NCBI GenBank assembly: GCA_003112755.1
Contig: BFBT01000003.1
Location: 1 to 64,000 of the forward strand
DNA: 64,000 nt
Source: Lawsonibacter asaccharolyticus
GTDB lineage: Bacteria; Bacillota; Clostridia; Oscillospirales; Oscillospiraceae
Direction: 5' to 3'
The notes beneath the pieces are model-generated. The model had not been told where the DNA came from, made no database searches, and was given only the letters and a program-made list of their open reading frames with translations. Shown piece by piece: positions 1-64,000 of the stretch. The position numbers and the translations under genes are program-made. The stretch's first letter is position 1. Each line of letters begins with the position of its first letter.

Positions 1-983
1 CCGCTTGGCCCGGCTGATACTGCCGTCCTTGGTCCAGGGCTCCGGATGGTGACCATCACCGCGAGGGCAGGTCCATGCCGCTCATGACCAGGAACTCCAG
101 GGTGTTGTCCAGCATGGCCGAGTCGGACCCGGCCCCGTTGACCACAGGGTAGATCTTGTCCAGGGCGTCGTCGATCACCGGGTTGGACATGGTCTCCTCC
201 CGGGCCAGCATCCGGTCTGCGTTGCCCCGGATGGTGTTGATCTCGCCGTTGTGGAGGATCAGGCGGTTAGGGTGGGCCCGCTCCCAGGAGGATTGGTGTG
301 GTGGAGAAGCGGGAGTGAACGCATGCGATGGCGCTGTGGTAGTCCCGACTCTGCAGGTCCAGGTAGAACTTCCGCAGTTCCCCCACCAGGAACATCCCCT
401 TATATACCACTGTCCGGCTGGACAGGGAGGGGACATAGGTGTTGTCGTTGGACTGCTCAAAGACTCGGCGGGCCACATACAGCCTGCGGTCGAACTCCAG
501 TCCCCGGGCCGCATCCCCCGGCCGCTTCACGAAGGCCTGCTGGATGTTGGGCATCTTGGACAGTGCCTTCTGGCCCAGCACCTCTGGGCAGACAGGCACC
601 TTCCGCCAGCCCAGAAATTCCATGCCTTCCTTGGCCACAATGACCTCGAACATCTTCTTAGCCTGATTGCGCCTGAGAGTGTCCTGGGGAAAGAAAAACA
701 TACCTACGCCATAGTCCCGCGCCTCCCCCAGCTGGATGCCGCACTCCGTGGCCGCCTTCTGAAAAAACTGGGAGATCTGGAGGAGGATGCCCACGCCGTC
801 ACCCGTCTTTCCCTCAGCGTCCTTTCCCGCTCGATGCTCCAGCTTCTCCACGATTTTCAGCGCACTGTCCACCGTCTCATAGCTCTGGCGGCCCTTGATG
901 TCCACCACGGCTCCGATGCCGCAGGCATCGTGCTCAAACGCCGGGTCATACAAGCCGCGCTGCTGATAGCCTTCTCTGTTCAT
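1..983 (-). CDS. gltB: Glutamate synthase large subunit, N-terminal part, frameshifted and cut by the window edge
   Basis: The N-terminal class II glutamine amidotransferase domain of glutamate synthase, which releases ammonia from glutamine for glutamate formation. After the start at 983 the frame reads HDACGIGAVVDIKG, with the catalytic Cys about 21 residues in, then HSRFST. The expected continuation RAHPNRLILHNGEINTIRGN lies in another frame, so two bases appear to be missing near 285-300. Further indels sit near 60-75, after MSGMDLP, and again before the PEPWTKDGS-like stretch. The family is clear; the broken frame may be sequence error or decay. It is divergent from the ammonium channel gene, a natural nitrogen-assimilation pairing. 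The rest of the roughly 1500-residue protein lies left of the window. Confidence 0.85.
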
Positions 984-1010
984 CTCGATTTCTCCTTTCC
1001 AGGTCAGCTT

Positions 1011-1044
1011 ACAAAAATACGGCAGTCAAACTCCCGGACTGCCG
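1011..1044 (-). terminator. Leader terminator/attenuator just upstream of gltB
   Basis: On the minus strand an 8-bp stem (CGGCAGTC / GACTGCCG) is followed by TATTTTTGT and lies about 30 bases upstream of the gltB start. An intrinsic terminator inside a 5' leader suggests attenuation or antitermination. ANTAR-type control of nitrogen genes is known in Clostridia, but I could not confirm a paired hexaloop ANTAR motif. Confidence 0.5.
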
Positions 1045-1508
1045 CCGAGACTGCGCTGTCTCTCCCATACGCACATAGCCGTCTTTCACCGCAGGGCTCC
1101 CGTCCCAAGCCTAGTCATTTTGCAGGAACTTCACATCCTTCTTTCAAGTTTAGGCATCTCGAAATTATGTCTCTATCAGAGACATAAGGCCCTCTGTTTT
1201 CAGCTATGGGCGAAAGTATAGTACACTACTTCGTGAAAGTCATATTTTTTGAAATTATATTTATATTATTGCAAATATATGGCCATTCTCAGGAGCACCC
1301 TCCTATTTTATGCAATTTTTATATTCAACTTTTTCTTTTCTATTTTTTGAAAACGCTTCCCTCTCCTTCTGACTCTGGCACGCAAAAAATTTGTTGAACT
1401 TGGAAAAGAGGGTCTGCCCTGTCTCCCTGCATTTTGATTGGCTCCCACAAACTTTTTTCCTGCATCTTGACAGGAGAAAACCGGAGGTATAAACTCACAC
1501 TCAAGCAA
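1045..1508. promoter_or_regulatory. Divergent gltB/amt intergenic region
   Basis: An AT-rich stretch of about 460 bases between the two leader hairpins. No convincing gene is present; the short open frames here have no ribosome site and no recognisable product. It should hold the divergent promoters of gltB and the ammonium channel gene. I could not pick a unique -35/-10 pair with confidence. Confidence 0.4.
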
Positions 1509-1549
1509 AGGCGCTGTCGGGATCAGACCCGGCGGCGCCTGCTTCTTTT
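1509..1549 (+). terminator. Leader hairpin with U-rich tail upstream of amt
   Basis: The stem AGGCGC / GCGCCT with inner GTCGGG / CCCGGC closes a six-base loop (ATCAGA) and is followed by GCTTCTTTT. This is an intrinsic-terminator-like leader element about 95 bases before the amt start. It mirrors the leader terminator of gltB and suggests shared attenuation control. Confidence 0.5.
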
Positions 1550-1576
1550 GCTGCAGCAGAGGAACCAAAATCAAAC

Positions 1577-1627
1577 GCACAAGGGCGTGCGGGACGGCGA
1601 AGGTGCCGGACCGCACGCCCTTGTGTA
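1577..1627 (+). promoter_or_regulatory. Long hairpin directly before the amt ribosome site
   Basis: A stem of about 15 bp (CACAAGGGCGTGCGG pairing with CCGCACGCCCTTGTG) ends immediately before the AAAAAGGAG ribosome site of amt. No U run follows, so it is more likely a translational or antiterminator structure than a terminator. Confidence 0.5.
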
Positions 1628-1644
1628 AAAAGGAGCGAGAGAAG

Positions 1645-3311
1645 ATGGATTTATCGGTATGGTATCTCATGGGCGCAATCCTGGTCTTTTTCATGCAGTG
1701 CGGATTCGCAATGGTGAAACAGGATTTACCCGGGCAAAAAACGCAGGCAACATCATCATGAAGAACCTAATGGATTTCTGCATCGGAACGGTGGTCTTCA
1801 TCCTGCTGGGCTACGGCATCATGAACAGTGAGAACTATTTCTTCGGCCTGATCGGCATGCCGGAGTATCAGATGTTTACGAACTTCTATGCCTTCGGCTG
1901 GTCTAACTTCTTTTTCCATCTGGTGTTCTGCGCCACAGCGGCCACCATCGTCTCCGGCGCCATGGCGGAGCGCACCAAATTCCTGGCCTACTGCGTGTAC
2001 TCCGGCGTCATCAGCGCGGTGGTCTACCCATCGAGGCCGGGTGGGTCTGGAACAGCCAGGGCTGGCTGGTCCAGTTCGGCTACGTGGACTTCGCCGGCTC
2101 CTCTGTGATCCACATGGTGGGCGGACTGGCTGCCCTTATCGGCGCGTGGATGCTGGGCCCCCGGATCGGTAAGTACACCCGGGAAAAGGACGGCCGCATC
2201 CAGGTCAACGCCATCCCCGGGCACTCCCTGACCATGGGCGCGCTGGGGTGCTTCATCCTCTGGTTCTGCTGGTACGGCTTCAACGGCGCCGCCGCCGCAG
2301 ATGCCGCCCAGCTAGCCCAGATCCTGGGCAACACCACCCTTGCCCCCGCCGTGGCCACCTTCACCTGCATGGTCTTCACCTGGGTGCGCAGCGGCAAGCC
2401 GGACGTCTCCATGTGTCTGAACGCCTCTCTGGCTGGCCTGGTGGGCATCACCGCCCCCTGTGCCACGGTAGACGCCTTGGGCGCGATCCTCATCGGCGCA
2501 GTCGATGGCATCCTGGTGGTGCTGGTGGTGGAGCTGCTGGACTTCAAGCTCCATGTGGACGACCCGGTGGGTGCTGTAGCGGTCCACTGTGCCAACGGCA
2601 TCTGGGGCACCCTGGCGGACGGCCTGTTCAACACCTCCAGCGGGCTGCTCTACGGCGGCGGTCTCTACCACCTGGGGGTGCAGTGCATGGGTGTAGCTGC
2701 CATCGCCGCCTATGCCTCTGTATCCATGTTCCTGGTGTTCAAGTTCATCGACAAGACCATCGGTCTGCGGGTATCCGCCGAGGATGAGATCATCGGCCTG
2801 GACATCACAGAGCACGCCCTGGCCTCCGCCTACGCCGACTTCCGCCCCGCAGCCCCCAGCGCCCTAGGCGGAGAAGGGGCCGGCGGACCGGTGGACCTCT
2901 CCGGACTTGTGCCGGCCGCGCTGGAATCCCGGCCTGCGCCTGACCCCTCCGGCCGGAAGCTGACCAAGGTGACCATCATCTGTCGGGAGGAGCGCTTCTC
3001 CATCCTGAAGGACACCATGGCGGCCATCGGCGTCACCGGCATGACGGTGAGCAACGTGATGGGGTGCGGCACCCAGCTGGGCAAGGTGGGGCAGTACAGG
3101 GGCGTCAAAATGAGCATGAACCTGCTTCCTAAGATTCAGGTGGACATCGTGGTGTCCAGGGTGGACCCCGCCCTGGGTGGTGGCTGCGGCGGAAAAAGCC
3201 CTCCGCACTGGCAATCAGGGGGACGGAAAGATCTTCCTGTACAACGTAGAAAACGTGGTCAAGGTCCGGACCGGTGAGACGGACTACGATGCCCTCCAGG
3301 ACGACAACTGA
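1645..3311 (+). CDS. amt: Ammonium transporter fused to a C-terminal PII (GlnB/GlnK) domain, frameshifted
   Basis: Membrane ammonium channel of the Amt/MEP family with a PII signalling domain as its tail. The start ATG at 1645 follows AAAAAGGAG and gives MDLSVWYLMGAILVFFMQCG. The frame then breaks near 1714 (a G appears missing before ETGFTRAKNAGN), near 2028 (a C missing before IEAGWVWNSQGW) and near 3178 (one extra G before VVAAAEKALRTGN). The transporter core is seen in AGSSVIHMVGG and in the HCANGIWGTLADGLF stretch. The PII part begins about LTKVTIICREERFSILKD and contains a T-loop with QYRGVKMSMNLLPK and the closing GDGKIFLYNVENVVKVRTGE. Usually GlnK is a separate gene beside amtB, so a fused sensor could make gating self-contained. 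Whether the indels are real is unresolved. Confidence 0.85.
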
Positions 3312-3402
3312 ACGGCTCCTCCCCGCCGGAGCAGGCACCGCTATTCTCATAGGGCGGCTTCCAGCGGCTCCCTCTCAAGCCGGCTGATCCGCTGATCAGC
3401 AT

Positions 3403-3441
3403 AAAAGAGCCGTTCCCCTATCTCAGGGGACGGCTCTTTTT
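3403..3441. terminator. Bidirectional terminator between amt and the ABC operon
   Basis: The stem AGAGCCGTTCCCCT / AGGGGACGGCTCT carries T runs on both sides (CTTTTTAT on plus, CTCTTTTAT on minus). It ends both convergent transcripts. Confidence 0.8.
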
Positions 3442-3479
3442 ATCATACAAGGAAACGGGCAGGGTGGCCCCCTCCGCTC

Positions 3480-4241
3480 TCACAGCCGGCTGAAGAGGTA
3501 CTGCCGCTCCCCCTTCGCCGTCCACGCTGTGGGCCCGGACCTGGAATACCTTCTCCAGCACGCCGGAGGCGTAGATCTCCTCCGGCGCACCCACCCGCCG
3601 CAGCTGTCCCTCCTCCAGCACCGCCACCCGTGTGCGCAGCTCAGGGCCAGGTTCAGGTCATGGAGGACCATGACCACCGCTTTTCCCTCCTCCGCCAACG
3701 TCCGGGCGGTCTCCGCCAGCTCCAGCTGGTGGGCGATATCCAGAAAGGTGGTGGGCTCGTCCAGCAGCAGCACCGGGGTGTCCTGGGCCAGCGCCATGGC
3801 CAGATAAACCTTCTGTCTCTGTCCACCGGAGAGGTGGGCCATGGGCACCCCCTCCAGCCCGGCCACACCGGTGCGCTCCATGGCTTGGTGGGCCGCCTCC
3901 CGGTCCTCCCTGGAGTAGCGGCGGGGATAGCCCAGATAGGGGAAGCGCCCGTGGAGGACCAGGCTCCCCGCCGTGATGCCGGGCAGCGGCCGGCTCTGGG
4001 GAAGCAGCGCCGCCAACCGGGCAAACTGCTTGGCGGAGAGCCGGGACACGTCCTGCCCCTCTATCCTTACCTCTCCCCGTTCCGGTGCCATCAGCCGGGC
4101 CGCCACCCGCAGGAGAGTGGATTTTCCACAGCCATTAGGCCCGGCCAGGACGGTGACCTTCCCCGGCTCAAAGACCAGGGATACGTCCCTCAGTACCGGC
4201 GGGCCGCCGTAGCCCGCCGTGATATGGCATAGCTCCATCAT
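3480..4241 (-). CDS. Iron-siderophore/cobalamin-type ABC transporter ATPase, frameshifted at the C-terminus
   Basis: Cytoplasmic ATPase of a FecCDE/BtuCD-like importer. From MMELCHITAGYGG it shows Walker A GPNGCGKST, a Q-loop (LLPQSRPLPG), signature LSGGQRQKVYLAMALAQ, Walker B VLLLDEPTTFLD and the switch His in VLHDLNLALS. After LALSCA the frame shifts by one: ADRVAVLEEGQLRRVGAPEEIY runs in another frame. A second shift in a G run near 3510 restores a natural end (ERQYLFSRL) at 3480. The start overlaps the permease stop as ATGA, so the genes are translationally coupled. The substrate cannot be read from the sequence. Confidence 0.8.
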   Translation of the reverse strand: MMELCHITAGYGGPPVLRDVSLVFEPGKVTVLAGPNGCGKSTLLRVAARLMAPERGEVRIEGQDVSRLSAKQFARLAALLPQSRPLPGITAGSLVLHGRFPYLGYPRRYSREDREAAHQAMERTGVAGLEGVPMAHLSGGQRQKVYLAMALAQDTPVLLLDEPTTFLDIAHQLELAETARTLAEEGKAVVMVLHDLNLALSCAHGWRCWRRDSCGGWVRRRRSTPPACWRRYSRSGPTAWTAKGERQYLFSRL

Positions 4242-5237
4242 GTCCGCCGCCCTCCCCTCTGCCGGAACAGCAGCCACAGAAAGAAGGGGCCGCCCATCAG
4301 GGAGAGCAGGATGCCCACTGGCAGCTCAAAGGGGACGAACAGCACCCGGGCCGCCAGGTCACACACTGTCACCAGCGCCGCCCCCAGGAACAGGGAGGCA
4401 ACCAGCAGTACTTGTGTTCCCCCCTACCAGGAAGCGGGCCGCGTGGGCACCAGCAGGCCCACGAAGCCCACCAGCCCGGCAAAGCTCACCGCCGCGCCGC
4501 ACAGCACCGCCGCCAGGGTAAGCAGGAGGTTCCGGGCCGCCCGGGCAGACAGCCCCAGGGACTGGGCCACTCATCCCCCAGGGTGAGCAGGTCCAGCTCA
4601 GCTCATGGCAAAGGGCCCCGCCCCGGCCAGGAGGGAGAGCAGGCCGGCACCTTCAGGCGGCCACTGTCACCCCAGACAGCCGGCCCACCATAAAGCTGCC
4701 TGCCCCCAGGGCGGCCTCCGGGAACAGGATGGAGACCGCGTCGATGGCGGCGGAGAGCATGCTGCTGATGGCCACCCCGGCCAGCACCAGGGTGATGCGG
4801 CTGCCCCGGTCCTCCGGCCAGGGTGTACACCAGCATACACGCCCCCAGCGCCCCCAGGAAAGCTGCCACCGGGACCGCCGTCATAGAGGTCGGAATCAGG
4901 GCGGTGCAGAGGACTGCCCCCAGGCCTGCGCCGGCATTCACCCCGATGATATTGGGCCCCGCCAGGGGGTTGCCCAGCACTCCCTGGATGATGACCCGCC
5001 CACCGCCAGGGCACTGCCGCACAGCAGGGCCGCCAGGGTGCGGGGCAGGCGGGCATAGACCACGATATTGTATGCCTGGGTCTCACCGCCCATCAAGGCG
5101 GTCAGGATCTCTGAAAACGGGACTTGGGTGGAGCCGAAGCTCATGCTCAGCAGAGCCGCCCCCAGACTGGCCAGAGCCAGCAGGAGGATGATCCCCCACT
5201 TACGCGCCGCCGTATAGGATGTCGGCAAGGACTTCAT
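4238..5237 (-). CDS. FecCD-family permease of the same ABC importer, multiply frameshifted
   Basis: Membrane permease. Start MKSLPTSYTAARKWGIILLL at 5237 lies inside the end of the binding-protein gene. Family landmarks appear in turn in different frames: VVYARLPRTLAALLCGSALAVGG, then VIIQGVLGNPLAGPNIIGVNAGAGLGAVL, then ITLVLAGVAISSMLSAAIDAVS and GAGSFMVGRLSG, and finally ILLSLMGGPFFLWLLF at the C-terminus. At least four single-base indels separate them. The normal FecCD length (about 330 residues) fits the span. The product is confident as a family; the gene as written would not be translated intact. Confidence 0.75.
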
Positions 5238-6160
5238 AGCTCTCTCCCCATCGCGCATTAGGCTTGTAGTGGAACAGGGCCTTGTCCAGGATATGGACCC
5301 GCCCCTCTTTCACCGCCGCAAGGGACTCCCAAGCCGGATCGCTGTGGAACAGCTCCGTCAGGCTGTCCAGCGCCTTCTCCGTGCTGGAGCCCATGGTGTC
5401 ACGAAGATATGGTCCGGGTCCGCCGCCAGGATGGACTCCATCTGGATCTCCTCCAGCAGTCCGCTGTCGCTGTCCGCGATGTTGATACAGCCCAGATCCT
5501 TCAGCATCACGCCGGTGATATTGTCGCTGTTCTTGGCCCGGACGCCAGTGGAGTAGGCCCGCAGCAGCAGGACCGTGGGGTGCTCTCCCTCCGGGACACG
5601 GCAAGCGCCCGGTCGATCTCTGCCTGGATATCCAGCCCGTTGGCCTGATACAGTCATCCCGCCCCGTCAGACGGGTGCAGATCTCCAGCATGGAGAGGTA
5701 GTCGGAGAAGACTCCACCTTGAACCAAGCGGCGGGAATGCCGGCCGCAGCCAGGGGCTCCCGCCAGCGCCAGCTGGCCGTCCAGATCGGGAGTCAGGAGC
5801 ACCAGGTCAGGCTGGGCGGCGAAAAGCGCCTCCAGCTCCGGGGTCTGGTGGAGCCCACGTTGTCACATCCTCCCCCAGCTCCAGCCCCCGCTCATCGTAG
5901 GCGTCCTGGGTCACCGCTGCCAGCGTGTCCTCCCTCCTGCCAGGACCCAGGTCTCCGCGTAGCTGCCGATCAGGGCTGCCACCCGCTGGGGCGCTTCCTC
6001 CAGGGTAATGGTACTGCCCAAGCTGTCCGTGAAGCTCACAGAGCTCCCCATCTCCCCGTCCGCCGACGCGGGGACACCGCCTTCCGCCAGGAGCGGCGCA
6101 GGCGCAGAGGGACAGCAGACAGAGTGCGGTGACCAGGGATATGGATCGTTTCATCATCAT
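5200..6160 (-). CDS. Substrate-binding lipoprotein of the metal/siderophore ABC importer, frameshifted
   Basis: Extracellular binding protein feeding the FecCD-type permease. The start is one of three adjacent ATGs at 6160-6154 after AAAGGA. The signal peptide MKRSISLVTALCLLSLCAC has a lipobox-like end. The mature part begins with VSFTDSLGSTITLEEAPQRVA and AALIGSYAETWVLAGG, the usual opening of this family. Later pieces (PDLVLLTPDLDGQLALA, SSTEKALDSLTELF, WESLAAVKEGRVHILD) are in different frames, so several indels are present. It is first in the operon and overlaps the permease start by 38 bases. Confidence 0.75.
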
Positions 6161-6177
6161 CTGGGATTCCTTTCTTT

Positions 6178-7305
6178 TCAGAAGCCTGGTCGGAGCCCCA
6201 GACCGAATGACCGGCCCCATTTACCACAAGATCTCCCTGGATGCCACAAAAATCTTTTCTTTCCACGGCCTGAAAGGACTTTTCTCCCCCATGCTCCCGG
6301 GATGCGGTCCGGCTGCCTCAATGCTGTGCGCCCGTCGCGGCCTGGAGCCGCGGCGGGCGCTGTCTCTCTCTTTTCGATCAGGATACGAATCTGACGGGCC
6401 GGAAGCTCATACCGGCTCCAGGGCAGGGCCATCAGCTGGGCCATCTTCTCCCTGGCCGCTCCGTCCAGGGGCCGGAAGGGGGCGCGGCAGAAGCCGCAGT
6501 CCACCCCCCGCAGGGTCCAGCCGTATTTCATGGCGTTGAAAATGCCCAGCTTCACCGTCTCCTCCACCCGGAGGTTGATGGCGTGCTGCCAGCGGTAGGC
6601 CTGGGCCATGTCCCCCCGGTCAAAGGCGTCCCGCACCCGGTGGAACAGGGGGGCAAACAGGTTGACCGTGGTGCCGATGGTGGCGCAGGAGCCCATAGCC
6701 AGAGCTCCCAGCAGCTGCTCGTCAAAGCCGTTGATCAGGGCCTTGCCAGGGAATGCCTGCCCCATCCGCTCCAGGCTGTACAGGTTGGTGGAGGTGTGCT
6801 TGATGCCTACGATGTTCTCGTTGGACAGCAGCCGTCCCGCGTTTTCCTTGCTGAACTCCACTCCGGTGAACTGGGGAATGTTATAGACGATGGCGGGCAC
6901 ATCGGGGATGGCCCGGATCACGTCCTCGTAGTAGCCCATGATCTCGTCCATGGAAAACTTATAGTAGTAGGGCGGGATCATGGACACCGCCAGGGCCCCG
7001 GCGGACATGGCGTGCCGCGCCAGGTCCACCACATCCCGGGTGCGGATGGTGCCTACATGGGAGATAACGGGCACCCGCCCGTCCGCCGCCTTGAGCACGT
7101 GCTCCAGCACCTGCTTGCGCTCCTCCAGGGTGAGCAGCAGCCCCTCCCCCGAGGACCCGCAGCAGTAGAAGCCCTCCGCGCCGTCCTGGATCTGGAGCTC
7201 CACGATGCGCTCCAGGGCCTCATAATTGACGCTCTCGTCCTCGTTGGTGGGGGTGATGAGGGCCGACCAGATCTTTTGGAACTGCTCCGGCTTCACGTTT
7301 ACCAT
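6178..7305 (-). CDS. DHDPS/N-acetylneuraminate-lyase family aldolase
   Basis: TIM-barrel Schiff-base aldolase of the dihydrodipicolinate synthase / N-acetylneuraminate lyase superfamily, cytoplasmic. Visible motifs are GSSGEGLLLT (carboxylate binding), the catalytic Tyr in IVYNIPQFTGVEF and the Schiff-base Lys in IVGIKHTSTN. Family members are about 300 residues. Here the natural end is near residue 310 (about 6385), followed by about 65 residues of non-family sequence that overlaps a GC hairpin near 6326-6360, so a lost stop or indel is likely. The start overlaps the SDR stop. With the TRAP transporter and dehydrogenase upstream it probably cleaves a 2-keto-3-deoxy sugar acid or sialic-acid-like substrate; the exact substrate is unknown. 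Confidence 0.8.
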   Translation of the reverse strand: MVNVKPEQFQKIWSALITPTNEDESVNYEALERIVELQIQDGAEGFYCCGSSGEGLLLTLEERKQVLEHVLKAADGRVPVISHVGTIRTRDVVDLARHAMSAGALAVSMIPPYYYKFSMDEIMGYYEDVIRAIPDVPAIVYNIPQFTGVEFSKENAGRLLSNENIVGIKHTSTNLYSLERMGQAFPGKALINGFDEQLLGALAMGSCATIGTTVNLFAPLFHRVRDAFDRGDMAQAYRWQHAINLRVEETVKLGIFNAMKYGWTLRGVDCGFCRAPFRPLDGAAREKMAQLMALPWSRYELPARQIRILIEKRETAPAAAPGRDGRTALRQPDRIPGAWGRKVLSGRGKKRFLWHPGRSCGKWGRSFGLGLRPGF

Positions 7306-8131
7306 GCTGTCCAGCCCCCGTCGATCACCAGATTGGAACCCGTCATAAAGGAGGACGCCTGGGAGGCCAGGAAGATCAGGGCGCCATTGTACTCATTCTC
7401 CTGAGACATGCGGCCCATGGGCATCCGGGCGCAGAAGTTGGCCTGGAATATCTCGTCCTGGGTGTCCCGCCACACGCCGGCGGGGGTGAGGGTGTTGACC
7501 CGGATGCCCTGCTTGCCCCAGTAGGTGGCCAGGTAGCGGGTCAGGTTATAGATGCCGGACTTGGCGGCAGAGTAGGCCACCGGCTTGATGAAGGGGACGC
7601 CGGTCATCTCCTTCTTATAGGCATAGATGTCCTGGATGGGAGAGAGCATGCCATAGATGGAGCCCACATTGATGATGGAGCCGCCCTTGCCCGCCTTGAC
7701 CATCCGGGCGCCCACCGCCTGGCAGGCCAGGAAGGTGCCTACCAGGTTCACATCCACTACTTCCCGGAAAATCTCCTCCGGGAAGTTCTCAAAGGACCGG
7801 ACACCTCCGGAGGCGCAGAGGGCTGAGTGTCGATGCCGGCGTTGTTCACCAGCACATCAGGGGCGTCCCCCCAGACCGCTTCCATGTCGTCCAGGGCGGC
7901 GTTCATCTCCTCCTTCTTAGTGATGTCCACAGAGTAAAAACGCAGAGCGGAGGTCTTCAGGGCCTCCTCCCCCAGGGTCTTGGCGATGCGCTCGTCGTTG
8001 ACGGTGCGGCCCCACACGGCCACCCTGGCGCCCCGCTTCCAGAGCTCCTGGACGAAATTCTTGCCGATCTGTCCCAGGCCGCCGGTGACGATGCAGATCT
8101 TATTTTCTACGCTGAACAGTTGATCGCTCAT
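7299..8131 (-). CDS. SDR-family NAD(P)-dependent dehydrogenase, one frameshift
   Basis: Short-chain dehydrogenase, likely oxidising or reducing a sugar acid imported by the TRAP system. The N-terminus has the Rossmann motif VTGGLGQIGKNF (TGxxxGIG-like) and VLVNNAGID. Ser-Tyr-Lys is seen as NVGSIYG and AYSAAKSGIYNLTRYLA. The C-terminus GSNLVIDGGWTAW is standard. Near 7795 one T appears missing: the first frame ends GPLRTSRRR, while the expected PFENFPEEIFREVVDVN continues in the next frame. It sits between dctM and the aldolase on the same strand and overlaps the aldolase start. Confidence 0.85.
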
Positions 8132-8183
8132 GATGTGATGTACTCCTCTCTAACAATTGGATGATTTGGAACAGGGGACGTTC

Positions 8184-9452
8184 TCAGCTCAGCAGGGCGT
8201 TTGGCAGGGCCGTAACGATCCCCGGTATATAGGTTACCAGAATCAGCGTTAAAATCAAGGGGACCAGGAAGGGCAGGATGGATCGATACAGCCGTTCCAG
8301 CTTCAGCTTGTTTACGTCGGAGATGACGAACAGGCACACGCCGAAGGGCGGGGTCACCTGACCGATCATCAGGTTGAGTACCACCATAACGCCGAAGTGG
8401 ACCAGGTCCAGCCCCAGGCCGTTGGCAATGGGCAGCAGCACAGGGAGCATCAGGGTCAGGATGGCGCCGGGCTCCATCACCATGCCCAGGACGAGCAGCA
8501 GGACGTTGATGACCAGCAGGACCACGTTGGGATTGCTGCTGATGCCCAGGATCACATCAGCGAACTGGCGGGAGATGCCCTCCATTGCCATGACGTAGGT
8601 GAACAGGGTAGAGGTGCCGATGATGAACAGGGTGTTGGCAGAGGAGATGGCGGAGTCCTTCAGGCACTTCTTGAAGCTCTTCCAGTCCAGGGTCCGGTAG
8701 AGGAAGAGGGCGATCAGCAGGGAGTAGATAACCGCAATGGAAGACGCCTCTGTAGGGGTGAACCAGCCCACCACGAAGCCACACAGGATGATGACCGGGG
8801 TGATGAGGGCGGGGATGGAGCCCAGGAACTGGCGGATCAGGGCCCGCAGGCGGAAGGGGTGGCGCTCATACCTGCGCACGATGGCGAAGTAAAGGACCAT
8901 CACCATGAGCAGTACGCCCATCAGCAGGCCGGGCACCACGCCGCCCATGAACAGCTGGTCCACACTGACGCTGGCCACACTTCCGTAGATGATCAAGGGG
9001 ATGGAGGGCGGGAAGATGGGTCCGATGACGGAGGAGGCCGCGGTGACGGCGCCGGCGAAGTCCTCGTCATAGCCGTTCTTTTTCATGGCCTCCATCTCAA
9101 TGGCGCCCAAGCCGCCGGCGTCGGCCACAGCGGAGCCGGACATGCCGGCGAAAATGATGCTGGCCACCACGTTGGCATGGCCCAGGCCGCCGGGGATCCA
9201 GCCCACCAGCTCTTTGGCCGTATCAAAGATCTTCTCCGTGATCTTGCCTGCATTCATCAGGTTGCCCGCCAGAATGAACAGGGGCACTGCGATCAGCAGG
9301 AAAGAGTCGATGCCGCTGACCATCTTCTGGCCGATGACCACCAAGGGATACCCCAGAGACAGGCACCCCAGCACGGCGGAGGCGCCGATGGAGATGCTGA
9401 TAGGGACACCAATGACCAGAAGGAGCACAAACGCTATCAGAAAAATTACCAT
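8184..9452 (-). CDS. dctM: TRAP transporter large permease (DctM type)
   Basis: Twelve-helix-class membrane subunit of a Na+-driven tripartite ATP-independent periplasmic transporter. The length (422 residues) is typical. Family signatures include FAGMSGSAVADAGGLGAIE, GPIFPPSIPLIIYG, GWFTPTEASSIAV and the late MEPGAILTLMLPVLLPI plus GQVTPPFGVCLFV. The frame is intact. It lies 15 bases after dctQ, with SDR and aldolase genes next in the operon, pointing to carboxylate or sugar-acid uptake. Confidence 0.93.
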   Translation of the reverse strand: MVIFLIAFVLLLVIGVPISISIGASAVLGCLSLGYPLVVIGQKMVSGIDSFLLIAVPLFILAGNLMNAGKITEKIFDTAKELVGWIPGGLGHANVVASIIFAGMSGSAVADAGGLGAIEMEAMKKNGYDEDFAGAVTAASSVIGPIFPPSIPLIIYGSVASVSVDQLFMGGVVPGLLMGVLLMVMVLYFAIVRRYERHPFRLRALIRQFLGSIPALITPVIILCGFVVGWFTPTEASSIAVIYSLLIALFLYRTLDWKSFKKCLKDSAISSANTLFIIGTSTLFTYVMAMEGISRQFADVILGISSNPNVVLLVINVLLLVLGMVMEPGAILTLMLPVLLPIANGLGLDLVHFGVMVVLNLMIGQVTPPFGVCLFVISDVNKLKLERLYRSILPFLVPLILTLILVTYIPGIVTALPNALLS

Positions 9453-9467
9453 ATCCGTGTCCCTCCC

Positions 9468-9971
9468 TTATACCTGCGCCCGGCTGCCCCGGGCCTTTTC
9501 TGCCACGTGCTCCGCCATCTGCCGCAGAGACTCCAGCGCCATATAGGCTCCAGCCAGGCACATGGGGAAATACTGCACCGTATAGGGCACCGGGATAGTG
9601 AAGGTGGAATAGGTGCGGGTGCTGACATAGGGATACTGGGCGGCGAAGGCGACGACCATCACCACGCCCAGCAACAGGCTGAACAGCTTGTTGGCGAAGT
9701 ACAGCACCTCGTACACCGGGCCCTTGGTGCGGGCGACAAGGAAGTCCAGGCGCATCAGGCCGCTGTCCCGGTACAGGGGGATCAGACCGATAAAGGCCAT
9801 CCACAGGAAGAGGATGCCGCACAGCTGCACGTTCCCGCCAAAGGACTGGCCCAGGAAGTTACGGCGGAGCAGCTCCACCACGATGACCAGCACCAGGGCC
9901 GCAATGGTGAGCATGCAGATCACTTCCGCGCCCTTGGCCACCCCTTTGGATATCTTGTTACACAATTTCAT
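9468..9971 (-). CDS. dctQ: TRAP transporter small permease (DctQ type)
   Basis: Four-helix small membrane subunit (167 residues) that pairs with DctM. The start MKLCNKISKG at 9971 follows AGGGGAGAAATCGT. The typical ELLRRNFLGQSFGGNVQL stretch precedes LFLWMAFIGLIPLYRDSG and a later GVVMVVAFAAQYPY helix. It is separated from dctP by a strong hairpin that probably raises binding-protein levels over the membrane subunits. Confidence 0.9.
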   Translation of the reverse strand: MKLCNKISKGVAKGAEVICMLTIAALVLVIVVELLRRNFLGQSFGGNVQLCGILFLWMAFIGLIPLYRDSGLMRLDFLVARTKGPVYEVLYFANKLFSLLLGVVMVVAFAAQYPYVSTRTYSTFTIPVPYTVQYFPMCLAGAYMALESLRQMAEHVAEKARGSRAQV

Positions 9972-9993
9972 ACGATTTCTCCCCTCTACAAAG

Positions 9994-10027
9994 GACAGCT
10001 GCATAGGCAGGGGCCTATGCAGCTGTC
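9994..10027 (-). terminator. Intercistronic hairpin between dctP and dctQ
   Basis: A perfect 15-bp inverted repeat (GACAGCTGCATAGGC / GCCTATGCAGCTGTC) with a short loop, followed on the minus strand by CTTTGT. It probably acts as a partial terminator or 3' end protector, giving excess binding protein. Confidence 0.65.
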
Positions 10028-10046
10028 AGCGCAGATTTTGTTTGGA

Positions 10047-11117
10047 TCAGCGCACCTCCGCCAGGATGGCGTCCAGCAGCTCCTGGTCGTACCAGCTCTC
10101 ATCCTTATACTGATCATAGTAGGCGTCGCCGCCCAGCGCGTCCTTGAAGGACTGGACATCAGGCTCGAAGTCGAACTCCACGCCGGCGTCCTGCAGAGTC
10201 TTGGTGGCGGTCTCGTTGTCGGCGGCGATGGTGTCAAAGCTGTACTTGGCAGCTGCCTTGGCCTGTTCCTTCAGGATCTCCTGTACGGCGGGGTCCAGGC
10301 CGTTCCAGGTGTTGGCGTTGGCGGCCATGGTGCAGCCCATCCACATGTAGTTGATGTTGGAGAAGTATTTGATGTCGTCATAAGTGGCGTTGGCGACCAG
10401 GTGATAGGTGGCATTATCCTGGGCCTCGGCGGTGCCATTGGACAGGGCCAGGGCCAGCTCAGGCAGAGCCAGGGCCACGGGGGTGGCGCCCAGAGCCTGC
10501 CACACGTCCAGGTACAGCTGGCTCTCAGGCACGCGGATCTTCAGGCCCTGCACGTCGGCGGCGGTGTGGACGGGCCGGTTGGTGGTGGAGATGTGGCGCA
10601 TGCCGTTATCGCCCTCGGACAGGAAGACCAGGCCGAACTCCTCGAGGCCGGAGAAGATCTGCTCACCGATCTCGCTGTTGGTCACCTCATAGGCCTGCTC
10701 CGCGCTGTCAAACAGGAAGGGCAGGTCCAGCACCTTGGCTTTCTCATAGAAGGAGGTAAAACCGGAGGTGCCGGCAAAGATCAGGTCGATGGTGCCCATG
10801 CGGGTGGACTCGATAGATTCGGCGTCGCTGCCCAGCTCGTTGGAGTGGTGGACATCCAGGGTGATGGCGCCGTCAGAGGCCTCGTTCACCAGACGGGCGT
10901 ACTCAATGATTGTCTTAGTGGGGACGGAGTTCTCGTTGCCGGGGGAATAGATGGTCAGCTCAATGGGCTCGATGCCGCCGGAGGCGGGAGTGCTGGCGGC
11001 TGGAGTGCTGGTGCCGGCATTGGCGGAGCTGCCGCCGGCAGGAGTGCTGTTGTTTCCGCAGGCAGCCAGGGAAAAGGCCATGGCGCCGGCCAGTACAAGG
11101 GAAGCAAGTTTTTTCAT
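10047..11117 (-). CDS. dctP: TRAP transporter substrate-binding lipoprotein (DctP type)
   Basis: Extracytoplasmic solute receptor. The start MKKLASLVLAGAMAFSLAACGNN at 11117 gives a lipoprotein signal peptide with lipobox SLAAC. It is followed by a Ser/Thr/Ala/Gly-rich linker and the DctP fold, with the conserved GLKIRVPESQLYLDVWQALGA segment (Arg that binds carboxylate) and QDNATYHLVAN. The length is normal for the family. It is the first gene of the dctPQM-SDR-aldolase operon, behind a near-consensus promoter with an operator over the start point. Confidence 0.93.
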   Translation of the reverse strand: MKKLASLVLAGAMAFSLAACGNNSTPAGGSSANAGTSTPAASTPASGGIEPIELTIYSPGNENSVPTKTIIEYARLVNEASDGAITLDVHHSNELGSDAESIESTRMGTIDLIFAGTSGFTSFYEKAKVLDLPFLFDSAEQAYEVTNSEIGEQIFSGLEEFGLVFLSEGDNGMRHISTTNRPVHTAADVQGLKIRVPESQLYLDVWQALGATPVALALPELALALSNGTAEAQDNATYHLVANATYDDIKYFSNINYMWMGCTMAANANTWNGLDPAVQEILKEQAKAAAKYSFDTIAADNETATKTLQDAGVEFDFEPDVQSFKDALGGDAYYDQYKDESWYDQELLDAILAEVR

Positions 11118-11185
11118 TACAGGATCCTCCTTATCGTTGTGTCCGAAGCTACATACCACCGTCCTCCCTTTCGTCAGACGGACGA

Positions 11186-11233
11186 TTGTATGACATCTGA
11201 CTATAGTATATTAAGACTGTATTAAGATGTCAA
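11186..11233 (-). promoter_or_regulatory. dctP promoter with GntR/FCD operator
   Basis: On the minus strand TTGACA (11233-11228), a 17-bp spacer and TATACT (11210-11205) form a strong sigma-A promoter. Immediately downstream, about +1 to +12, lies TTGTATGACAT (11186-11196 as read on plus), the same element found twice upstream of gntR. It fits the FadR-subfamily pattern TNGTNNNACNA except for the last base, consistent with steric repression. Confidence 0.75.
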
Positions 11234-11424
11234 TGGAAAAAGCCGACAAAATTCCTCTCTCATTTTTGTGCTAATTTCCGCTCTGCTCTCTCTTTTTCTC
11301 AAATTTCTCAACATATTGTACAAAGCCGGTTTTCCCCTGGACCCTGCCCGTCTTCCTGGCACGTCCAAAACACCGCTGCCTGAGCCGGACCGTGTCCTCT
11401 TCTCTGCCGGGACACAGAAGAAAT

Positions 11425-11456
11425 CCCCCAGCCGCACCAGTACGGCTGGGGGTCTC
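11425..11456 (-). terminator. Terminator after gntR
   Basis: The stem CCCCCAGCCG / CGGCTGGGGG, with GGATTTCTTCT after it on the minus strand, ends the gntR transcript. Confidence 0.6.
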
Positions 11457-11481
11457 AAACTGCCGGGCTGGGCAGTTCCGA

Positions 11482-12195
11482 TTATTTTGTCTCGTGTCCC
11501 GGGGCATGGATGTTCTGGGTCAGATCCTCCTGGACCTTGTCCAGATGGGCCCGCATCTCCCGCTCCGCCTGGGCGGCATCCCGGGCCAGGATGGCGTTCA
11601 TAATATTGCTGTGGGGCATGACCGCGTTCTTCACGTTCTGCTCCACCTGGAAGGTTTTGCTGCGGAAGGTCTGCATTCCCTGGCACACATGGCTGTTGAT
11701 CTCGATCATCAGTGCGTTCCCGCTGCTCTCCACAATGGCGCTGTGGAACTGCTCGTCCAGGCGGCCGATCATAGCCGCGTCCCCCTCCTGAATGGCGCTT
11801 AGGAAGCTGCGGTGGATGTTCTCCAGGCGGCGGATATCCTCGGTGTTGCACCGCTCCGCCATCCGCCGGGCCGCCATAGGCTCCAGCGCTGTGCGGATCT
11901 CGATGGAGTCCCGCAGCTCCCGCTCGTTCTCCACCAGCCAGTCGATGGCCCCGATATCCCGCTCTGCAGGGTTCTCCGCCACAAAGGCCCCCCGTCCCGG
12001 CTTGATCTCCACCACACCCTTGGCCTGGAGCAGCCGGAATGCCTCCCGCACAGTGCCACGGCCCACTCCCAGGCGCTGGCACAGCTCCATCTCCGGCGGC
12101 AGCTTTTTCCCAGGCTGATACTGCTCCTCCTGGATCAGCTCTCTGATCCTCTCCTCTACCTGCTGGACAATGGGGACCCTGGAAATGGGTTCCAT
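11482..12195 (-). CDS. GntR-family (FadR/FCD) transcriptional regulator of the TRAP/aldolase operon
   Basis: DNA-binding repressor. The start MEPISRVPIVQQV at 12195 follows GGAGGTGAGGCAT. The N-terminal winged helix is clear (PGKKLPPEMELCQRLGVGRG, then TVREAFRLLQAKGVVEIK and PGRGAFV). The C-terminal FCD ligand domain has EIRTALEPMAARRMAER, a metal-binding-type DEQFHSAIV and a late PHSNIMNAILARDA. Three copies of TTGTATGACAT/A lie at its own upstream region and over the dctP promoter. It probably represses both units until the imported substrate or a metabolite binds. Confidence 0.9.
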   Translation of the reverse strand: MEPISRVPIVQQVEERIRELIQEEQYQPGKKLPPEMELCQRLGVGRGTVREAFRLLQAKGVVEIKPGRGAFVAENPAERDIGAIDWLVENERELRDSIEIRTALEPMAARRMAERCNTEDIRRLENIHRSFLSAIQEGDAAMIGRLDEQFHSAIVESSGNALMIEINSHVCQGMQTFRSKTFQVEQNVKNAVMPHSNIMNAILARDAAQAEREMRAHLDKVQEDLTQNIHAPGHETK

Positions 12196-12237
12196 ATGCC
12201 TCACCTCCGCCTGTCTTTTGGGCATGTCATTGTGTTT

Positions 12238-12311
12238 ATTCTACAACCCGATGCCCTATACGTCAAGGATTTCTTTCTTTTGTATGACAATTATTGTTCT
12301 TTGTATGACAT
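12238..12311 (-). promoter_or_regulatory. gntR promoter with two upstream operator copies
   Basis: On the minus strand TTGACG (12266-12261), 17 bases, TAGAAT (12243-12238) form the gntR promoter. Upstream, TTGTATGACAA (12280-12290) matches TNGTNNNACNA exactly, and TTGTATGACAT (12301-12311) is a second copy 21 bases away, so the sites lie on one helix face. They also lie upstream of the divergent AAA+ gene. Confidence 0.7.
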
Positions 12312-12427
12312 TTTTCTCTTTTCATCTCCCATCCCCAGCTCTTGCCAAGGCCGGAAAAAGCGTCTACAATAGAGAAAAGACACCTGCCGCCGGGTCCCAG
12401 TCCGGCCCGCTCAGAAAGGAGCCCGCC

Positions 12428-14362
12428 ATGAAACCCAGAGCCTACTATCAGCCCTATCAGTCCGGCCTGCTGCTGGCCCAGGCCTTCTCCCCCTCCAAGA
12501 CGCCCCTGCTCCGCATGGAGCACCTGCGCCAGCTGGACTTCCCCATCAGCCGGGAGATCTCCTACGAGCGTACCGTGGATGAATTCCTCCTCCAGCTGGC
12601 GGTAAATGATGCCCTGCGGGCCCTGCGCAGCCGGAAGGACATGGTGATCCTCCTCAACGAGGAGGGCGCCCTCATCCGGGAGGACTGGCACTGGTCCCTG
12701 CTCTTCACCCCCAACCGCAGCGAGAAGCGGACCCTGGATGACTCCTCCGACCTCTATCAGGTCCTGTGCAGCCTGGCTCAGCGCCGGCAGGACGGTGAGG
12801 TCTGCCGGGTGGCGGTGCCCGACCGGAGCCTGAAGACCCTGGTCTCCGGTTCCGACCCCTTCTGCATCCTGGACGAGTTCTGCAAATCTCAGCCCGGGGG
12901 CTATCTGGCAGTGGCCCAGAACATCGTGCTGGAGGGGACGGACCACCTGTTCCGCCATGTCCCCGTCTGCCGCTACCGGGTTCTGTCTACGGTAGACCTG
13001 GGGGAGATCGAGAACTACCACGCCATCAAGACCCTGCTGGACGAGTACATCTATGCATATGACCACCGGGACGCAGGGGAGGACGCCCCCAAGCCAATCT
13101 CCATCGCCGTCTTCGGACCTCCTGGCTCCGGCAAGTCCTTCGGCGTCAAGCAGATCGCCCTGAGCCGGGGCAGGTTCCGCATCACCTCCCTGAACCTGTC
13201 CCAGTACGACTCGGTCCCCCAGCTCTTCCACGCCCTCCATCAGGCTCTGCGCTATGAAGACGGGCTGATCCCCCTGATCTTCTTCGACGAGTTTGACTCC
13301 GAGCTGGGCGGGGTCTCCCGGGGCTGGCTGAAGTATTTCCTGGCCCCCATGCAGGACGGGGAATACACCCTGGACGGCAGCCCCCTGCCCATCCCGGGGG
13401 CGGTCTTTGTCTTTGCGGGTGCCACCGCCTCCTCCTTCTCGGAATTTCTTCCCCAGGCCCCGGAGGACGTGCACCGCTTCCAGGCCATCAAGGGCCCCGA
13501 TTTCGTCAGCCGCCTCAAAGGCATCCTGGACATCAAGGGCCCCAACCCCACCTGCGTTACCGACAAAAAGCACATCATCCGCCGTGCTATGCTGCTGCGC
13601 AGCCTGATCCTGAAAAACGTGAAGGGTATCTGCCACCCGGATACTGGACGGGTGGACATCTCCCGGGGCCTGCTGTGCGCTCTGCTGAGGGTGTCGGAGT
13701 ACCGCCATGGGGCCCGGTCCATTGAATTTATCCTGGGTATGAGCCGGCTGGCTGGCGCAAGCCGGTACACCCCCTCCTGCCTTCCCCTGGCTGCCCAGCT
13801 GGACATCCATGTGGATGTCCAGGACTTTATGCGCAAGCTGTCCTTTGAGCAGATGATGGGGGAGGCGGTGGAACAGTACGCCTTCACTGCCCACGAGAAG
13901 TACCGCCAGAAGCACCTGGCCGACGCCCAGGCCCGGGGTGCCACCCCCAAGGAGCTCTCCCTGGTGCGGCAGGAACCGGAGATGGCGGACTGGAGCGACC
14001 TGGACGAGTTCTACAAGGAGGGCCACCGCTCCCAGATCCGCTATCTTGGGGAGCGGCTGGAGTCTTTCAACATGAGCATCGGCCTGCGCCCCGTCCTTCC
14101 CGGGGCCGCGGACACCATCATGGATCTCTACGGCCCAGTGTTGGAACAGCTCTCTGAGCTGGAGCACGAGCGCTGGATGAAAGACAAGCGGGCTGACGGC
14201 TGGCGCTACGGCAAGCGGGACAGCGAGCTGAAACTCCACCCAGACATGCGGCCCTATCAGGAGCTGGATGAGTCCACCAAGGAGTTCATCCGGATGTCCG
14301 TCCGCAACGTCCCCGACTACCTGAAAGAGATCGGCTACGAGCTGTACCGGAAGTCCTTCTGA
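12428..14362 (+). CDS. AAA+ ATPase with C-terminal RyR domain
   Basis: A 644-residue cytoplasmic protein; the start MKPRAYYQPYQSG follows AGAAAGGAG. Residues 1-220 have no motif I recognise. The AAA+ core has Walker A GPPGSGKS (230-237) and Walker B LIFFDEFD (283-290), followed by a sensor-like VFVFAGATASSFSEF. The last about 70 residues match the RyR repeat pattern: ELEHERWMKDKRADGWRYG (577 on) and HPDMRPYQELDESTKEF, ending NVPDYLKEIGYELYR. RyR modules in bacteria have been proposed as sensors in nucleotide-linked conflict systems; that link here is inference. The gene is divergent from gntR and followed by a 41-residue hydrophilic protein. No canonical defence partner is adjacent. Confidence 0.8.
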   Translation: MKPRAYYQPYQSGLLLAQAFSPSKTPLLRMEHLRQLDFPISREISYERTVDEFLLQLAVNDALRALRSRKDMVILLNEEGALIREDWHWSLLFTPNRSEKRTLDDSSDLYQVLCSLAQRRQDGEVCRVAVPDRSLKTLVSGSDPFCILDEFCKSQPGGYLAVAQNIVLEGTDHLFRHVPVCRYRVLSTVDLGEIENYHAIKTLLDEYIYAYDHRDAGEDAPKPISIAVFGPPGSGKSFGVKQIALSRGRFRITSLNLSQYDSVPQLFHALHQALRYEDGLIPLIFFDEFDSELGGVSRGWLKYFLAPMQDGEYTLDGSPLPIPGAVFVFAGATASSFSEFLPQAPEDVHRFQAIKGPDFVSRLKGILDIKGPNPTCVTDKKHIIRRAMLLRSLILKNVKGICHPDTGRVDISRGLLCALLRVSEYRHGARSIEFILGMSRLAGASRYTPSCLPLAAQLDIHVDVQDFMRKLSFEQMMGEAVEQYAFTAHEKYRQKHLADAQARGATPKELSLVRQEPEMADWSDLDEFYKEGHRSQIRYLGERLESFNMSIGLRPVLPGAADTIMDLYGPVLEQLSELEHERWMKDKRADGWRYGKRDSELKLHPDMRPYQELDESTKEFIRMSVRNVPDYLKEIGYELYRKSF

Positions 14363-14438
14363 GTTTTTTTTGCAGTTCGTCTGTTTTTCTGGTATGGATC
14401 TCTTTTCCCAGGCAATACTACTGCTGAGGTGAGATTTT

Positions 14439-14564
14439 ATGCCTAAGAACAGCCAGCAGGACCAAAAGCAGGCCCGGCAGAAGAAGAACAGCAAGGGCGC
14501 CCAGGCCCAGGGCACGCAGTGCCGGGACCGGGATCAGCGCCAGTCCTCCGACCCCGCGATGTGA
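14439..14564 (+). CDS. Small hydrophilic 41-residue protein
   Basis: Begins MPKNSQQDQKQARQKKNSKG after GAGGTGAGATTTT and ends SSDPAM. It is rich in Gln, Lys, Arg and Asn, with no hydrophobic core, and resembles small spore-type or nucleic-acid-binding basic peptides in composition only. It is 77 bases downstream of the RyR ATPase and followed at once by a strong terminator, so the two may share a transcript. The function is unknown. Confidence 0.6.
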   Translation: MPKNSQQDQKQARQKKNSKGAQAQGTQCRDRDQRQSSDPAM

Positions 14565-14565
14565 A

Positions 14566-14607
14566 AAACCGGCGGCTGCCCATAGGCAGCCGCCGGTTTC
14601 CGCTTTT
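14566..14607 (+). terminator. Intrinsic terminator after the RyR ATPase unit
   Basis: A 15-bp stem AAACCGGCGGCTGCC / GGCAGCCGCCGGTTT with CATA loop and CCGCTTTT tail. Confidence 0.85.
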
Positions 14608-14753
14608 CAGCGCCTCTCCTGGTATCCTTTCCCTCCAGGTCCGGCCTGTGCTCCTTTCGGCCAGCTTCCCCTCCCCTTTCCCGGAAAAAGGGTGCGGTCA
14701 CGCCTGTCACCCCTCTCCCGTCCCCGGAATAGGATAGGGCAGCCCAAACCGAA

Positions 14754-14786
14754 AGGAGGAAAGCCGAGCTTGTTCGGCTCTTCATA
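14754..14786 (+). promoter_or_regulatory. Ribosome site separated from the start codon by a hairpin
   Basis: AAGGAGG (about 14754-14759) is about 25 bases from the ATG at 14786. Between them GCCGA / TCGGC with loop GCTTGT forms a hairpin (14763-14778) that would bring the effective spacing to about 9-10 bases. Confidence 0.5.
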
Positions 14787-15649
14787 TGGAATCCTTCCAC
14801 TGCTTCTCTTCCGAACCCTTCTCCCCTGACGCCGCCCAGTCCCGTGCCTCCAGCGGCCAGACCCCTGTGATCCCCCTGCCTGACCCCGGAGAGGGCGGTC
14901 CTGTGGCGCCCGACATCGGGGGTACTCCGGTGATCCCTCTCCCAAATCCGGGAGAGGGCGGTCCCGTGGCCCCAGGAGGCGGCATCGGCATGGTCCCCGG
15001 CTGGCCCCGTTGGAGTAGCATCCGCTTTCTCAACGCGGCCCGCTCCTATCCCCCCTTCCGCATCTTCATCGGCAGCACGCTGGCGGTTCGCTCTCTGGAG
15101 TTCACCGCAGTCTCCTCTTACCGCCGGATGGCTTCCGGATACCGGTCCGTCACCGTGTCGGGCCAGGACGGCTACATCTACCTGCAAAAGACCCTGCCCT
15201 TCCAGGACAACGCCCCTGTCACCGTAGCAGTGGTCCAGACCGCCGGCGGCCTGGACCTGGTCCCCATCTCCGATGTGTGCTGCCCCCCCACCGGCGCTCT
15301 GTCCAACTTCCGGATGAGCAACCTGGCCTACAACAGCCAGCCCCTGGACCTCCTTCTGGCCGACGGCCGGGTGGTCTATACCGACGTGCAATTCAAGGAG
15401 ACCACCTATTTCAAGCAGATCCGCCCCGGGACCTACCAGTTCTATCTGGCGGAGACCAACCTTCTCCCCATGCCCAGCTACCTGGACATCGAAACCATGG
15501 ACTCCGCCTTCATCGGGATGGCGCCCCCCTTCTCTGCCTTGGCCTCCCTCCAGCTGGAGGCGGCGCCCAGGTCCACCTACACCCTGTATGTCCTCAGCGG
15601 GGGCTCCGGCTCCAACGAGATCCAGACCCTGGTGGTGACAGACCGCTGA
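14786..15649 (+). CDS. DUF4397 domain protein with duplicated Pro/Gly-rich N-terminal repeat
   Basis: 287 residues. The N-terminus carries two tandem copies of TPVIPLPxPGEGGPVAP, then a PGWPRW linker. The rest matches DUF4397: IRFLNAARSYPPFRIFIG, SYRRMASGYRSVTVSG, a second half with SNFRMSNLAYNSQPLDLLL, and a final TYTLYVLSGG. DUF4397 proteins are usually cell-surface or envelope-associated in spore formers, but no signal peptide is visible. A monocistronic unit bounded by terminators on both sides. Confidence 0.75.
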   Translation: MESFHCFSSEPFSPDAAQSRASSGQTPVIPLPDPGEGGPVAPDIGGTPVIPLPNPGEGGPVAPGGGIGMVPGWPRWSSIRFLNAARSYPPFRIFIGSTLAVRSLEFTAVSSYRRMASGYRSVTVSGQDGYIYLQKTLPFQDNAPVTVAVVQTAGGLDLVPISDVCCPPTGALSNFRMSNLAYNSQPLDLLLADGRVVYTDVQFKETTYFKQIRPGTYQFYLAETNLLPMPSYLDIETMDSAFIGMAPPFSALASLQLEAAPRSTYTLYVLSGGSGSNEIQTLVVTDR

Positions 15650-15686
15650 CTCTCCCGGCAGACAAAGGTCCTGCCTTTCCAGTAAA

Positions 15687-15726
15687 GGCCCCGCGGGCGG
15701 ATGCTATCCGCCCGCGGGGCCTTTGG
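15687..15726 (+). terminator. Terminator after the DUF4397 gene
   Basis: The stem GGCCCCGCGGGCGGA / TCCGCCCGCGGGGCC with CTTT tail; it lies between convergent genes. Confidence 0.75.
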
Positions 15727-15755
15727 CCTCAACAGCGCCCGCTGGGGGCGGTCTC

Positions 15756-17018
15756 CTATTTCTTGATCTCCTCCCAGTAGCGTCGGGCGGCCTGCTCTGT
15801 CTTGTTGTCCCCGTACTGATAATATTTTCTGTCTTTCAGCTCATTGGGCAGGTACTGCTGCCGCACCCAGTGGCCCGGGAAGTTATGGGGGTAGAGGTAG
15901 CCCTGCTCCCGCTCCATCCCCGCCGAGTCGGCATGGACATTCTGGAGCTCCCGTGGGATGTCCCCCGCCAGTCCTGCCTTCACGTCGGCCATAGCCGCGT
16001 CAATGGCCATGCAGGCCGTGTTGGACTTGGGAGCGGTTGCCAGAAGGATGGCCGCCTGGGCCAGCGGCAGCCTTGCCTCAGGCAGCCCCAGCTGAAGGGC
16101 GCTGTCCACGCAGGCCTTTACGATGGGCACCGCCTGGGGATAGGCCAGGCCGATGTCCTCACTGGCAGAGCAGAGGATGCGGCGGATGGCCGTGATCAGG
16201 TCCCCCGCCTCCAGCAGCCGGGCCAGATAATGGACCGCCGCATCCGGGTCTGAACCTCGCATAGATTTCATCAGGGCGGAGGCAATATCAAAGTGATTGT
16301 CCCCCTCCCGATCATACCGCATAGCGGACTTCTGGGCCGCCGTCTGGGCGTCTGACAAAGTGACAAGGAATTTTCCTTGCTCCCTTTTCGCCGCCGAGGC
16401 CAGCAGCTCCAGGGCGTTCATGGCCTTTCGGATGTCACCGCCGCAGGAGGCAGCAATGTGCTCCCGCACCCCCTCCTCCAGCATCAATCCGCCCCCCAGG
16501 CGCCCCTCCAGGATGGACACCCCTCGGTCGATGGCGGGCAGGGCGTCCTCCGCGGTGATGGGCTTGAACTCGAACACGGTGGACCGGGAGAGCACTGCCC
16601 CGAACACGTAGAAAAAGGGGTTCTCCGTGGTGGAGGCAATGAGGGTGATCTTGCCGTTCTCCATGAACTCCAGCAGGGACTGCTGCTGCTTCTTGTTGAA
16701 ATACTGGATCTCATCCAGGTAAAGGAGAACTCCTTCCGGGGCCATCAGGGTCCCGATGTCTGCGATGATCTCTTTGATGTCACTGATGGACGCGGTAGTG
16801 GCGTTCAGCCGGTGCAGGGGCCGGTTGGTCCGCCGGGCGATGATGTTGGCCACCGTGGTCTTTCCGGTACCCGAGGGACCATAAAAGATCAGGTTGGGGA
16901 TGTCACCCCCCTCGATGATCCGGCGGAGCAGGCCCTCCCTGCCTAAAATATGTTTCTGCCCCACCACTTCATCCAGGGTCTGGGGCCGTATCTCATCTGC
17001 CAATGGCCGGTAAGCCAT
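15756..17018 (-). CDS. rarA: Replication-associated recombination protein A (RarA/MgsA) AAA+ ATPase
   Basis: Clamp-loader-like ATPase acting at stalled replication forks. 420 residues, intact. It opens MAYRPLADEIRPQTLDEVVGQ, then Walker A GPSGTGKTTVANIIA, Walker B VLLYLDEIQYFNKKQQ, sensor 1 LIASTTENPFF and arginine-finger-type SRSTVFEFKP. The C-terminal MgsA-AAA-associated domain includes SDPDAAVHYLARLLEAGD, then CSASEDIGLAYPQA and the final YLYPHNFPGHWVRQQYLP. Start after GGGAGTGTTGGA. Next upstream on the same strand is a GNAT gene. Confidence 0.95.
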   Translation of the reverse strand: MAYRPLADEIRPQTLDEVVGQKHILGREGLLRRIIEGGDIPNLIFYGPSGTGKTTVANIIARRTNRPLHRLNATTASISDIKEIIADIGTLMAPEGVLLYLDEIQYFNKKQQQSLLEFMENGKITLIASTTENPFFYVFGAVLSRSTVFEFKPITAEDALPAIDRGVSILEGRLGGGLMLEEGVREHIAASCGGDIRKAMNALELLASAAKREQGKFLVTLSDAQTAAQKSAMRYDREGDNHFDIASALMKSMRGSDPDAAVHYLARLLEAGDLITAIRRILCSASEDIGLAYPQAVPIVKACVDSALQLGLPEARLPLAQAAILLATAPKSNTACMAIDAAMADVKAGLAGDIPRELQNVHADSAGMEREQGYLYPHNFPGHWVRQQYLPNELKDRKYYQYGDNKTEQAARRYWEEIKK

Positions 17019-17066
17019 TCCAACACTCCCTTTCCCTCCAGGGGCGCCCGCCCCTGGACCCGCCGC

Positions 17067-17531
17067 TCACAGCAGCTCCTTTTCCATGCACAGGGTGTCC
17101 TTGTTGTCCGCAAAGATGGTGAAAGGCTCGATCTCCCGGTATCCCATTTTTCTGTAAAGGGATATCGCTTCCGGGATATCCCGGCCTATCTCCATCACCA
17201 TGCGGCCAAAGCCCTGAAACAGGGCCTGGAGCTCCAACACCTCCACCACCTGCCTGGCACACCCCCGGCGGCGGTGTTCTGGACGGACATAGACCCAATT
17301 CAGTTCCGCTGTGCCCTCCTCCATCGCCCGGAAGGCACCGCAGGCCACCACCTGCCCGTCCCGCAGGAGCAGGCAGGCCTGCCGGATGTCATCCAGGCCG
17401 TGGCAGCTCCGGCACTTCAGGGCCGCTGCCCCAAACCGCTCCCCATACTCCCGGTCCATCGCCCGGACCAGCTCCCGGAAGCGCGGGTCCCCGCCGTGGG
17501 TCAGCCGGGCCTCTGATCCTTTTCCGCTCAT
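17067..17531 (-). CDS. GNAT-family N-acetyltransferase
   Basis: 154 residues. The acetyl-CoA-binding loop is VYVRPEHRRRGCARQVVEVLE (motif A, R/Q-x-x-G-x-A) with LNWVYV as strand 4. The C-terminal IPEAISLYRKMGYREIEPF is the typical GNAT ending. The substrate cannot be predicted. It is between rarA and a YczE-like membrane gene, all on the minus strand. Confidence 0.85.
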   Translation of the reverse strand: MSGKGSEARLTHGGDPRFRELVRAMDREYGERFGAAALKCRSCHGLDDIRQACLLLRDGQVVACGAFRAMEEGTAELNWVYVRPEHRRRGCARQVVEVLELQALFQGFGRMVMEIGRDIPEAISLYRKMGYREIEPFTIFADNKDTLCMEKELL

Positions 17532-17546
17532 TTCTTGTCCTCCCGT

Positions 17547-18191
17547 TTATGCTACGCCGGCCAGCCGGCACATGCCCGCTTTGGTCCAATGGTTTACCAG
17601 GGCGATCACCCGCCCAACCCCCACCATGGCCAGCAGAGTGCCCAGGCCGATCCCCACGATCCGCCCGGTCAGCAGCAGGCCCAGGCACACCGTTGCTGCC
17701 ACGCAGCCCAAATCAAATACGTTCTTGGCAAAGCCCTGATCCCGGCCCATCCTCTGGGCCACCGCCTGGACGATGCCGTCCCCTGGGTTGGGGACCAGCT
17801 GCATGTTGACGGTGAGGGCCACCCCCACCCCCGTCAGCACGATGGCCAGGGCCAGCACCGCCAGATTTTCCGGCAGGCTGTGGGCCGCCGCCTGATAGGG
17901 GATGCAGGCGCTGCACAGATTCAGCAGCCGGCTGAACACCAGGCTCAGGGGAAACTGCACCAGTGTGGCCAGCCGCTCCCGCCGCTCCCGGAGAAACAGC
18001 TGCACCACCACAAAGATCCCGTAGAGCACAAAGGTCATGTCGCCGAAATTCAGCTCAAAGATCTGGGACACACAGTAGGCCACTGAGATGATGGGAGATA
18101 CCCCCAGCCCCGTCTTTGTGTTCAGGGTGATCCCCACCGCCAGGACCACCATTCCCAGAACATAAAAGATCCAGCGATTCACTTTTTCCAC
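17547..18191 (-). CDS. YczE/YitT-like integral membrane protein
   Basis: About 214 residues with five or six hydrophobic segments. It opens with a VNRWIFYVLGMVVLAVGITL helix followed by GLGVSPIISVAYCVSQIF; later NPGDGIVQAVAQRMG matches the small family of YczE/YyaS-type proteins. The start is a GTG: the one at 18191 has AGGGGAG ten bases upstream, whereas the GTG at 18224, abutting the previous stop, has none. The role is unknown. It follows the DUF2500 gene in an nth-DUF2500-membrane gene operon. Confidence 0.7.
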   Translation of the reverse strand: MEKVNRWIFYVLGMVVLAVGITLNTKTGLGVSPIISVAYCVSQIFELNFGDMTFVLYGIFVVVQLFLRERRERLATLVQFPLSLVFSRLLNLCSACIPYQAAAHSLPENLAVLALAIVLTGVGVALTVNMQLVPNPGDGIVQAVAQRMGRDQGFAKNVFDLGCVAATVCLGLLLTGRIVGIGLGTLLAMVGVGRVIALVNHWTKAGMCRLAGVA

Positions 18192-18224
18192 TGGTCCGCT
18201 TCTCCCCTCATTCGGTCTCTCCAC

Positions 18225-18620
18225 TCATGTGCGGCGGAACCCCTGAAAGCGGGTGCCCTGGAAGGTCAGCCGCCCCCGGTCCCCCTCCACCAGAAGGCCG
18301 TACTCCATGTCGGGCACTTCCAGCTCCATCCGGTCCCCGCTCTCCACCTGAAAAGTGGCGTAGTAATAGGTCCGGCTGGAGGCATGTCTCCTGCTGTGCT
18401 CAGTCCCCCCGTGGCGGTAGGTGCGCACGTCCATGCGCTTGGCCGCCACCTCCGCCTCCACTGTCAGCACCGGGGCGTCGTTGTTCCGCTTCCACTGGGC
18501 GGCCCCACGGACCGCTTGGACTGCAATGCCCGCCAGGATCAGCACGAAGACAACCCCGATAAAAATGGGGACAATGGTGAACATGGCGTTGGCCATGCCG
18601 AATCCGCCGTATGCGATCAT
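18225..18620 (-). CDS. DUF2500 family membrane-anchored protein
   Basis: 131 residues. One N-terminal helix (MFTIVPIFIGVVFVLILAGI) is followed by a soluble beta-rich domain with the family pattern: NNDAPVLTVEAEVAAKRMDV, YYYATFQVESGDRMELEVPD and a final LTFQGTRFQGFRR. The start overlaps the nth stop as ATGA, indicating translational coupling. The function is unknown. Confidence 0.8.
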   Translation of the reverse strand: MIAYGGFGMANAMFTIVPIFIGVVFVLILAGIAVQAVRGAAQWKRNNDAPVLTVEAEVAAKRMDVRTYRHGGTEHSRRHASSRTYYYATFQVESGDRMELEVPDMEYGLLVEGDRGRLTFQGTRFQGFRRT

Positions 18621-19294
18621 GCTGGCTCTCTCCCTTCTGTCCCCCGGGCTGTCTGCCCGCTCTTTGCGAAGTGGTCACACCAGGGCCGCAGGACGCAGCT
18701 CTGGCACTGGGGACGGCGTGCGATGCACACAGCACGCCCGTGGAGCACCAGCCGGTGGCAGAAGTCGTTGGACTCCTCCGGCGGCAGGATGGCCCGCAGC
18801 TGCTGCTCCACCTTTCCCGGGTCCTTGGTGCCGTCGGTCAGGCCCAGAAGGCCGGAAATGCGGATGCAGTGAGTATCCGCCACCACCACCCCCGGGGTGT
18901 GGTACACGTCCCCCAGGATCAGGTTGGCCGTCTTCCGGCCCACCCCGGGCAGCTTCAGCAGCTCCTCCATGGTGTCCGGCACCCGCCCTCCGTAGTCCCG
19001 CAGAAGCATCTGGGAGGCCAGCACGATGTCCTTCGCCTTGGCCCGGAAAAAGCCGGTGGAGTGGATGTACCTCTCCACCTCCGCGATGTCCGCCTCCGCC
19101 AGCGCCTCCAGGGTAGGGAAGCGGGCATAGAGGGCCGGTGTCACCTTGTTCACCCGCTCATCGGTGCACTGAGCCGCCAGACGCACCGAGAACAGCAGCT
19201 CATAGTCCTTTCTGTAATCCAGAGAGCAGACCCCATCCGGGTAGAGCTCCTTCAGCCCATTGACAATGCTCCAGATCTCTTCTATGGTTTTCAT
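18617..19294 (-). CDS. nth: Endonuclease III, DNA glycosylase/AP lyase
   Basis: Base-excision repair enzyme for oxidised pyrimidines. 225 residues. The helix-hairpin-helix LPGVGRKTANLILG carries the catalytic Lys; the catalytic Asp is in VVVADTHCIRI. The 4Fe-4S cluster loop has four Cys spaced C-x6-C-x2-C-x5-C (CIARRPQCQSCVLRPWC). The frame is complete. It is the first gene of the nth-DUF2500-YczE run. Confidence 0.96.
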   Translation of the reverse strand: MKTIEEIWSIVNGLKELYPDGVCSLDYRKDYELLFSVRLAAQCTDERVNKVTPALYARFPTLEALAEADIAEVERYIHSTGFFRAKAKDIVLASQMLLRDYGGRVPDTMEELLKLPGVGRKTANLILGDVYHTPGVVVADTHCIRISGLLGLTDGTKDPGKVEQQLRAILPPEESNDFCHRLVLHGRAVCIARRPQCQSCVLRPWCDHFAKSGQTARGTEGREPA

Positions 19295-19509
19295 CCTGTC
19301 TCACACCTTTCGGACCGCTCCGCCCTTTAGGCGAGGCCTGTCCTGTCATATCCGGGGCCTGCGCCCCTCACTCCCGCTCCCAGTCAGAGGGGCCAAAGGT
19401 CAGGACGGCCTCTCCCCTGCTGGTCTTTACATCGGGGCTTCTTCCCCCATATCTTACACCAGCACCCCGGTCCTTGTAAAGCAAGCTCTCCCTTTCTTCC
19501 CTATTTTCA

Positions 19510-19537
19510 TTGTAATTTCCGCCCCATCTGCTATAAT
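19510..19537 (+). promoter_or_regulatory. glyA promoter
   Basis: TTGTAA (19510-19515), 16-base spacer, TATAAT (19532-19537), about 50 bases before the glyA start. The preceding stretch from 19295 has no gene. Confidence 0.65.
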
Positions 19538-19590
19538 AGGGAAGACGGCCCCGGCCCCGCCGGGCATCAACTGACAAAGGAGTGTTCCCA

Positions 19591-20847
19591 TTGGTCCAGG
19601 AAGCCATGGATTTCATCACCGCCGCCGACCCCGAGGTCGGCAGGGCAATTCAGGCGGAATATGACCGCCAGCAGCAGAACATCGAACTCATCGCCTCGGA
19701 GAACGTGGTCAGCTCCGCCGTGCTGGCCGCTGCCGGTACGGTGCTCACCAACAAATACGCGGAGGGCTACCCCGGAAAACGGTATTACGGCGGCTGCCAG
19801 TGCGTAGATGTAGTGGAGGACATCGCCATCCAGCGGGCCAGGCAGCTCTTCGGCGCCGGCTTTGCCAATGTACAGCCCCATTCCGGCGCACAGGCAAACT
19901 ACGCTGTCTACCAAGCCCTCTGCCAGTATGGCGACACCGTCTTGGGCATGAGCCTGGACAATGGCGGCCACCTGACCCACGGCTCCCCCGTCAACTTCTC
20001 CGGGAAGCAGTACAAAATGGTGGCCTACGGCGTAGACCCCGTGACCCACCGCATCGACTATGACCAGGTTCGAGATCTGGCCAGACGTCACCGCCCCAAA
20101 ATGATCATCGCCGGTGCCTCCGCTTACCCCCGTATCATTGACTTCCAGTGCTTCGCGGAGATCGCCCACGAGGTGGGGGCCTACCTGTTCGTGGACATGG
20201 CTCACATCGCCGGCCTGGTGGCCGCCGGGCTCCATCCATCCCCTATCCCCTACGCCGACGTGGTCTCCACCACCACCCACAAGACCCTCCGCGGACCCAG
20301 GGGCGGCATGTTGCTGTGCAACGATCCGGAGATCGCCAAAAAGCTGAACTCCGCCATCTTCCCCGGCTCCCAGGGCGGCCCCCTGGAGCACATCATCGCC
20401 GCCAAGGCGGTGGCGCTGGGCGAAGCACTCCGGCCGGAATTTAAGGCCTATCAGCAGCAGATCGTCAAAAACGCTGCCGTCCTGGCAGAGTCCATTATGG
20501 AGGGCGGCCTGGACCTGGTCTCCGGCGGCACGGACAACCACCTGATGCTGGTAGACCTGCGCCCTGCCCATCTCACCGGCAAGGAGATGGAGCATCGTCT
20601 GGATGAGGTATATATCACTGTCAATAAAAACGCCATCCCCAATGACCCGGAAAAGCCCTTCGTCACCTCCGGCATCCGGGTGGGCACCCCCGCCGTTACC
20701 TCCCGCGGCTTCCGGGAGGAAGAGATGCGGACCGTGGGCCGGCTGATCTGTCAGGCCGCCCAGGCCGATTTTGAGGACAAGATCGACAGCCTGCGGGCCC
20801 AAGTCAAGGAGCTGACCGGGAAATACCCGCTCTATCAGGGGCAGTAA
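19591..20847 (+). CDS. glyA: Serine hydroxymethyltransferase
   Basis: PLP enzyme interconverting serine and glycine and charging tetrahydrofolate with one-carbon units. About 418 residues. The start is a TTG at 19591, eight bases after AAAGGAG; an in-frame GTG at 19582 overlaps the ribosome site. Landmarks: [35 protein letters not shown], the PLP Lys in [14 protein letters not shown], and [15 protein letters not shown]. The frame is intact. A bidirectional terminator separates it from trmB. Confidence 0.96.
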
Positions 20848-20875
20848 GGCCGGACATACAGCGGTCTATCAGAAA

Positions 20876-20921
20876 GCAGTACCGCGGCGGAAAAGGCCGC
20901 CGCGGTACTGCTCTTTCTTTA
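20876..20921. terminator. Bidirectional terminator between glyA and trmB
   Basis: The stem AGTACCGCGGCGG / CCGCCGCGGTACT with GCTCTTTCTTT on the plus side. Confidence 0.8.
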
Positions 20922-21644
20922 TCGGTCCTCCGCCAGCACCTTGCCGCCGTCCTGCGGCGCCAGATCCCGGGGCCCGGCGATAGGCCGAAACTTCGGCTCC
21001 TGCTCCAGGTGCAGTTTGGTCCCCACGCAGCGGTTGATGGGCGTCCCCAAATCATGGAACTTCTCCTCATAATCCGTCATGATCCCGCAGACCCCGTTCC
21101 CATGCAGGTCCCGGGTCACCTCAGACAGCTCATAGCCCGCTTTGGGGAATTGGAACAGGGAGTACTCAAACAGCTCCCGGTTGTCCGTCTTGAAGTGGAT
21201 CTGTCCCCCGTCCCGCAGGACCCCCCGGTACAGCACCAAGAAGTTCTCGTGGGTGAGCCGCCGCCGGGCGTGCTTGTTGGAGGGCCATGGGTCGCAGAAA
21301 TTGATGTAGATCCGGTCGGCCTCCCCCGGGGAAAAATAGTCCCGCAGGCGAGCCGCATCCCCGTCCACAAAAAAGACATTGGACAGCCCTTTCTCCACCA
21401 CCCGCTCCATCGCCACGATCATGGCATCCGGCACCCGCTCCACCGCCACGAACAGGACATCCGGCTCCAGCCCTGCGGTCTCTGCGGTAAAGCGTCCCTT
21501 CCCGCATCCCAGCTCTACCCGCAGTTCCCGCGCCTGGGGCATCAGGTCCCGCCAGTGTCCCCGCAGCTCCACCGGATCTGGGATCATCCGGTCCCGGCAT
21601 CGGTCCATCCGTGGGATTAGATTGGGCTTTTTTCTCATTCTCAC
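20919..21644 (-). CDS. trmB: tRNA (guanine-N7-)-methyltransferase
   Basis: SAM-dependent enzyme that makes m7G46 in tRNA. 241 residues. SAM motif VELGCGKGRFTAETA, then FFVDGDAARL, the family hallmark INFCDPWPSNKHARRRL, and GGQIHFKTDNRELFEYS. The late GTPINRCVGTK stretch is also typical. The GTG at 21644 has GAGGTGA seven bases upstream; an in-frame ATG lies at 21638. Confidence 0.94.
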   Translation of the reverse strand: MRMRKKPNLIPRMDRCRDRMIPDPVELRGHWRDLMPQARELRVELGCGKGRFTAETAGLEPDVLFVAVERVPDAMIVAMERVVEKGLSNVFFVDGDAARLRDYFSPGEADRIYINFCDPWPSNKHARRRLTHENFLVLYRGVLRDGGQIHFKTDNRELFEYSLFQFPKAGYELSEVTRDLHGNGVCGIMTDYEEKFHDLGTPINRCVGTKLHLEQEPKFRPIAGPRDLAPQDGGKVLAEDR

Positions 21645-21789
21645 AGCTCAGTCACCTCATGTCGGAAGTCGTCCCCTATCTTAACATAAGAAAAGAATAC
21701 TTGCAATCTTTTCTCGTTTATATTATACTATGAAACAGTAGCAGTCTTTATCTGCAGAGCACTGACTCCTTACAGGAAAATCAAATTAT

Positions 21790-21828
21790 CCGGGTGTAGC
21801 GCAGTTGGTAGCGCGCCTGCTTTGGGAG
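21790..21828 (+). pseudogene. Truncated tRNA-Pro (5' half only)
   Basis: From CCGGGTGTAGCGCAGTTGG to the anticodon-loop TTTGGGA this matches the first half of the intact tRNA-Pro at 29295 with few changes. Then homology stops and no TPsiC arm or acceptor 3' strand follows. It ends about 30 bases before the PTS IIC start. Confidence 0.75.
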
Positions 21829-21859
21829 GATGCTGTTGTGGGAGTGAGGGGGCAATATC

Positions 21860-22927
21860 GTGCAGAAACATATCATGATCAGCCGTCTCATCGACGGGGT
21901 ATCGGGGATATTCCAACCCATCATCAACCTGCTCAGTGCCGCTGGCTTACTGAAAGGAATGTTAGCCATTCTGACCGCAGCGGACATACTGGTTAAGGAG
22001 AGCGGTACTTATCTGGTGCTGAACGCCATGGCGGACAGCCTGTTCTATTTCCTGCCCATGATCCTGGCGTTTACCGCGGCTAAGAAATTTGGTGCAGATC
22101 CATTTACTGCCGCAGTAATCGGCGGAGTCCTCCTGTATCCATCACTGACACAGGCGTTTGATTCTCAAGACGGCCTTCTGTTCGCCGGAATACCCGTACA
22201 GGCAGTCAATTACCCCTCCAGCGTGCTCCCGATTCTTTTGGCAGTCGGGTTTTTGGTATGGATGGAACGATTTTCTGACCGCGTTCTCCCAGAACTGGTC
22301 CGCAGTTTTCTGAAACCCGCTCTCTGTATCGTTCTGGTGGGGTTGGCCACCCTGTTTGTCTTTGGCCCGCTTGGAGCGGTGGCTGGAGATGCGCTGGCCG
22401 CAGTATACGAAACGCTGTACAGAGCCAGTCCTGTGGCGGCGGGAATGTTGTTGGGTGCGCTCATGCAGCCGATGGTCATTTTCGGATTTCATTGGAGTTT
22501 CGTGCTCATCGCGATGAACAACATCTCTGTACTCGGCTCAGACACTGTGCTGGCATTCATGGGCCCGCCTGCCTTTGCCCAGGCCGGAGCTGCCCTTGCG
22601 GTCTGCTTAAAAAGCAGGGATCGAAACTTTAGGTCGATTTGCATCTCGGCTGTCTTGTCTGCCTGTTTCGGGATCACAGAGCCCGCGATGTTTGGCGTGA
22701 ACCTCCCCCGTAAGAAACCGATGATCGCGGTGTGCGCCGGCGGAGCCATAGGCGGCGCGCTGGCCGGTATCTCAGGCGCCAGCGCCAAGGCCTTTGCGTT
22801 TCCGGGGCTCGCGACCCTGCCGCTTTTTCTTGGCGACGGATTCGGACTGTATATCGTCAGCTGCATGGCAGGATTTCTGGTAGCTTTTCTGCTGGCGTTT
22901 GGATTTCAATATGACTCTGGCGGCTGA
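21860..22927 (+). CDS. PTS EIIC component, glucose/beta-glucoside family, standalone
   Basis: Membrane sugar permease of the phosphotransferase system. 355 residues. GTG start after GAGGGGG. Family features: GIFQPIINLLSAAGLLKGML at the N-terminus, then FLPMILAFTAAKKFG and FGFHWSFVLIAMNN, and the ACFGITEPAMFGVNLPRKKP loop, which follows ITEPAIYGV-type IIC signatures. No IIB or IIA domain is attached, although beta-glucoside permeases usually carry both, and none is adjacent. It starts just after a truncated tRNA, so it may be a recombination remnant lacking its IIB part, or an IIC that borrows IIA/IIB. Confidence 0.75.
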   Translation: MQKHIMISRLIDGVSGIFQPIINLLSAAGLLKGMLAILTAADILVKESGTYLVLNAMADSLFYFLPMILAFTAAKKFGADPFTAAVIGGVLLYPSLTQAFDSQDGLLFAGIPVQAVNYPSSVLPILLAVGFLVWMERFSDRVLPELVRSFLKPALCIVLVGLATLFVFGPLGAVAGDALAAVYETLYRASPVAAGMLLGALMQPMVIFGFHWSFVLIAMNNISVLGSDTVLAFMGPPAFAQAGAALAVCLKSRDRNFRSICISAVLSACFGITEPAMFGVNLPRKKPMIAVCAGGAIGGALAGISGASAKAFAFPGLATLPLFLGDGFGLYIVSCMAGFLVAFLLAFGFQYDSGG

Positions 22928-22986
22928 TCATAGAAATTGGGAGACAATTTTCCGCATATCAGTCAAACGCAGCAGAAAGAAATCAT

Positions 22987-23023
22987 GGAGGCCTCACCGC
23001 ATTAACGACGCGGTGAGGCCTCC
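22987..23023. terminator. Terminator between PTS IIC and the CMD-like gene
   Basis: The stem GGAGGCCTCACCGC / GCGGTGAGGCCTCC with loop ATTAACGAC. It serves convergent genes. Confidence 0.75.
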
Positions 23024-23045
23024 TGTCAAAGAGAGGGTTCCCGTA

Positions 23046-23729
23046 TTATTCCGCCACCTTGTTGACGCAGGTGATGGCGTTGAGGCTGCGGGGATAACCG
23101 ATGTAGGGCAGGCACTGGGACACTACTCTGGTGAGGAAGTCTCTGTCGTTGCCCAGGTTCATGTTGCCCTTGGCATGGGCGGTGAGTTGGGGCTCACAGC
23201 CCCCCTGGGCCATGAGGAAGCAGAAGGTAATCATCTCCCGCTGCTTCAGGTCCAGCCCGGTGCGGGTGTAGTAGTCCCCGAAGCAGTTGGCTGCCAGCCA
23301 GCGGTTTACAGGACCGTTTTTCCAAGCCTCCAGCATCTGGGGGCCGAAGATGTCCACCTGGGCCTGGACTCCCCGCTCCAGCCGGCTTTCCATGGTCGTG
23401 GTGGCCTCTCCGCAGGCGGGAAGGGCGATGCCCCGGGCCTCCAGCGCCTCATTGGCGGCGCCCAGGAAAGGCCACATCCGGCCAAGGCCCACATAGTCCG
23501 CCGACTGATAGACCATCTCCTTCACCCACACGGGGGAGAGGCCCTCATCCAGCGCTTTGGGCAGAAATGTCCGGAAGGCGTCCAGCCCCTGGCAGCCCAC
23601 CAGCGCCGCCAGGATCGCCAGCCAGCGGGTGGGGGCGTCCAGCTCCTGCCCCGGCTCATTTACCACTTCCTCAAAGGCGAACCGCTCCGCACGCTCCATA
23701 AACTCCGGGTCTGTCTTTCTGTAGTCCAT
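23046..23729 (-). CDS. Carboxymuconolactone decarboxylase-like protein
   Basis: 227 residues of two AhpD/CMD-like alpha-helical modules. The second, with LDLKQREMITFCFLMAQGG and QLTAHAKGNMNLGN, is the better match to the family pattern; the first contains APTRWLAILAALVGCQG. No CxxC redox pair is seen, so a peroxidase role is unlikely. It follows a cupin and an aldo/keto reductase on the same strand, a common clostridial grouping under LysR control. The substrate is unknown. Confidence 0.75.
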   Translation of the reverse strand: MDYRKTDPEFMERAERFAFEEVVNEPGQELDAPTRWLAILAALVGCQGLDAFRTFLPKALDEGLSPVWVKEMVYQSADYVGLGRMWPFLGAANEALEARGIALPACGEATTTMESRLERGVQAQVDIFGPQMLEAWKNGPVNRWLAANCFGDYYTRTGLDLKQREMITFCFLMAQGGCEPQLTAHAKGNMNLGNDRDFLTRVVSQCLPYIGYPRSLNAITCVNKVAE

Positions 23730-23744
23730 CCCATATTCCTCCCG

Positions 23745-24182
23745 TCAGCCCAGCTTTTCATATTCCTTGTCCGCCACCGGCTCCAACCACTCGTTGGAGG
23801 CATCTTCTCCCGGCACATCAAAAGCGATATGGGAAAACCAGCTGTCCTTTTTTGCACCATGCCAATGCTTCACGCCCTCCGGGATGACCACAACGGTTCC
23901 GGGGGTCAAGCTCTGCGCCTCCTTGCCTTCCTCCTGATACCAGCCCTCCCCGGCGGTGCAGATCAGAATTTGTCCGCCGCCGGTCTTGGCGTGATGGATG
24001 TGCCAATTGTTGCGGCAGCCCGGCTCGAAGGTCACATTAGCCAGAAAGATAGGGCTCTGGCCGGGAACTGTCAAGGGGTTCAAATAGGAATTGCCGATAA
24101 AATACTGGGCGAATGCTTCGTTGGGCTGTCCCTTTCCAAACACATTTACCGTTTCAAACTGCTTTTCTTCTGCAATTTTCAT
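23745..24182 (-). CDS. Cupin-domain protein
   Basis: 145 residues, a single small beta-barrel. The metal-binding cupin motif 1 is WHIHHAKTGGGQILICTAGEG and motif 2 is PGTVVVIPEGVKHWHGA, with His ligands intact. It lies 15 bases upstream of the CMD-like gene, probably co-transcribed and acting on the same small molecule. The exact reaction is unknown. Confidence 0.85.
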   Translation of the reverse strand: MKIAEEKQFETVNVFGKGQPNEAFAQYFIGNSYLNPLTVPGQSPIFLANVTFEPGCRNNWHIHHAKTGGGQILICTAGEGWYQEEGKEAQSLTPGTVVVIPEGVKHWHGAKKDSWFSHIAFDVPGEDASNEWLEPVADKEYEKLG

Positions 24183-24216
24183 TGTAAATACTCCTTTAGC
24201 GGTATCTATACAGCAC

Positions 24217-25071
24217 TCAGTCGTGGATCTTCCAGCCGTTCAGGAACTGAGCCGTCTCAGCGGCGCTGTGGTCGATGATCTCGCTGTGGCCCAGATCAAG
24301 TTTGGCGATGGCGGTCATATCCTCCTCACTCAGGGTGAAATCCCAAATATTGAAGTTTTCCTCCATCCGCTCTTTATGGATGGACTTGGGGATGATGACC
24401 ACACCACGCTGGGTGTTCCAGCGCAGAGCCACCTGCGCGGCGGTCTTGCCATACTTCTGGCCAATCTCGGTCAGCACCGGGTGGGTGAAGATGCCGTGTT
24501 TGCCCTCGGCCATCGGCCCCCATGCCTCCGGCTGGACGTGCAGGGACTTCATGTTCTCAACAGCGCCAGTCTGAGCGAAGAAGGGGTGTAGTTCCACCTG
24601 GTTGACCATAGGGGCAATGCGGGCGTTCAGGCACAGATCGGTCAGCCGGTCGGGGTAGAAGTTGCACACGCCAATGGCCCGAATCTTCCCGGCTTCGTAC
24701 AGTTCCTCCATAGCCCGCCACGCGCCGTAGTAGTCGTTCATGGGCTGGTGGATCAGATACAAGTCGAGGTAGTCCAGCCCCAGCTTCTCCATGGAAGTTT
24801 CGAAGGCTTTCTTGGCGCTCTCATACCCGGCGTCCTGAATCCAGAGCTTGGTTGTGATGAACAGCTCCTCCCGAGGGATGTTGCTCCCCCGAATGGCCGC
24901 GCCCACCGCTTCCTCGTTGAAATAGGCGGCGGCAGTGTCGATGAGACGGTAGCCCACCGAGAGGGCGTCGCGCACCGCCTGCTCACAGACGGCGGCCTCC
25001 GGCACCTGGAACACTCCGAAGCCCTCCAGCGGCATTTTGACGCCGTTTGACAAAGTGACGTACTCCATCAT
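24217..25071 (-). CDS. Aldo/keto reductase
   Basis: NADPH-dependent TIM-barrel oxidoreductase, 284 residues. The catalytic tetrad can be placed: Asp in [16 protein letters not shown], Tyr in the same segment, Lys in [12 protein letters not shown], and His in [13 protein letters not shown]. Cofactor-end motif [16 protein letters not shown] and the late [15 protein letters not shown] are typical. It is first gene of the AKR-cupin-CMD operon and divergent from lysR. Confidence 0.92.
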
Positions 25072-25098
25072 AAATTCCTCCTGTCTTGCATTGCATGG

Positions 25099-25130
25099 TT
25101 TACACTCGCGATTTCATTATGCTATAATGA
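25099..25130 (+). promoter_or_regulatory. lysR promoter overlapping a LysR-type palindrome
   Basis: TTTACA (25099-25104), 18 bases, TATAAT (25123-25128). The -10 lies inside the palindrome TCATTAT-GCT-ATAATGA (25114-25130), which contains a T-N11-A box. This suggests autorepression plus control of the divergent aldo/keto reductase operon. Confidence 0.6.
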
Positions 25131-25241
25131 GATTGGAGCGTAGCCTTTTCTTTACAATTCTCAGTATAACACGCTTAATTTGTGATGAACACTACATGAT
25201 TTTTATACTGCATAAGCGCTCGTTTATGCTAAGGAGGACAC

Positions 25242-26123
25242 ATGGACATTACGGCCCTGGAATACTTCAAGATCATCGCGGAGAGCGGTTCTCTGACAAA
25301 GGCCGCGCAGCAGCTCCATATCACCCAGCCGGCCATGAGCGCCATGCTCAAAAAGCTGGAGGAGGAATTGGAGGTGGAGTTGTTTGACCGTAGCCCGAAT
25401 CGAATCCATCTGAACAAAGCCGGGGAGGTCGCGCTCGTCCATGTGAATACGATCCTGCGGAACGTGGAGCAGCTGAAAGCCGACGTGCTCAGCGCCGCCC
25501 GGCAGATCCAGACTCTCTCCATCGCCTTCTGTGACCCGGGCGTCCGCTGGTTTTCGGTTCCCCGTTTTTCCGTGGCTCATCCGGAAGTCCAGGTAAACGA
25601 TGACCTTTACGAGGGCGATGACACGGTGGAACTCCTCCGTGAGCGGGTCTATGACTTGATGGTCACACCGCAGAAAATACAGGACGCCCGCATCCAAAGC
25701 CTGCCCTTCCTGTCCGATCAGGTGTATCTCTCCGTTCCGGAGGACAGTAATCTGGTGGAACGGGACAGTATTTCCGTTCGGGAGATTCCGGCGCAGGCCC
25801 TTCTGTATCCCCAGATCGGCGGGTATTTCCTCTCGCAGATGGAAAAAGTCATCACGGAGGATCATCTGCCCATCACGCTGGTCAAGAACAATTACAACGT
25901 CACTCAGCACCTAATCCGCACCACCAATTTCCTCGCCACTATTTCCACCCTGTCTATGGATCTGCGAAACGATGGCCCCCACCGTAGATTGATTCCCATG
26001 ACCGACCCGGAGTTGAACGTGCTCTATTATATCTCCTATCTAAAAAACAACCGGGAGAAGGTGAGGGTGTTCCTGCAATGGGGGAAGGATTGCAACGACC
26101 AAAATGAGGAGGATCGTAGATGA
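25242..26123 (+). CDS. LysR-family transcriptional regulator
   Basis: 293 residues. The N-terminal helix-turn-helix is textbook: MDITALEYFKIIAESGSLTK followed by AAQQLHITQPAMSAMLKKLE and LFDRSPNRIHLNKAGE. The C-terminal half is the periplasmic-binding-fold effector domain. It overlaps the next GNAT gene by ATGA. It likely controls the divergent AKR-cupin-CMD operon. Confidence 0.92.
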   Translation: MDITALEYFKIIAESGSLTKAAQQLHITQPAMSAMLKKLEEELEVELFDRSPNRIHLNKAGEVALVHVNTILRNVEQLKADVLSAARQIQTLSIAFCDPGVRWFSVPRFSVAHPEVQVNDDLYEGDDTVELLRERVYDLMVTPQKIQDARIQSLPFLSDQVYLSVPEDSNLVERDSISVREIPAQALLYPQIGGYFLSQMEKVITEDHLPITLVKNNYNVTQHLIRTTNFLATISTLSMDLRNDGPHRRLIPMTDPELNVLYYISYLKNNREKVRVFLQWGKDCNDQNEEDRR

Positions 26124-26647
26124 ATCAGAACATTTTGTTTCGGCCATGTACCCAGGATGATCTCGATGTCCTTCAGGATTTCTCCAGACGGACTTATTTT
26201 GAGACCTTCGCGGAGCAGAACACGCCGGAGAATATGGCCACATATTTGGATGACGCCTTTGAGACGGAAAAGCTACGGAGGGAGCTGGAGGACGCAAATT
26301 CCGCGTTTTACTTCCTGTACTGCGGCGAAACACTGGCAGGCTATCTGAAGCTGAACGAGGCCCCGGCCCAGACGGATCTCCACGACTCCGATTCCCTGGA
26401 GATCGAGCGGATCTATGTGGGAAAGGAATTTCAGGGGATGGGCCTGGGACGGTGCCTGATGGAACATGCCATTTCCACTGCCGTACAGCGGGGAAAGGCA
26501 TTTGTTTGGCTGGGTGTGTGGGAGAAAAACACAAAAGCACTCGCCTTCTATCGGAAGAACGGCTTTTACCCCATCGGGACCCATACCTTTGTCATGGGGG
26601 ATGACCCACAGACCGACTACATCATGCGAAAGGACCTCAAGCGATGA
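26120..26647 (+). CDS. GNAT-family N-acetyltransferase
   Basis: 175 residues. Motif A: IERIYVGKEFQGMGLGRCLM; C-terminal motif NTKALAFYRKNGFYPIGTHT. The N-terminus FRPCTQDDLDVLQDFSRRTY is typical. The start overlaps the lysR stop and the stop overlaps the next start, so the three genes are translationally coupled. Confidence 0.87.
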   Translation: MNQNILFRPCTQDDLDVLQDFSRRTYFETFAEQNTPENMATYLDDAFETEKLRRELEDANSAFYFLYCGETLAGYLKLNEAPAQTDLHDSDSLEIERIYVGKEFQGMGLGRCLMEHAISTAVQRGKAFVWLGVWEKNTKALAFYRKNGFYPIGTHTFVMGDDPQTDYIMRKDLKR

Positions 26648-27252
26648 GGGAATATTTCATCCCCGCCTGCGGCGGAGCCGCCATAGAGATGGCAGAGGGC
26701 GAGACTGTCACGGTCGTCGATGTGGAGGGCAGTCAGGTGGCAGACTTCTTTGCGGAGCGCGCCGGAGATCCCGGGGAATTCCTCTCTCCGGCGGTCACCA
26801 TCGACTGCAACGAATCCCTGCGGCTTCATGTTGGGGACTTTCTCTATACCAACCGGTACCGCCCCATGTTCCAGGTGGTCTGCAACGAGGTGGGGGAGCA
26901 TGACCTTCTCTTTCCCTGCTGCCGTCCGGAGATGTACGACTTTTTCTATCAGAACGGGGACGGGCATCCAAACTGCTACGATAATATCAATCGGGCGTTG
27001 GGAGAGCACAGGCCCATCATCCAGCCCGTCAATCTGTTCATGCACACCACGGTAGATGGGACTGGGAAGATCACCATCCACCCGCCGGTGTCGAAAGCTG
27101 GAAATAAAATCGTTTTGCAGGCCCAAATGGATGTACGGCTGGGCATCGCGGCGTGCAGCGTGTCTGAGGGGGCGTGCAACAACAGGGTATGTTCACCCAT
27201 CCGGGTCATCGTAGACAGTCAGGGCCGAAAGATCGTGGAAGAACAGATATAA
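26644..27252 (+). CDS. DUF1989 (urea carboxylase-associated family) protein
   Basis: 202 residues. Family pattern: G-x-A after an N-terminal YFIPACGGAAIEMAEGETV, then DVEGSQVADFF, NRYRPMFQVV, a conserved Cys in LFPCCRPEMYD, NCYDNINRAL, and the closing GACNNRVCSPIRV. These proteins are found near urea or amine catabolic genes; a catalytic role is not established here. Final gene of the lysR-GNAT-DUF1989 unit. Confidence 0.85.
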   Translation: MREYFIPACGGAAIEMAEGETVTVVDVEGSQVADFFAERAGDPGEFLSPAVTIDCNESLRLHVGDFLYTNRYRPMFQVVCNEVGEHDLLFPCCRPEMYDFFYQNGDGHPNCYDNINRALGEHRPIIQPVNLFMHTTVDGTGKITIHPPVSKAGNKIVLQAQMDVRLGIAACSVSEGACNNRVCSPIRVIVDSQGRKIVEEQI

Positions 27253-27254
27253 AA

Positions 27255-27292
27255 ACTCAGGGCGGGCGCCGTTCAGCGCCTGCCCTGTGCTA
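27255..27292 (+). terminator. Terminator after the DUF1989 gene
   Basis: The stem CAGGGCGGGCGC / GCGCCTGCCCTG lies directly after the stop. The U tail is weak. Confidence 0.6.
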
Positions 27293-27314
27293 TATCAAAA
27301 ATTGATTTTCATGC

Positions 27315-27761
27315 TCAAAGCCGCATATTCAAAATTGGATAAGGCTTGCCCTGCTCGTCATGATCCAGCCGCTCATAGACGCGGAAGCCCATGTGCTCAT
27401 AGAAGCCAAGGGCCTGGGGGTTTTGCTCGTTGACCGTGACCTCCCGGATGTCGAAGTGCTCCACGCCGTACTGAAAGAGTTCTTTGCCCAGCCCCTGCCC
27501 CCGCTCCTCCGGGGCCAGGAACAGCATCTCCAGCTTCTCACCAGCGATTCCCATGAACGCCACAGGGGTCCCGTTTTCACCCCATGCGGCGATTAGATGG
27601 GGAACCTCGCGAAGGGCCTGGGGCACATAGGCCTTGATCTCCGCAATCTCCTCGGGGGACAGGAACAGGTGGGTTGCCTGAACGGAGCGCTCCCACACCG
27701 CCAGCAGTTGCTCCAGCAGCTGGGGCGTCCGCTCACGCACTTCCTCGATCTTTCTCTGCAT
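27315..27761 (-). CDS. GNAT-family N-acetyltransferase
   Basis: 148 residues. Motif A LEMLFLAPEERGQGLGKELF followed by NPQALGFYEHMGFRVYERLD. Similar in plan to the neighbouring acetyltransferases but clearly divergent from them. The substrate is unknown. Confidence 0.87.
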   Translation of the reverse strand: MQRKIEEVRERTPQLLEQLLAVWERSVQATHLFLSPEEIAEIKAYVPQALREVPHLIAAWGENGTPVAFMGIAGEKLEMLFLAPEERGQGLGKELFQYGVEHFDIREVTVNEQNPQALGFYEHMGFRVYERLDHDEQGKPYPILNMRL

Positions 27762-27792
27762 ATGCTTTCGTTCTCCTTATCGTGTGCCAAAC

Positions 27793-28428
27793 TCACTCCA
27801 CAAAGGAGCGGCTCAGAATATAAAATTCCTCCTGGCTGGGCTGATGGCGGCGCTCCATGGGAGGCAGCGTGTCATCGTAGTGCCGGGCTTCCTCCTCGGG
27901 GATCGCCATCACCGGGCTGTCGGAATAGGTCCACTGGTGACCCGTCAGAGCGCCGGGGATCAGCTCCTTCACCAGCATGGCCGCGGGATACTTCCCGCCC
28001 TCCACATGGACCTGAAATTTTTGGCAGCTTTGGAACCCGCGGGAGACATAGTTTGCGGGACTGCCGAAGATGACGATGGCATCGTAGCCCAGTTCCACAG
28101 CCTTGGTGAAGGAGTGCTCCATCAGCTGTTTTCCATAGCCTTGGCGTTGCAGGTCGGGTTCCACACAGACGGGACCGAAGGTCAGGATCTTCTTTTCCCG
28201 CCCTGTTTCATCCACCAGCTTCGCTTTGGTATACATGATATTCCCGATGATCCGGCCGTCCTCCTCTAGGACGAAGTCCAGCTCCTGGATGAAGTCCTCG
28301 TGCTCCCGCATGATATGGACCAGATAATGCTCCACACAGCCAGGCACATAAAGGTTGTAGAAGGCCCGCCGGGTGAGCTCCTCCACCGCCTGGTAATCCC
28401 GTTTCACCTCGTTTCGGATTTGCGGCAT
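27793..28428 (-). CDS. GNAT-family N-acetyltransferase (YhbS-like)
   Basis: 211 residues; the start MPQIRNEVKRDYQAVEELTR at 28428 follows GAGGAGGAACATGAT. Motif A LTFGPVCVEPDLQRQGYGKQ fits YhbS-like acetyltransferases with a late FGSPANYVSRGF. An in-frame upstream ATG at 28530 has no ribosome site and is rejected. Confidence 0.85.
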   Translation of the reverse strand: MPQIRNEVKRDYQAVEELTRRAFYNLYVPGCVEHYLVHIMREHEDFIQELDFVLEEDGRIIGNIMYTKAKLVDETGREKKILTFGPVCVEPDLQRQGYGKQLMEHSFTKAVELGYDAIVIFGSPANYVSRGFQSCQKFQVHVEGGKYPAAMLVKELIPGALTGHQWTYSDSPVMAIPEEEARHYDDTLPPMERRHQPSQEEFYILSRSFVE

Positions 28429-28882
28429 ATCATGTTCCTCCTCTTGAGAAAACTCTGACGCTATCATACAGATCGTGTGCGGAAAAGTCAAGGGATGAGG
28501 GTCGGCTGAACCGGAGTGCCTTTCAGCCAAGGCGATAAATCTGTTCTCCGTGCGTGCGGCTGGTTACCGGGGCTTCTGGATAGAGAGGGCAATGTTGTTT
28601 ACTGCCCTGCAAATTTTGAGTTCTCATTGCAGAAATGGCTTGCATTATTTCCATTCCAGAGTGACAATGCAGACGGTCAGAGAAGAGAAAAATACCTATC
28701 CTCTGCTCCGGCGGAACGTGCCGACGGTAAAGGGCGGGAGGCATTTCTGACCACAGTTTCAGCCACAGAGTGACGTGGAGTATATGGAAACAGCGCTTTC
28801 AAAGAGTGACGGAAAGCAAATAAAATGGAGCAGAAACGACGCAAAACAAGCGAAAATAATGCGAAAAATCTTTCAATATCTA
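28429..28882. other. Gene-free spacer before the tRNA-Pro repeat array
   Basis: About 450 bases with only short open frames that lack ribosome sites and recognisable products. I see no RNA gene here. Confidence 0.5.
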
Positions 28883-29325
28883 TTTGGGAGGATAGATGAC
28901 CTATCCATTCCCCTGAAAGTGAAAGCCCGGAAGTCCTTGGGACAGTAGCTTGCGGCGGAAATTCCCCGGTTGAAAAATCCCCGCAAAATCGGGCGTGACC
29001 ACAGGATTGCCCTCAGACACGAAAAACTTGCTTTTTCTTTCTCCGCATGGTATCATGCAGAAAAATGAAATATCCGGGTATAGCGCAGTTGGTAGCGCGC
29101 CAGCTTTGGGAGGATAGATGACCTATCCATTCCCCCAAAAGCGAGAGTCCGGAAGTCCTTGGGACAGTAGCTTGCGGCGGAAATTTTCCGGTTGAAAAAT
29201 TCCGGCAAAATCGGGCTTGACCACAGCACTGCCCACAGACACGAAAAACTTGCTTTTTCTTTCTCCGCATGGTATCATGCAGAAAATCGAATATCCGGGT
29301 GTAGCGCAGTTGGTAGCGCACGTGA
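28883..29325 (+). repeat. Two-unit 222-bp tandem repeat ending in tRNA-Pro
   Basis: Unit 1 (28883-29104) and unit 2 (29105-29325) align along their whole length with a modest number of changes. Each starts inside a tRNA anticodon loop (TTTGGGA) with GGATAG / CTATCC hairpin. Each contains a CGAAAAACTTGCTTTTTCTT block and a GGTATCAT -10-like box, and ends with a tRNA-Pro 5' half. In unit 2 this half continues into the intact tRNA. Confidence 0.8.
29074..29111 (+). pseudogene. Truncated tRNA-Pro (5' half) at the repeat junction
   Basis: CCGGGTATAGCGCAGTTGG through TTTGGGA matches the intact gene 221 bases downstream, then switches to repeat sequence in the anticodon arm. No 3' half is present. 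Confidence 0.75.
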
Positions 29326-29370
29326 TTTGGGTTCACGGGGCCGAGCGTTCGAATCGCTCCACTCGGACCA
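29295..29370 (+). tRNA. tRNA-Pro (anticodon UGG)
   Basis: 76 nt including an encoded CCA. Acceptor CCGGGTG pairs with CACTCGG. D arm GCGCAGTTGGTAGCGC. Anticodon stem CGTGA / TCACG with loop TTTGGGT gives anticodon TGG. T arm GAGCG-TTCGAAT-CGCTC. A promoter-like TTGCTT...TATCAT lies just upstream. Confidence 0.95.
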
Positions 29371-29411
29371 AAAGCTCCTTGGTGCCAATAATGCTCCAAG
29401 GGGCTTTTTGC
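29371..29411 (+). terminator. Terminator after tRNA-Pro
   Basis: The stem AGCTCCTTGG / CCAAGGGGCT followed by TTTTT. Confidence 0.8.
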
Positions 29412-29578
29412 TATTGTCGGGGAGCACATCAAAAATTAATAAGTTTTTACTGCTCCTCGGTATTGTATTACCATTATGCTTTAGCTATAATACATTATAA
29501 TCTATCTTAAATTTGTGAATATCTATAGCATGTTAAGTCCATTATTTTCCCACTTTTATTGTGAAAGAATGGTTGCAT

Positions 29579-30619
29579 ATGAATATACGGATTAGAGAGC
29601 AAGCCGGAACAGATTCTGTTAGAAAATTTGACTACCAAATGGCAGTTGCGTTAGACTATTTATTATCTGAAATAGATAGTGATACCATCATCCTTATAGA
29701 GACTTTAGAAGATTTTGCGGTTTTTCGCAACCATGGTACCGAATTTGAAGAAATAGAGATTTACCAAGTAAAAACTAAAAATAGCGGTTTATATGAAAAA
29801 CGAACGTTACTTTCTGATAATGTCCTCGGGAAAATTATTCTAACCGATTTTTATTTTAACTCAAAATCTAAAACGCTAAATATTGTATGCAACACCCCAC
29901 TTAAAGGTGCATCAACTGAGACTCTCGATAATTTTGTTTTTGAAAACTCATTGACCCCTAAAGAACTTACTGAGTTAAAATTAAATGTAAAGACATATCT
30001 AAGTAAAGAATCCGATTTCACAGGTTCCTTAGAATCCTATTGGGGCAAACTTATTTATATCAAATCCTCGTTGCCTTTTTCAGGAAAAGAAGATCGATAT
30101 AGTGAGACATTAGTTGGAAAAACCAACAGTGTTATTTCCCATTATTTAGGCGATGAAAACCACTCAATCAATCCACAAATTGTTTTTAATACTCTAAGAC
30201 TTTTGATTGATAAACAGCGGAGAAATAAAATTACTACTTCCGAAATAGATGTTGAAGATGCACTCTCTCAGAAGGGAATCCGCACATCTGATGTTAAAGC
30301 AGTAATAGATCAAGCGGCCAAATTTCAACACCTTACCAAGAACGAGATTTTTCAACACGCCTCGCAAATATTTAGTCCTGCCGAATTTTTGGCGATTAAA
30401 AGTGAATACCCTACCTTTTTATCCTATCGAGCCAATCTCTCTGACCAAGCTTATCAAGATGCACTCAAAATTCTTCAAGAAGAATATTGGTCCTTAACTG
30501 CAAAATATGACTCTCTTGATGAGATTATCCGAATTACTGCTCAAAACTGTTGCCAAAAGATTCCCTATTATAGCCTTGCAATTATACAAATAATGGCAAT
30601 TGTTATTGTATATAGTTAA
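29579..30619 (+). CDS. DUF4297-like PD-(D/E)xK nuclease, candidate defence effector
   Basis: About 346 residues, strikingly AT-rich next to its GC-rich neighbours, which suggests transfer. The N-terminus has the DUF4297 (Cap4-type dsDNA endonuclease) layout: FDYQMAVALDYLLSE, then IILIETLEDFAVF and EIEIYQVKTKNSG, supplying the Glu/Asp and the E-x-Q-V-K core. The C-terminal two thirds are unassigned and end in a hydrophobic tail (AIIQIMAIVIVYS). The start is ATG 29579; an in-frame GTG at 29561 is possible. It is 11 bases upstream of an SMC-like ATPase with its own GAGGTGA site, so the pair is one operon. The nuclease assignment rests on motif reading, not a profile search. Confidence 0.65.
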   Translation: MNIRIREQAGTDSVRKFDYQMAVALDYLLSEIDSDTIILIETLEDFAVFRNHGTEFEEIEIYQVKTKNSGLYEKRTLLSDNVLGKIILTDFYFNSKSKTLNIVCNTPLKGASTETLDNFVFENSLTPKELTELKLNVKTYLSKESDFTGSLESYWGKLIYIKSSLPFSGKEDRYSETLVGKTNSVISHYLGDENHSINPQIVFNTLRLLIDKQRRNKITTSEIDVEDALSQKGIRTSDVKAVIDQAAKFQHLTKNEIFQHASQIFSPAEFLAIKSEYPTFLSYRANLSDQAYQDALKILQEEYWSLTAKYDSLDEIIRITAQNCCQKIPYYSLAIIQIMAIVIVYS

Positions 30620-30630
30620 GAGGTGAACGT

Positions 30631-32307
30631 ATGAGTATATTTTATAAAAGCCTATTGATACTCGATAAAGGGAAAAATGTTGCAAGGAAAATCGAATTTC
30701 AGCCGGGCATTAATATTGTCACCTCGCATCTCAATAGTGTCGGAAAAACATCATTATCTTTGATGCTTTTGCATAGTTTTGGTGCCAAAGTTAGATTCAG
30801 CGATAAATGGGACCTATCCAATGTATTTACAAAATTGACCATACAAAAAGATTCAAGTGAAATTGAGATTATCCGGCACAGGGACACTTATACAATTATT
30901 ACTGGCGACGAAAAATATTATTACCCTCTTCAAAAAAATGGTTATGCAGAAAAACTGTATGAACTGCTGGGCCTCACCATCAAAATCAAGGATAAAAACT
31001 CCGATACATACTCTACTGCTATACCCTCACTGTATCTTCTTCCCTATTTCTTATCGCAAACAAAAACTGATGAGGATAGATCAGTTTTTGAGGATTTAAA
31101 TATGTATTTAAAGTCCGATTTACGTGACGCTTTGTACTACCATGTAGGTGCATTAGATAACCATTATTCTTCCGTTATTCAACAACTGACACAGTCGCGA
31201 AAAAAGCTTGAAGAACTACGAAAATCACGTGAAAAGCAAATTTCTGAAATAGAATACTTGGAAAGAAAATTGGCCGAATCTAAAAGCGCAAAGTTAATAG
31301 ATAGTGATGCTGATTTAGACGCAGATATCGCTGTATACCAGAAATATTCTAAGAAGAAGCAGGATTATTACTCATTGGTTAAGACCCAATCTGATATAAA
31401 GCATAAAATCAAGTTGTTGAACGCTACATTAAAAGACAATTTGGTCTATACCGCAAAATTATTAGATGGGGAAGATATTATTTGTCCTGTATGCAACTCA
31501 AATATTACTGACTTTATTTCTTCAGCATTAAAGGTTGGAATTGCGGAAAGTGATATAAACACTGAACTTGCCAGTCTGAAGGCCGATTTGCTGAATACTG
31601 ATAGAAAAATTGCGCTTGCTAAGCCTAAATTAGATGAATTACATCAAGAAATTATGTTGATTGAGCAGCAACGAGAAAATGTTAAGATTACACGTGCCAT
31701 TATTGTTTGGAATGAAGAGTTGTTGGTTGCAAAGAAAAATTTTGCTGAAATACAGTTGCAGATAGATTCCCTTGAGGCATCAATAAAAGGATACTCAGAG
31801 GAAATGAGAAACTATAACGAAAAAAAGCAATCAGCTGATAAAAGTTATCGATCTGCATTTGTCACACTGCTAAATGCAACCAATATCAGTACAGATGGAC
31901 TCGACATTAGCAGTTTGAATTTATATGATTCTCTACATTTAAGTGGAAGCGAAATTCCTCGGGTAGCAATTTCGCGGTTCTTTTCCTTATTAGAAAGTAA
32001 AACTGCTGACAGTATTGTTATGCCTATTATCTTCGACTTTCCAAATTTGGATATGACCGAGGAAAACCTAACAAAATGTTTTCAAGTAATGTGCGAAAAA
32101 ATTTCTGATACAAAAACTTATCCTCAAAGCTTTATATTCTCTATCAATTGTGAAGAACGAATATCTAAGGCCGGTGCCTCATTAGAGAAAATCAATATTA
32201 TTGATATAGAGAGTCTTCCCATGGATGATTCCGCAAATCCAAAGCTATTATGCAAACACGATTATAGTGCTTACTCAAAAGAAATTAGTGAGATGATTAA
32301 TTCTTAA
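30631..32307 (+). CDS. SMC/ABC-like ATPase with zinc-hook motif, partner of the DUF4297-like nuclease
   Basis: 558 residues, AT-rich. The N-terminal ATPase lobe has INIVTSHLNSVGKTSLSLML (Walker A NSVGKTS at 35-41, first Gly missing as in several ABC-3C-type ATPases). Two coiled-coil arms (about 180-280 and 300-420) flank a CPVC hook (285-288). The signature is LSGSEIPRVAISRF (437 on), and Walker B is MPIIFDFPNLDM with Asp 469 followed by Phe, not Glu. The architecture resembles Rad50/LmuB-type sensors. With a Cap4-like nuclease upstream it recalls Lamassu-Cap4 and ABC-3C systems, but no third component is present. It likely senses or bridges foreign DNA and licenses the nuclease; this is inference. 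Confidence 0.75.
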   Translation: MSIFYKSLLILDKGKNVARKIEFQPGINIVTSHLNSVGKTSLSLMLLHSFGAKVRFSDKWDLSNVFTKLTIQKDSSEIEIIRHRDTYTIITGDEKYYYPLQKNGYAEKLYELLGLTIKIKDKNSDTYSTAIPSLYLLPYFLSQTKTDEDRSVFEDLNMYLKSDLRDALYYHVGALDNHYSSVIQQLTQSRKKLEELRKSREKQISEIEYLERKLAESKSAKLIDSDADLDADIAVYQKYSKKKQDYYSLVKTQSDIKHKIKLLNATLKDNLVYTAKLLDGEDIICPVCNSNITDFISSALKVGIAESDINTELASLKADLLNTDRKIALAKPKLDELHQEIMLIEQQRENVKITRAIIVWNEELLVAKKNFAEIQLQIDSLEASIKGYSEEMRNYNEKKQSADKSYRSAFVTLLNATNISTDGLDISSLNLYDSLHLSGSEIPRVAISRFFSLLESKTADSIVMPIIFDFPNLDMTEENLTKCFQVMCEKISDTKTYPQSFIFSINCEERISKAGASLEKINIIDIESLPMDDSANPKLLCKHDYSAYSKEISEMINS

Positions 32308-32376
32308 AATAGCATATATCCATTCTTCTCCCCCCAAAACTCCGAACTTGCATTTCGGCATTTTTTGTATGTTCAA

Positions 32377-32979
32377 TTATTGCCGGCCAAGTTCTTTCCG
32401 CACCTCATTGTAGTATCTATACACCGTATTCTTATCTACCCCCACCTCTCTTGCAATAAGGCTCTTGCTGGTGACCTCCGGGTGCTCCCGCATATAGGCG
32501 GCAATGGCTTTCTTCTTCTCACTGATTCCGTCCGGGATAGCCTCCAGGTCTCCGCTTTCTTTGATGGCCTTAATCTCCGCCCTCATCTGCTCGATCAGCC
32601 CAGGCAGGAGCGCCTCACATTCCTCCCGCGTTTTGGCGTACACATTGCGGGAGTGCTTCTTGCCGTCCGGCCACATAGGGGAGTAACGGCCCTCCCAGCA
32701 GTTCTCGCTGATCTGGGTGATGCAGCCGGTGCCGGGCTTCCGTTTCCTTCCTACATAGGGCTGGAATGTGGTCATGGCTTGTTTCTCTTGCGGCTCCGCA
32801 GGTGATTCCTGCGGAGCCGCTTTTCCTATTTTCTGGTCGATCTTTGCCGCAGCCTCGGACCGCATCGGGTTGGTGATGTGAGTGTAGATGTCCAGCGTAG
32901 TGGCCGCCGACACGTGGCCCAGCATGGCGGAGAGGGTCTTCACATCCATCCCGTTTCCCAGAGCGATGGTGGCAAATGT
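32377..32979 (-). pseudogene. Tyrosine recombinase (integrase) C-terminal remnant cut by IS66
   Basis: The frame begins at the IS66 edge with TFATIALGNGMDVKTLSAML and HVSAATTLDIYTHIT, the final catalytic block of a Tn916-type integrase (His and the Tyr nucleophile in LDIYTHI). The N-terminal domains and the R-H-x-x-R part are missing. An atypical C-terminal extension follows (YVGRKRKPGTGCITQI, then a helix-turn-helix-like SLIAREVGVDKNTVYRYYNE). It marks the far end of the tRNA-Pro-linked island. The missing part is not found on the other side of the IS. Confidence 0.8.
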
Positions 32980-33080
32980 GGTAAGCGTCAAGTAAAGTGA
33001 CGGGTAGACAGACATGAGAGAATAGTGGTGGAACGTTTTGAGACGTTCCGGCACTATTAACTATTAGGCGGTGTATCCGG

Positions 33081-33425
33081 ATGACGAGCAATGAACTGAA
33101 GCACCAGGCAAAGGTTCAGAAATGGGGATTGGCAATACAGGACTGCCGGAGCAGCGGGCTGTCAGTGCGGGAGTGGTGCCGCCAGCGGGGCATCACGCCA
33201 ACAACATATTACCGATGGGAAAGAGAGGTTCTGTCCGGTATAGGTAGGAAAGACGCCGAGGGACGTTCTGGGGGCACATTTGTAGAACTGCCAGCACCGC
33301 AACCATTGCGAAATAATTCGGAACGTACCGCTACACTCAACATCGGGAGTAGCAGCATTGATCTGTATCAGGAAATGGGGCCGGAATTGCTGCGGACTCT
33401 GGTGGAGCTGCTGAGACAATGCTGA
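33081..33425 (+). CDS. tnpA: IS66 accessory protein TnpA, copy 1
   Basis: 114 residues with a helix-turn-helix-like N-terminus (GLSVREWCRQRGITPTTYYR) as in IS66 OrfA. It is required with TnpB and TnpC for IS66 transposition in studied elements. Its stop overlaps the tnpB start (ATGCTGA). Confidence 0.88.
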   Translation: MTSNELKHQAKVQKWGLAIQDCRSSGLSVREWCRQRGITPTTYYRWEREVLSGIGRKDAEGRSGGTFVELPAPQPLRNNSERTATLNIGSSSIDLYQEMGPELLRTLVELLRQC

Positions 33426-33775
33426 ACGATTTTACCGGAGCAGACAAGGTCTACATCGCCTGTGGATATACAGATCTGCGCAAAGGGATCGATGGTTTGG
33501 CCACGATGGTACAGCAGCAGTTTGAACTGGACCCATTCACCAACACACTGTTTCTGTTCTGCGGGCGAAAGCGGGACCGAATAAAAGGGCTGTACTGGGA
33601 ACGGGATGGCTTCATCCTCCTCTACAAGAGGCTGGAGCAGGGAGCGTACCAGTGGCCGAGGTCCGAAGTTGAGGTGAAGATGCTGACGCCGCAGCAGTAC
33701 CGCTGGCTGATGGAAGGGCTGAAGATCGAACAGCCCAAAGCGCACAAAGCAGTGACTGGCCTGAGTATGGTATAG
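33419..33775 (+). CDS. tnpB: IS66 accessory protein TnpB, copy 1
   Basis: 118 residues, IS66 Orf2 family: VYIACGYTDLRKGIDGLATM, LFLFCGRKRDRIKGLYWERD and LYKRLEQGAYQWPR are hallmarks. Intact. Confidence 0.93.
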   Translation: MLNDFTGADKVYIACGYTDLRKGIDGLATMVQQQFELDPFTNTLFLFCGRKRDRIKGLYWERDGFILLYKRLEQGAYQWPRSEVEVKMLTPQQYRWLMEGLKIEQPKAHKAVTGLSMV

Positions 33776-33854
33776 CATTGAAAATTGGATGCTATTTTCT
33801 CGCAAACCATTGAAAGAACTGGTATTTCAAGGGTTTTTATGTTATAATAAAGAT

Positions 33855-35444
33855 ATGAAAAACGAAGTGAACATTACCACAAGCAGCACAGAAATGATGA
33901 CCATTTCCCGTGCGGAATATGAGTCTCTAAAGGCGGAACGAGACGAACTGAACCAGAAGCTGGACTGGCTGATGGAACAGGTGCGTCTTGCCAAAAAGAA
34001 GGTCTATGGGACATCCTCCGAGCAGACGAAGGAGGAGTTGGTTGGCCAGCTGAGTTTCATGTTTGATGAGACGGAAGCATGGCTGTCTACCAGGAGGACT
34101 GCCACGAGGGAAACCAGGGTTGCCGCTCATACCCGGCAGAAGCGATCCTCCCGTGTGGAGGAGGTTCTGCCTGAGAACATCCCTGTTGAGGTGGTGGAGC
34201 ACCGCGTCCCGGAGTCTGAACGTAACTGTCCTGAATGCGGTACGCTCATGACAGAGATTGGGACCGAGGTGCGCCGTACTCTGGTAATGGTCCCTGCCCA
34301 GGTGAAGATCCGGGAAGATGTTTATTTTACATACGCCTGCCAGAACTGCAAGCAGACAGGGACGGAAACACCTATCCTGAAAGCCCCCAAAGAGCCTCCC
34401 CTGATTTCGGGCAGCTATGCCTCCCCGGAGGCTGTGGCCCATATCATGGTGCAGAAGTTTGTGATGTACGCTCCGCTGTACCGGCAGGAACAGGAATGGA
34501 ATCGTGCTGGGGTGATGCTCTCCCGGCAGACGATGAGCAACTGGGTGCTGCGGGTGGCGGAGGACTGGCTGCGGCCCATCTATGACCACTTGCACCGGCA
34601 GTTGCTTCAGCGCGAGGTTCTCCATGCGGATGAAACAACCTTGCAGGTGCTGAAGTTGGAAGGGCAGACAGCCAGGAGCAAGTGCTATATGTGGCTGTAC
34701 CGGACTGGCGGAGACGCCGAGCATCCCATAGTTCTGTATGAGTACCAGCAGAACCGGAAGGCGGAGAATGCCGAAGCATTCCTCAAGGGCTTTACGGGCT
34801 GGCTCCATGCGGATGGGTATTCCGGCTACCACCGATTGCCGGAGAACATCCGGGTGGTTGGCTGCTGGGCGCATCTGCGGCGAAAGTTTGACGAGGCGGT
34901 GAACGCCTTGCCAAAAGAGCAGCAGGTTGGCTGCACGGCGTTGGAGGGACTGCAATACTGTAATATTCTTTTCGCCATTGAAAAGGAACTAGCGGATCTG
35001 CCGCCGGAAGAACGTTATATCCAGCGTCTGGCTCGGTCCAAGCCGGTGATGGACGCTTTGTTGGCATGGGCGGAAACGAAGACCGCCCCGCCCAAGTCCT
35101 CTTTGGGAAAGGCGCTGTACTATCTGCGGGAGCAGTGGCCATATCTGAAACGCTTTTTAGAGGACGGGCGTCTGGAAATAAGCAACAACCGGGCGGAGCG
35201 GAGCATTAAACCCTTTGTGATGGGGCGGAAGAACTGGCTGTTCGCCAATACGGAGGGCGGTGCTCAGAGCAGCGCCATTGTTTACAGTCTGATTGAAACG
35301 GCCAGGGAGAATAACCTTGATCCATACCGATATTTGGTTCATGTGTTTTCCAAGGCACCCGGACTGGCAGTTACCGACAAGAACTGGGCCGCAAAGCTGC
35401 TCCCGGAAAATATTCCCCCAGAATGTTGTATTACAAAGAAATAG
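33855..35444 (+). CDS. tnpC: IS66 transposase TnpC, copy 1
   Basis: 529 residues from MKNEVNITTSS; an upstream in-frame ATG at 33789 overlaps tnpB-proximal sequence. An N-terminal leucine-zipper-like helix, a Cys-x2-Cys zinc finger (NCPECGTLM and ACQNCKQTG), then the DDE core with HADETTLQVLKLEG, LHADGYSGYHRL and SNNRAERSIKPFVMGRKNWL. Full length and apparently functional. Confidence 0.93.
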   Translation: MKNEVNITTSSTEMMTISRAEYESLKAERDELNQKLDWLMEQVRLAKKKVYGTSSEQTKEELVGQLSFMFDETEAWLSTRRTATRETRVAAHTRQKRSSRVEEVLPENIPVEVVEHRVPESERNCPECGTLMTEIGTEVRRTLVMVPAQVKIREDVYFTYACQNCKQTGTETPILKAPKEPPLISGSYASPEAVAHIMVQKFVMYAPLYRQEQEWNRAGVMLSRQTMSNWVLRVAEDWLRPIYDHLHRQLLQREVLHADETTLQVLKLEGQTARSKCYMWLYRTGGDAEHPIVLYEYQQNRKAENAEAFLKGFTGWLHADGYSGYHRLPENIRVVGCWAHLRRKFDEAVNALPKEQQVGCTALEGLQYCNILFAIEKELADLPPEERYIQRLARSKPVMDALLAWAETKTAPPKSSLGKALYYLREQWPYLKRFLEDGRLEISNNRAERSIKPFVMGRKNWLFANTEGGAQSSAIVYSLIETARENNLDPYRYLVHVFSKAPGLAVTDKNWAAKLLPENIPPECCITKK

Positions 35445-35620
35445 AATATATCTTGTGAAAGCGGGATTGCCATTGGTAAGCCCGCTTTTGCTTTTTCCAA
35501 TAGGGATTATTGGCACCGCGGTGTGGAAAAACAAGGAAGTTTTGTCCTGTTTTATCCCATGTCGTCTATCTGTCTGATCTTGTCATATTATGGAACTATC
35601 TTATGAAAGGTGGTTCTTTT

Positions 35621-36307
35621 ATGGCAAACACAGAAATTTTCCTGCGCAATATTTTTGGTACAACTCGTCCGAATATTCGTCCACTCGTTCTTGCTCTAAA
35701 CATTACCAATGACCTCTTATTTGAACAGCATATCTCCATGTCCGATATTAAAGCAACGAAACATATTTACCCCGATGTTGCCAGACTGCTTCATAAAAAG
35801 CCTGAAACTGTGTACAAGAGCGTGATACGCTTGGCGCATCGCTGCTGGGATGCACTTGTGGAACAAGATTTGGTTCTTTCTTATCTGGGACGCTCTATGA
35901 AGCAGGAACCAGATCCCAGCGTTTTTATTACCTATCTAGCTGTCTACATTCAATCCGATATCCCGTTTTTTGAATTCATTGAGCGTGACCCTGGTTTTCT
36001 TTTCCGAGACTCGCCTGACATATTCGGAATGTCTGATATTCCGCCTGAATCGACTACAAAGTTGCTGCTGCGCAACAAACCGCTCCTGGTTTCTCAAGCA
36101 ATGGCTTTTACATCCCCGGCCGGATTGACCACATTTCCTGTCTGTCCCGCGTGTATGGCCACTTTGGAACGTGAAGGCCAGAACTTTTGTGACCATTGCG
36201 GACAACGCCTGGATTGGCGTTGGTACAAGCACGCCCAGATCATCTACCCCGGGCAAAAATCAGCACTCAATATTCTTGACAAGGATGATGTTCTAATCTC
36301 CACTTAA
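35621..36307 (+). CDS. IS66 passenger gene: Spo0A-C-like domain plus zinc ribbon, copy 1
   Basis: 228 residues from MANTEIFLRNIFGTTRPNIR, after GAAAGGTGGTTCTTTT. The N-terminal part contains SDIKATKHIYPDVARLLHKK and PETVYKSVIRLAHRCWDALV, which follows the Spo0A C-terminal DNA-binding pattern (T-K-x-L-Y-P-x-(I/V)-A ... V-E-R-x-I-R-x-A-I-x-x-A-W). The C-terminus has a zinc-ribbon pair (CPACMATLE and CDHCGQRLDW). It lies inside the IS66 ends and is repeated in copy 2, so it is part of the mobile unit. The function is unknown; regulation of transposition or of the host is possible. Confidence 0.65.
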   Translation: MANTEIFLRNIFGTTRPNIRPLVLALNITNDLLFEQHISMSDIKATKHIYPDVARLLHKKPETVYKSVIRLAHRCWDALVEQDLVLSYLGRSMKQEPDPSVFITYLAVYIQSDIPFFEFIERDPGFLFRDSPDIFGMSDIPPESTTKLLLRNKPLLVSQAMAFTSPAGLTTFPVCPACMATLEREGQNFCDHCGQRLDWRWYKHAQIIYPGQKSALNILDKDDVLIST

Positions 36308-36361
36308 AAGGGATTGAAATATTTAATAAAGTCTTTAGAAACCATATAAGGAGATGATACG

Positions 36362-36709
36362 ATGGTTGCCTCCTCAGCCATTTGTGATCTATTATACCAG
36401 CTTGGAATATCCGCTAATTACAAAGGATTTCTCCATACCGCTTATGCAGTATCTTTGTGCGTGGAACAGCAAGACAGGCTTTTGTTGGTGACAAAGTGGC
36501 TGTATCCCGATGTCGCCAGGAAGTATGGGACGAACTGGAAGGCGGTGGAACGAAATATTCGAACTGTATCTACTATTGCCTGGAAGCACAATCTCCCCTT
36601 GTTGGAATCTCTTTCCCATAGACACCTTGACAGGCGCTTGCGTTCCGCTGAATTTCTTGCTGTACTTTTCCATGCAGTCTGCTCTGACGAATTTGAGCGC
36701 CCTGCTTAA
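36362..36709 (+). CDS. IS66 passenger gene: Spo0A C-terminal-like DNA-binding protein, copy 1
   Basis: 115 residues, ATG after AAGGAGATGATACG. It is nearly all a Spo0A-C-type domain: LLYQLGISANYKGFLHTAYA, then VTKWLYPDVARKYGTNWKAV and ERNIRTVSTIAWKHN. No receiver domain is present. A terminator hairpin (GAGAGCAG / CTGCTCTC, then GTTCTTTTT at 36751-36787) closes the unit. Host Spo0A itself is not in the window. Confidence 0.75.
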   Translation: MVASSAICDLLYQLGISANYKGFLHTAYAVSLCVEQQDRLLLVTKWLYPDVARKYGTNWKAVERNIRTVSTIAWKHNLPLLESLSHRHLDRRLRSAEFLAVLFHAVCSDEFERPA

Positions 36710-36750
36710 ATTGTAGTCTCAAAATTTTTATTGCTTCCAGAAGCAAAGAA

Positions 36751-36790
36751 TGAGAGCAGACAAAGTATTGGCTGCTCTCGTTCTTTTTAT
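36751..36790 (+). terminator. Terminator inside the IS66 right end
   Basis: The stem GAGAGCAG / CTGCTCTC with a TTCTTTTT tail just before the right inverted repeat; it is duplicated at 43937-43976. Confidence 0.7.
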
Positions 36791-36842
36791 CTCATATTAT
36801 ATTTGACGCTTACTAAGCATGTCCCCCCTTCTTCTGATTTTG

Positions 36843-37043
36843 CTATTTCCAATTTCTAGAACATGCTACTACTCCAGATAAATATAGAATGGCGCATACA
36901 GTATCCGAAGCCCCTCCTCGGAAATAAAACAGGTCAAATTTTCGTAAGAACTCAATTATTATTGCTCCGAGCAAAATGGTTACAGAAAAGATAGCAACCT
37001 TTTTAATAGTTGATTTAATTACTGTCTTCAAATTAGTTCCCAT
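36843..37043 (-). CDS. Small two-helix membrane protein
   Basis: 66 residues: a basic N-terminus (LKTVIKSTIKK), a helix VAIFSVTILLGAIIIEFL and a second hydrophobic stretch DTVCAILYLSGVVACS. The start overlaps the end of the upstream secreted-protein gene. No family recognised. Confidence 0.5.
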   Translation of the reverse strand: MGTNLKTVIKSTIKKVAIFSVTILLGAIIIEFLRKFDLFYFRGGASDTVCAILYLSGVVACSRNWK

Positions 37044-38185
37044 CAGGACACATCACTAGATGTGCAGGTAATTGTCCGGTCTAAAGAGATTTCTTCTTGT
37101 GCGGTCAAGAGCGAATCAAGCGTATATCCAGCATAAAGATTAAGTTTGACGCTGGACTTGTTGTAAGAACAAACAAAGGTTGCAGCTGGTTCAAACCGAC
37201 AATTATCTTTCTGCGCATCTTTTTCAAGCGCTAACTCCCAAATTGCATCTGTGGAAGTACACTGAGTTGAGATTTCCGTGTCATAAATATTGCGAGTATA
37301 GGATTTTGAATGTCCAAAGGATATATTATCTAAACTCACACCAACGCTGACTTCATAGGTCTCAGTGCCAGATGTAATAGTCCTACTGGGACCGTAGTCA
37401 TCCAAGGTCACACTGGTAGTTACGGGTACCAGTTCTACCGTCATTTCTTCCCCTTCGTACTTACTCTCGTATTGGTAATTATCATCATGCAGTACCGCCC
37501 CAGGAATCCCATTAATGTCACAGAACACTAAATAGTAATCTTCTTTGTCATAGTTCTGCACAGTATAGAATTCATAATCGGCTACCAGTTTTCCTTTTGG
37601 AGGTCTTGTATATGTGTAGGACTTACTTCCCAAGTATTCACCCTCTTCATCGCTGGCCATAGGACGAAGGGACTGGTCATTTTGATTGATGTCTTTCGAC
37701 ATAATCTGGGCAACCGTTTCGTCAATCAAAGCATCGTAGTCTTGGGTATCATCATATCCGACGTTGATTGTGTGGGTTGAAATCGTATTATTGCGATCTA
37801 AGTAATATATGGTTGCAATATCCTTCCCCGGTCCGATAGACGAGTTAGACATCATACTAGAGCTTGGCTCTGTACTGTCTTGGGCTGCAAGGTCAAAATA
37901 GCGATCTAAAACAGTTGTAGATGATCCGTTATCGTTTCGATAAACAATAATCCCGTTTTTAGCTAGGAACTCTTTTAGCAGCGCAGGACTGTCAAGATCA
38001 GTCACTACACTATAGTTGGAAGGCGTAAGCGTCAAAACACAGTTATCCTCACCTGATACGGATTGAATCTCCTCTATCGATACTTCGATATAGTCTGGAT
38101 TGTTTAGTGACTCGCTAGAAAATGCAAGTGTAGCAGTGGTCAACAACGCTATGGCACAAATAACGGCCGCAATATTTTTTAACAT
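37043..38185 (-). CDS. Secreted protein of unknown function
   Basis: About 380 residues. The start MLKNIAAVICAIALLTTATL at 38185 follows AAGGAGTGAGTTGT and makes a signal peptide ending near LAFSSES. The mature part is acidic, Ser/Thr-rich and beta-predicted by composition (SVTLDDYGPSRTITSGTETY, DAIWELALEKDAQKDN). No family recognised. AT-rich relative to the left half of the window. It is in a run with another secreted protein upstream. Confidence 0.7.
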   Translation of the reverse strand: MLKNIAAVICAIALLTTATLAFSSESLNNPDYIEVSIEEIQSVSGEDNCVLTLTPSNYSVVTDLDSPALLKEFLAKNGIIVYRNDNGSSTTVLDRYFDLAAQDSTEPSSSMMSNSSIGPGKDIATIYYLDRNNTISTHTINVGYDDTQDYDALIDETVAQIMSKDINQNDQSLRPMASDEEGEYLGSKSYTYTRPPKGKLVADYEFYTVQNYDKEDYYLVFCDINGIPGAVLHDDNYQYESKYEGEEMTVELVPVTTSVTLDDYGPSRTITSGTETYEVSVGVSLDNISFGHSKSYTRNIYDTEISTQCTSTDAIWELALEKDAQKDNCRFEPAATFVCSYNKSSVKLNLYAGYTLDSLLTAQEEISLDRTITCTSSDVS

Positions 38186-38208
38186 ACAACTCACTCCTTA
38201 TAAGTAAT

Positions 38209-38775
38209 TCAAATCAGATCTTGCATCTCAATCACTCGCTTTAGGTTTGCAATCCCAGTAGTAACCTTAGTCTCATTATAATAGCGCCAAGACAGTTCAT
38301 AGGAGGAAGTAAAGGTGACAGATTTTCGATCAGTGCTAATAGTGTATTGATCCTTTAATTCTTTGCTCTCCACATCAAAGTAAAGCAAATGGAGGTCAGG
38401 CGACATTGAGGAATTTGCATTGGTAATTTTATCAAAAATATAATCACCACTTGAATTTACCTTTGCAGTCCAATCAAATTCAATTGTTTGAGTCCAGTCA
38501 AAATCTGTAAGTGTACCCACTCCGCCAATCTCCACCCAGAGCACAGTGAAATCCCCATTATAGTGCCCGGACATAACTTCACTATCCGCGTATGTAATTA
38601 TAGAATTGGATAAAAGATCCGAAAATGTTACATCGATAGAATCTACATATCCGAGAGTGTCTATCCCCACAACAGACTGCGAAGAAGCATCTGTGTTTGC
38701 GGCAAGCGATGGAATACAAAAGCAAAAACAACAAATCAGAACACTGATTCCTGAAAGCAACTTTCTCGTTTTCAT
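38209..38775 (-). CDS. Secreted protein of unknown function
   Basis: About 188 residues. The start MKTRKLLSGISVLICCFCFC at 38775 follows AGGAGCATACGAATT; signal peptide to about SLAANT. The mature part has aromatic-rich beta-like segments (TDFDWTQTIEFDWTAKV, SYELSWRYYNE). It is 23 bases upstream of the next secreted protein, so probably the same operon. Confidence 0.7.
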   Translation of the reverse strand: MKTRKLLSGISVLICCFCFCIPSLAANTDASSQSVVGIDTLGYVDSIDVTFSDLLSNSIITYADSEVMSGHYNGDFTVLWVEIGGVGTLTDFDWTQTIEFDWTAKVNSSGDYIFDKITNANSSMSPDLHLLYFDVESKELKDQYTISTDRKSVTFTSSYELSWRYYNETKVTTGIANLKRVIEMQDLI

Positions 38776-38859
38776 AATTCGTATGCTCCTGTCAAAACAG
38801 ATTTTATCCATCATCAGACTAATGGATTGCATAAAGTGAAATCAAAGAACTTTATATTT

Positions 38860-39939
38860 TTACGGAGTCGGCGTGCCAACGATCTCATATTCTCCCACCA
38901 CAGTCACACCGTCCGACTCATAGACCGGAATCATCCGGCCTCCCTGCCACTTCTCCAGATAGGCAGGCACTTCTTCCGGCGTCTTGGGAATCTCCAGGTC
39001 GCTCACACGATAGTAGCCGGACGCCCCGTTGGTGGCGTTCACCGCCACCAGATCAGGCAGGTATCCCAGGCGGGAGCGGACCATAGGTCTCGCCATTCTC
39101 GTTCACAGCATAGGCAATCCCATCCCTCTCGTTTTCAATCATGCGGAAGTATTCCTCGGAGATCACGATCTGGTACTGGTCCACCACATTGCCCTCCAGG
39201 TCATACATGGGGACCAGCCAGCCCTCCTGACCGTTGCGGGCCATCTCCAGCACCGTCTCACGGTACTCAGCAGCCTCTTCTGGAGTGTTGGCGCTGGGCA
39301 GGAAATCCTCTGCCTTGACATAGCCCTCGGTGCCATTTACGCCCAGAGCAGCCACCAGATTGGGCATCTCGCCCACCAGATTGGTCAGCAGATAGGAGCC
39401 ATAGGACTCACCGGCGGTGGTCACGGGATAGCTGCCGTCCGGCTCCAGGGTCTCAGCGGCCAACGCCTGAGTGGCGGCAGCAGCCCGGGAGCCGCCGTAG
39501 GTATCGGTGTCCGGCGTGGAATAAGAATTGTATTTGGAACCATTTCGGACATACACGGTCCCGGTAGCATAGACCACGTCAGAGGTCGTCTTCGAGCTTG
39601 TTGTAGAGGAGGCAAAGGTATCTCCAGACCCGTTGTAGAAGGTTGTGGAGGTGGCGAGCGGCTTGTTCTGCGTCTCGCTGTAAAGGACACCCTGGGCCCC
39701 CACGGTGTTTGCGCTCATCTTTTCGACATCCGCATTTGCAGTCCAGGCGCTGGCTCTGAACGTGCGGCTGGAATCAGGATAGAGACAGCTCCAGTAGTCG
39801 TAGGTCAATCCGCCGGTGGTGACAGAATCCACATCGGACTTGATCTCATACGAGGCTGCCTGGGAGGGCAGGATACCCACCAGGAGCGCCGCGCACAGGA
39901 GGGCAGACAGCGAACCGGTAATCTTTTCATCTGTTTCAT
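38860..39939 (-). CDS. Secreted protein with two homologous domains, frameshifted
   Basis: The ribosome site AAGGAGAACCCC precedes ATG 39939 (MKQMK), but the signal peptide (KITGSLSALLCAALLVGILP, then SQAAS) continues one base out of frame, implying a missing A near 39925. The mature part contains AGESYGSYLLTNLVGEMPNL with GYVKAEDF and PEEAAEYRE. It also has a second copy with the same plan (LGYLPDLVAVNATNGASGYY, IPKTPEEVPAYLEKW, PVYESDGVTVVGEYEIV). Another shift lies between them near 39070. No family recognised. It lies just left of IS66 copy 2. Confidence 0.6.
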
Positions 39940-40266
39940 GGGGTTCTCCTTTCCATAATAGCGGCAAAGGGCAGCAGCCCTTTGTCAATCCTATTCCAGG
40001 GCAAATCTCGGCGCCGATTTTGTCCTTCATCTTCTTTATGTCGCCAGTGCAGGATTTTGTTGCACTGATTTTTAAATTTTCCCAATTTTTTTGCTCCTGG
40101 TCCGAAGGGGCTCTTTGCGCCTCCTTTCCCTCTGTGAAAACAGGGGAACGACCAGGGCGTTGGGGCGTAAGCGTCAAGTAAAGTGACGGGTAGACAGACA
40201 TGAGAGAATAGTGGTGGAACGTTTTGAGACGTTCCGGCACTATTAACTATTAGGCGGTGTATCCGG

Positions 40267-40611
40267 ATGACGAGCAATGAACTGAAGCACCAGGCAAAGG
40301 TTCAGAAATGGGGATTGGCAATACAGGACTGCCGGAGCAGCGGGCTGTCAGTGCGGGAGTGGTGCCGCCAGCGGGGCATCACGCCAACAACATATTACCG
40401 ATGGGAAAGAGAGGTTCTGTCCGGTATAGGTAGGAAAGACGCCGAGGGACGTTCTGGGGGCACATTTGTAGAACTGCCAGCACCGCAACCATTGCGAAAT
40501 AATTCGGAACGTACCGCTACACTCAACATCGGGAGTAGCAGCATTGATCTGTATCAGGAAATGGGGCCGGAATTGCTGCGGACTCTGGTGGAGCTGCTGA
40601 GACAATGCTGA
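40267..40611 (+). CDS. tnpA: IS66 accessory protein TnpA, copy 2
   Basis: Identical as read to the protein of copy 1, with the same ATG overlap into tnpB. Confidence 0.88.
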   Translation: MTSNELKHQAKVQKWGLAIQDCRSSGLSVREWCRQRGITPTTYYRWEREVLSGIGRKDAEGRSGGTFVELPAPQPLRNNSERTATLNIGSSSIDLYQEMGPELLRTLVELLRQC

Positions 40612-40961
40612 ACGATTTTACCGGAGCAGACAAGGTCTACATCGCCTGTGGATATACAGATCTGCGCAAAGGGATCGATGGTTTGGCCACGATGGTACAG
40701 CAGCAGTTTGAACTGGACCCATTCACCAACACACTGTTTCTGTTCTGCGGGCGAAAGCGGGACCGAATAAAAGGGCTGTACTGGGAACGGGATGGCTTCA
40801 TCCTCCTCTACAAGAGGCTGGAGCAGGGAGCGTACCAGTGGCCGAGGTCCGAAGTTGAGGTGAAGATGCTGACGCCGCAGCAGTACCGCTGGCTGATGGA
40901 AGGGCTGAAGATCGAACAGCCCAAAGCGCACAAAGCAGTGACTGGCCTGAGTATGGTATAG
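40605..40961 (+). CDS. tnpB: IS66 accessory protein TnpB, copy 2
   Basis: Identical as read to the copy 1 protein (Orf2 family, GYTDLRKGIDGLATMV). Confidence 0.93.
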   Translation: MLNDFTGADKVYIACGYTDLRKGIDGLATMVQQQFELDPFTNTLFLFCGRKRDRIKGLYWERDGFILLYKRLEQGAYQWPRSEVEVKMLTPQQYRWLMEGLKIEQPKAHKAVTGLSMV

Positions 40962-41040
40962 CATTGAAAATTGGATGCTATTTTCTCGCAAACCATTGAA
41001 AGAACTGGTATTTCAAGGGTTTTTATGTTATAATAAAGAT

Positions 41041-42630
41041 ATGAAAAACGAAGTGAACATTACCACAAGCAGCACAGAAATGATGACCATTTCCCGTGCG
41101 GAATATGAGTCTCTAAAGGCGGAACGAGACGAACTGAACCAGAAGCTGGACTGGCTGATGGAACAGGTGCGTCTTGCCAAAAAGAAGGTCTATGGGACAT
41201 CCTCCGAGCAGACGAAGGAGGAGTTGGTTGGCCAGCTGAGTTTCATGTTTGATGAGACGGAAGCATGGCTGTCTACCAGGAGGACTGCCACGAGGGAAAC
41301 CAGGGTTGCCGCTCATACCCGGCAGAAGCGATCCTCCCGTGTGGAGGAGGTTCTGCCTGAGAACATCCCTGTTGAGGTGGTGGAGCACCGCGTCCCGGAG
41401 TCTGAACGTAACTGTCCTGAATGCGGTACGCTCATGACAGAGATTGGGACCGAGGTGCGCCGTACTCTGGTAATGGTCCCTGCCCAGGTGAAGATCCGGG
41501 AAGATGTTTATTTTACATACGCCTGCCAGAACTGCAAGCAGACAGGGACGGAAACACCTATCCTGAAAGCCCCCAAAGAGCCTCCCCTGATTTCGGGCAG
41601 CTATGCCTCCCCGGAGGCTGTGGCCCATATCATGGTGCAGAAGTTTGTGATGTACGCTCCGCTGTACCGGCAGGAACAGGAATGGAATCGTGCTGGGGTG
41701 ATGCTCTCCCGGCAGACGATGAGCAACTGGGTGCTGCGGGTGGCGGAGGACTGGCTGCGGCCCATCTATGACCACTTGCACCGGCAGTTGCTTCAGCGCG
41801 AGGTTCTCCATGCGGATGAAACAACCTTGCAGGTGCTGAAGTTGGAAGGGCAGACAGCCAGGAGCAAGTGCTATATGTGGCTGTACCGGACTGGCGGAGA
41901 CGCCGAGCATCCCATAGTTCTGTATGAGTACCAGCAGAACCGGAAGGCGGAGAATGCCGAAGCATTCCTCAAGGGCTTTACGGGCTGGCTCCATGCGGAT
42001 GGGTATTCCGGCTACCACCGATTGCCGGAGAACATCCGGGTGGTTGGCTGCTGGGCGCATCTGCGGCGAAAGTTTGACGAGGCGGTGAACGCCTTGCCAA
42101 AAGAGCAGCAGGTTGGCTGCACGGCGTTGGAGGGACTGCAATACTGTAATATTCTTTTCGCCATTGAAAAGGAACTAGCGGATCTGCCGCCGGAAGAACG
42201 TTATATCCAGCGTCTGGCTCGGTCCAAGCCGGTGATGGACGCTTTGTTGGCATGGGCGGAAACGAAGACCGCCCCGCCCAAGTCCTCTTTGGGAAAGGCG
42301 CTGTACTATCTGCGGGAGCAGTGGCCATATCTGAAACGCTTTTTAGAGGACGGGCGTCTGGAAATAAGCAACAACCGGGCGGAGCGGAGCATTAAACCCT
42401 TTGTGATGGGGCGGAAGAACTGGCTGTTCGCCAATACGGAGGGCGGTGCTCAGAGCAGCGCCATTGTTTACAGTCTGATTGAAACGGCCAGGGAGAATAA
42501 CCTTGATCCATACCGATATTTGGTTCATGTGTTTTCCAAGGCACCCGGACTGGCAGTTACCGACAAGAACTGGGCCGCAAAGCTGCTCCCGGAAAATATT
42601 CCCCCAGAATGTTGTATTACAAAGAAATAG
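41041..42630 (+). CDS. tnpC: IS66 transposase TnpC, copy 2
   Basis: Identical as read to copy 1; full DDE core and zinc finger. A TATAATAAAGAT stretch immediately upstream of the start may act as an internal promoter or weak ribosome site in both copies. Confidence 0.93.
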   Translation: MKNEVNITTSSTEMMTISRAEYESLKAERDELNQKLDWLMEQVRLAKKKVYGTSSEQTKEELVGQLSFMFDETEAWLSTRRTATRETRVAAHTRQKRSSRVEEVLPENIPVEVVEHRVPESERNCPECGTLMTEIGTEVRRTLVMVPAQVKIREDVYFTYACQNCKQTGTETPILKAPKEPPLISGSYASPEAVAHIMVQKFVMYAPLYRQEQEWNRAGVMLSRQTMSNWVLRVAEDWLRPIYDHLHRQLLQREVLHADETTLQVLKLEGQTARSKCYMWLYRTGGDAEHPIVLYEYQQNRKAENAEAFLKGFTGWLHADGYSGYHRLPENIRVVGCWAHLRRKFDEAVNALPKEQQVGCTALEGLQYCNILFAIEKELADLPPEERYIQRLARSKPVMDALLAWAETKTAPPKSSLGKALYYLREQWPYLKRFLEDGRLEISNNRAERSIKPFVMGRKNWLFANTEGGAQSSAIVYSLIETARENNLDPYRYLVHVFSKAPGLAVTDKNWAAKLLPENIPPECCITKK

Positions 42631-42806
42631 AATATATCTTGTGAAAGCGGGATTGCCATTGGTAAGCCCGCTTTTGCTTTTTCCAATAGGGATTATTGGC
42701 ACCGCGGTGTGGAAAAACAAGGAAGTTTTGTCCTGTTTTATCCCATGTCGTCTATCTGTCTGATCTTGTCATATTATGGAACTATCTTATGAAAGGTGGT
42801 TCTTTT

Positions 42807-43493
42807 ATGGCAAACACAGAAATTTTCCTGCGCAATATTTTTGGTACAACTCGTCCGAATATTCGTCCACTCGTTCTTGCTCTAAACATTACCAATGACC
42901 TCTTATTTGAACAGCATATCTCCATGTCCGATATTAAAGCAACGAAACATATTTACCCCGATGTTGCCAGACTGCTTCATAAAAAGCCTGAAACTGTGTA
43001 CAAGAGCGTGATACGCTTGGCGCATCGCTGCTGGGATGCACTTGTGGAACAAGATTTGGTTCTTTCTTATCTGGGACGCTCTATGAAGCAGGAACCAGAT
43101 CCCAGCGTTTTTATTACCTATCTAGCTGTCTACATTCAATCCGATATCCCGTTTTTTGAATTCATTGAGCGTGACCCTGGTTTTCTTTTCCGAGACTCGC
43201 CTGACATATTCGGAATGTCTGATATTCCGCCTGAATCGACTACAAAGTTGCTGCTGCGCAACAAACCGCTCCTGGTTTCTCAAGCAATGGCTTTTACATC
43301 CCCGGCCGGATTGACCACATTTCCTGTCTGTCCCGCGTGTATGGCCACTTTGGAACGTGAAGGCCAGAACTTTTGTGACCATTGCGGACAACGCCTGGAT
43401 TGGCGTTGGTACAAGCACGCCCAGATCATCTACCCCGGGCAAAAATCAGCACTCAATATTCTTGACAAGGATGATGTTCTAATCTCCACTTAA
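42807..43493 (+). CDS. IS66 passenger gene: Spo0A-C-like domain plus zinc ribbon, copy 2
   Basis: Second copy of the 228-residue passenger with YPDVARLLHKKPETVYKSVI and the CPAC/CDHC pair. Full conservation between copies shows the passenger moves with the element. Confidence 0.65.
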   Translation: MANTEIFLRNIFGTTRPNIRPLVLALNITNDLLFEQHISMSDIKATKHIYPDVARLLHKKPETVYKSVIRLAHRCWDALVEQDLVLSYLGRSMKQEPDPSVFITYLAVYIQSDIPFFEFIERDPGFLFRDSPDIFGMSDIPPESTTKLLLRNKPLLVSQAMAFTSPAGLTTFPVCPACMATLEREGQNFCDHCGQRLDWRWYKHAQIIYPGQKSALNILDKDDVLIST

Positions 43494-43547
43494 AAGGGAT
43501 TGAAATATTTAATAAAGTCTTTAGAAACCATATAAGGAGATGATACG

Positions 43548-43895
43548 ATGGTTGCCTCCTCAGCCATTTGTGATCTATTATACCAGCTTGGAATATCCGC
43601 TAATTACAAAGGATTTCTCCATACCGCTTATGCAGTATCTTTGTGCGTGGAACAGCAAGACAGGCTTTTGTTGGTGACAAAGTGGCTGTATCCCGATGTC
43701 GCCAGGAAGTATGGGACGAACTGGAAGGCGGTGGAACGAAATATTCGAACTGTATCTACTATTGCCTGGAAGCACAATCTCCCCTTGTTGGAATCTCTTT
43801 CCCATAGACACCTTGACAGGCGCTTGCGTTCCGCTGAATTTCTTGCTGTACTTTTCCATGCAGTCTGCTCTGACGAATTTGAGCGCCCTGCTTAA
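43548..43895 (+). CDS. IS66 passenger gene: Spo0A C-terminal-like DNA-binding protein, copy 2
   Basis: Second copy of the 115-residue protein with VTKWLYPDVARKYGTNWKAV. Confidence 0.75.
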   Translation: MVASSAICDLLYQLGISANYKGFLHTAYAVSLCVEQQDRLLLVTKWLYPDVARKYGTNWKAVERNIRTVSTIAWKHNLPLLESLSHRHLDRRLRSAEFLAVLFHAVCSDEFERPA

Positions 43896-44102
43896 ATTGT
43901 AGTCTCAAAATTTTTATTGCTTCCAGAAGCAAAGAATGAGAGCAGACAAAGTATTGGCTGCTCTCGTTCTTTTTATCTCATATTATATTTGACGCTTACG
44001 TTGGGGCGACCTTATGTAGGGCTGGATTGCCGGACAGCAACTCTCACAGGGCATCCATGCTGGCACGATTCATCTGCCACCCGAGCAGTTCCGGCCAGAA
44101 AA

Positions 44103-44140
44103 AAAGAAAGGCGCGGCAAGGGGTCCCCCTGCCGCACCAA
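44103..44140 (-). terminator. Terminator of the sigma/anti-sigma operon
   Basis: On the minus strand GGTGCGGCAGGGG / CCCCTTGCCGCGCC is followed by TTTCTTTTTTTC. Confidence 0.8.
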
Positions 44141-44150
44141 GCTTGATTTT

Positions 44151-44561
44151 TTATTTTCCGGTCACATAGAATGTTCTTGTTCTGGTGTCTCGCTCCGAAC
44201 CATCGTCCGCAAATACCGCGACTACCACTTTATATTCTATGTCTTCCTCACTGTCGCACTCGATTACATTTGCAAAAGTTTTGGCGTTTGATTTAGCCAT
44301 GCCAGAATCATTTTCGTCCCAAGATTCAAACAAAATCCACCGAGATCCGGATTTTTCATACACATCAATACTCTCACAGCCGATTTCATCCATCGTTGCA
44401 GTACCCGAAATATAAAAATCAATTGCAATCGTGCCAGATAAAGCTGTAACATCAACAGAATAAGTTCTAATCTGTTCACTTGCCCTTGCAAAAGTTGGAA
44501 CAGCAAACGCCACTATACAGGCCAACGCAATAATCATAGAAAAAAACCGCTTCATTTTCAT
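44151..44561 (-). CDS. Small secreted protein of the ECF sigma operon
   Basis: 136 residues. Start MKMKRFFSMIIALACIVAFA after GGAGTGAAATAAA; signal peptide to about FARASEQ. The mature part looks like one beta-sandwich (YSVDVTALSGTIAIDFYISG, ESIDVYEKSG, ending RTFYVTGK). No family recognised. It is the last gene after sigma and anti-sigma genes, so a likely target or accessory of that surface-signalling system. Confidence 0.7.
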   Translation of the reverse strand: MKMKRFFSMIIALACIVAFAVPTFARASEQIRTYSVDVTALSGTIAIDFYISGTATMDEIGCESIDVYEKSGSRWILFESWDENDSGMAKSNAKTFANVIECDSEEDIEYKVVVAVFADDGSERDTRTRTFYVTGK

Positions 44562-44574
44562 TTTATTTCACTCC

Positions 44575-45483
44575 TCAGTAAAGGGATTGGACGAGTCTTT
44601 TCAAATCGTCCATCGGTAATGTTGTTGAGATGCTGTATTCCAGATTCTCAACGCTCCAAACTGCAACCTTTCGCTCAAGATTGCTGAATAGATAATGTGT
44701 AACTCCATGGTACTGGTATTCGTCAACTGGTGTGTCGTCCTTTTCATAAATTGCCTGGGGCTCTCCCATATTCTGAATAACGCAAAAGTCAAACAAATCT
44801 GAATTTTTAGCATAAAAGCTCTCATAAATCAGCTGTCCGTTTATCTCAGAAATATATAGGGAAGACTCATTTAATCTAAAACTATTGGGGACTTCAGGAA
44901 AATAAAAAGGCAGATCCCGTCGCTTCAACTCAGCCTGAAGTTCCTGATATTCTTCCGGGACAGGTTTATCCGGCTCTGTGTAATGGAATTGAGCCTCCGC
45001 GCCAGACGTGGCCAGCGTACTGGCATCTCCAAAGCTGAACGCATCGGCAGTCCAGCGCGCAATCGCGCCAAAAACGTCCAGACCAGAAGCCTGTGCCACG
45101 ACCATTCCACTGAACAAACAGGCAACCAACACCGCCGCAACCAGAACAGTCCGCAGCAGCTGGCGGCCTCTGCGGATGCCATGGCTGGGGACAACAGAAC
45201 TTTTAGCAGGGGTCAGTTCCTCAGATATTGACCGGATCTTATCCCGAAACTCGGCATAAGTGGTCGCCGCATCCGGGTATTCCGGCATAGGGGCCACACG
45301 GTCCAGTGCCTCCAGATATGCATCGATCACCGCGTCGTCATAGGTCTCATCGGACATAAAATCCAAAGCCCGCTCCATATCATCTGCCAACTGTGATGCT
45401 GTCAGCTTGCTCAGCCGTTCTGGCGTGACATCTAAAAATGATGGCTTCCCATCTTGTTCATGTTTGGTCAAAGGAGAATCCAT
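44575..45483 (-). CDS. Membrane anti-sigma-like protein with DUF4367-type domain
   Basis: 302 residues from MDSPLTKHEQDGK, after GGAGGGGTGAAC. The cytoplasmic N-terminus (about 1-110) is helical and acidic and probably holds the sigma factor. One transmembrane helix LLRTVLVAAVLVACLFSGMV is followed by an extracellular domain with FYFPEVPNSFRLNESSLYIS and late VENLEYSISTTLPMDDLKRL, which is DUF4367-like. The position right after an ECF sigma gene is the standard sigma/anti-sigma layout. Confidence 0.75.
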   Translation of the reverse strand: MDSPLTKHEQDGKPSFLDVTPERLSKLTASQLADDMERALDFMSDETYDDAVIDAYLEALDRVAPMPEYPDAATTYAEFRDKIRSISEELTPAKSSVVPSHGIRRGRQLLRTVLVAAVLVACLFSGMVVAQASGLDVFGAIARWTADAFSFGDASTLATSGAEAQFHYTEPDKPVPEEYQELQAELKRRDLPFYFPEVPNSFRLNESSLYISEINGQLIYESFYAKNSDLFDFCVIQNMGEPQAIYEKDDTPVDEYQYHGVTHYLFSNLERKVAVWSVENLEYSISTTLPMDDLKRLVQSLY

Positions 45484-45569
45484 GTTCACCCCTCCTTCCC
45501 TTCCCCTCCATTGTTTATATGTCTGGAACACACCGTTTCGTTACAGGGGGAAAGAAAAAATTTTAAAAA

Positions 45570-46046
45570 TCATGTATCGTTCAGAAATCGCTTGCATCGC
45601 TGTAGGGCCCGATGGAGCCGGCTTCGGCAGGCCCCCTCCGATATCCCCAGCCGGTCCCCGATCTCCGCATAAGACAGCCGCTGTTCAAACCGCAGGATCA
45701 GGATCTCTCGGTCTTCTTTGGACAGCTGCTTGGGAAGGGCCAGTTCCAAAGGCATCTCCGGATCATTCACGGACAGGGATTCGATCACGGACTCCAGAGG
45801 CACCTCCGGATGGCTTTCGGAACGGCGCCGCTCATTGAAGATCAGGTTTTTCAGGGCAGTCATCAACCATCCCTCCGGTTTAGGATGCACCATCAACTCT
45901 TCTTTTCGGAAAAGCGCCAGCAGAAAGGCGTTCTGGACCAGGTCCTGTGTCTTCTCTATGCTGCCAGTCATGCGGTACGCCAGTTTAAACATTTTTTCAT
46001 ATTGCTTCTCATAAAGAGAACGAAAAAAACGCTCCGACGGGTCCAA
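45570..46046 (-). CDS. ECF-type RNA polymerase sigma factor
   Basis: 158 residues. Region 2: YEKMFKLAYRMTGSIEKTQD and LVQNAFLLALFRK. Region 4: LSKEDREILILRFEQRLSYA, then EIGDRLGISEGACRSRLHRA. It is between an XRE regulator and its presumed anti-sigma factor, all on the minus strand. Confidence 0.9.
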   Translation of the reverse strand: MDPSERFFRSLYEKQYEKMFKLAYRMTGSIEKTQDLVQNAFLLALFRKEELMVHPKPEGWLMTALKNLIFNERRRSESHPEVPLESVIESLSVNDPEMPLELALPKQLSKEDREILILRFEQRLSYAEIGDRLGISEGACRSRLHRALQRCKRFLNDT

Positions 46047-46068
46047 CAGGACTTCACCTCTTTGCTCT

Positions 46069-46404
46069 CTAATCTAATTCATAGTCTGCCAGCATACTGG
46101 TAAACTCCACAACAAGTCCCAGCCTTTTGGAATCCAGTTCACTGGTGAGCTGGTCCAGTCTCTGCTGGAGCGCAGTGCGCCTTGCGCTGACCAAGGTTTT
46201 CCCCAGGAGAGTATTGCAGTCGATTTGCAGCGCATCAGAAATTGCCACCAGAGTGGCGAGGCTCAGCTTCGTCCGTCCAGTCTCAATATGGCTGATATGC
46301 TGGTCTGATACATTGATGATCTCAGCCAGATCCTTTTGCCGCAGCCCACATATCCGGCGGTATTTTTGAATATTTTGACCGATTTCCAAATAATCCAATT
46401 CCAT
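46069..46404 (-). CDS. XRE-family regulator, first gene of the sigma operon
   Basis: 111 residues from MELDYLEIGQNIQKYRR. Helix-turn-helix: GLRQKDLAEIINVSDQHISH with IETGRTKLSLATLVAISDAL. The C-terminal about 40 residues form a helical tail with several Leu and Arg, perhaps for dimerisation. It may set basal expression of the sigma operon. Confidence 0.85.
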   Translation of the reverse strand: MELDYLEIGQNIQKYRRICGLRQKDLAEIINVSDQHISHIETGRTKLSLATLVAISDALQIDCNTLLGKTLVSARRTALQQRLDQLTSELDSKRLGLVVEFTSMLADYELD

Positions 46405-46556
46405 TATAGCATACTCTCCCACAGAATAGAAGTAAGCGGGCGGGACGATCTGTTTAAGATATAGTAGCGTAACGGATTGGATTTTATAATGGTTCAAAAA
46501 GGCGTTAATGCCTATATAAATATAAAATGTCACTTTTTTAACGATATGTGCAAAAA

Positions 46557-46593
46557 AGCTCCGCCACCGTTGGTAAAACGGTGGCGGAGCCTC
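46557..46593 (-). terminator. Terminator after the 154-residue gene
   Basis: The stem GCTCCGCCACCGTT / AACGGTGGCGGAGC with a TTTTTTG run on the minus strand. Confidence 0.85.
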
Positions 46594-46597
46594 CCCC

Positions 46598-47062
46598 TCA
46601 AATGTTGTTTTGCATCATATACTCCGCTACTTGGTATGCTATATTATGTGAAGAATGGGTATTGCAATAGTCTTCCAAGGATCTCTCCAAATCTGCGCGG
46701 GCTAACAGTTCCTCCATTCCATTGAAGTTAGCAGCAAGAGTTTCTATCCCGATGGACATGTCCCCCCATGCAAACACATCAATTAAATATGGGTAATTCA
46801 GGACAGTTTCCAAAAGCGCCGGAGTAGTCAGCCGTCGCAGAACACTGGTTTCGATTTGGCATAAACTTTTCTTTTCCGATGTTGATAGACTGGACCACTC
46901 AGGATCGCTTTGCGTGATGGGATATTCATATGGCTGGTCAATTGGAGCAAGTGTTTGGACATAGAGAATCCCTAAAATTATTGCTAAGATACAGCAACTG
47001 CATATAGGAATTGCATGCTTTGATCTTCTCATGCATGATGCAAACCAAAAATATTTAGGCAT
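46598..47062 (-). CDS. Membrane-anchored protein of unknown function
   Basis: 154 residues. N-terminal Cys-rich hydrophobic helix (HAIPICSCCILAIILGILYV) and an extracellular part with DPEWSSLSTSEKKSLCQIET and ALLETVLNYPYLIDVFAWGD. No family recognised. Single-gene unit with its own terminator; the initial ATG at 47062 has only a weak AGGGTC site. Confidence 0.55.
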   Translation of the reverse strand: MPKYFWFASCMRRSKHAIPICSCCILAIILGILYVQTLAPIDQPYEYPITQSDPEWSSLSTSEKKSLCQIETSVLRRLTTPALLETVLNYPYLIDVFAWGDMSIGIETLAANFNGMEELLARADLERSLEDYCNTHSSHNIAYQVAEYMMQNNI

Positions 47063-47100
47063 GTCTTCTGACCCTATGATAGCAGAAAATTTAAACTCGT

Positions 47101-47190
47101 TTATCTATTTTTTAACAACCATATAACGCCAGATACAGTGGCAATAGTCAATACTAGGTAAAGAAGAACAGTTATAATTCCCGTCTCCAT
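47101..47190 (-). CDS. 29-residue single-helix membrane peptide
   Basis: METGIITVLLYLVLTIATVS followed by GVIWLLKNR: one hydrophobic helix with a basic end. The ribosome site is weak. It lies 28 bases downstream of another small membrane peptide gene, which supports it. Confidence 0.35.
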   Translation of the reverse strand: METGIITVLLYLVLTIATVSGVIWLLKNR

Positions 47191-47218
47191 AAATTAATTA
47201 CCGGAGATAGTCAGAACA

Positions 47219-47365
47219 CTATGTTCCGTCTTCCAGGATGGTGGGCATTAGATATTCTTCTGTGGTCTCTGCATGACGTGCCTCCACCTCTGCATTTTGG
47301 ACAGTGAACCCAACACAGAACAACACCGCGATAGACACCAACACAAATACGACCAGTGCCTTCAT
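47219..47365 (-). CDS. 48-residue membrane or exported peptide
   Basis: MKALVVFVLVSIAVLFCVGF followed by TVQNAEVEARHAETTEEYLM. The start has a perfect AAAGGAGG site seven bases upstream, which strongly supports translation. N-terminal helix or signal peptide and a short acidic tail. The function is unknown. Confidence 0.6.
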   Translation of the reverse strand: MKALVVFVLVSIAVLFCVGFTVQNAEVEARHAETTEEYLMPTILEDGT

Positions 47366-47521
47366 TCCGATACCTCCTTTTCATTTTTGGGGAACTGCGT
47401 ATCATTTACCCATGGGAATCACCTGACCTTTTTCCTCAAAAGTACGCTTCTACCTATATATGTCGCATCACTTGACTTTTGTTTCTGCAAAATTTTATTT
47501 TGATTCGATTTTTCCGCGAAA

Positions 47522-47556
47522 AGCGGCTGGCCCGAGGTTGGGCCAGCCGCTTTCAC
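47522..47556 (-). terminator. Terminator after the AbrB-like gene
   Basis: The stem AGCGGCTGGCCC / GGGCCAGCCGCT followed by TTTTCGC on the minus strand. Confidence 0.75.
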
Positions 47557-47560
47557 TTAT

Positions 47561-47849
47561 TCAAAGATACCGGGGGAGCTCTCTCAAGTATGCCGCACTA
47601 TTTCCTTCACGTTGTTGGTTTTCGCTTGATGGCACAACGCCTTTATTGATATGAAGAAGCCCCCGTTGGCACACAGAGCAGACAATCCTTCCCCGGAAGA
47701 GGCGCGCCTTTCGGGTGCCGCCACAGAAGATGCAGGACATCTCCTGTCCATATTTCCGTCCGCCAGAAATTCAATGGAGCCACCGGGGATATTTCCATCT
47801 CCTTCCGCACCTGGATAGGAATGTACACCCGACCATTGTCATCCAGCAC
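47561..47849 (-). CDS. AbrB/SpoVT-like DNA-binding protein with zinc ribbon, frameshifted
   Basis: The N-terminus VLDDNGRVYIPIQVRKEMEI is the swapped-hairpin AbrB pattern. The expected continuation is split: FLADG lies in a second frame and KYGQEMSCIFCGGTRKARLF, then GRIVCSVCQRGLL, in a third. Two missing bases (near 47778 and 47766) would restore a single protein ending PRYL at 47561 with a four-Cys ribbon. The start GTG at 47849 is approximate. Downstream of the Rossmann-HTH gene on the same strand. Confidence 0.5.
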
Positions 47850-47882
47850 TCGGATATAGACTTCCGCTTCTCATCCTTCATT

Positions 47883-48998
47883 TCATTCTCTCCCTCTGCC
47901 TTTCGGGGCGGTGCCGTGCAGCCAGGGGGTGGGGACACTCACCACCTCCGGGGCGTTTTCCAGGTCCAGTACCACATGCCCCTCCGCACTGAGACAGCTG
48001 CCTGATGTCCGCTCCATACTCCCTCCGCAGAGTAGGACGTCCGCCATCTCCGCTACGGCCTGGCTCTCTCCATGGATTACCTGATGGAAGGCCGCCGCGT
48101 ATCGCCGCTCCACATCTCCCCTGGGCGTGACCAGCTCCATCCACGTTTCCCCTCTGCCGTTCTGGGCCAGATACCGCAGCAAGGCAGGGAACACCGGGGC
48201 GCAGGTGGCCTCGTCCACCAGGAATCGGACGTTATGCCGGAAGCAGATCATTTGGAGCAACGCGAGAAAACGGTCGATCACTTCAAACACCACGTCCGGC
48301 CCCGCCTTCAGGTGCATCAATCCCACCACCAGGGGGAGGGCCCCCTCCCGGCGCATCATCTCATACCGGGCGATGAGCTGCTTCAGCAGGGCGACCCGGG
48401 TTTTGTACGCCATCTTGGACAAGGACGCTGTGGAGATACCGAGCTCTTCTGAGACCGCCCGGCGCTGCACACGGTCCCCGGCCTGGAAAACCAGCCGCTC
48501 TTCCCGCGGCAGGGCCCGGATGCGCTCTTTCAGATAGGCGGCGGTGTCCGGGTCGGTGACGTCCAGCACAGTCAGTCTCCTCCGGCGCCGGACGGAGGAG
48601 AGGATCTGCGCCTCTTCCCCCCGCAGCTCCAGGTACACATAGGAGATCAGGCAGTCGCACCGGCGTAGGATAGCCTGGAGCAGCCTGTGACGGCCCATAT
48701 CGGGGCTGTTGTCCAGCACCGGGATACGGATGATCCGGTCAAAAACGCAGCAGGCCGCTGGTTCCTCCTGCCATTGGGCGCTGACCGCCAGAGTCAGGGT
48801 GACAATCCTGTCTGGATGCCGCCCCTTGATCCGCAGGGCGGCCGCCGCGCAGGCCCTCGGAAATTCACCAAACCACCCGGGGAAATACAGCTCCATTTCC
48901 CCGTGAGCGGCCAGGATCTCCTCCAGGGCCTCCTCAATCCGCTGCGTGACCTCATCATATATACGGAAGGGGTCGCCTAAGAAAGTGCAAACTTTCAT
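47883..48998 (-). CDS. Rossmann-like (SLOG-type?) protein with central sigma-4-like HTH
   Basis: 371 residues from MKVCTFLGDPFRIYDEVTQR. The N-terminal about 150 residues have the rhythm of DUF1273/YpsA-like SLOG domains (HGEMELYFPGWFGEFPRACA, CDCLISYVYLEL, LTVLDVTDPDTA). A central RALPREERLVFQAGDRVQRR, then AVSEELGISTASLSKMAYKT, is sigma-region-4-like. The C-terminal part (GLMHLKAGPDVVFEVIDRFL ... VAEMADVLLCGGS) looks like a second Rossmann-type half. I do not recognise this combination. A 16-bp palindrome lies upstream. Family assignment is tentative. Confidence 0.55.
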   Translation of the reverse strand: MKVCTFLGDPFRIYDEVTQRIEEALEEILAAHGEMELYFPGWFGEFPRACAAAALRIKGRHPDRIVTLTLAVSAQWQEEPAACCVFDRIIRIPVLDNSPDMGRHRLLQAILRRCDCLISYVYLELRGEEAQILSSVRRRRRLTVLDVTDPDTAAYLKERIRALPREERLVFQAGDRVQRRAVSEELGISTASLSKMAYKTRVALLKQLIARYEMMRREGALPLVVGLMHLKAGPDVVFEVIDRFLALLQMICFRHNVRFLVDEATCAPVFPALLRYLAQNGRGETWMELVTPRGDVERRYAAAFHQVIHGESQAVAEMADVLLCGGSMERTSGSCLSAEGHVVLDLENAPEVVSVPTPWLHGTAPKGRGRE

Positions 48999-49025
48999 TC
49001 TCACTCACTTCTTTTTATCTCCCTG

Positions 49026-49041
49026 TGCCCGTGCACGGGCA
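49026..49041. promoter_or_regulatory. 16-bp perfect palindrome between divergent genes
   Basis: TGCCCGTGCACGGGCA, 28 bases upstream of the Rossmann-HTH gene start. A candidate operator for that protein. Confidence 0.4.
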
Positions 49042-49055
49042 TAGTGGGCAAATTT

Positions 49056-49105
49056 TATTGCTATCATGGATAAGTCAAATTCAATGGCATATCCTAAAGA
49101 TAGCA
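49056..49105 (+). promoter_or_regulatory. XRE operator pair upstream of the 85-residue regulator
   Basis: TATTGCTATCATG (49056-49068) and GATAGCA (49099-49105). TGCTATC and GATAGCA are reverse complements 39 bases apart start to start. The same arrangement occurs at 51612-51663. Confidence 0.55.
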
Positions 49106-49117
49106 AGGTAGTTCATT

Positions 49118-49375
49118 ATGAAAGACGACTATTCTGAGATCATTGTCAACAGAATTCTATCACTGTGTAAGCAACGGGATATTTCTATATATCAACTGTC
49201 CATTATGAGTGGTGTGAGCCATTCGACGATTGATAATCTAGTCAACCGCAAGACATATAACCCGAAAATCAAAACGCTCCATAAAATTGCCTTGGCGTTT
49301 GGATTTACTCTGGCCGAATTGGTTGACTTTCCTGAGTTGAATGACTTTTCATTTGAAGACGAAGGTGATTCTTAA
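49118..49375 (+). CDS. Small XRE-family regulator
   Basis: 85 residues: an almost bare helix-turn-helix, ISIYQLSIMSGVSHSTIDNL and VNRKTYNPKIKTLHKIALAF, with acidic tail DFSFEDEGDS. Close paralogue of the 87-residue protein at 51666. The upstream inverted half-sites suggest autoregulation. Confidence 0.88.
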   Translation: MKDDYSEIIVNRILSLCKQRDISIYQLSIMSGVSHSTIDNLVNRKTYNPKIKTLHKIALAFGFTLAELVDFPELNDFSFEDEGDS

Positions 49376-49406
49376 AAATTATGTAGTGTCCTGCACCTTG
49401 AGTTGA

Positions 49407-49440
49407 GTGTATCCTCTTAACGAGAGGATACACTTTTATA
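49407..49440 (+). terminator. Terminator after the XRE gene
   Basis: The stem GTGTATCCTCT / AGAGGATACAC with TTAACG loop and TTTTATATTTT tail. Confidence 0.85.
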
Positions 49441-49636
49441 TTTTCCCTTAGTATAACATACATTTTAATCTATTGGTACAATTTTTTCAAGTACATATAG
49501 AAAATATACGAATTACTTACCTTGGGATATTCTTTAAACAATATAGTACTTATAGTACAAGCGAATTCCGTGCTAAAAATTTTAGACCAAAGAGGAAATA
49601 AATTGCCACCCCCACACAAAAGAAAGGACGATTGTT

Positions 49637-50008
49637 TTGGCTGACAAAGGACAAAACATGGAATTAAACCTTGAACTGGGCCAGCGGGTAAAAGAGCTGC
49701 GTGAAGCACTCAATTTATCTCGAAAAGACTTAGCTGAATTGCTTGATATTTCCGATTATTTTTTAGTTGAAATTGAACTTGGCAGACGGGGCGTTTCAAA
49801 TGTAACTTTATGTAAGTTAGCGGATGCCCTATGTACCACAACGGATTATTTATTAAGGGGTATCCATGGGCCTTCCGATATTAAGTCGATAACCGCTCTT
49901 CTGGAATCTGTTGATGAGCCGTTGTTGCATAGTGCCGAGCGATTGTTAAAAGAGTATATCAATGGTATCCACTATATAAGAGCAAAAGAACGGGATAAAA
50001 TAACCTAA
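49637..50008 (+). CDS. XRE-family regulator
   Basis: 123 residues from a TTG at 49637 after AGAAAGGA; an in-frame ATG is at 49658. HTH: LGQRVKELREALNLSRKDLA, ELLDISDYFLVEIELGRRG. The C-terminal helix (ESVDEPLLHSAERLLKEYIN) is probably for dimerisation. No adjacent toxin or operon partner. Confidence 0.85.
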   Translation: MADKGQNMELNLELGQRVKELREALNLSRKDLAELLDISDYFLVEIELGRRGVSNVTLCKLADALCTTTDYLLRGIHGPSDIKSITALLESVDEPLLHSAERLLKEYINGIHYIRAKERDKIT

Positions 50009-50156
50009 TTACACAAGTAACTAGACTACAAGATGATACAGCAAATTTATTGTACAAAATCCTAGAGACTCAATAATTATTACAACATACAAAACTCATA
50101 TAAACTCAATTGGATTCCCTGTATTTCTATCATTTTGATATAGCAAGGCATCCAAA

Positions 50157-50196
50157 CGGAAACGGCTGACCGGTTCTCCGGCCAGCCGTTTCCGTA
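50157..50196 (-). terminator. Terminator of the 280-residue gene unit
   Basis: The stem CGGAAACGGCTG / CAGCCGTTTCCG, T-rich on both sides. Confidence 0.75.
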
Positions 50197-50244
50197 ATTA
50201 TTATGAAAAATCTTGTCGCTGTGAATACCCACCACCGCTTGACC

Positions 50245-51087
50245 CTATTCAGGCACCGCAGGCGGGAACTGATAGAAACTGGTCCCAGCGCCCGGAGTAT
50301 ATGAGAACTCTTTCAAAAGGTCTAAATCATCGTCGAAAATTTTTCGAGCATAGTCCGGGTCAAAGTCCAGAATTGCGTTTTTCAGGGCAGGTATATTGAT
50401 TTTCGGCTCCCACGTCTTCTTTGACCTGTAATCCAGCAGTTCATAGAGGGGGATGCAGCTGGCCTCATATCTGTAAAACCGGAACCCGCAGGTGTTGTCA
50501 ATCCCACTTTTGCGGTCACGCTCTGTAAGCTGAGCCAATTCCAGCGTCTCATCGCGCAAATCATCGCCCATGGGGTAGGCTATTGCCAGTACCCACCCAG
50601 CGTCTCTTGTTTCGAGCCAATAAAGCCCGTTCCACAGCTTTTCCAATCTGATAGGCTCACCCCACGGGGTCTCGTTCGGAATTGGAAATTCTCCAAAATA
50701 TTCTGGACAGACCTCCATCCCTCGTGCTTCCTCTTCAATCAGGGTCTCACCCTCCGGCAGGGGCAGTCCATGATCTGTAAGATATCTGCTGATCTCATAG
50801 TTTATGACGTGTCTGCCTCTGTCAAAATAATCATCATTATGAAAGACAACTGCCTTTGCGAATGGCAGCGCCTCACCATAGTGCATTACTTTTGACGAAA
50901 CCACTGGCGAACTTCTCATTACCAAAATATATTCTGCGCTAAAAAGTAGACTTCTTCTGGAAACACCGGTCCTAATGAAATAAACTCCAGGATATCTCTC
51001 TTCGGCGCACCTGATCGCACCATATCGCTCCTCAAAGCTGCTGCGCTCAAAAGGAAGATTTAGCGTCTCTTTTACAGTGTTCACCAT
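50245..51087 (-). CDS. Hypothetical protein
   Basis: 280 residues, soluble, acidic, with many aromatic residues: FERSSFEERYGAIRCAEERY, KAVVFHNDDYFDRGRHVINY, WNGLYWLETRDAGWVLAIAY, CGFRFYRYEASCIPLYELL. No family recognised. The style (single-domain, acidic, co-transcribed with another small soluble gene) resembles orphan immunity proteins, but nothing proves it. Confidence 0.65.
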   Translation of the reverse strand: MVNTVKETLNLPFERSSFEERYGAIRCAEERYPGVYFIRTGVSRRSLLFSAEYILVMRSSPVVSSKVMHYGEALPFAKAVVFHNDDYFDRGRHVINYEISRYLTDHGLPLPEGETLIEEEARGMEVCPEYFGEFPIPNETPWGEPIRLEKLWNGLYWLETRDAGWVLAIAYPMGDDLRDETLELAQLTERDRKSGIDNTCGFRFYRYEASCIPLYELLDYRSKKTWEPKINIPALKNAILDFDPDYARKIFDDDLDLLKEFSYTPGAGTSFYQFPPAVPE

Positions 51088-51111
51088 AACTCCCCCATCA
51101 AATCCTCACCA

Positions 51112-51513
51112 TTAATCCTCTATTGCATTGTGTGGGTAATCTATCAGGTATCTGTCCAGGAAAAGTAAATACTCCTCTGCATCCGGTCCCATTGCTCCCA
51201 GGATCTTTGTGACTCGGCGGCGCACCTCTTCAGTCTCGGCCTCTGATAGTTTCAAAAAATAGTGTTTCGTTTCGCGGTCCTCAAACCGGACATCATTGAT
51301 GACCTCGTTGATCAGGACATCCATCATTTGGGCGGCAGAGCGAATGACGATCAATCCCTCGCCATCGTCCGGGTCCTCGACCTTTATTCGGATAAAGCCA
51401 ACCTTTTCGGAGTATATGATATCAAAGAACCAGTGCGCCCGTATATATTCTTGAAATACTGAGAGAATACGGTCCAGTTGCTTCTTTTCTTCTGCTGAGT
51501 AAGTCACTTTCAT
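51112..51513 (-). CDS. Hypothetical protein
   Basis: About 133 residues from MKVTYSAEEKKQLDRILSVF, with GGAGAG close upstream. Acidic alpha/beta protein (YSEKVGFIRIKVEDPDDGEG, FEDRETKHYFLKLSEAETEE). It lies 25 bases upstream of the 280-residue gene and is probably co-transcribed. An upstream in-frame ATG at 51531 is possible. No family recognised. Confidence 0.65.
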   Translation of the reverse strand: MKVTYSAEEKKQLDRILSVFQEYIRAHWFFDIIYSEKVGFIRIKVEDPDDGEGLIVIRSAAQMMDVLINEVINDVRFEDRETKHYFLKLSEAETEEVRRRVTKILGAMGPDAEEYLLFLDRYLIDYPHNAIED

Positions 51514-51611
51514 CTCTCCTGTCACAACCATAACACATCCAGGATGGAGGGCTGTGCTTGATTCTAAATTCCTGCTCGAATTACTCGTATTCGGGTAATT
51601 CAGGGTATTGT

Positions 51612-51663
51612 TATTGCTATCATGAAAGCATGATCCTTGGATAAGGAGGGCTTTCAGATAGCA
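51612..51663 (+). promoter_or_regulatory. XRE operator pair upstream of the 87-residue regulator
   Basis: TATTGCTATCATG (51612-51624) and GATAGCA (51657-51663), matching the pair before the paralogous gene at 49118. Confidence 0.55.
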
Positions 51664-51665
51664 CA

Positions 51666-51929
51666 ATGGAAATGGATCTTGAATATGCTCAGATTCTTGT
51701 AGATAGGATCTTGTCGCTTTGCAGAGCCAAAGGGATCACAATCAACAAGCTATCTGAAATGAGCGGAGTCAGCCAGTCAACGCTGGATAATCTGGTAAAT
51801 GGCAGGACATTTAATCCCAGAATCCGCACACTTCACAGAATTGCACTTGCATTCAGCATGACCGTAGCGGAGTTTCTGGATTTCCAATCGTTAAACGACT
51901 ACTCTTTTGAAGACTCCACAGATGAATGA
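51666..51929 (+). CDS. Small XRE-family regulator
   Basis: 87 residues. ITINKLSEMSGVSQSTLDNL and VNGRTFNPRIRTLHRIALAF; acidic tail NDYSFEDSTDE. About 60% alike by eye to the protein at 49118. It is divergent from the two hypothetical genes to its left, which it may control. Confidence 0.88.
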   Translation: MEMDLEYAQILVDRILSLCRAKGITINKLSEMSGVSQSTLDNLVNGRTFNPRIRTLHRIALAFSMTVAEFLDFQSLNDYSFEDSTDE

Positions 51930-51932
51930 GGG

Positions 51933-51964
51933 CAGGCACATCAGTCGTTGTGTCTGTCTTTTTT
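51933..51964 (+). terminator. Terminator after the XRE gene
   Basis: The stem CAGGCAC / GTGTCTG with TCTTTTTTT tail. Confidence 0.7.
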
Positions 51965-52286
51965 TGCTGCCCCAATATTGCGGGAACTCCTAGCTTGTAG
52001 GCTGCCCCGTCGAAGACGGTCGCCTCGCTTCTATTATATATTGTGAAGCGGTGCAATGCTAGGCCAAGAACAGTAAAATTCAAACATTGAGGACAGCTGT
52101 GGAATCAGTCCACAGGGATTCGACTTGGACCTGACTTGTGAACAGTTTCCTCATTTGATTCAAATCATAACCACCGACCAGTGGTTTTCGCTTATAACAA
52201 GGAAAGAGCTGTTGCAGAATGATCTCGTTCTACAGTGGCTTCTTTTATTTTTTATCTGAGTTCGTTCCACTCTGATTCATCATCTG
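51965..52286. other. Gene-free stretch
   Basis: About 320 bases without a supportable gene, RNA or repeat; short frames lack ribosome sites. Confidence 0.4.
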
Positions 52287-52706
52287 TCATTCAGCATCAA
52301 AAGCAGTCCCCGACAACGACAGCAAATTATGAACGGGGATCTGCTCTCCGCTCTCCAGAATCAGGACCTCCCTGTAAGTGTCAATTTTGCGGACTGTCCC
52401 GGTGGCGGTCAGATATTCCCCGCCCTCCTTTTTCCCGTCTGGACGGAACCAGGTCACCGTTACCTCTGGATGCTAATCCAGCAGCCCGGCCAGCACCCGG
52501 AGCTGCCCGTTCAGTTCTGCCTGGACACCCTCGTCCAACTCTTTTTGCGGCTGGGTCAACCGCCCCGCCTCCTGAAGGACCGCATCGTTGCCACTCAAGG
52601 CTGCAAAGGGAGAAAACTGCGCCGCCCGATCATGGCGGGACATCTGAGGGTGGAGCGCGGAGACATGATGGGGTAAGCAGAGCATATCGTCATATTTTCC
52701 GCTCAT
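52287..52706 (-). pseudogene. YolD-like protein interrupted by an in-frame TAG
   Basis: YDDMLCLPHHVSALHPQMSR and DRAAQFSPFAALSGNDAV are the YolD-family opening. At about residue 77 the frame hits TAG, then continues in the same frame with HPEVTVTWFRPDGKKEGGEY and ILESGEQIPVHNLLSLSG, the normal second half. A single nonsense mutation explains this. YolD genes accompany Y-family polymerases in Firmicutes, as here. Confidence 0.75.
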
Positions 52707-52708
52707 AC

Positions 52709-53758
52709 CTAGCGCCCCCCGCTCTTCTGATTCCGCTCGCGGCTGGTGGCGCCGTCCTCCAGCGCGGTTCCCTTCAAAATGACGTTCCTGCCGAATTTCC
52801 TCTTGATATCCAGCACAGTGCTCTGAATCTTTTTCTCCCGCACCTGCTCTGCCAACTCCCGGCGCTTCTCCTCCTGCATGGCCTCATAGTCCACAAACAG
52901 ATCCATCTACTCACCGGCGTGATCGATCAGCAGCTCCACATTAATCCCGAACAACTTATAGAGCAGGTCTTCATTGTGCAGGTCACCCGGGCCGCTGAGG
53001 GAGCAGCGCGCGATGTCCCCCATCGTATAAATGCCGTGCTCTGCCAGCCTTTTCCCATATACCCCGGCCCTACCCGCCAAAAATCTGTAATAGGGCGATG
53101 GGACCACAGGAGCTGCCGGTAGCTCAGCTCATTCAGCCTCGCGATGCGGACGCCGTCCTTGTCCGGCCGGATATGTTTGAAGACGATGTCCAGCGCAGCT
53201 TTGCAGAGGTAGAGGTTGGGACCAATCCCTGCGGTGACGGTAATTCCAGTGGTGTCAAGCACATCTTTGACCACCCGCTTTGCGAATTCCCACGGGGCCA
53301 GGCCGGTAGTCTGAAGATAGGGGGTGATGTCCATGAACACCTCGTCGATGGAATAGGGGTGGATGTCTTCCGGCGCCACATGGCGGAGGTACACCTGATA
53401 TATGCGGGCGCTCCACTCCATGTAACGGGCCATGCGCGGCGGGGCCACGATATAATCCAGCTCCAGCGCAGGATTGGCTCTCAGCTCCAGATCATTACTG
53501 GAAGAGCCGGAAAAGACGTGGCTGGGAACCCGCTGCCATCGCTGAGCGTTGATCTCCCGGACCTTCTGGATCACTTCAAAGAGCCGGAATCCCATACGCT
53601 TTCAGCGCCGGCGTGACGGCCAGACAGATGGTTTTCTCCGTGCGGGTCAGATCTGCTACCACAAGGTTGGTGGTCATGGGGTCCAGCCCCCGCTCCACGC
53701 ACTCCACCGAGGCGTAGAATCTCTTCAGATCCACCACAAGATATGTTCTTGCTTCCAT
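52709..53758 (-). pseudogene. Y-family DNA polymerase (UmuC/DinB-like), decayed
   Basis: Start MEARTYLVVDLKRFYASVEC at 53758 (metal-binding Asp in VVDLKRFYASVE). The frame shifts near 53590, then VIQKVREINAQRWQRVPSHV and IHPYSIDEVFMDITPYL (catalytic S-I-D-E) follow, and TAGIGPNLYLCKAALDI. It shifts again near 53080, then GDLHNEDLLYKLFGINVELL and IDHAGE reach a TAG at 52907. The little-finger region of about 150 residues is missing. The tail resumes as MDLFVDYEAMQEEKRRELAE ... DIKRKFGRNVILKGTALEDG. Frameshifts plus an internal deletion indicate true decay. Confidence 0.8.
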
Positions 53759-53848
53759 CCCTCGGCCTCCTTCGTTGATAGCATATCCTAGCACTTTAAT
53801 TATATCATGAGATAAAGATCCACAGCAATACGTACTCCTCTTTTGAAT

Positions 53849-54916
53849 TTATCCAAACAGTCTGACCAATGCTGCAAATATATGCGGGAAAATGACTACA
53901 ACACCCAATAGACGACAAATCTGTAGCACCACCAAATTCGTGCTGTATATTCCCAAATCAGCGGCGATCAATGCCATCTCACTTGCTCCAGCAGGAGACA
54001 AGCACAACATTGCCTCCCGCAAATCCATATGGAAAATCCGAGCAATGATATATCCCATCCCCACACAAAGCAGGATATACCCCAGACAGAGCACTATGGC
54101 CGGTAGAATCAGCTGGCGAAGCTGAAAGATATGCTCCCGTGTGATCCCCACACCAATGCAGCAGCCTGACACTACCTGTGCGAACCTCCGCACCCACATA
54201 GGCATAGCTTGTGTATCGCAGCACAGTTTCATGACAATCACAGAAACCAGAGAAAACGTCAATGTCCCGGCAGGTATTCCGGTCCGTTTCCCTATAACTC
54301 CAGTACACAGGGCAACCAGGAAGGTTGGGAGGAATTTTTTAAGACTGATATATCCCGATGCACACTCTTTTCTTTTTCCATGTGGATGAGGTTTCTGTCC
54401 CTTTGGGGAGCTCATCGCCTCTGGGGCTAAAATTCTCCCAGTGAACACAATCACCAGGGGTAAGCAGCCCATACCAAAAACCATACGGACAAACTGCATC
54501 ACAGCTACCATAGATGCGTCTGCACCCATATCCAGAGCAATCAACGGTATATCCGTCATGCCGCCAGGTGCCGCACAAAACAGACTGGTCATTAAATCCA
54601 AATCAGTCACACGGCAAATAAAAGCACCCACAAAAAAATTTAGAGCCAAGAAGCTGGCCATTACGGTAAGATAAGGGGCGATTACTTTGGGCATGCGCTC
54701 CAGATCTTCTTTTGTGACCATGCAGCCAATATAGGCCCCTGTTAATACCTGAGCCAATACTCTGGCCTGTGGGTATATGTATGCCTGGTCAGTAATTAAA
54801 TTCAAAAGGACAACGCTGACAATGGCTCCTACAAGCATCCCACCCGGAACCTTGCACTTTAGAAGTACCAGTCCGCCTGCGGCCGCCACCGCAATGGTCA
54901 ACAATATCCAAAACAA
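53849..54916 (-). CDS. AbrB-family (PF05145) membrane transporter
   Basis: 355 residues of about ten helices in two homologous halves. The repeat signature is CAAPGGMTDIPLIALDMGAD in half one and CLSPAGASEMALIAADLGIY in half two, each followed by a V-x-x-x-Q-x-x-R-x-x helix. The Pfam name comes from an old misannotation; members are membrane proteins often beside tricarboxylate transporters. Last gene of the TTT operon, after an internal hairpin. Confidence 0.85.
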   Translation of the reverse strand: MFWILLTIAVAAAGGLVLLKCKVPGGMLVGAIVSVVLLNLITDQAYIYPQARVLAQVLTGAYIGCMVTKEDLERMPKVIAPYLTVMASFLALNFFVGAFICRVTDLDLMTSLFCAAPGGMTDIPLIALDMGADASMVAVMQFVRMVFGMGCLPLVIVFTGRILAPEAMSSPKGQKPHPHGKRKECASGYISLKKFLPTFLVALCTGVIGKRTGIPAGTLTFSLVSVIVMKLCCDTQAMPMWVRRFAQVVSGCCIGVGITREHIFQLRQLILPAIVLCLGYILLCVGMGYIIARIFHMDLREAMLCLSPAGASEMALIAADLGIYSTNLVVLQICRLLGVVVIFPHIFAALVRLFG

Positions 54917-54956
54917 AAGCTCCCCTCCTCACTATCTCCTCCAAAATACAGAGCGG

Positions 54957-54991
54957 AAAAAGGCCAGTCCATTGGGAACTGACCTTTTTCC
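54957..54991 (-). terminator. Hairpin between the UPF0597 and AbrB-transporter genes
   Basis: AAAGGTCAGT / ACTGGCCTTT followed by TTCCG. A weak or partial terminator inside the operon. Confidence 0.6.
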
Positions 54992-55026
54992 TGTGCTCTA
55001 CTGGTTTAGGTTGCCCGAGACTATCA

Positions 55027-56301
55027 TCAGTCGTTTACCATAATATTGAGAATTACGCGGTCTGTTTCCCTCATACCTTCACGTCCGAGCTGCCCCACAC
55101 TGGATATTGACTGTTCAACTCCATTTTTAACAATTCCATCACCGCCGTAGAACTGCTGTCCATTGCAATACATCTCATAACCAAAAATCCCGCTTTCGAC
55201 CGCGGTAGCTATTTTAGCAGCGCAAGAAGCCTTTGCACCATCGCAAATCATTCCCGATACGATAGCAAGCGCGTTCACCAACGTGTGTTTGATGGCCTCA
55301 TAACCGCCACCGAGCAAATAAGCAATCCCACAGCCAGCCGCAGCCCCCGCATTTACTGCTCCGCAGTATGCTGAAAGCCGGCCAATTCCAGTTTTTTGGT
55401 GGATCGCGATCAAGTTTGACAGCACCAACGCGCGGTACAGCTTTTCTTCACTGACCTGAAGATGTCTCGCATAAATAATAACTGGTACAGAGGCTGTGAT
55501 CCCTTGGTTCCCACTTCCCGAATTTATGACTACAGGCATCTCGCAGCCATTCATACGAGCGTCTGACCCGGCAGCTGCCCAACTTTTAGCAGTAGTCTTG
55601 ACTAAATTTTCATTGCTTTTTAGCAGGGTAGATCCCACATTTGCTCCATAGCTATTTTTTAGTCCTTCCTCTGCGATTGCCATGTTGTACTCAATTTGCC
55701 GACCGATACAGGTGCGGATGTCCTCAACAGCTACGGAATTTGCAAAATCCAGAATTAACTCTACAGTCAAAAATCTTCGATCCGTCAAATTTTCTGCTTC
55801 TTGCTTCAACTCCTGAGAATAGAGTATGGTTCTATTTTTCTCAATCAAAACAATGTTGGTATGGTACTGACAGATCCGCACCTTGGCATACTCCTCCCCG
55901 CAATGAACGGTCAGAATAATATCGAAAACATAGGGGGAGTCAGCCACACGGACATCAATCGCTGTTTGCTCCAGAAAATCATGGATGAGTTGTTGCTGCT
56001 GTTCAGTGACATCTGCAATAACCTCTAACTGCTTGTCTGGGTTTCCAGCTACGATTCCAGCGGCAGCAGCGGCAGGAATTCCTTTGAGCTTTCCTGTGTT
56101 GGGAACGATCACACTTTTCACATTTTTAATGATGTTCCCGCTGGCCTCGATCTCTACTCGGTCTGGAAGTTTGTTCAAAGTCTTTCGGGCAACCGCACCA
56201 GCGTAAGCTAAAGCGATGGGCTCCGTACACCCCATAGCCGGAAGAAGCTCTTCCTCAAGGATCTTGACACAGTTCTGATAATTTATTTCGCTTCTTTCCA
56301 T
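55027..56301 (-). CDS. UPF0597/L-cysteine desulfidase-like (serine dehydratase alpha-fold) protein
   Basis: 424 residues. LLPAMGCTEPIALAYAGAVA and GMICDGAKASCAAKIATAVE hold conserved Cys residues typical of the Fe-S SDH-alpha fold, with GSGNQGITASVPVIIYA between them. CyuA/YhaM-type relatives break down L-cysteine to pyruvate, sulfide and ammonia. An alternative is a related beta-eliminating lyase for the substrate imported by the TTT system. Fifth gene of the operon. Confidence 0.85.
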   Translation of the reverse strand: MERSEINYQNCVKILEEELLPAMGCTEPIALAYAGAVARKTLNKLPDRVEIEASGNIIKNVKSVIVPNTGKLKGIPAAAAAGIVAGNPDKQLEVIADVTEQQQQLIHDFLEQTAIDVRVADSPYVFDIILTVHCGEEYAKVRICQYHTNIVLIEKNRTILYSQELKQEAENLTDRRFLTVELILDFANSVAVEDIRTCIGRQIEYNMAIAEEGLKNSYGANVGSTLLKSNENLVKTTAKSWAAAGSDARMNGCEMPVVINSGSGNQGITASVPVIIYARHLQVSEEKLYRALVLSNLIAIHQKTGIGRLSAYCGAVNAGAAAGCGIAYLLGGGYEAIKHTLVNALAIVSGMICDGAKASCAAKIATAVESGIFGYEMYCNGQQFYGGDGIVKNGVEQSISSVGQLGREGMRETDRVILNIMVND

Positions 56302-56325
56302 TTGGTCTTTCCCTCACAGAACTCT

Positions 56326-57306
56326 TTACAGCTTATTGATAGCAGCTTTGGCCGCATAGAAGTTTTCAGCCGGGGTATTCAGCTTCGCCACACATCCAGG
56401 GCCCAGCATCAGGCCAGTGCGTCCAGCAGCTTCTACCGCTTCGCGCATATGCCCTTCTACTTGATCCGCGTGCATCACGGCAAACTCTTTCTCGTTAATG
56501 CCGCCCAAAAGACACTTGTCAGTCATTTTCCGGGCTTCCTCCATGGAGGGAGCCGACCAGCGATCATGCCAATTAACACATTGGACTGGATAGCTGGCCA
56601 TAAGGGACCACATCGTATTATCCCCATGGATATGGACAACATTAAAATATGTATCATCCTGATAGGCAGAGATTACATCCAGGTCATAAGGGACGCCGAA
56701 CTCCCTGTACTCCGCCTCGGTCATCAACCCAAGCTGGGAGCATTGGGAGGCAAAAAAGAAGCCTGCTACGCCGGCCTCAATATTAGCCTTGCAAAAGTTT
56801 TTGTTGGTCTCTGCGATGGCGCGAAGTGCGGAATGAACCAGCTCCGGGCGTTCTCTCATATCTTCAAACAGCCGAGGCCCGGCCAGCTTTTTGGCCACTG
56901 TCAAGGGAGAGAAGATGGTCTGGATATAAGGGATATCCTCCCCCTTCAACATCTTTTGTAGATACTGTGTAAACTGAAGCTGCTTCCCATAGGTCCCGTA
57001 GCAGGCGGGCAGGGGCTCCAGGCGCTTCCAGTCCTCAACCGATTCGATCCCAAACTTTCGTTCCAGAGCAGGCTGGGTCTCGTTGCAGAAGAAGGTAACA
57101 CTCAATCCATAATCCTGTGCACAGTAGTTTCCAAACGGCATCATTTTGATAAAATCGAAGTCATACTCTTTGGTGATCCGAAGGGTTTCTTCCGCCAGCT
57201 GCACCGGGTCCTGGTCCACCTGAGGAATATGGTACCAGATACTCAGGGGGATCTTATCAACCTCTTCCCTCCGAAGCGCCGCCATAACTCTTTCTCTTTT
57301 AGTCAT
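56326..57306 (-). CDS. Uroporphyrinogen decarboxylase (URO-D)-family protein
   Basis: 326 residues from MTKRERVMAALRREEVDKIP, after AAGGGTG. The TIM-barrel pattern of the URO-D/methyltransferase superfamily is clear: FDFIKMMPFGNYCAQDYG, TIFSPLTVAKKLAG, VHIHGDN and a late INEKEFAVMHADQVEGHMRE. It lacks the heme-pathway N-terminal RxPVWxMRQAG motif, so it is more likely a corrinoid- or small-molecule methyltransferase-like enzyme. Directly behind tctA in a catabolic operon. Confidence 0.85.
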   Translation of the reverse strand: MTKRERVMAALRREEVDKIPLSIWYHIPQVDQDPVQLAEETLRITKEYDFDFIKMMPFGNYCAQDYGLSVTFFCNETQPALERKFGIESVEDWKRLEPLPACYGTYGKQLQFTQYLQKMLKGEDIPYIQTIFSPLTVAKKLAGPRLFEDMRERPELVHSALRAIAETNKNFCKANIEAGVAGFFFASQCSQLGLMTEAEYREFGVPYDLDVISAYQDDTYFNVVHIHGDNTMWSLMASYPVQCVNWHDRWSAPSMEEARKMTDKCLLGGINEKEFAVMHADQVEGHMREAVEAAGRTGLMLGPGCVAKLNTPAENFYAAKAAINKL

Positions 57307-57328
57307 TTGTAACACCCTTTTCTCATAT

Positions 57329-58822
57329 TTAAGTCTTAGACTTTTTCAATTTGGACACAATGGGCGGGGCCACCAGCACGATGATAAGCAGCACAGTAAA
57401 GATGATCGCAATGGGCCGGGTAAAAAAGTACCCAATCATATCTCCCTTAGCCAAAATCTCTGCACGGCGGAAATTGGCCTCCAGCGTATTGCTCAGAACC
57501 ATCCCCAGCACGAGAGCAGCAGTGGAAAAACCAAATTTCAACATAAAATAGCCAATGATACCAAACAGCAGCATGATGTAAACATCGTTGATACTGTTCT
57601 GGATCGCGAAGATTGAAATGGTAGAGATCCCGATTACAAGAGGGACCAGGTAATTGTTGGGGACCTTGCTCACCTTGGCAAACTGGCGAAGCAGCAGGAA
57701 ACCAAACACGCCCATCAGGATATTGGAAAGCAGGAAACCAAGGAAAATAGAATATGTGGTGTCAGCATAAGTCGTAAACAGGGAGTTTCCCGGCACCAGG
57801 CCATGGATCATCAGGCCGCCCAGCATAATCGCGGTGCAGGAACTTCCCGGAATGCCCAATGTAAACAGTGGAATCATCGCGCCGCCGCAGGCTGCGTTAT
57901 TGGCCGACTCCGACGCTGAAATTCCTTCCAGGGAGCCGTGTCCAAACTCTTCTGGGTGTTTAGATAGGTTTTTCGTCAACCCATAATTCATCCAGGATGC
58001 GATACTGGCCCCGGCAGCGGGAACGAATCCGATCAAGGCGCCAAGAACGGAGGAGCGAATCCAGGTTGGGATCAACTGGCGCAGCTTATGAAAAGCCGGC
58101 AGCCGACGCCCAGACAATTCCGCATCTAAGGAAGAATTTTGGCCTTTTGCAATGCCTTCCACCAGGACCAGCATCTGTGCTACAGCAAACAGACCCACCA
58201 GCACGGTGGTATAGTCAATGCCGTCCTCCAAGTACATAATTCCAAAGGTGAATCTGGGATAACCTGTGATGGAGTCCAGACCGATCCCGCCCAAGAACAG
58301 GCCGAAGCACCCGGAAATCAGTCCCTTTGCCATGTTTTCACCAGACAAACTTCCGATCATGACAACGCCAAACATGGCAAGGACAAAATATTCAAGGGCT
58401 GAAAATCGCAAAGACAATTCGCCCAAAGGTGCGGAGAAGCAAATGAGTGCGATTGCCCCCACGATTCCTCCCAGGACCGATGAAAGAGTAGCAAGCCCAA
58501 CTGCTTCTGTTCCTCTTCCTTGCTTTGTCAACGCATAGCCGTCAATCGCCGTTGCGGCGCTGGCAGCTGTGCCTGGAGTGTGGCAAAGCGTTGCTGTGAT
58601 AGAACCGCCATAAACGCCTGCTGTGTAGAGGGCCACCATGACGATCAGGGCGGCTGAATCGCTCATGCTGTAGGTGATTGGGATCAGTAGAGCAACACCC
58701 GTTGAGGGTCCCATACCAGGAAGAATACCGATTATAATACCCACCACAACACCAACGACCAGTGCCAGGATACATTCTGGCTGTAGCAGGATCTGTATTC
58801 CTCCAACTAGATTATTTACCAT
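57329..58822 (-). CDS. tctA: Tripartite tricarboxylate transporter large permease (TctA)
   Basis: 497 residues, about 12 helices. Hallmarks: GILPGMGPSTGVALLIP, TATLCHTPGTAASAATAIDG (first conserved motif), GFVPAAGASIASWMNYGLTK and GGAMIPLFTLGIPGSSCTAI (second). Intact. Confidence 0.95.
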   Translation of the reverse strand: MVNNLVGGIQILLQPECILALVVGVVVGIIIGILPGMGPSTGVALLIPITYSMSDSAALIVMVALYTAGVYGGSITATLCHTPGTAASAATAIDGYALTKQGRGTEAVGLATLSSVLGGIVGAIALICFSAPLGELSLRFSALEYFVLAMFGVVMIGSLSGENMAKGLISGCFGLFLGGIGLDSITGYPRFTFGIMYLEDGIDYTTVLVGLFAVAQMLVLVEGIAKGQNSSLDAELSGRRLPAFHKLRQLIPTWIRSSVLGALIGFVPAAGASIASWMNYGLTKNLSKHPEEFGHGSLEGISASESANNAACGGAMIPLFTLGIPGSSCTAIMLGGLMIHGLVPGNSLFTTYADTTYSIFLGFLLSNILMGVFGFLLLRQFAKVSKVPNNYLVPLVIGISTISIFAIQNSINDVYIMLLFGIIGYFMLKFGFSTAALVLGMVLSNTLEANFRRAEILAKGDMIGYFFTRPIAIIFTVLLIIVLVAPPIVSKLKKSKT

Positions 58823-58849
58823 ACGCTATATTCCTTTCTTTAACCGGCA

Positions 58850-59314
58850 TTAAAACGTCCAGCGGAAAAATCCTCCAAGCAGGCCGATCCGATAAACCGG
58901 CACGCCCATGATCACGACAAAGCCGATATAGCAGACTACTGTAAAAATAAGGGCGGTTGCGAGGCAGCGTTTCCAGCTCCCTCCCTTGAGATACAAGAGC
59001 AGTGAGAAAATGAAAATCGGTGTGGCAACGAAAAAGCCGAGGATACGGAATCCAGCGATATAGGCGACCATAAACAGGTATACGATGACGGGCATTTTGA
59101 TCAGGCTCAGCGTCACCGGCTCCCCGGCCTCTTTGGCTCCTTTTTTTATGCCTGTCCAGACAATGCTGAGGCTGAGGATGGCGATCAAAACAGCCAGACC
59201 TTTGGGGTAAAGTGCTGCGCCTGACGGGTAGGTATTGGCTGTCATAAAAATGGCAGCGCTCACGACGATCAGCAGAATGCCCAGGATAACGTCACTGTTT
59301 ACTTTTGTTTTCAT
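58850..59314 (-). CDS. tctB: Tripartite tricarboxylate transporter small permease (TctB)
   Basis: 154 residues, four helices: DVILGILLIVVSAAIFMTAN, YPKGLAVLIAILSLSIVWTG, then VYLFMVAYIAGFRILGFFVA and the final GVPVYRIGLLGGFF. Typical TctB size and placement between TctC and TctA. Confidence 0.88.
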   Translation of the reverse strand: MKTKVNSDVILGILLIVVSAAIFMTANTYPSGAALYPKGLAVLIAILSLSIVWTGIKKGAKEAGEPVTLSLIKMPVIVYLFMVAYIAGFRILGFFVATPIFIFSLLLYLKGGSWKRCLATALIFTVVCYIGFVVIMGVPVYRIGLLGGFFRWTF

Positions 59315-59343
59315 AGGTCACATCCCATCTCAAAATGAAATAA

Positions 59344-59388
59344 GGCTGGACGGAATCTGTGCGCCTGCATATAAATTCCGTCCAGCTG
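59344..59388 (-). terminator. Intercistronic hairpin between tctC and tctB
   Basis: GCTGGACGGAAT / ATTCCGTCCAGC with a U-rich CTTATTTCATTTT on the minus strand. It probably limits read-through so that the binding protein is in excess, as seen in the TRAP operon. Confidence 0.6.
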
Positions 59389-59408
59389 TTGTGATATTGG
59401 GCGGAATC

Positions 59409-60452
59409 TCAGGCATCGATCTCCCATATATCCAGTCGGTTCGTCAACTGGCTCTCCAGGAGATTATAGAAGTCCTCTCCCGTTGTAATGTTGCTCTCCA
59501 CGCCAAGTGCGGCAAGCTGTTCCTGGTGCTCCTCGCTTTCCATGGCCTCCACCATGGCGTTGGTCAGGATCTCCACGATCTCAGGATCAGTTCCCTTCGG
59601 GCAGCAGTAGCCTCGGGCAGAATAGGCAGAGATCGCATTGTCATAGCCCAGCTCATAAATGGTGGGCACATCAGGAAGGAAGTCAGACCGCTCGGAATTG
59701 AATACTACGACGGCGTCCATGGTCCCTTCCTGCACATAGGTATAGACATCGCCCACAGAGGCAAAGTACACGTCCACATCCCCGGCAATGAACATAGTAC
59801 GACCGTCGGAGGCGGAATCTACAGGGACAAGAGTAATATTGCATCCGAATTCCTTGCGCAGCCACTCTGTCATGGTGGCGTCTCCATCGGTGATACCCAC
59901 GGTCTGGACCGCCACAAAGACCTCGTTGTTCTGGGCGTACTCTACAAAACCAGGAAAATCAGTAAAGCGGGTCTCATCTGCTCGAATTGCCATAATATTA
60001 GGATCAATAGCTTGGCTCGCAAGCAGAGTCACATCATCTAAGGTAAATTCTCGAGGTGTGTCTGGGTCATATTTGCCCAGTGCAAAATTTTGATTGATTG
60101 CTGCCAAAGTATATCCATCTGCTTCGGTATTTTTGATCAACTGATTCCAGACCATCCAGCTTCCGCTGCCTGGTGTATTTTCTACTACGACCGGGACACC
60201 AAGCACCTCGGACAGCGAGTTTGCAAGCAGCCGCGCGCCCAGGTCCGTACCGGAGCCGGCGGAAAATCCCACCAGGATCGTGATCGTGCTGTCGGGGAAA
60301 CCGGACGCTGAGGTGTTGGAGGATTGTGTCGGCGTACTCGTGTTGCCGCCGCTTCCGGCCGAGCCGGTGTTGGTTTGCCCACATGCGCTGAGAGAAAGCG
60401 TCAGTGCAGCAGCCAGGGAAAGCGCAAACAGTTTTCGAAGTGCTTTTTTCAT
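59409..60452 (-). CDS. tctC: Tripartite tricarboxylate transporter substrate-binding lipoprotein (TctC/Bug)
   Basis: 347 residues. Start MKKALRKLFALSLAAALTLS at 60452; lipobox SLSACG. A Ser/Thr/Gly linker, then the Bug fold: STITILVGFSAGSGTDLGAR, VPVVVENTPGSGSWMVWNQL (the two conserved ligand loops). First gene of tctCBA-UroD-UPF0597-AbrB-transporter. Its divergent upstream region carries the XRE operators. Confidence 0.93.
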   Translation of the reverse strand: MKKALRKLFALSLAAALTLSLSACGQTNTGSAGSGGNTSTPTQSSNTSASGFPDSTITILVGFSAGSGTDLGARLLANSLSEVLGVPVVVENTPGSGSWMVWNQLIKNTEADGYTLAAINQNFALGKYDPDTPREFTLDDVTLLASQAIDPNIMAIRADETRFTDFPGFVEYAQNNEVFVAVQTVGITDGDATMTEWLRKEFGCNITLVPVDSASDGRTMFIAGDVDVYFASVGDVYTYVQEGTMDAVVVFNSERSDFLPDVPTIYELGYDNAISAYSARGYCCPKGTDPEIVEILTNAMVEAMESEEHQEQLAALGVESNITTGEDFYNLLESQLTNRLDIWEIDA

Positions 60453-60574
60453 GGTGTCCTCCATTTCATTTTTAAGATATAAAGTGTATCTCAGTTAAGT
60501 GAATAAAATATGCCAATTTACGCGGTAAGGTGGTGGCGCCCTCTTCATTCCCTTCTCCCTCCCCTTCATAAAGT

Positions 60575-60639
60575 AGCCATATATGGCTCTTTAATTATAT
60601 AGCCATAAATGGCTAAAGTCAATATAGCCATTTATGGCT
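60575..60639. promoter_or_regulatory. Three 14-bp palindromic operators
   Basis: AGCCATATATGGCT (60575-60588), AGCCATAAATGGCT (60601-60614) and AGCCATTTATGGCT (60626-60639), spaced 26 and 25 bases start to start. They lie between tctC and the first XRE gene. Confidence 0.85.
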
Positions 60640-60690
60640 ATTTTCAACAAAAAGTGAGAGGCAAAATGGTAATATAAATCCGGTGATAAT

Positions 60691-60909
60691 ATGAAGGGGC
60701 GAATGAGACTTAGAGATTTACGTGAAGATCATGATTTAACTCAAAAGCAAATAGCTGATATATTAGGTACTAGCACACAATATTATCAAAAGTACGAGAG
60801 AGGAGTCCGCCCAATTACTGTAGAGCGCTTGGAGCTTTTAGCTGACTTTTACGGAACTTCGACGGATTATATATTAGGCCGAACTCAAATTAGAAAACCT
60901 TACCGTTAA
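60691..60909 (+). CDS. Small XRE-family regulator, first of a tandem pair
   Basis: 72 residues. MRLRDLREDHDLTQKQIADI, then LGTSTQYYQKYERGVRPITV and a DYILGRT tail. Strongly similar to the next gene. Three AGCCAT(N2)ATGGCT-type sites lie upstream and one downstream, so it almost certainly binds its own promoter and possibly that of tctC. Confidence 0.9.
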   Translation: MKGRMRLRDLREDHDLTQKQIADILGTSTQYYQKYERGVRPITVERLELLADFYGTSTDYILGRTQIRKPYR

Positions 60910-60925
60910 TTTTTCGCCCAAAAGT

Positions 60926-60939
60926 AGCCACTTATGGCT
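60926..60939. promoter_or_regulatory. Fourth copy of the palindromic operator
   Basis: AGCCACTTATGGCT, one mismatch to the consensus, between the two tandem XRE genes. Confidence 0.75.
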
Positions 60940-60998
60940 ACTTTTTACTTTTTTTGCTATTTCCATGTTAGGATAGCGGTTAAAAGTGGGTGAATTAT

Positions 60999-61223
60999 AT
61001 GAAAAAACATGTTCGTCTACGAGACTTACGTGAGGACCGCGATTTGACTCAGGAGCAAATAGCTGAACTTCTAGGCACAACGAAACAGTATTACCAAAAA
61101 TACGAAGCAGGTGTACGCCCACTTCCTGTGGAGCGGTTGGAAATATTGGCAGACTTCTATGAGACATCAACTGATTATCTTTTAGGCCGAACCGCCATAA
61201 AAAAGCCATATCCAAAGAATTAA
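60999..61223 (+). CDS. Small XRE-family regulator, second of a tandem pair
   Basis: 74 residues from MKKHVRLRDLREDRDLTQEQ, ATG after GTGGGTGA. IAELLGTTKQYYQKYEAGVR and DYLLGRTAIKKPYPKN. A duplicate of the previous gene that has diverged; it has its own upstream operator copy. Confidence 0.9.
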   Translation: MKKHVRLRDLREDRDLTQEQIAELLGTTKQYYQKYEAGVRPLPVERLEILADFYETSTDYLLGRTAIKKPYPKN

Positions 61224-61418
61224 ATTTTTCCTTGGTAATAGCCAGTGGTAAAGCGTGGAGCGGTATGTTGAGCATAGATTTTTAAAGAAATCCAGTCCAG
61301 ATAAAAATCATACTGTAAGTACCGGCGTAATCCCGCAGTATGTCAAAACGACATATCTGTGCTATAATTTCGGCCACCAGCTGCGAACCAATTTATCTAA
61401 AAGAACAGGGAGCACTGT

Positions 61419-62012
61419 ATGAAAAGAAAAATCTTATGGGGAGCTATGGCCTCATTTATGATCTTTATGATCATAGCGATTGCCTTGATGACAGCCATGT
61501 TTATCCGAATGGTCCAACTGACCGCTCCTGAATCTTCACATGTGTCCCCATCAGGGCCATACTACGATGGCCTGTATATTGATTTGGTACAGGAAGCGGA
61601 TTATCAGAACTATTTGGACAATGGAGACAGCGCAGCGGACAGCCACATCATAAAGATTTCCAATGATACAGGATATCTGGCCTGTGCCTCGGCTTCCTCT
61701 GGCGATTTAGAGATCGTGTATCCGAAGTTTGTTTATGAGGACCTTCCGGTCGAACTGCGTTTTGAGAACCGTGTGCTGACCGGCTACCGGCTGACTTATG
61801 AGGGAGAAATGCAGAGTATGCTCGGAGCCCGTGAGCAGGTAGCACTCACAGAAGATGATCAGGCTGCCATTGAAGATGTGGCGTCTGAGCTGATTTGGAG
61901 TGACGAAACTTGGGTGACTGATCAGCCGTCACTGGAAGCGGTTCTGGCGGACTATATGGAACAGGTGGATGCTTTTGTAGCTGAAAATGGACCGCACACT
62001 GACATTTGTTGA
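61419..62012 (+). CDS. Membrane-anchored or secreted protein of unknown function
   Basis: 197 residues. N-terminal helix ILWGAMASFMIFMIIAIALM (signal anchor), then an acidic extracellular domain (GPYYDGLYIDLVQEADYQNY, YPKFVYEDLPVELRFENRVL). No family recognised. Followed by a strong terminator. Confidence 0.65.
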   Translation: MKRKILWGAMASFMIFMIIAIALMTAMFIRMVQLTAPESSHVSPSGPYYDGLYIDLVQEADYQNYLDNGDSAADSHIIKISNDTGYLACASASSGDLEIVYPKFVYEDLPVELRFENRVLTGYRLTYEGEMQSMLGAREQVALTEDDQAAIEDVASELIWSDETWVTDQPSLEAVLADYMEQVDAFVAENGPHTDIC

Positions 62013-62039
62013 CAAGCCACAATAGGATTAGATAATTTT

Positions 62040-62077
62040 AGGCCGACTTTATGATAGAAAGTCGGCCTTTATATCTC
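62040..62077 (+). terminator. Terminator before the EEP-RT operon
   Basis: The stem AGGCCGACTTT / AAAGTCGGCCT with TTATAT tail. Confidence 0.8.
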
Positions 62078-62225
62078 CAATATTGCAGGTGCACCGTCTC
62101 GTTTTCCCAAATTGGTTAATTGAAATTTTATCATACCTATGATTTTGAAATTATGTGTAGTAAAATAATGGAAAGCGAGGGAAATGGCGTACAGTTCGGT
62201 TGTTACCATTAGGGAGAAAACGCCA

Positions 62226-62628
62226 ATGAAAAACATCTATCAGTTTGCGGCATGGATTTGTGACGAAACAGACGGAATCGATGACGAAAAATTTATGGCC
62301 GCGGCGTGGATTCTCTATGCTTGGATGCGTCGGGAGGTCATCGACTACATTCCGCTCCCGAAGCTTCCGGCAACTGTGAGCGGCTCCACGAAAAAAGAAC
62401 GGTCTGTTGCGGTGATTTACCAGCCGGAGGAACACTTTGTCACACTTCGTTCCTGTTCTCGATAAGACATGTCTGGAGTTTATCAAATGCGGCAGTCAAT
62501 TCCGCTCGGACTTGGTGTTTGGTGCCATATGGCTGAAAAACACTCATTTCAAAAAGACAATCTGCGCTTTTAAGTCGGCTCCGTTTTATAATGAAAGCAT
62601 CCCATTCCAAAGGAAGGATGCGTTATGA
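62226..62628 (+). CDS. Small protein translationally coupled to the EEP-RT gene, probably frameshifted
   Basis: Start MKNIYQFAAWICDETDGIDD after AGGGAGAAAACGCCA. The frame as read ends at 62465 (HFVTLRSCSR). One base away, an open frame continues with DKTCLEFIKCGSQFRSDLVF and AIWLKNTHFKKTI to a stop at 62626-62628 that overlaps the next start as ATGA. A single indel near 62445 would give one protein of about 133 residues. No family recognised; the coupling suggests it works with the reverse transcriptase protein. Confidence 0.45.
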
Positions 62629-64000
62629 AAATCATGTCCTGGAATGTAAACGGCTTGGCTGCCTGCAAGCGCAAGGGATTTCTGCGGGTACTGGCCCACT
62701 CCAGGGCGGACATATTCTGCTGCCAGGAGATCAAATCCCGCTGTCCGCTCTCCACCCCGGGGTATTTCCAGTTCTGGAATCCGGCCCAGTGCCCCGGCTA
62801 CTCCGGCACGCTGACGCTCTCCCGCAGGGAGCCGCTTTCCGTCCACTACGGCATGGGAATCAGGGAGTTTGACGAGGAGGGCCGTCTGATCGTTCTGGAA
62901 TACGGCGGCTTCTATGTCGTGAACGTCTATGTCCCCAACTCTCAGAGCGGCCTTGCCCGGCTGGACTACCGGACGGCGTGGGATGAAGCCCTGCTTTCTT
63001 TTTTGAAGGGTCTGGACAAGCCCGTGGTCCTATGCGGGGACTTCAATGTGGCCCGGGATTTTATCGACGTTTACCCTGAAAATATACGGAATACCCCCGA
63101 ACTGCCGGGCTTTCAGTCCCAGGAGCGCGAAGGGATGGAGCGGCTGCTCTCTCTTGGCCTGACCGATGTGTTCCGCGCTTGGTATCCGCAGGTGGAGAGG
63201 GCCTATACCTGGTGGTCCGCACGGCTCAACAAGAGGCAGGAAAACCGGGGGTGGCGGCTGGACTACTTCCTGGTTTCGGACGCGCTGCTGTCCTCCGTCC
63301 GCGGGATCACGCACCATACGGACATCCTTGGTTCGGACCACTGCCCGATTTCCCTGATTTTGCAGCCTGCTGCCCCACGGAAGGAGCTGTCTGACGAGGA
63401 TTTGGCGGCCATGTGGCGGGGACTGAACTGGGAGGCGCTGGAGGACCAGCTGCTGGAGCTGCAGCAGAGTCTGGCCCGAGTCACGTTCGCCGGCCACTGG
63501 AATCACGTGAAGCAGCTCCAAAAAGAGCTGGTCCGTTCTCTGGCCGCGAAAGCCTTGGCGGTGCGCCATGTCGTCCAGCGGGATTCAGAGCCTGGGGTGG
63601 ACCATGTGCGGTGGACCACAGACGCGGAAAAGATGCGCGCCGCGCTCTCCCTGACCTCCAAAGGCTACCACGCCAAGCCCTACCGCCGCATTGTGGTCAT
63701 GGATGGCGGCAAGGAACGGCGGATCAACGTGCCCACCGCCTACGACAAGGCGATGCAGGCCCTGTATGCGTTCTCTCTTGACCCGGTGGCGGAATCCGTG
63801 GCGGACAAAAAATCATTTGCCTTTCGGAAGGGCCGCTCCGCTTTTGACGCCCACGCCTGCATTTGCCGGACTCTGGAAAATGCGGACGCCCCGGACTGGA
63901 TCGTCTGCGCGGATGTCCGGGCCTGCTATGATACCTTGAGCCAGGACTGGCTGATGGCGAACATCCCCATGGACAAAAAGGTGCTGTGGGAGTTCCTGAA
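62625..64000 (+). CDS. Exonuclease III/AP endonuclease-like (EEP) domain fused to a group II-intron-like reverse transcriptase, runs off the window
   Basis: One uninterrupted frame of 458 codons, start ATG 62625 after AAGGAAGGA, no stop before the edge. Residues 1-250 are a complete EEP nuclease: MSWNVNGL, FCCQEIKS, VVNVYVPNSQSG, CGDFNVA (Asp139, Asn141), TWWSAR ... GWRLDYFLVSDAL and GSDHCPISL (Asp238, His239), all catalytic residues present. From about residue 268 an RT N-terminal domain follows (LNWEALEDQLLELQQSL, AAKALAVRHVVQRD, PGVDHVRW). Then RT blocks: RRINVPTAYDKAMQAL (367 on), FAFRKGRSAFDAH and ADVRACYD (Asp430, block 3/A). The YADD box lies beyond the edge. The order nuclease-then-RT is that of eukaryotic LINE retrotransposons. 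Confidence 0.85.
   Translation, partial: MKIMSWNVNGLAACKRKGFLRVLAHSRADIFCCQEIKSRCPLSTPGYFQFWNPAQCPGYSGTLTLSRREPLSVHYGMGIREFDEEGRLIVLEYGGFYVVNVYVPNSQSGLARLDYRTAWDEALLSFLKGLDKPVVLCGDFNVARDFIDVYPENIRNTPELPGFQSQEREGMERLLSLGLTDVFRAWYPQVERAYTWWSARLNKRQENRGWRLDYFLVSDALLSSVRGITHHTDILGSDHCPISLILQPAAPRKELSDEDLAAMWRGLNWEALEDQLLELQQSLARVTFAGHWNHVKQLQKELVRSLAAKALAVRHVVQRDSEPGVDHVRWTTDAEKMRAALSLTSKGYHAKPYRRIVVMDGGKERRINVPTAYDKAMQALYAFSLDPVAESVADKKSFAFRKGRSAFDAHACICRTLENADAPDWIVCADVRACYDTLSQDWLMANIPMDKKVLWEFL

Follow-up and report, generated by a model that had tools for sequence, protein, structure and literature searches.

The locus at the right end of the window (the whole stretch of DNA analysed, 64,000 nt) raises the question of whether an EEP-type nuclease and a bacterial reverse transcriptase (RT) are encoded in one gene and, if so, what such an enzyme may do.

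A nuclease and a reverse transcriptase in one frame

The frame that starts at 62625 is open to the window end at 64000, so that the window holds 458 of its 948 codons (62625..64000, + strand), and on the longer contig G000:C3 it reaches a stop at 65471. The complete gene is one ORF (contig 62625-65471, + strand; L004:7626-10472) encoding 948 aa, without internal stop or frameshift, and the window and contig sequences agree across their overlap. The single frame joining both domains, as proposed in the sequence-only reading, is thus confirmed; a stop or frameshift at residues 250-270, named beforehand as the refuting result, was looked for and is absent. The longest open stretch in 300 shuffles of the gene's bases was 294 codons, the codon-position GC is alike across the three parts of the gene, and full-length homologues share its layout; therefore, a chance origin of the 948-codon frame is excluded. 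By eye, a ribosome-binding-site-like AAGGAAGGA precedes the ATG (62610..62618, + strand) and a TATAAT hexamer is located at 62587-62592, where the promoter scan called no promoter. A putative small ORF of 63 aa (62437..62628, + strand) ends with a stop that overlaps the fusion start codon (TTATGA).

Based on the Pfam analysis of the 948-aa protein, we identified Exo_endo_phos (residues 4-239), RVT_N (264-343; 63414..63653, + strand), RVT_1 (362-564) and GIIM (587-663), and no Cas1, HEPN, nitrilase or primase domain. The ExoA/APE1-type ExoIII domain spans residues 1-250 (62625..63374, + strand) and includes the active-site residues N7, E35, Y102, D139, N141, D213, D238 and H239; the roles of this N, E, Y, D, N, D, D, H set are known from ExoIII/APE1. 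Only the first part of RVT_1 lies within the window (63708..64000, + strand), with the motif A Asp430 at 63912-63914. Extension past 64000 had been expected to show a YADD motif, a thumb and a C-terminal domain; the contig does encode GIIM, a CxxC...HxxC finger after it (C738/C741/H771/C774) and a further C-terminal region, in which a DUF7662 match (812-863) is slightly below the Pfam cut-off, but the RT active-site motif is FADD (517-520) rather than YADD. NCBIfam assigned the N-terminus to exodeoxyribonuclease III (250 bits) and the middle to group II RT/maturase (226 bits, short of the cut-off of 300). The catalytically complete EEP nuclease is therefore borne out and refined to the ExoA/APE1 type, and the Pfam and NCBIfam assignments agree with the proposed RT_N and RVT_1 of group II-intron style. 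The arrangement of the domains is uncertain in the structure model (pTM 0.54). With the C-terminal piece as query, 14 proteins of 90-268 aa were retrieved, mostly C-terminal fragments akin by identity to the family's own, and a literature search for DUF7662 found no paper. Elsewhere in the host genome, a different contig carries a separate ExoIII-like match (51% identity).

A rare family with conserved active sites

Using the nuclease region as query, we obtained 708 database matches among proteins of 521-1659 aa. Among the matches listed, 117 of 120 carry the nuclease together with RVT_1, with a median length of 947, while P0067, P0069 and P0070 have the nuclease only. Both domains are thus present in nearly every listed match, and the fusion is borne out as a real, conserved group with complete active sites. 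The three exceptions are 565-aa proteins in which the family's nuclease is followed by a different C-terminal half; in P0067, Pfam identified the nuclease only. In an alignment of 136 proteins, the eight nuclease residues are invariant in all covering rows (125-128 rows), D430 and D519 are each kept in 132 and D520 in 135, and the finger residues C738, C741, H771 and C774 are kept in 124-127 rows. Position 517 is F in 97 and Y in 24 of the 136 rows, and position 518 is A in 120. The closest full pair, L106/L107, has a dN of 0.127 and a dN/dS of approximately 0.04, a ratio that rests on a near-saturated dS.

Family members were found in 4 of 394 order-level genomes (G000, G368, G431, G370), in 5 of 400 family-level genomes (G000, G006, G1148, G431, G838), in 6 of 64 genus genomes (G000, G021, G053, G006, G005, G452) and, at E <= 1e-130, in the own genome only of the class sample (1/391); these counts are lower bounds, since the large order-, family- and class-level searches scored two candidates per genome. 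A family fragment is present in G003, beyond the six genus carriers, and we take the remaining genome-search matches as group II-type RTs. Given its rarity at the order level, the fusion gene is no general repair gene. The source names among the protein matches include Flavonifractor plautii, uncultured Dysosmobacter and Rikenellaceae MAGs. An assembly artefact was rejected, as the family was found in many sources. No record among 28 in the phage collection, and none among the best 5000 in the plasmid collection, covers 80% of the RT-to-end query, and no DNA match was found in plasmids. A contig scan with patterns inside the nuclease domain drew stand-alone ExoIIIs, and its 80 matches listed cover residues 1 to about 267 only.

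Incomplete copies were also observed. In L186:1547-2607 and L120:1238-1942, an internal deletion brings the nuclease start near the C-terminal region, L185:8699-10890 is a 3'-truncated family copy, and the family ORF in L243:617-1576 ends near residue 319.

Fused and split members

In the tree of the nuclease halves, 31 members, fused as well as split, are separated by one branch (support 99) from 48 stand-alone ExoIIIs. Three split loci (L108, L109 and L137) show both genes, which overlap by 4 nt, as GTGA or ATGA. The fused and split states require at least two changes on the RT tree. The possibility that the two domains are always separate genes, raised earlier as a refuting outcome, is contradicted: fused members prevail among those listed, and split members exist alongside them. 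The 50 matches listed by VIA-align cover the nuclease domain only, and the viral-library fold search added nothing specific.

Ancestry of the reverse transcriptase

Among solved RTs, the group II maturase 6me0 is nearest, with an alignment across residues 262-777 (297 bits). The RT tree proposed as a check was built with 60 rows; a single branch (SH-aLRT 100) divides the 35 family members from the rest, and they sit on a long stem next to the group II intron RTs. With Rfam at gathering thresholds, none of the 18 family loci, of which several have a single flank, gave group II RNA, whereas 11 of the 13 sister-type RT loci searched did (L139, L140, L170, L171, L172, L146, L181, L188, L190, L191 and L192, with L173 and L174 negative; Fisher p 9e-7). 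Around the window gene, there was none at E up to 1. Since the positive controls worked, a group II intron remnant was rejected. Judging from these comparisons, the RT descends from group II intron RTs, and the intron RNA has been lost.

In the finger region, the 6me0 stretch EIHHILP...NLVLIHANCHKQ aligns with ELVEIVQ...NMAYIHRRCAYD of the window protein, so that the zinc ligands are kept and the HNH histidine pair is gone. On this alignment, the ancestral HNH is read as degenerate, with its histidine pair replaced. Several sister intron RTs likewise have no histidine pair; the loss therefore probably predates the fusion, and the idea that the ExoIII replaced the HNH is a guess.

Maturases bind their own intron RNA, which, together with the long branch of the family away from any intron RT and the absence of group II RNA from the 18 family loci, argues against a protein that works in trans as a maturase or mobility helper on resident group II introns, lending nicking or ExoIII activity to HNH-inactive ones. 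Such a role is very improbable, although the protein retains the RT and GIIM, the HNH is degenerate in sister introns of related hosts, and a host ExoIII is reported to aid the group II intron RmInt1 (PMC5010178).

Genomic neighbourhood

Of the 13 family loci for which 0.6 kb or more of upstream sequence is available, 8 have a YpsA-type SLOG gene upstream, on the same strand and at most 3.5 kb away (L135, L136, L138, L106, L107, L108, L120 and L243), a count that includes L120 with its ORF cut by the contig end, the related elements L106 and L107, and L243, which was added later with the same phmmer queries. The window's own locus (L004), L109, L137, L183 and L184 have none. For comparison, such a gene was found at none of 21 other RT loci and at one of 92 loci with a stand-alone ExoIII; these controls were scored on both sides (over the whole locus for ExoIII) and were often cut by contig ends or limited to 1.5 kb flanks. 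With L106 and L107 collapsed to one, the family count is 7 of 12 (p 2e-4). SLOG genes are common in themselves, with 1-7 per genome in eight genomes.

Serine recombinase genes are found within 6 kb at L004, L135, L106, L107, L109 and L182, ParB at L135, L106 and L107, and a relaxase at L136 and L183. Taken together, such genes occur at 8 of the 18 family loci, many of which are cut by contig ends, versus 6 of 21 control RT loci; in view of this control count, the neighbours back mobile-element carriage in general terms only. The window locus has no SLOG gene, and its serine recombinases begin 2.5 kb downstream. The order SLOG, fusion, ParB, serine recombinases is common to L135, L106 and L107, whose fusion proteins belong to different subclades. 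Based on this kept position and on the recombinase neighbours, the fusion gene looks like resident cargo of integrative elements, unlike a free transposon.

Other features of the neighbourhoods were as follows. A NYN-domain gene (Pfam) at L135:4854-6368 has a 75% identical match over 961 bp at L136:58-1062, both next to family members. A pemK RNA motif lies near four family loci (L004:11734-11814, which is contig 66733-66813; L108:4974-5038; L138:1037-1129; L182:5472-5534). At L193:6444-7762, a 411-aa ORF, RT-like by eye and with an Rfam RT-18 RNA directly upstream, is located on the strand opposite to a family member, about 380 bp past its end. Within the window, the ORF pairs at 33789-36307 and 40975-43493 (551 + 265 aa) agree in length and in their first 60 residues, and they are probably two copies of one insertion sequence.

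A structured block upstream of some family loci

A scan of the flanks of homologues for conserved RNA, suggested in the sequence-only reading, identified a structured, inverted-repeat-rich block of about 175 nt upstream of three family loci (L135:6425-6600; L186:2765-2940, - strand; L120:543-722). Its folding z-scores are -5.0 in L135 and -3.3 in L120, and eight pairs have changes on both sides among the three sequences. The L120 block had no Rfam match at E up to 5, and the covariance model of the block gave nothing at E below 0.5 when run on the remaining 15 family loci searched; a weak match (E 0.57) lies 3 kb upstream in L136. Further sites are L233:4999-5176, L234:5008-5184, L235:4996-5173 (- strand), L238:534-655 and L240:4966-5084. 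The flanks differ past the 3' end of the block. In L233-L235, a SLOG gene ends 25 bp before it; in L238 and L240, an ORF, HNH homing-type by Pfam in L238, starts 104 bp downstream. The block is perhaps the end of a mobile unit. At the genus level, 15 of 17 sites are away from the fusion gene (one of these is on the same contig as a family fragment, at a distance of about 29 kb), and several of them adjoin a SLOG gene or an HNH homing-type ORF. The block is therefore no obligate partner of the fusion gene, and it was rejected as a dedicated template RNA. Because no conserved RNA fit to be such a template was found, an RNA-copying role is unproven.

The same lack of a conserved template RNA bears on the proposal that the fusion is a defence RT directed against phages or other elements, which would make or process cDNA on infection and have the SLOG protein as its sensor. 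The linkage to SLOG would agree with such a role, as SLOG domains are predicted sensors in conflict systems, one of them in Thoeris ThsA (PMC7272460, PMC6459960), and a type I methyltransferase adjoins L108. Nevertheless, PADLOC on ten neighbour proteins identified nothing but this methyltransferase and a weak CARF family at L138. Additionally, the RT itself matches general RT and group II-type models best and UG/DRT models less well, with PADLOC scores of 113 bits for the generic RT, 79 for Cas1_IIIb and 67 for RT_UG4, and NCBIfam scores of 226 bits for group II RT versus 27 for Drt3a. We consider a defence role doubtful.

Mobility of the fusion gene

The sequence-only reading had compared the architecture with that of APE-type LINE elements, and this parallel is supported. 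Human LINE-1 ORF2p and other APE-type LINEs have an APE-type nuclease followed by the RT in one ORF, as does the fusion family, and LINEs have a Cys-rich part after the RT to which that of the fusion protein can be likened. L1 ORF2p (9hdr) was the one of 50 Foldseek matches listed whose alignment (903 columns) spans both domains, at 15% identity and with no whole-chain superposition (rmsd 26.4). The fusion RT differs in coming from bacterial group II introns and in showing no sign of dispersed copies, and we infer that the family and LINEs are of separate origin.

The shared domain order could mean that the gene is itself a self-mobile element of this kind, whose nuclease nicks the target and whose RT copies the element's own mRNA into it. 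In agreement with this, the homology of L135 and L186 stops 12 bp past the stop codon, and that of L184 and L185 at the start codon, a boundary 43 bp from a contig end. On the other hand, no genome with two intact copies was seen, and the six carriers among the 64 genus genomes, where every candidate was scored, have one copy each; draft assemblies can collapse repeats, and most large searches scored two candidates per genome. The sole second copy found, L185 of G370, lacks its 3' side, whereas target-primed insertion is expected to truncate the 5' side. The earlier proposal to look for target duplications gave nothing by eye, with neither a duplication nor a tail noticed in the flanks, and the gene position is constant in three related elements, between SLOG and ParB/recombinase genes. 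The role of a self-mobile retroelement proposed at the outset is thus disfavoured, and we regard it as unlikely.

Proposed function

ExoA and APE1 cut abasic sites and trim blocked 3' ends, leaving a 3'-OH, and group II RTs use DNA 3' ends as primers, with RNA or DNA as template. By homology to these enzymes, we propose that the family comprises intron-free, group II-derived RTs fused to an ExoA/APE1-type nuclease, predicted to open DNA and to prime synthesis from the exposed 3' end, a proposal to which we give about even credence and in which all catalytic steps are inferred. The nuclease would incise abasic sites or clean blocked 3' ends, and the RT, held near by the fusion or by overlapping genes, would extend the resulting 3'-OH with either DNA or RNA as template; removal of RNA from hybrids is a further activity that the ExoIII fold could have. 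Owing to the tether of nuclease and RT, one protein could open a lesion or target and start synthesis on the spot, the nuclease taking the place of the degenerate HNH as primer maker. The gene would be cargo of an integrative element and would help the element or the host to repair lesions or to contend with other elements, and the upstream SLOG protein perhaps controls the fusion enzyme.

Two reported cases point toward nuclease-primed RT synthesis. RmInt1, a group II intron whose protein lacks an endonuclease, needs the host ExoIII XthA4 for efficient retrohoming (PMC5010178), and the intron-free group II-like RT G2L4 repairs double-strand breaks (PMC12337344). Pointing against cooperation of ExoIII and RT, Ll.LtrB retrohoming is up eight-fold in an E. 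coli xthA mutant, so that ExoIII can hinder (reported in PMC5010178). The lesion-repair reading fits with the role of YpsA, which guards B. subtilis against oxidative stress (PMC6459960).

Relation to known systems

The group II intron-encoded proteins, of which the 6me0/8fli maturase is the nearest solved, have an RVT_N-like part, RT, GIIM and CxxC...HxxC finger in the same order; in contrast, the fusion family has no intron RNA at the 18 loci and no HNH histidine pair, with an N-terminal ExoIII and a C-terminal extension added. G2L4 is likewise an intron-free descendant of group II RTs, but it has a YIDD active site and no D/En region (PMC12337344), whereas the fusion family has mostly FADD or YADD, the finger and the fused nuclease. 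RmInt1 with host XthA4 is also a case of an En-less group II RT working with an ExoIII (PMC5010178), although there the proteins are unlinked and the intron RNA is present. The ExoA/XthA/APE1 AP endonucleases are stand-alone, whereas the family nucleases group apart and are fused or gene-coupled to an RT. The DRT/UG/Abi and RT-Cas1 RTs are also bacterial RTs in non-intron roles, but the fusion RT matches the named UG/DRT and Cas1 profiles more weakly.

That no EEP-RT family had been described is in line with our search of the open-access literature (subscription papers being outside its scope), in which no account of an ExoIII-RT family was found among the matches listed; the available portions of the RT surveys PMC4244168 and PMC8934634 and of the review PMC8867640 contain no mention of one. 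What we rate as new is the nuclease partner of this group II-derived RT, and the parallel with LINE-1 is striking.

LINEs are generally traced back to group II introns, with an AP endonuclease acquired in the course of their evolution. Tentatively, the family may be an independent bacterial counterpart of LINE-1, in which a group II RT shed its ribozyme, lost the HNH and captured an AP endonuclease, becoming a self-sufficient, SLOG-gated cut-and-copy enzyme of integrative elements; we consider this possible, with the balance of probability against it. The family looks like a bacterial parallel to LINE evolution, in which intron-bearing sisters are still living, split and fused forms both occur, and the enzyme is a single protein amenable to purification and assay. 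If both activities work in cis, the fusion would be a new way for bacteria to prime DNA synthesis, and a candidate tool for writing DNA from a nick.
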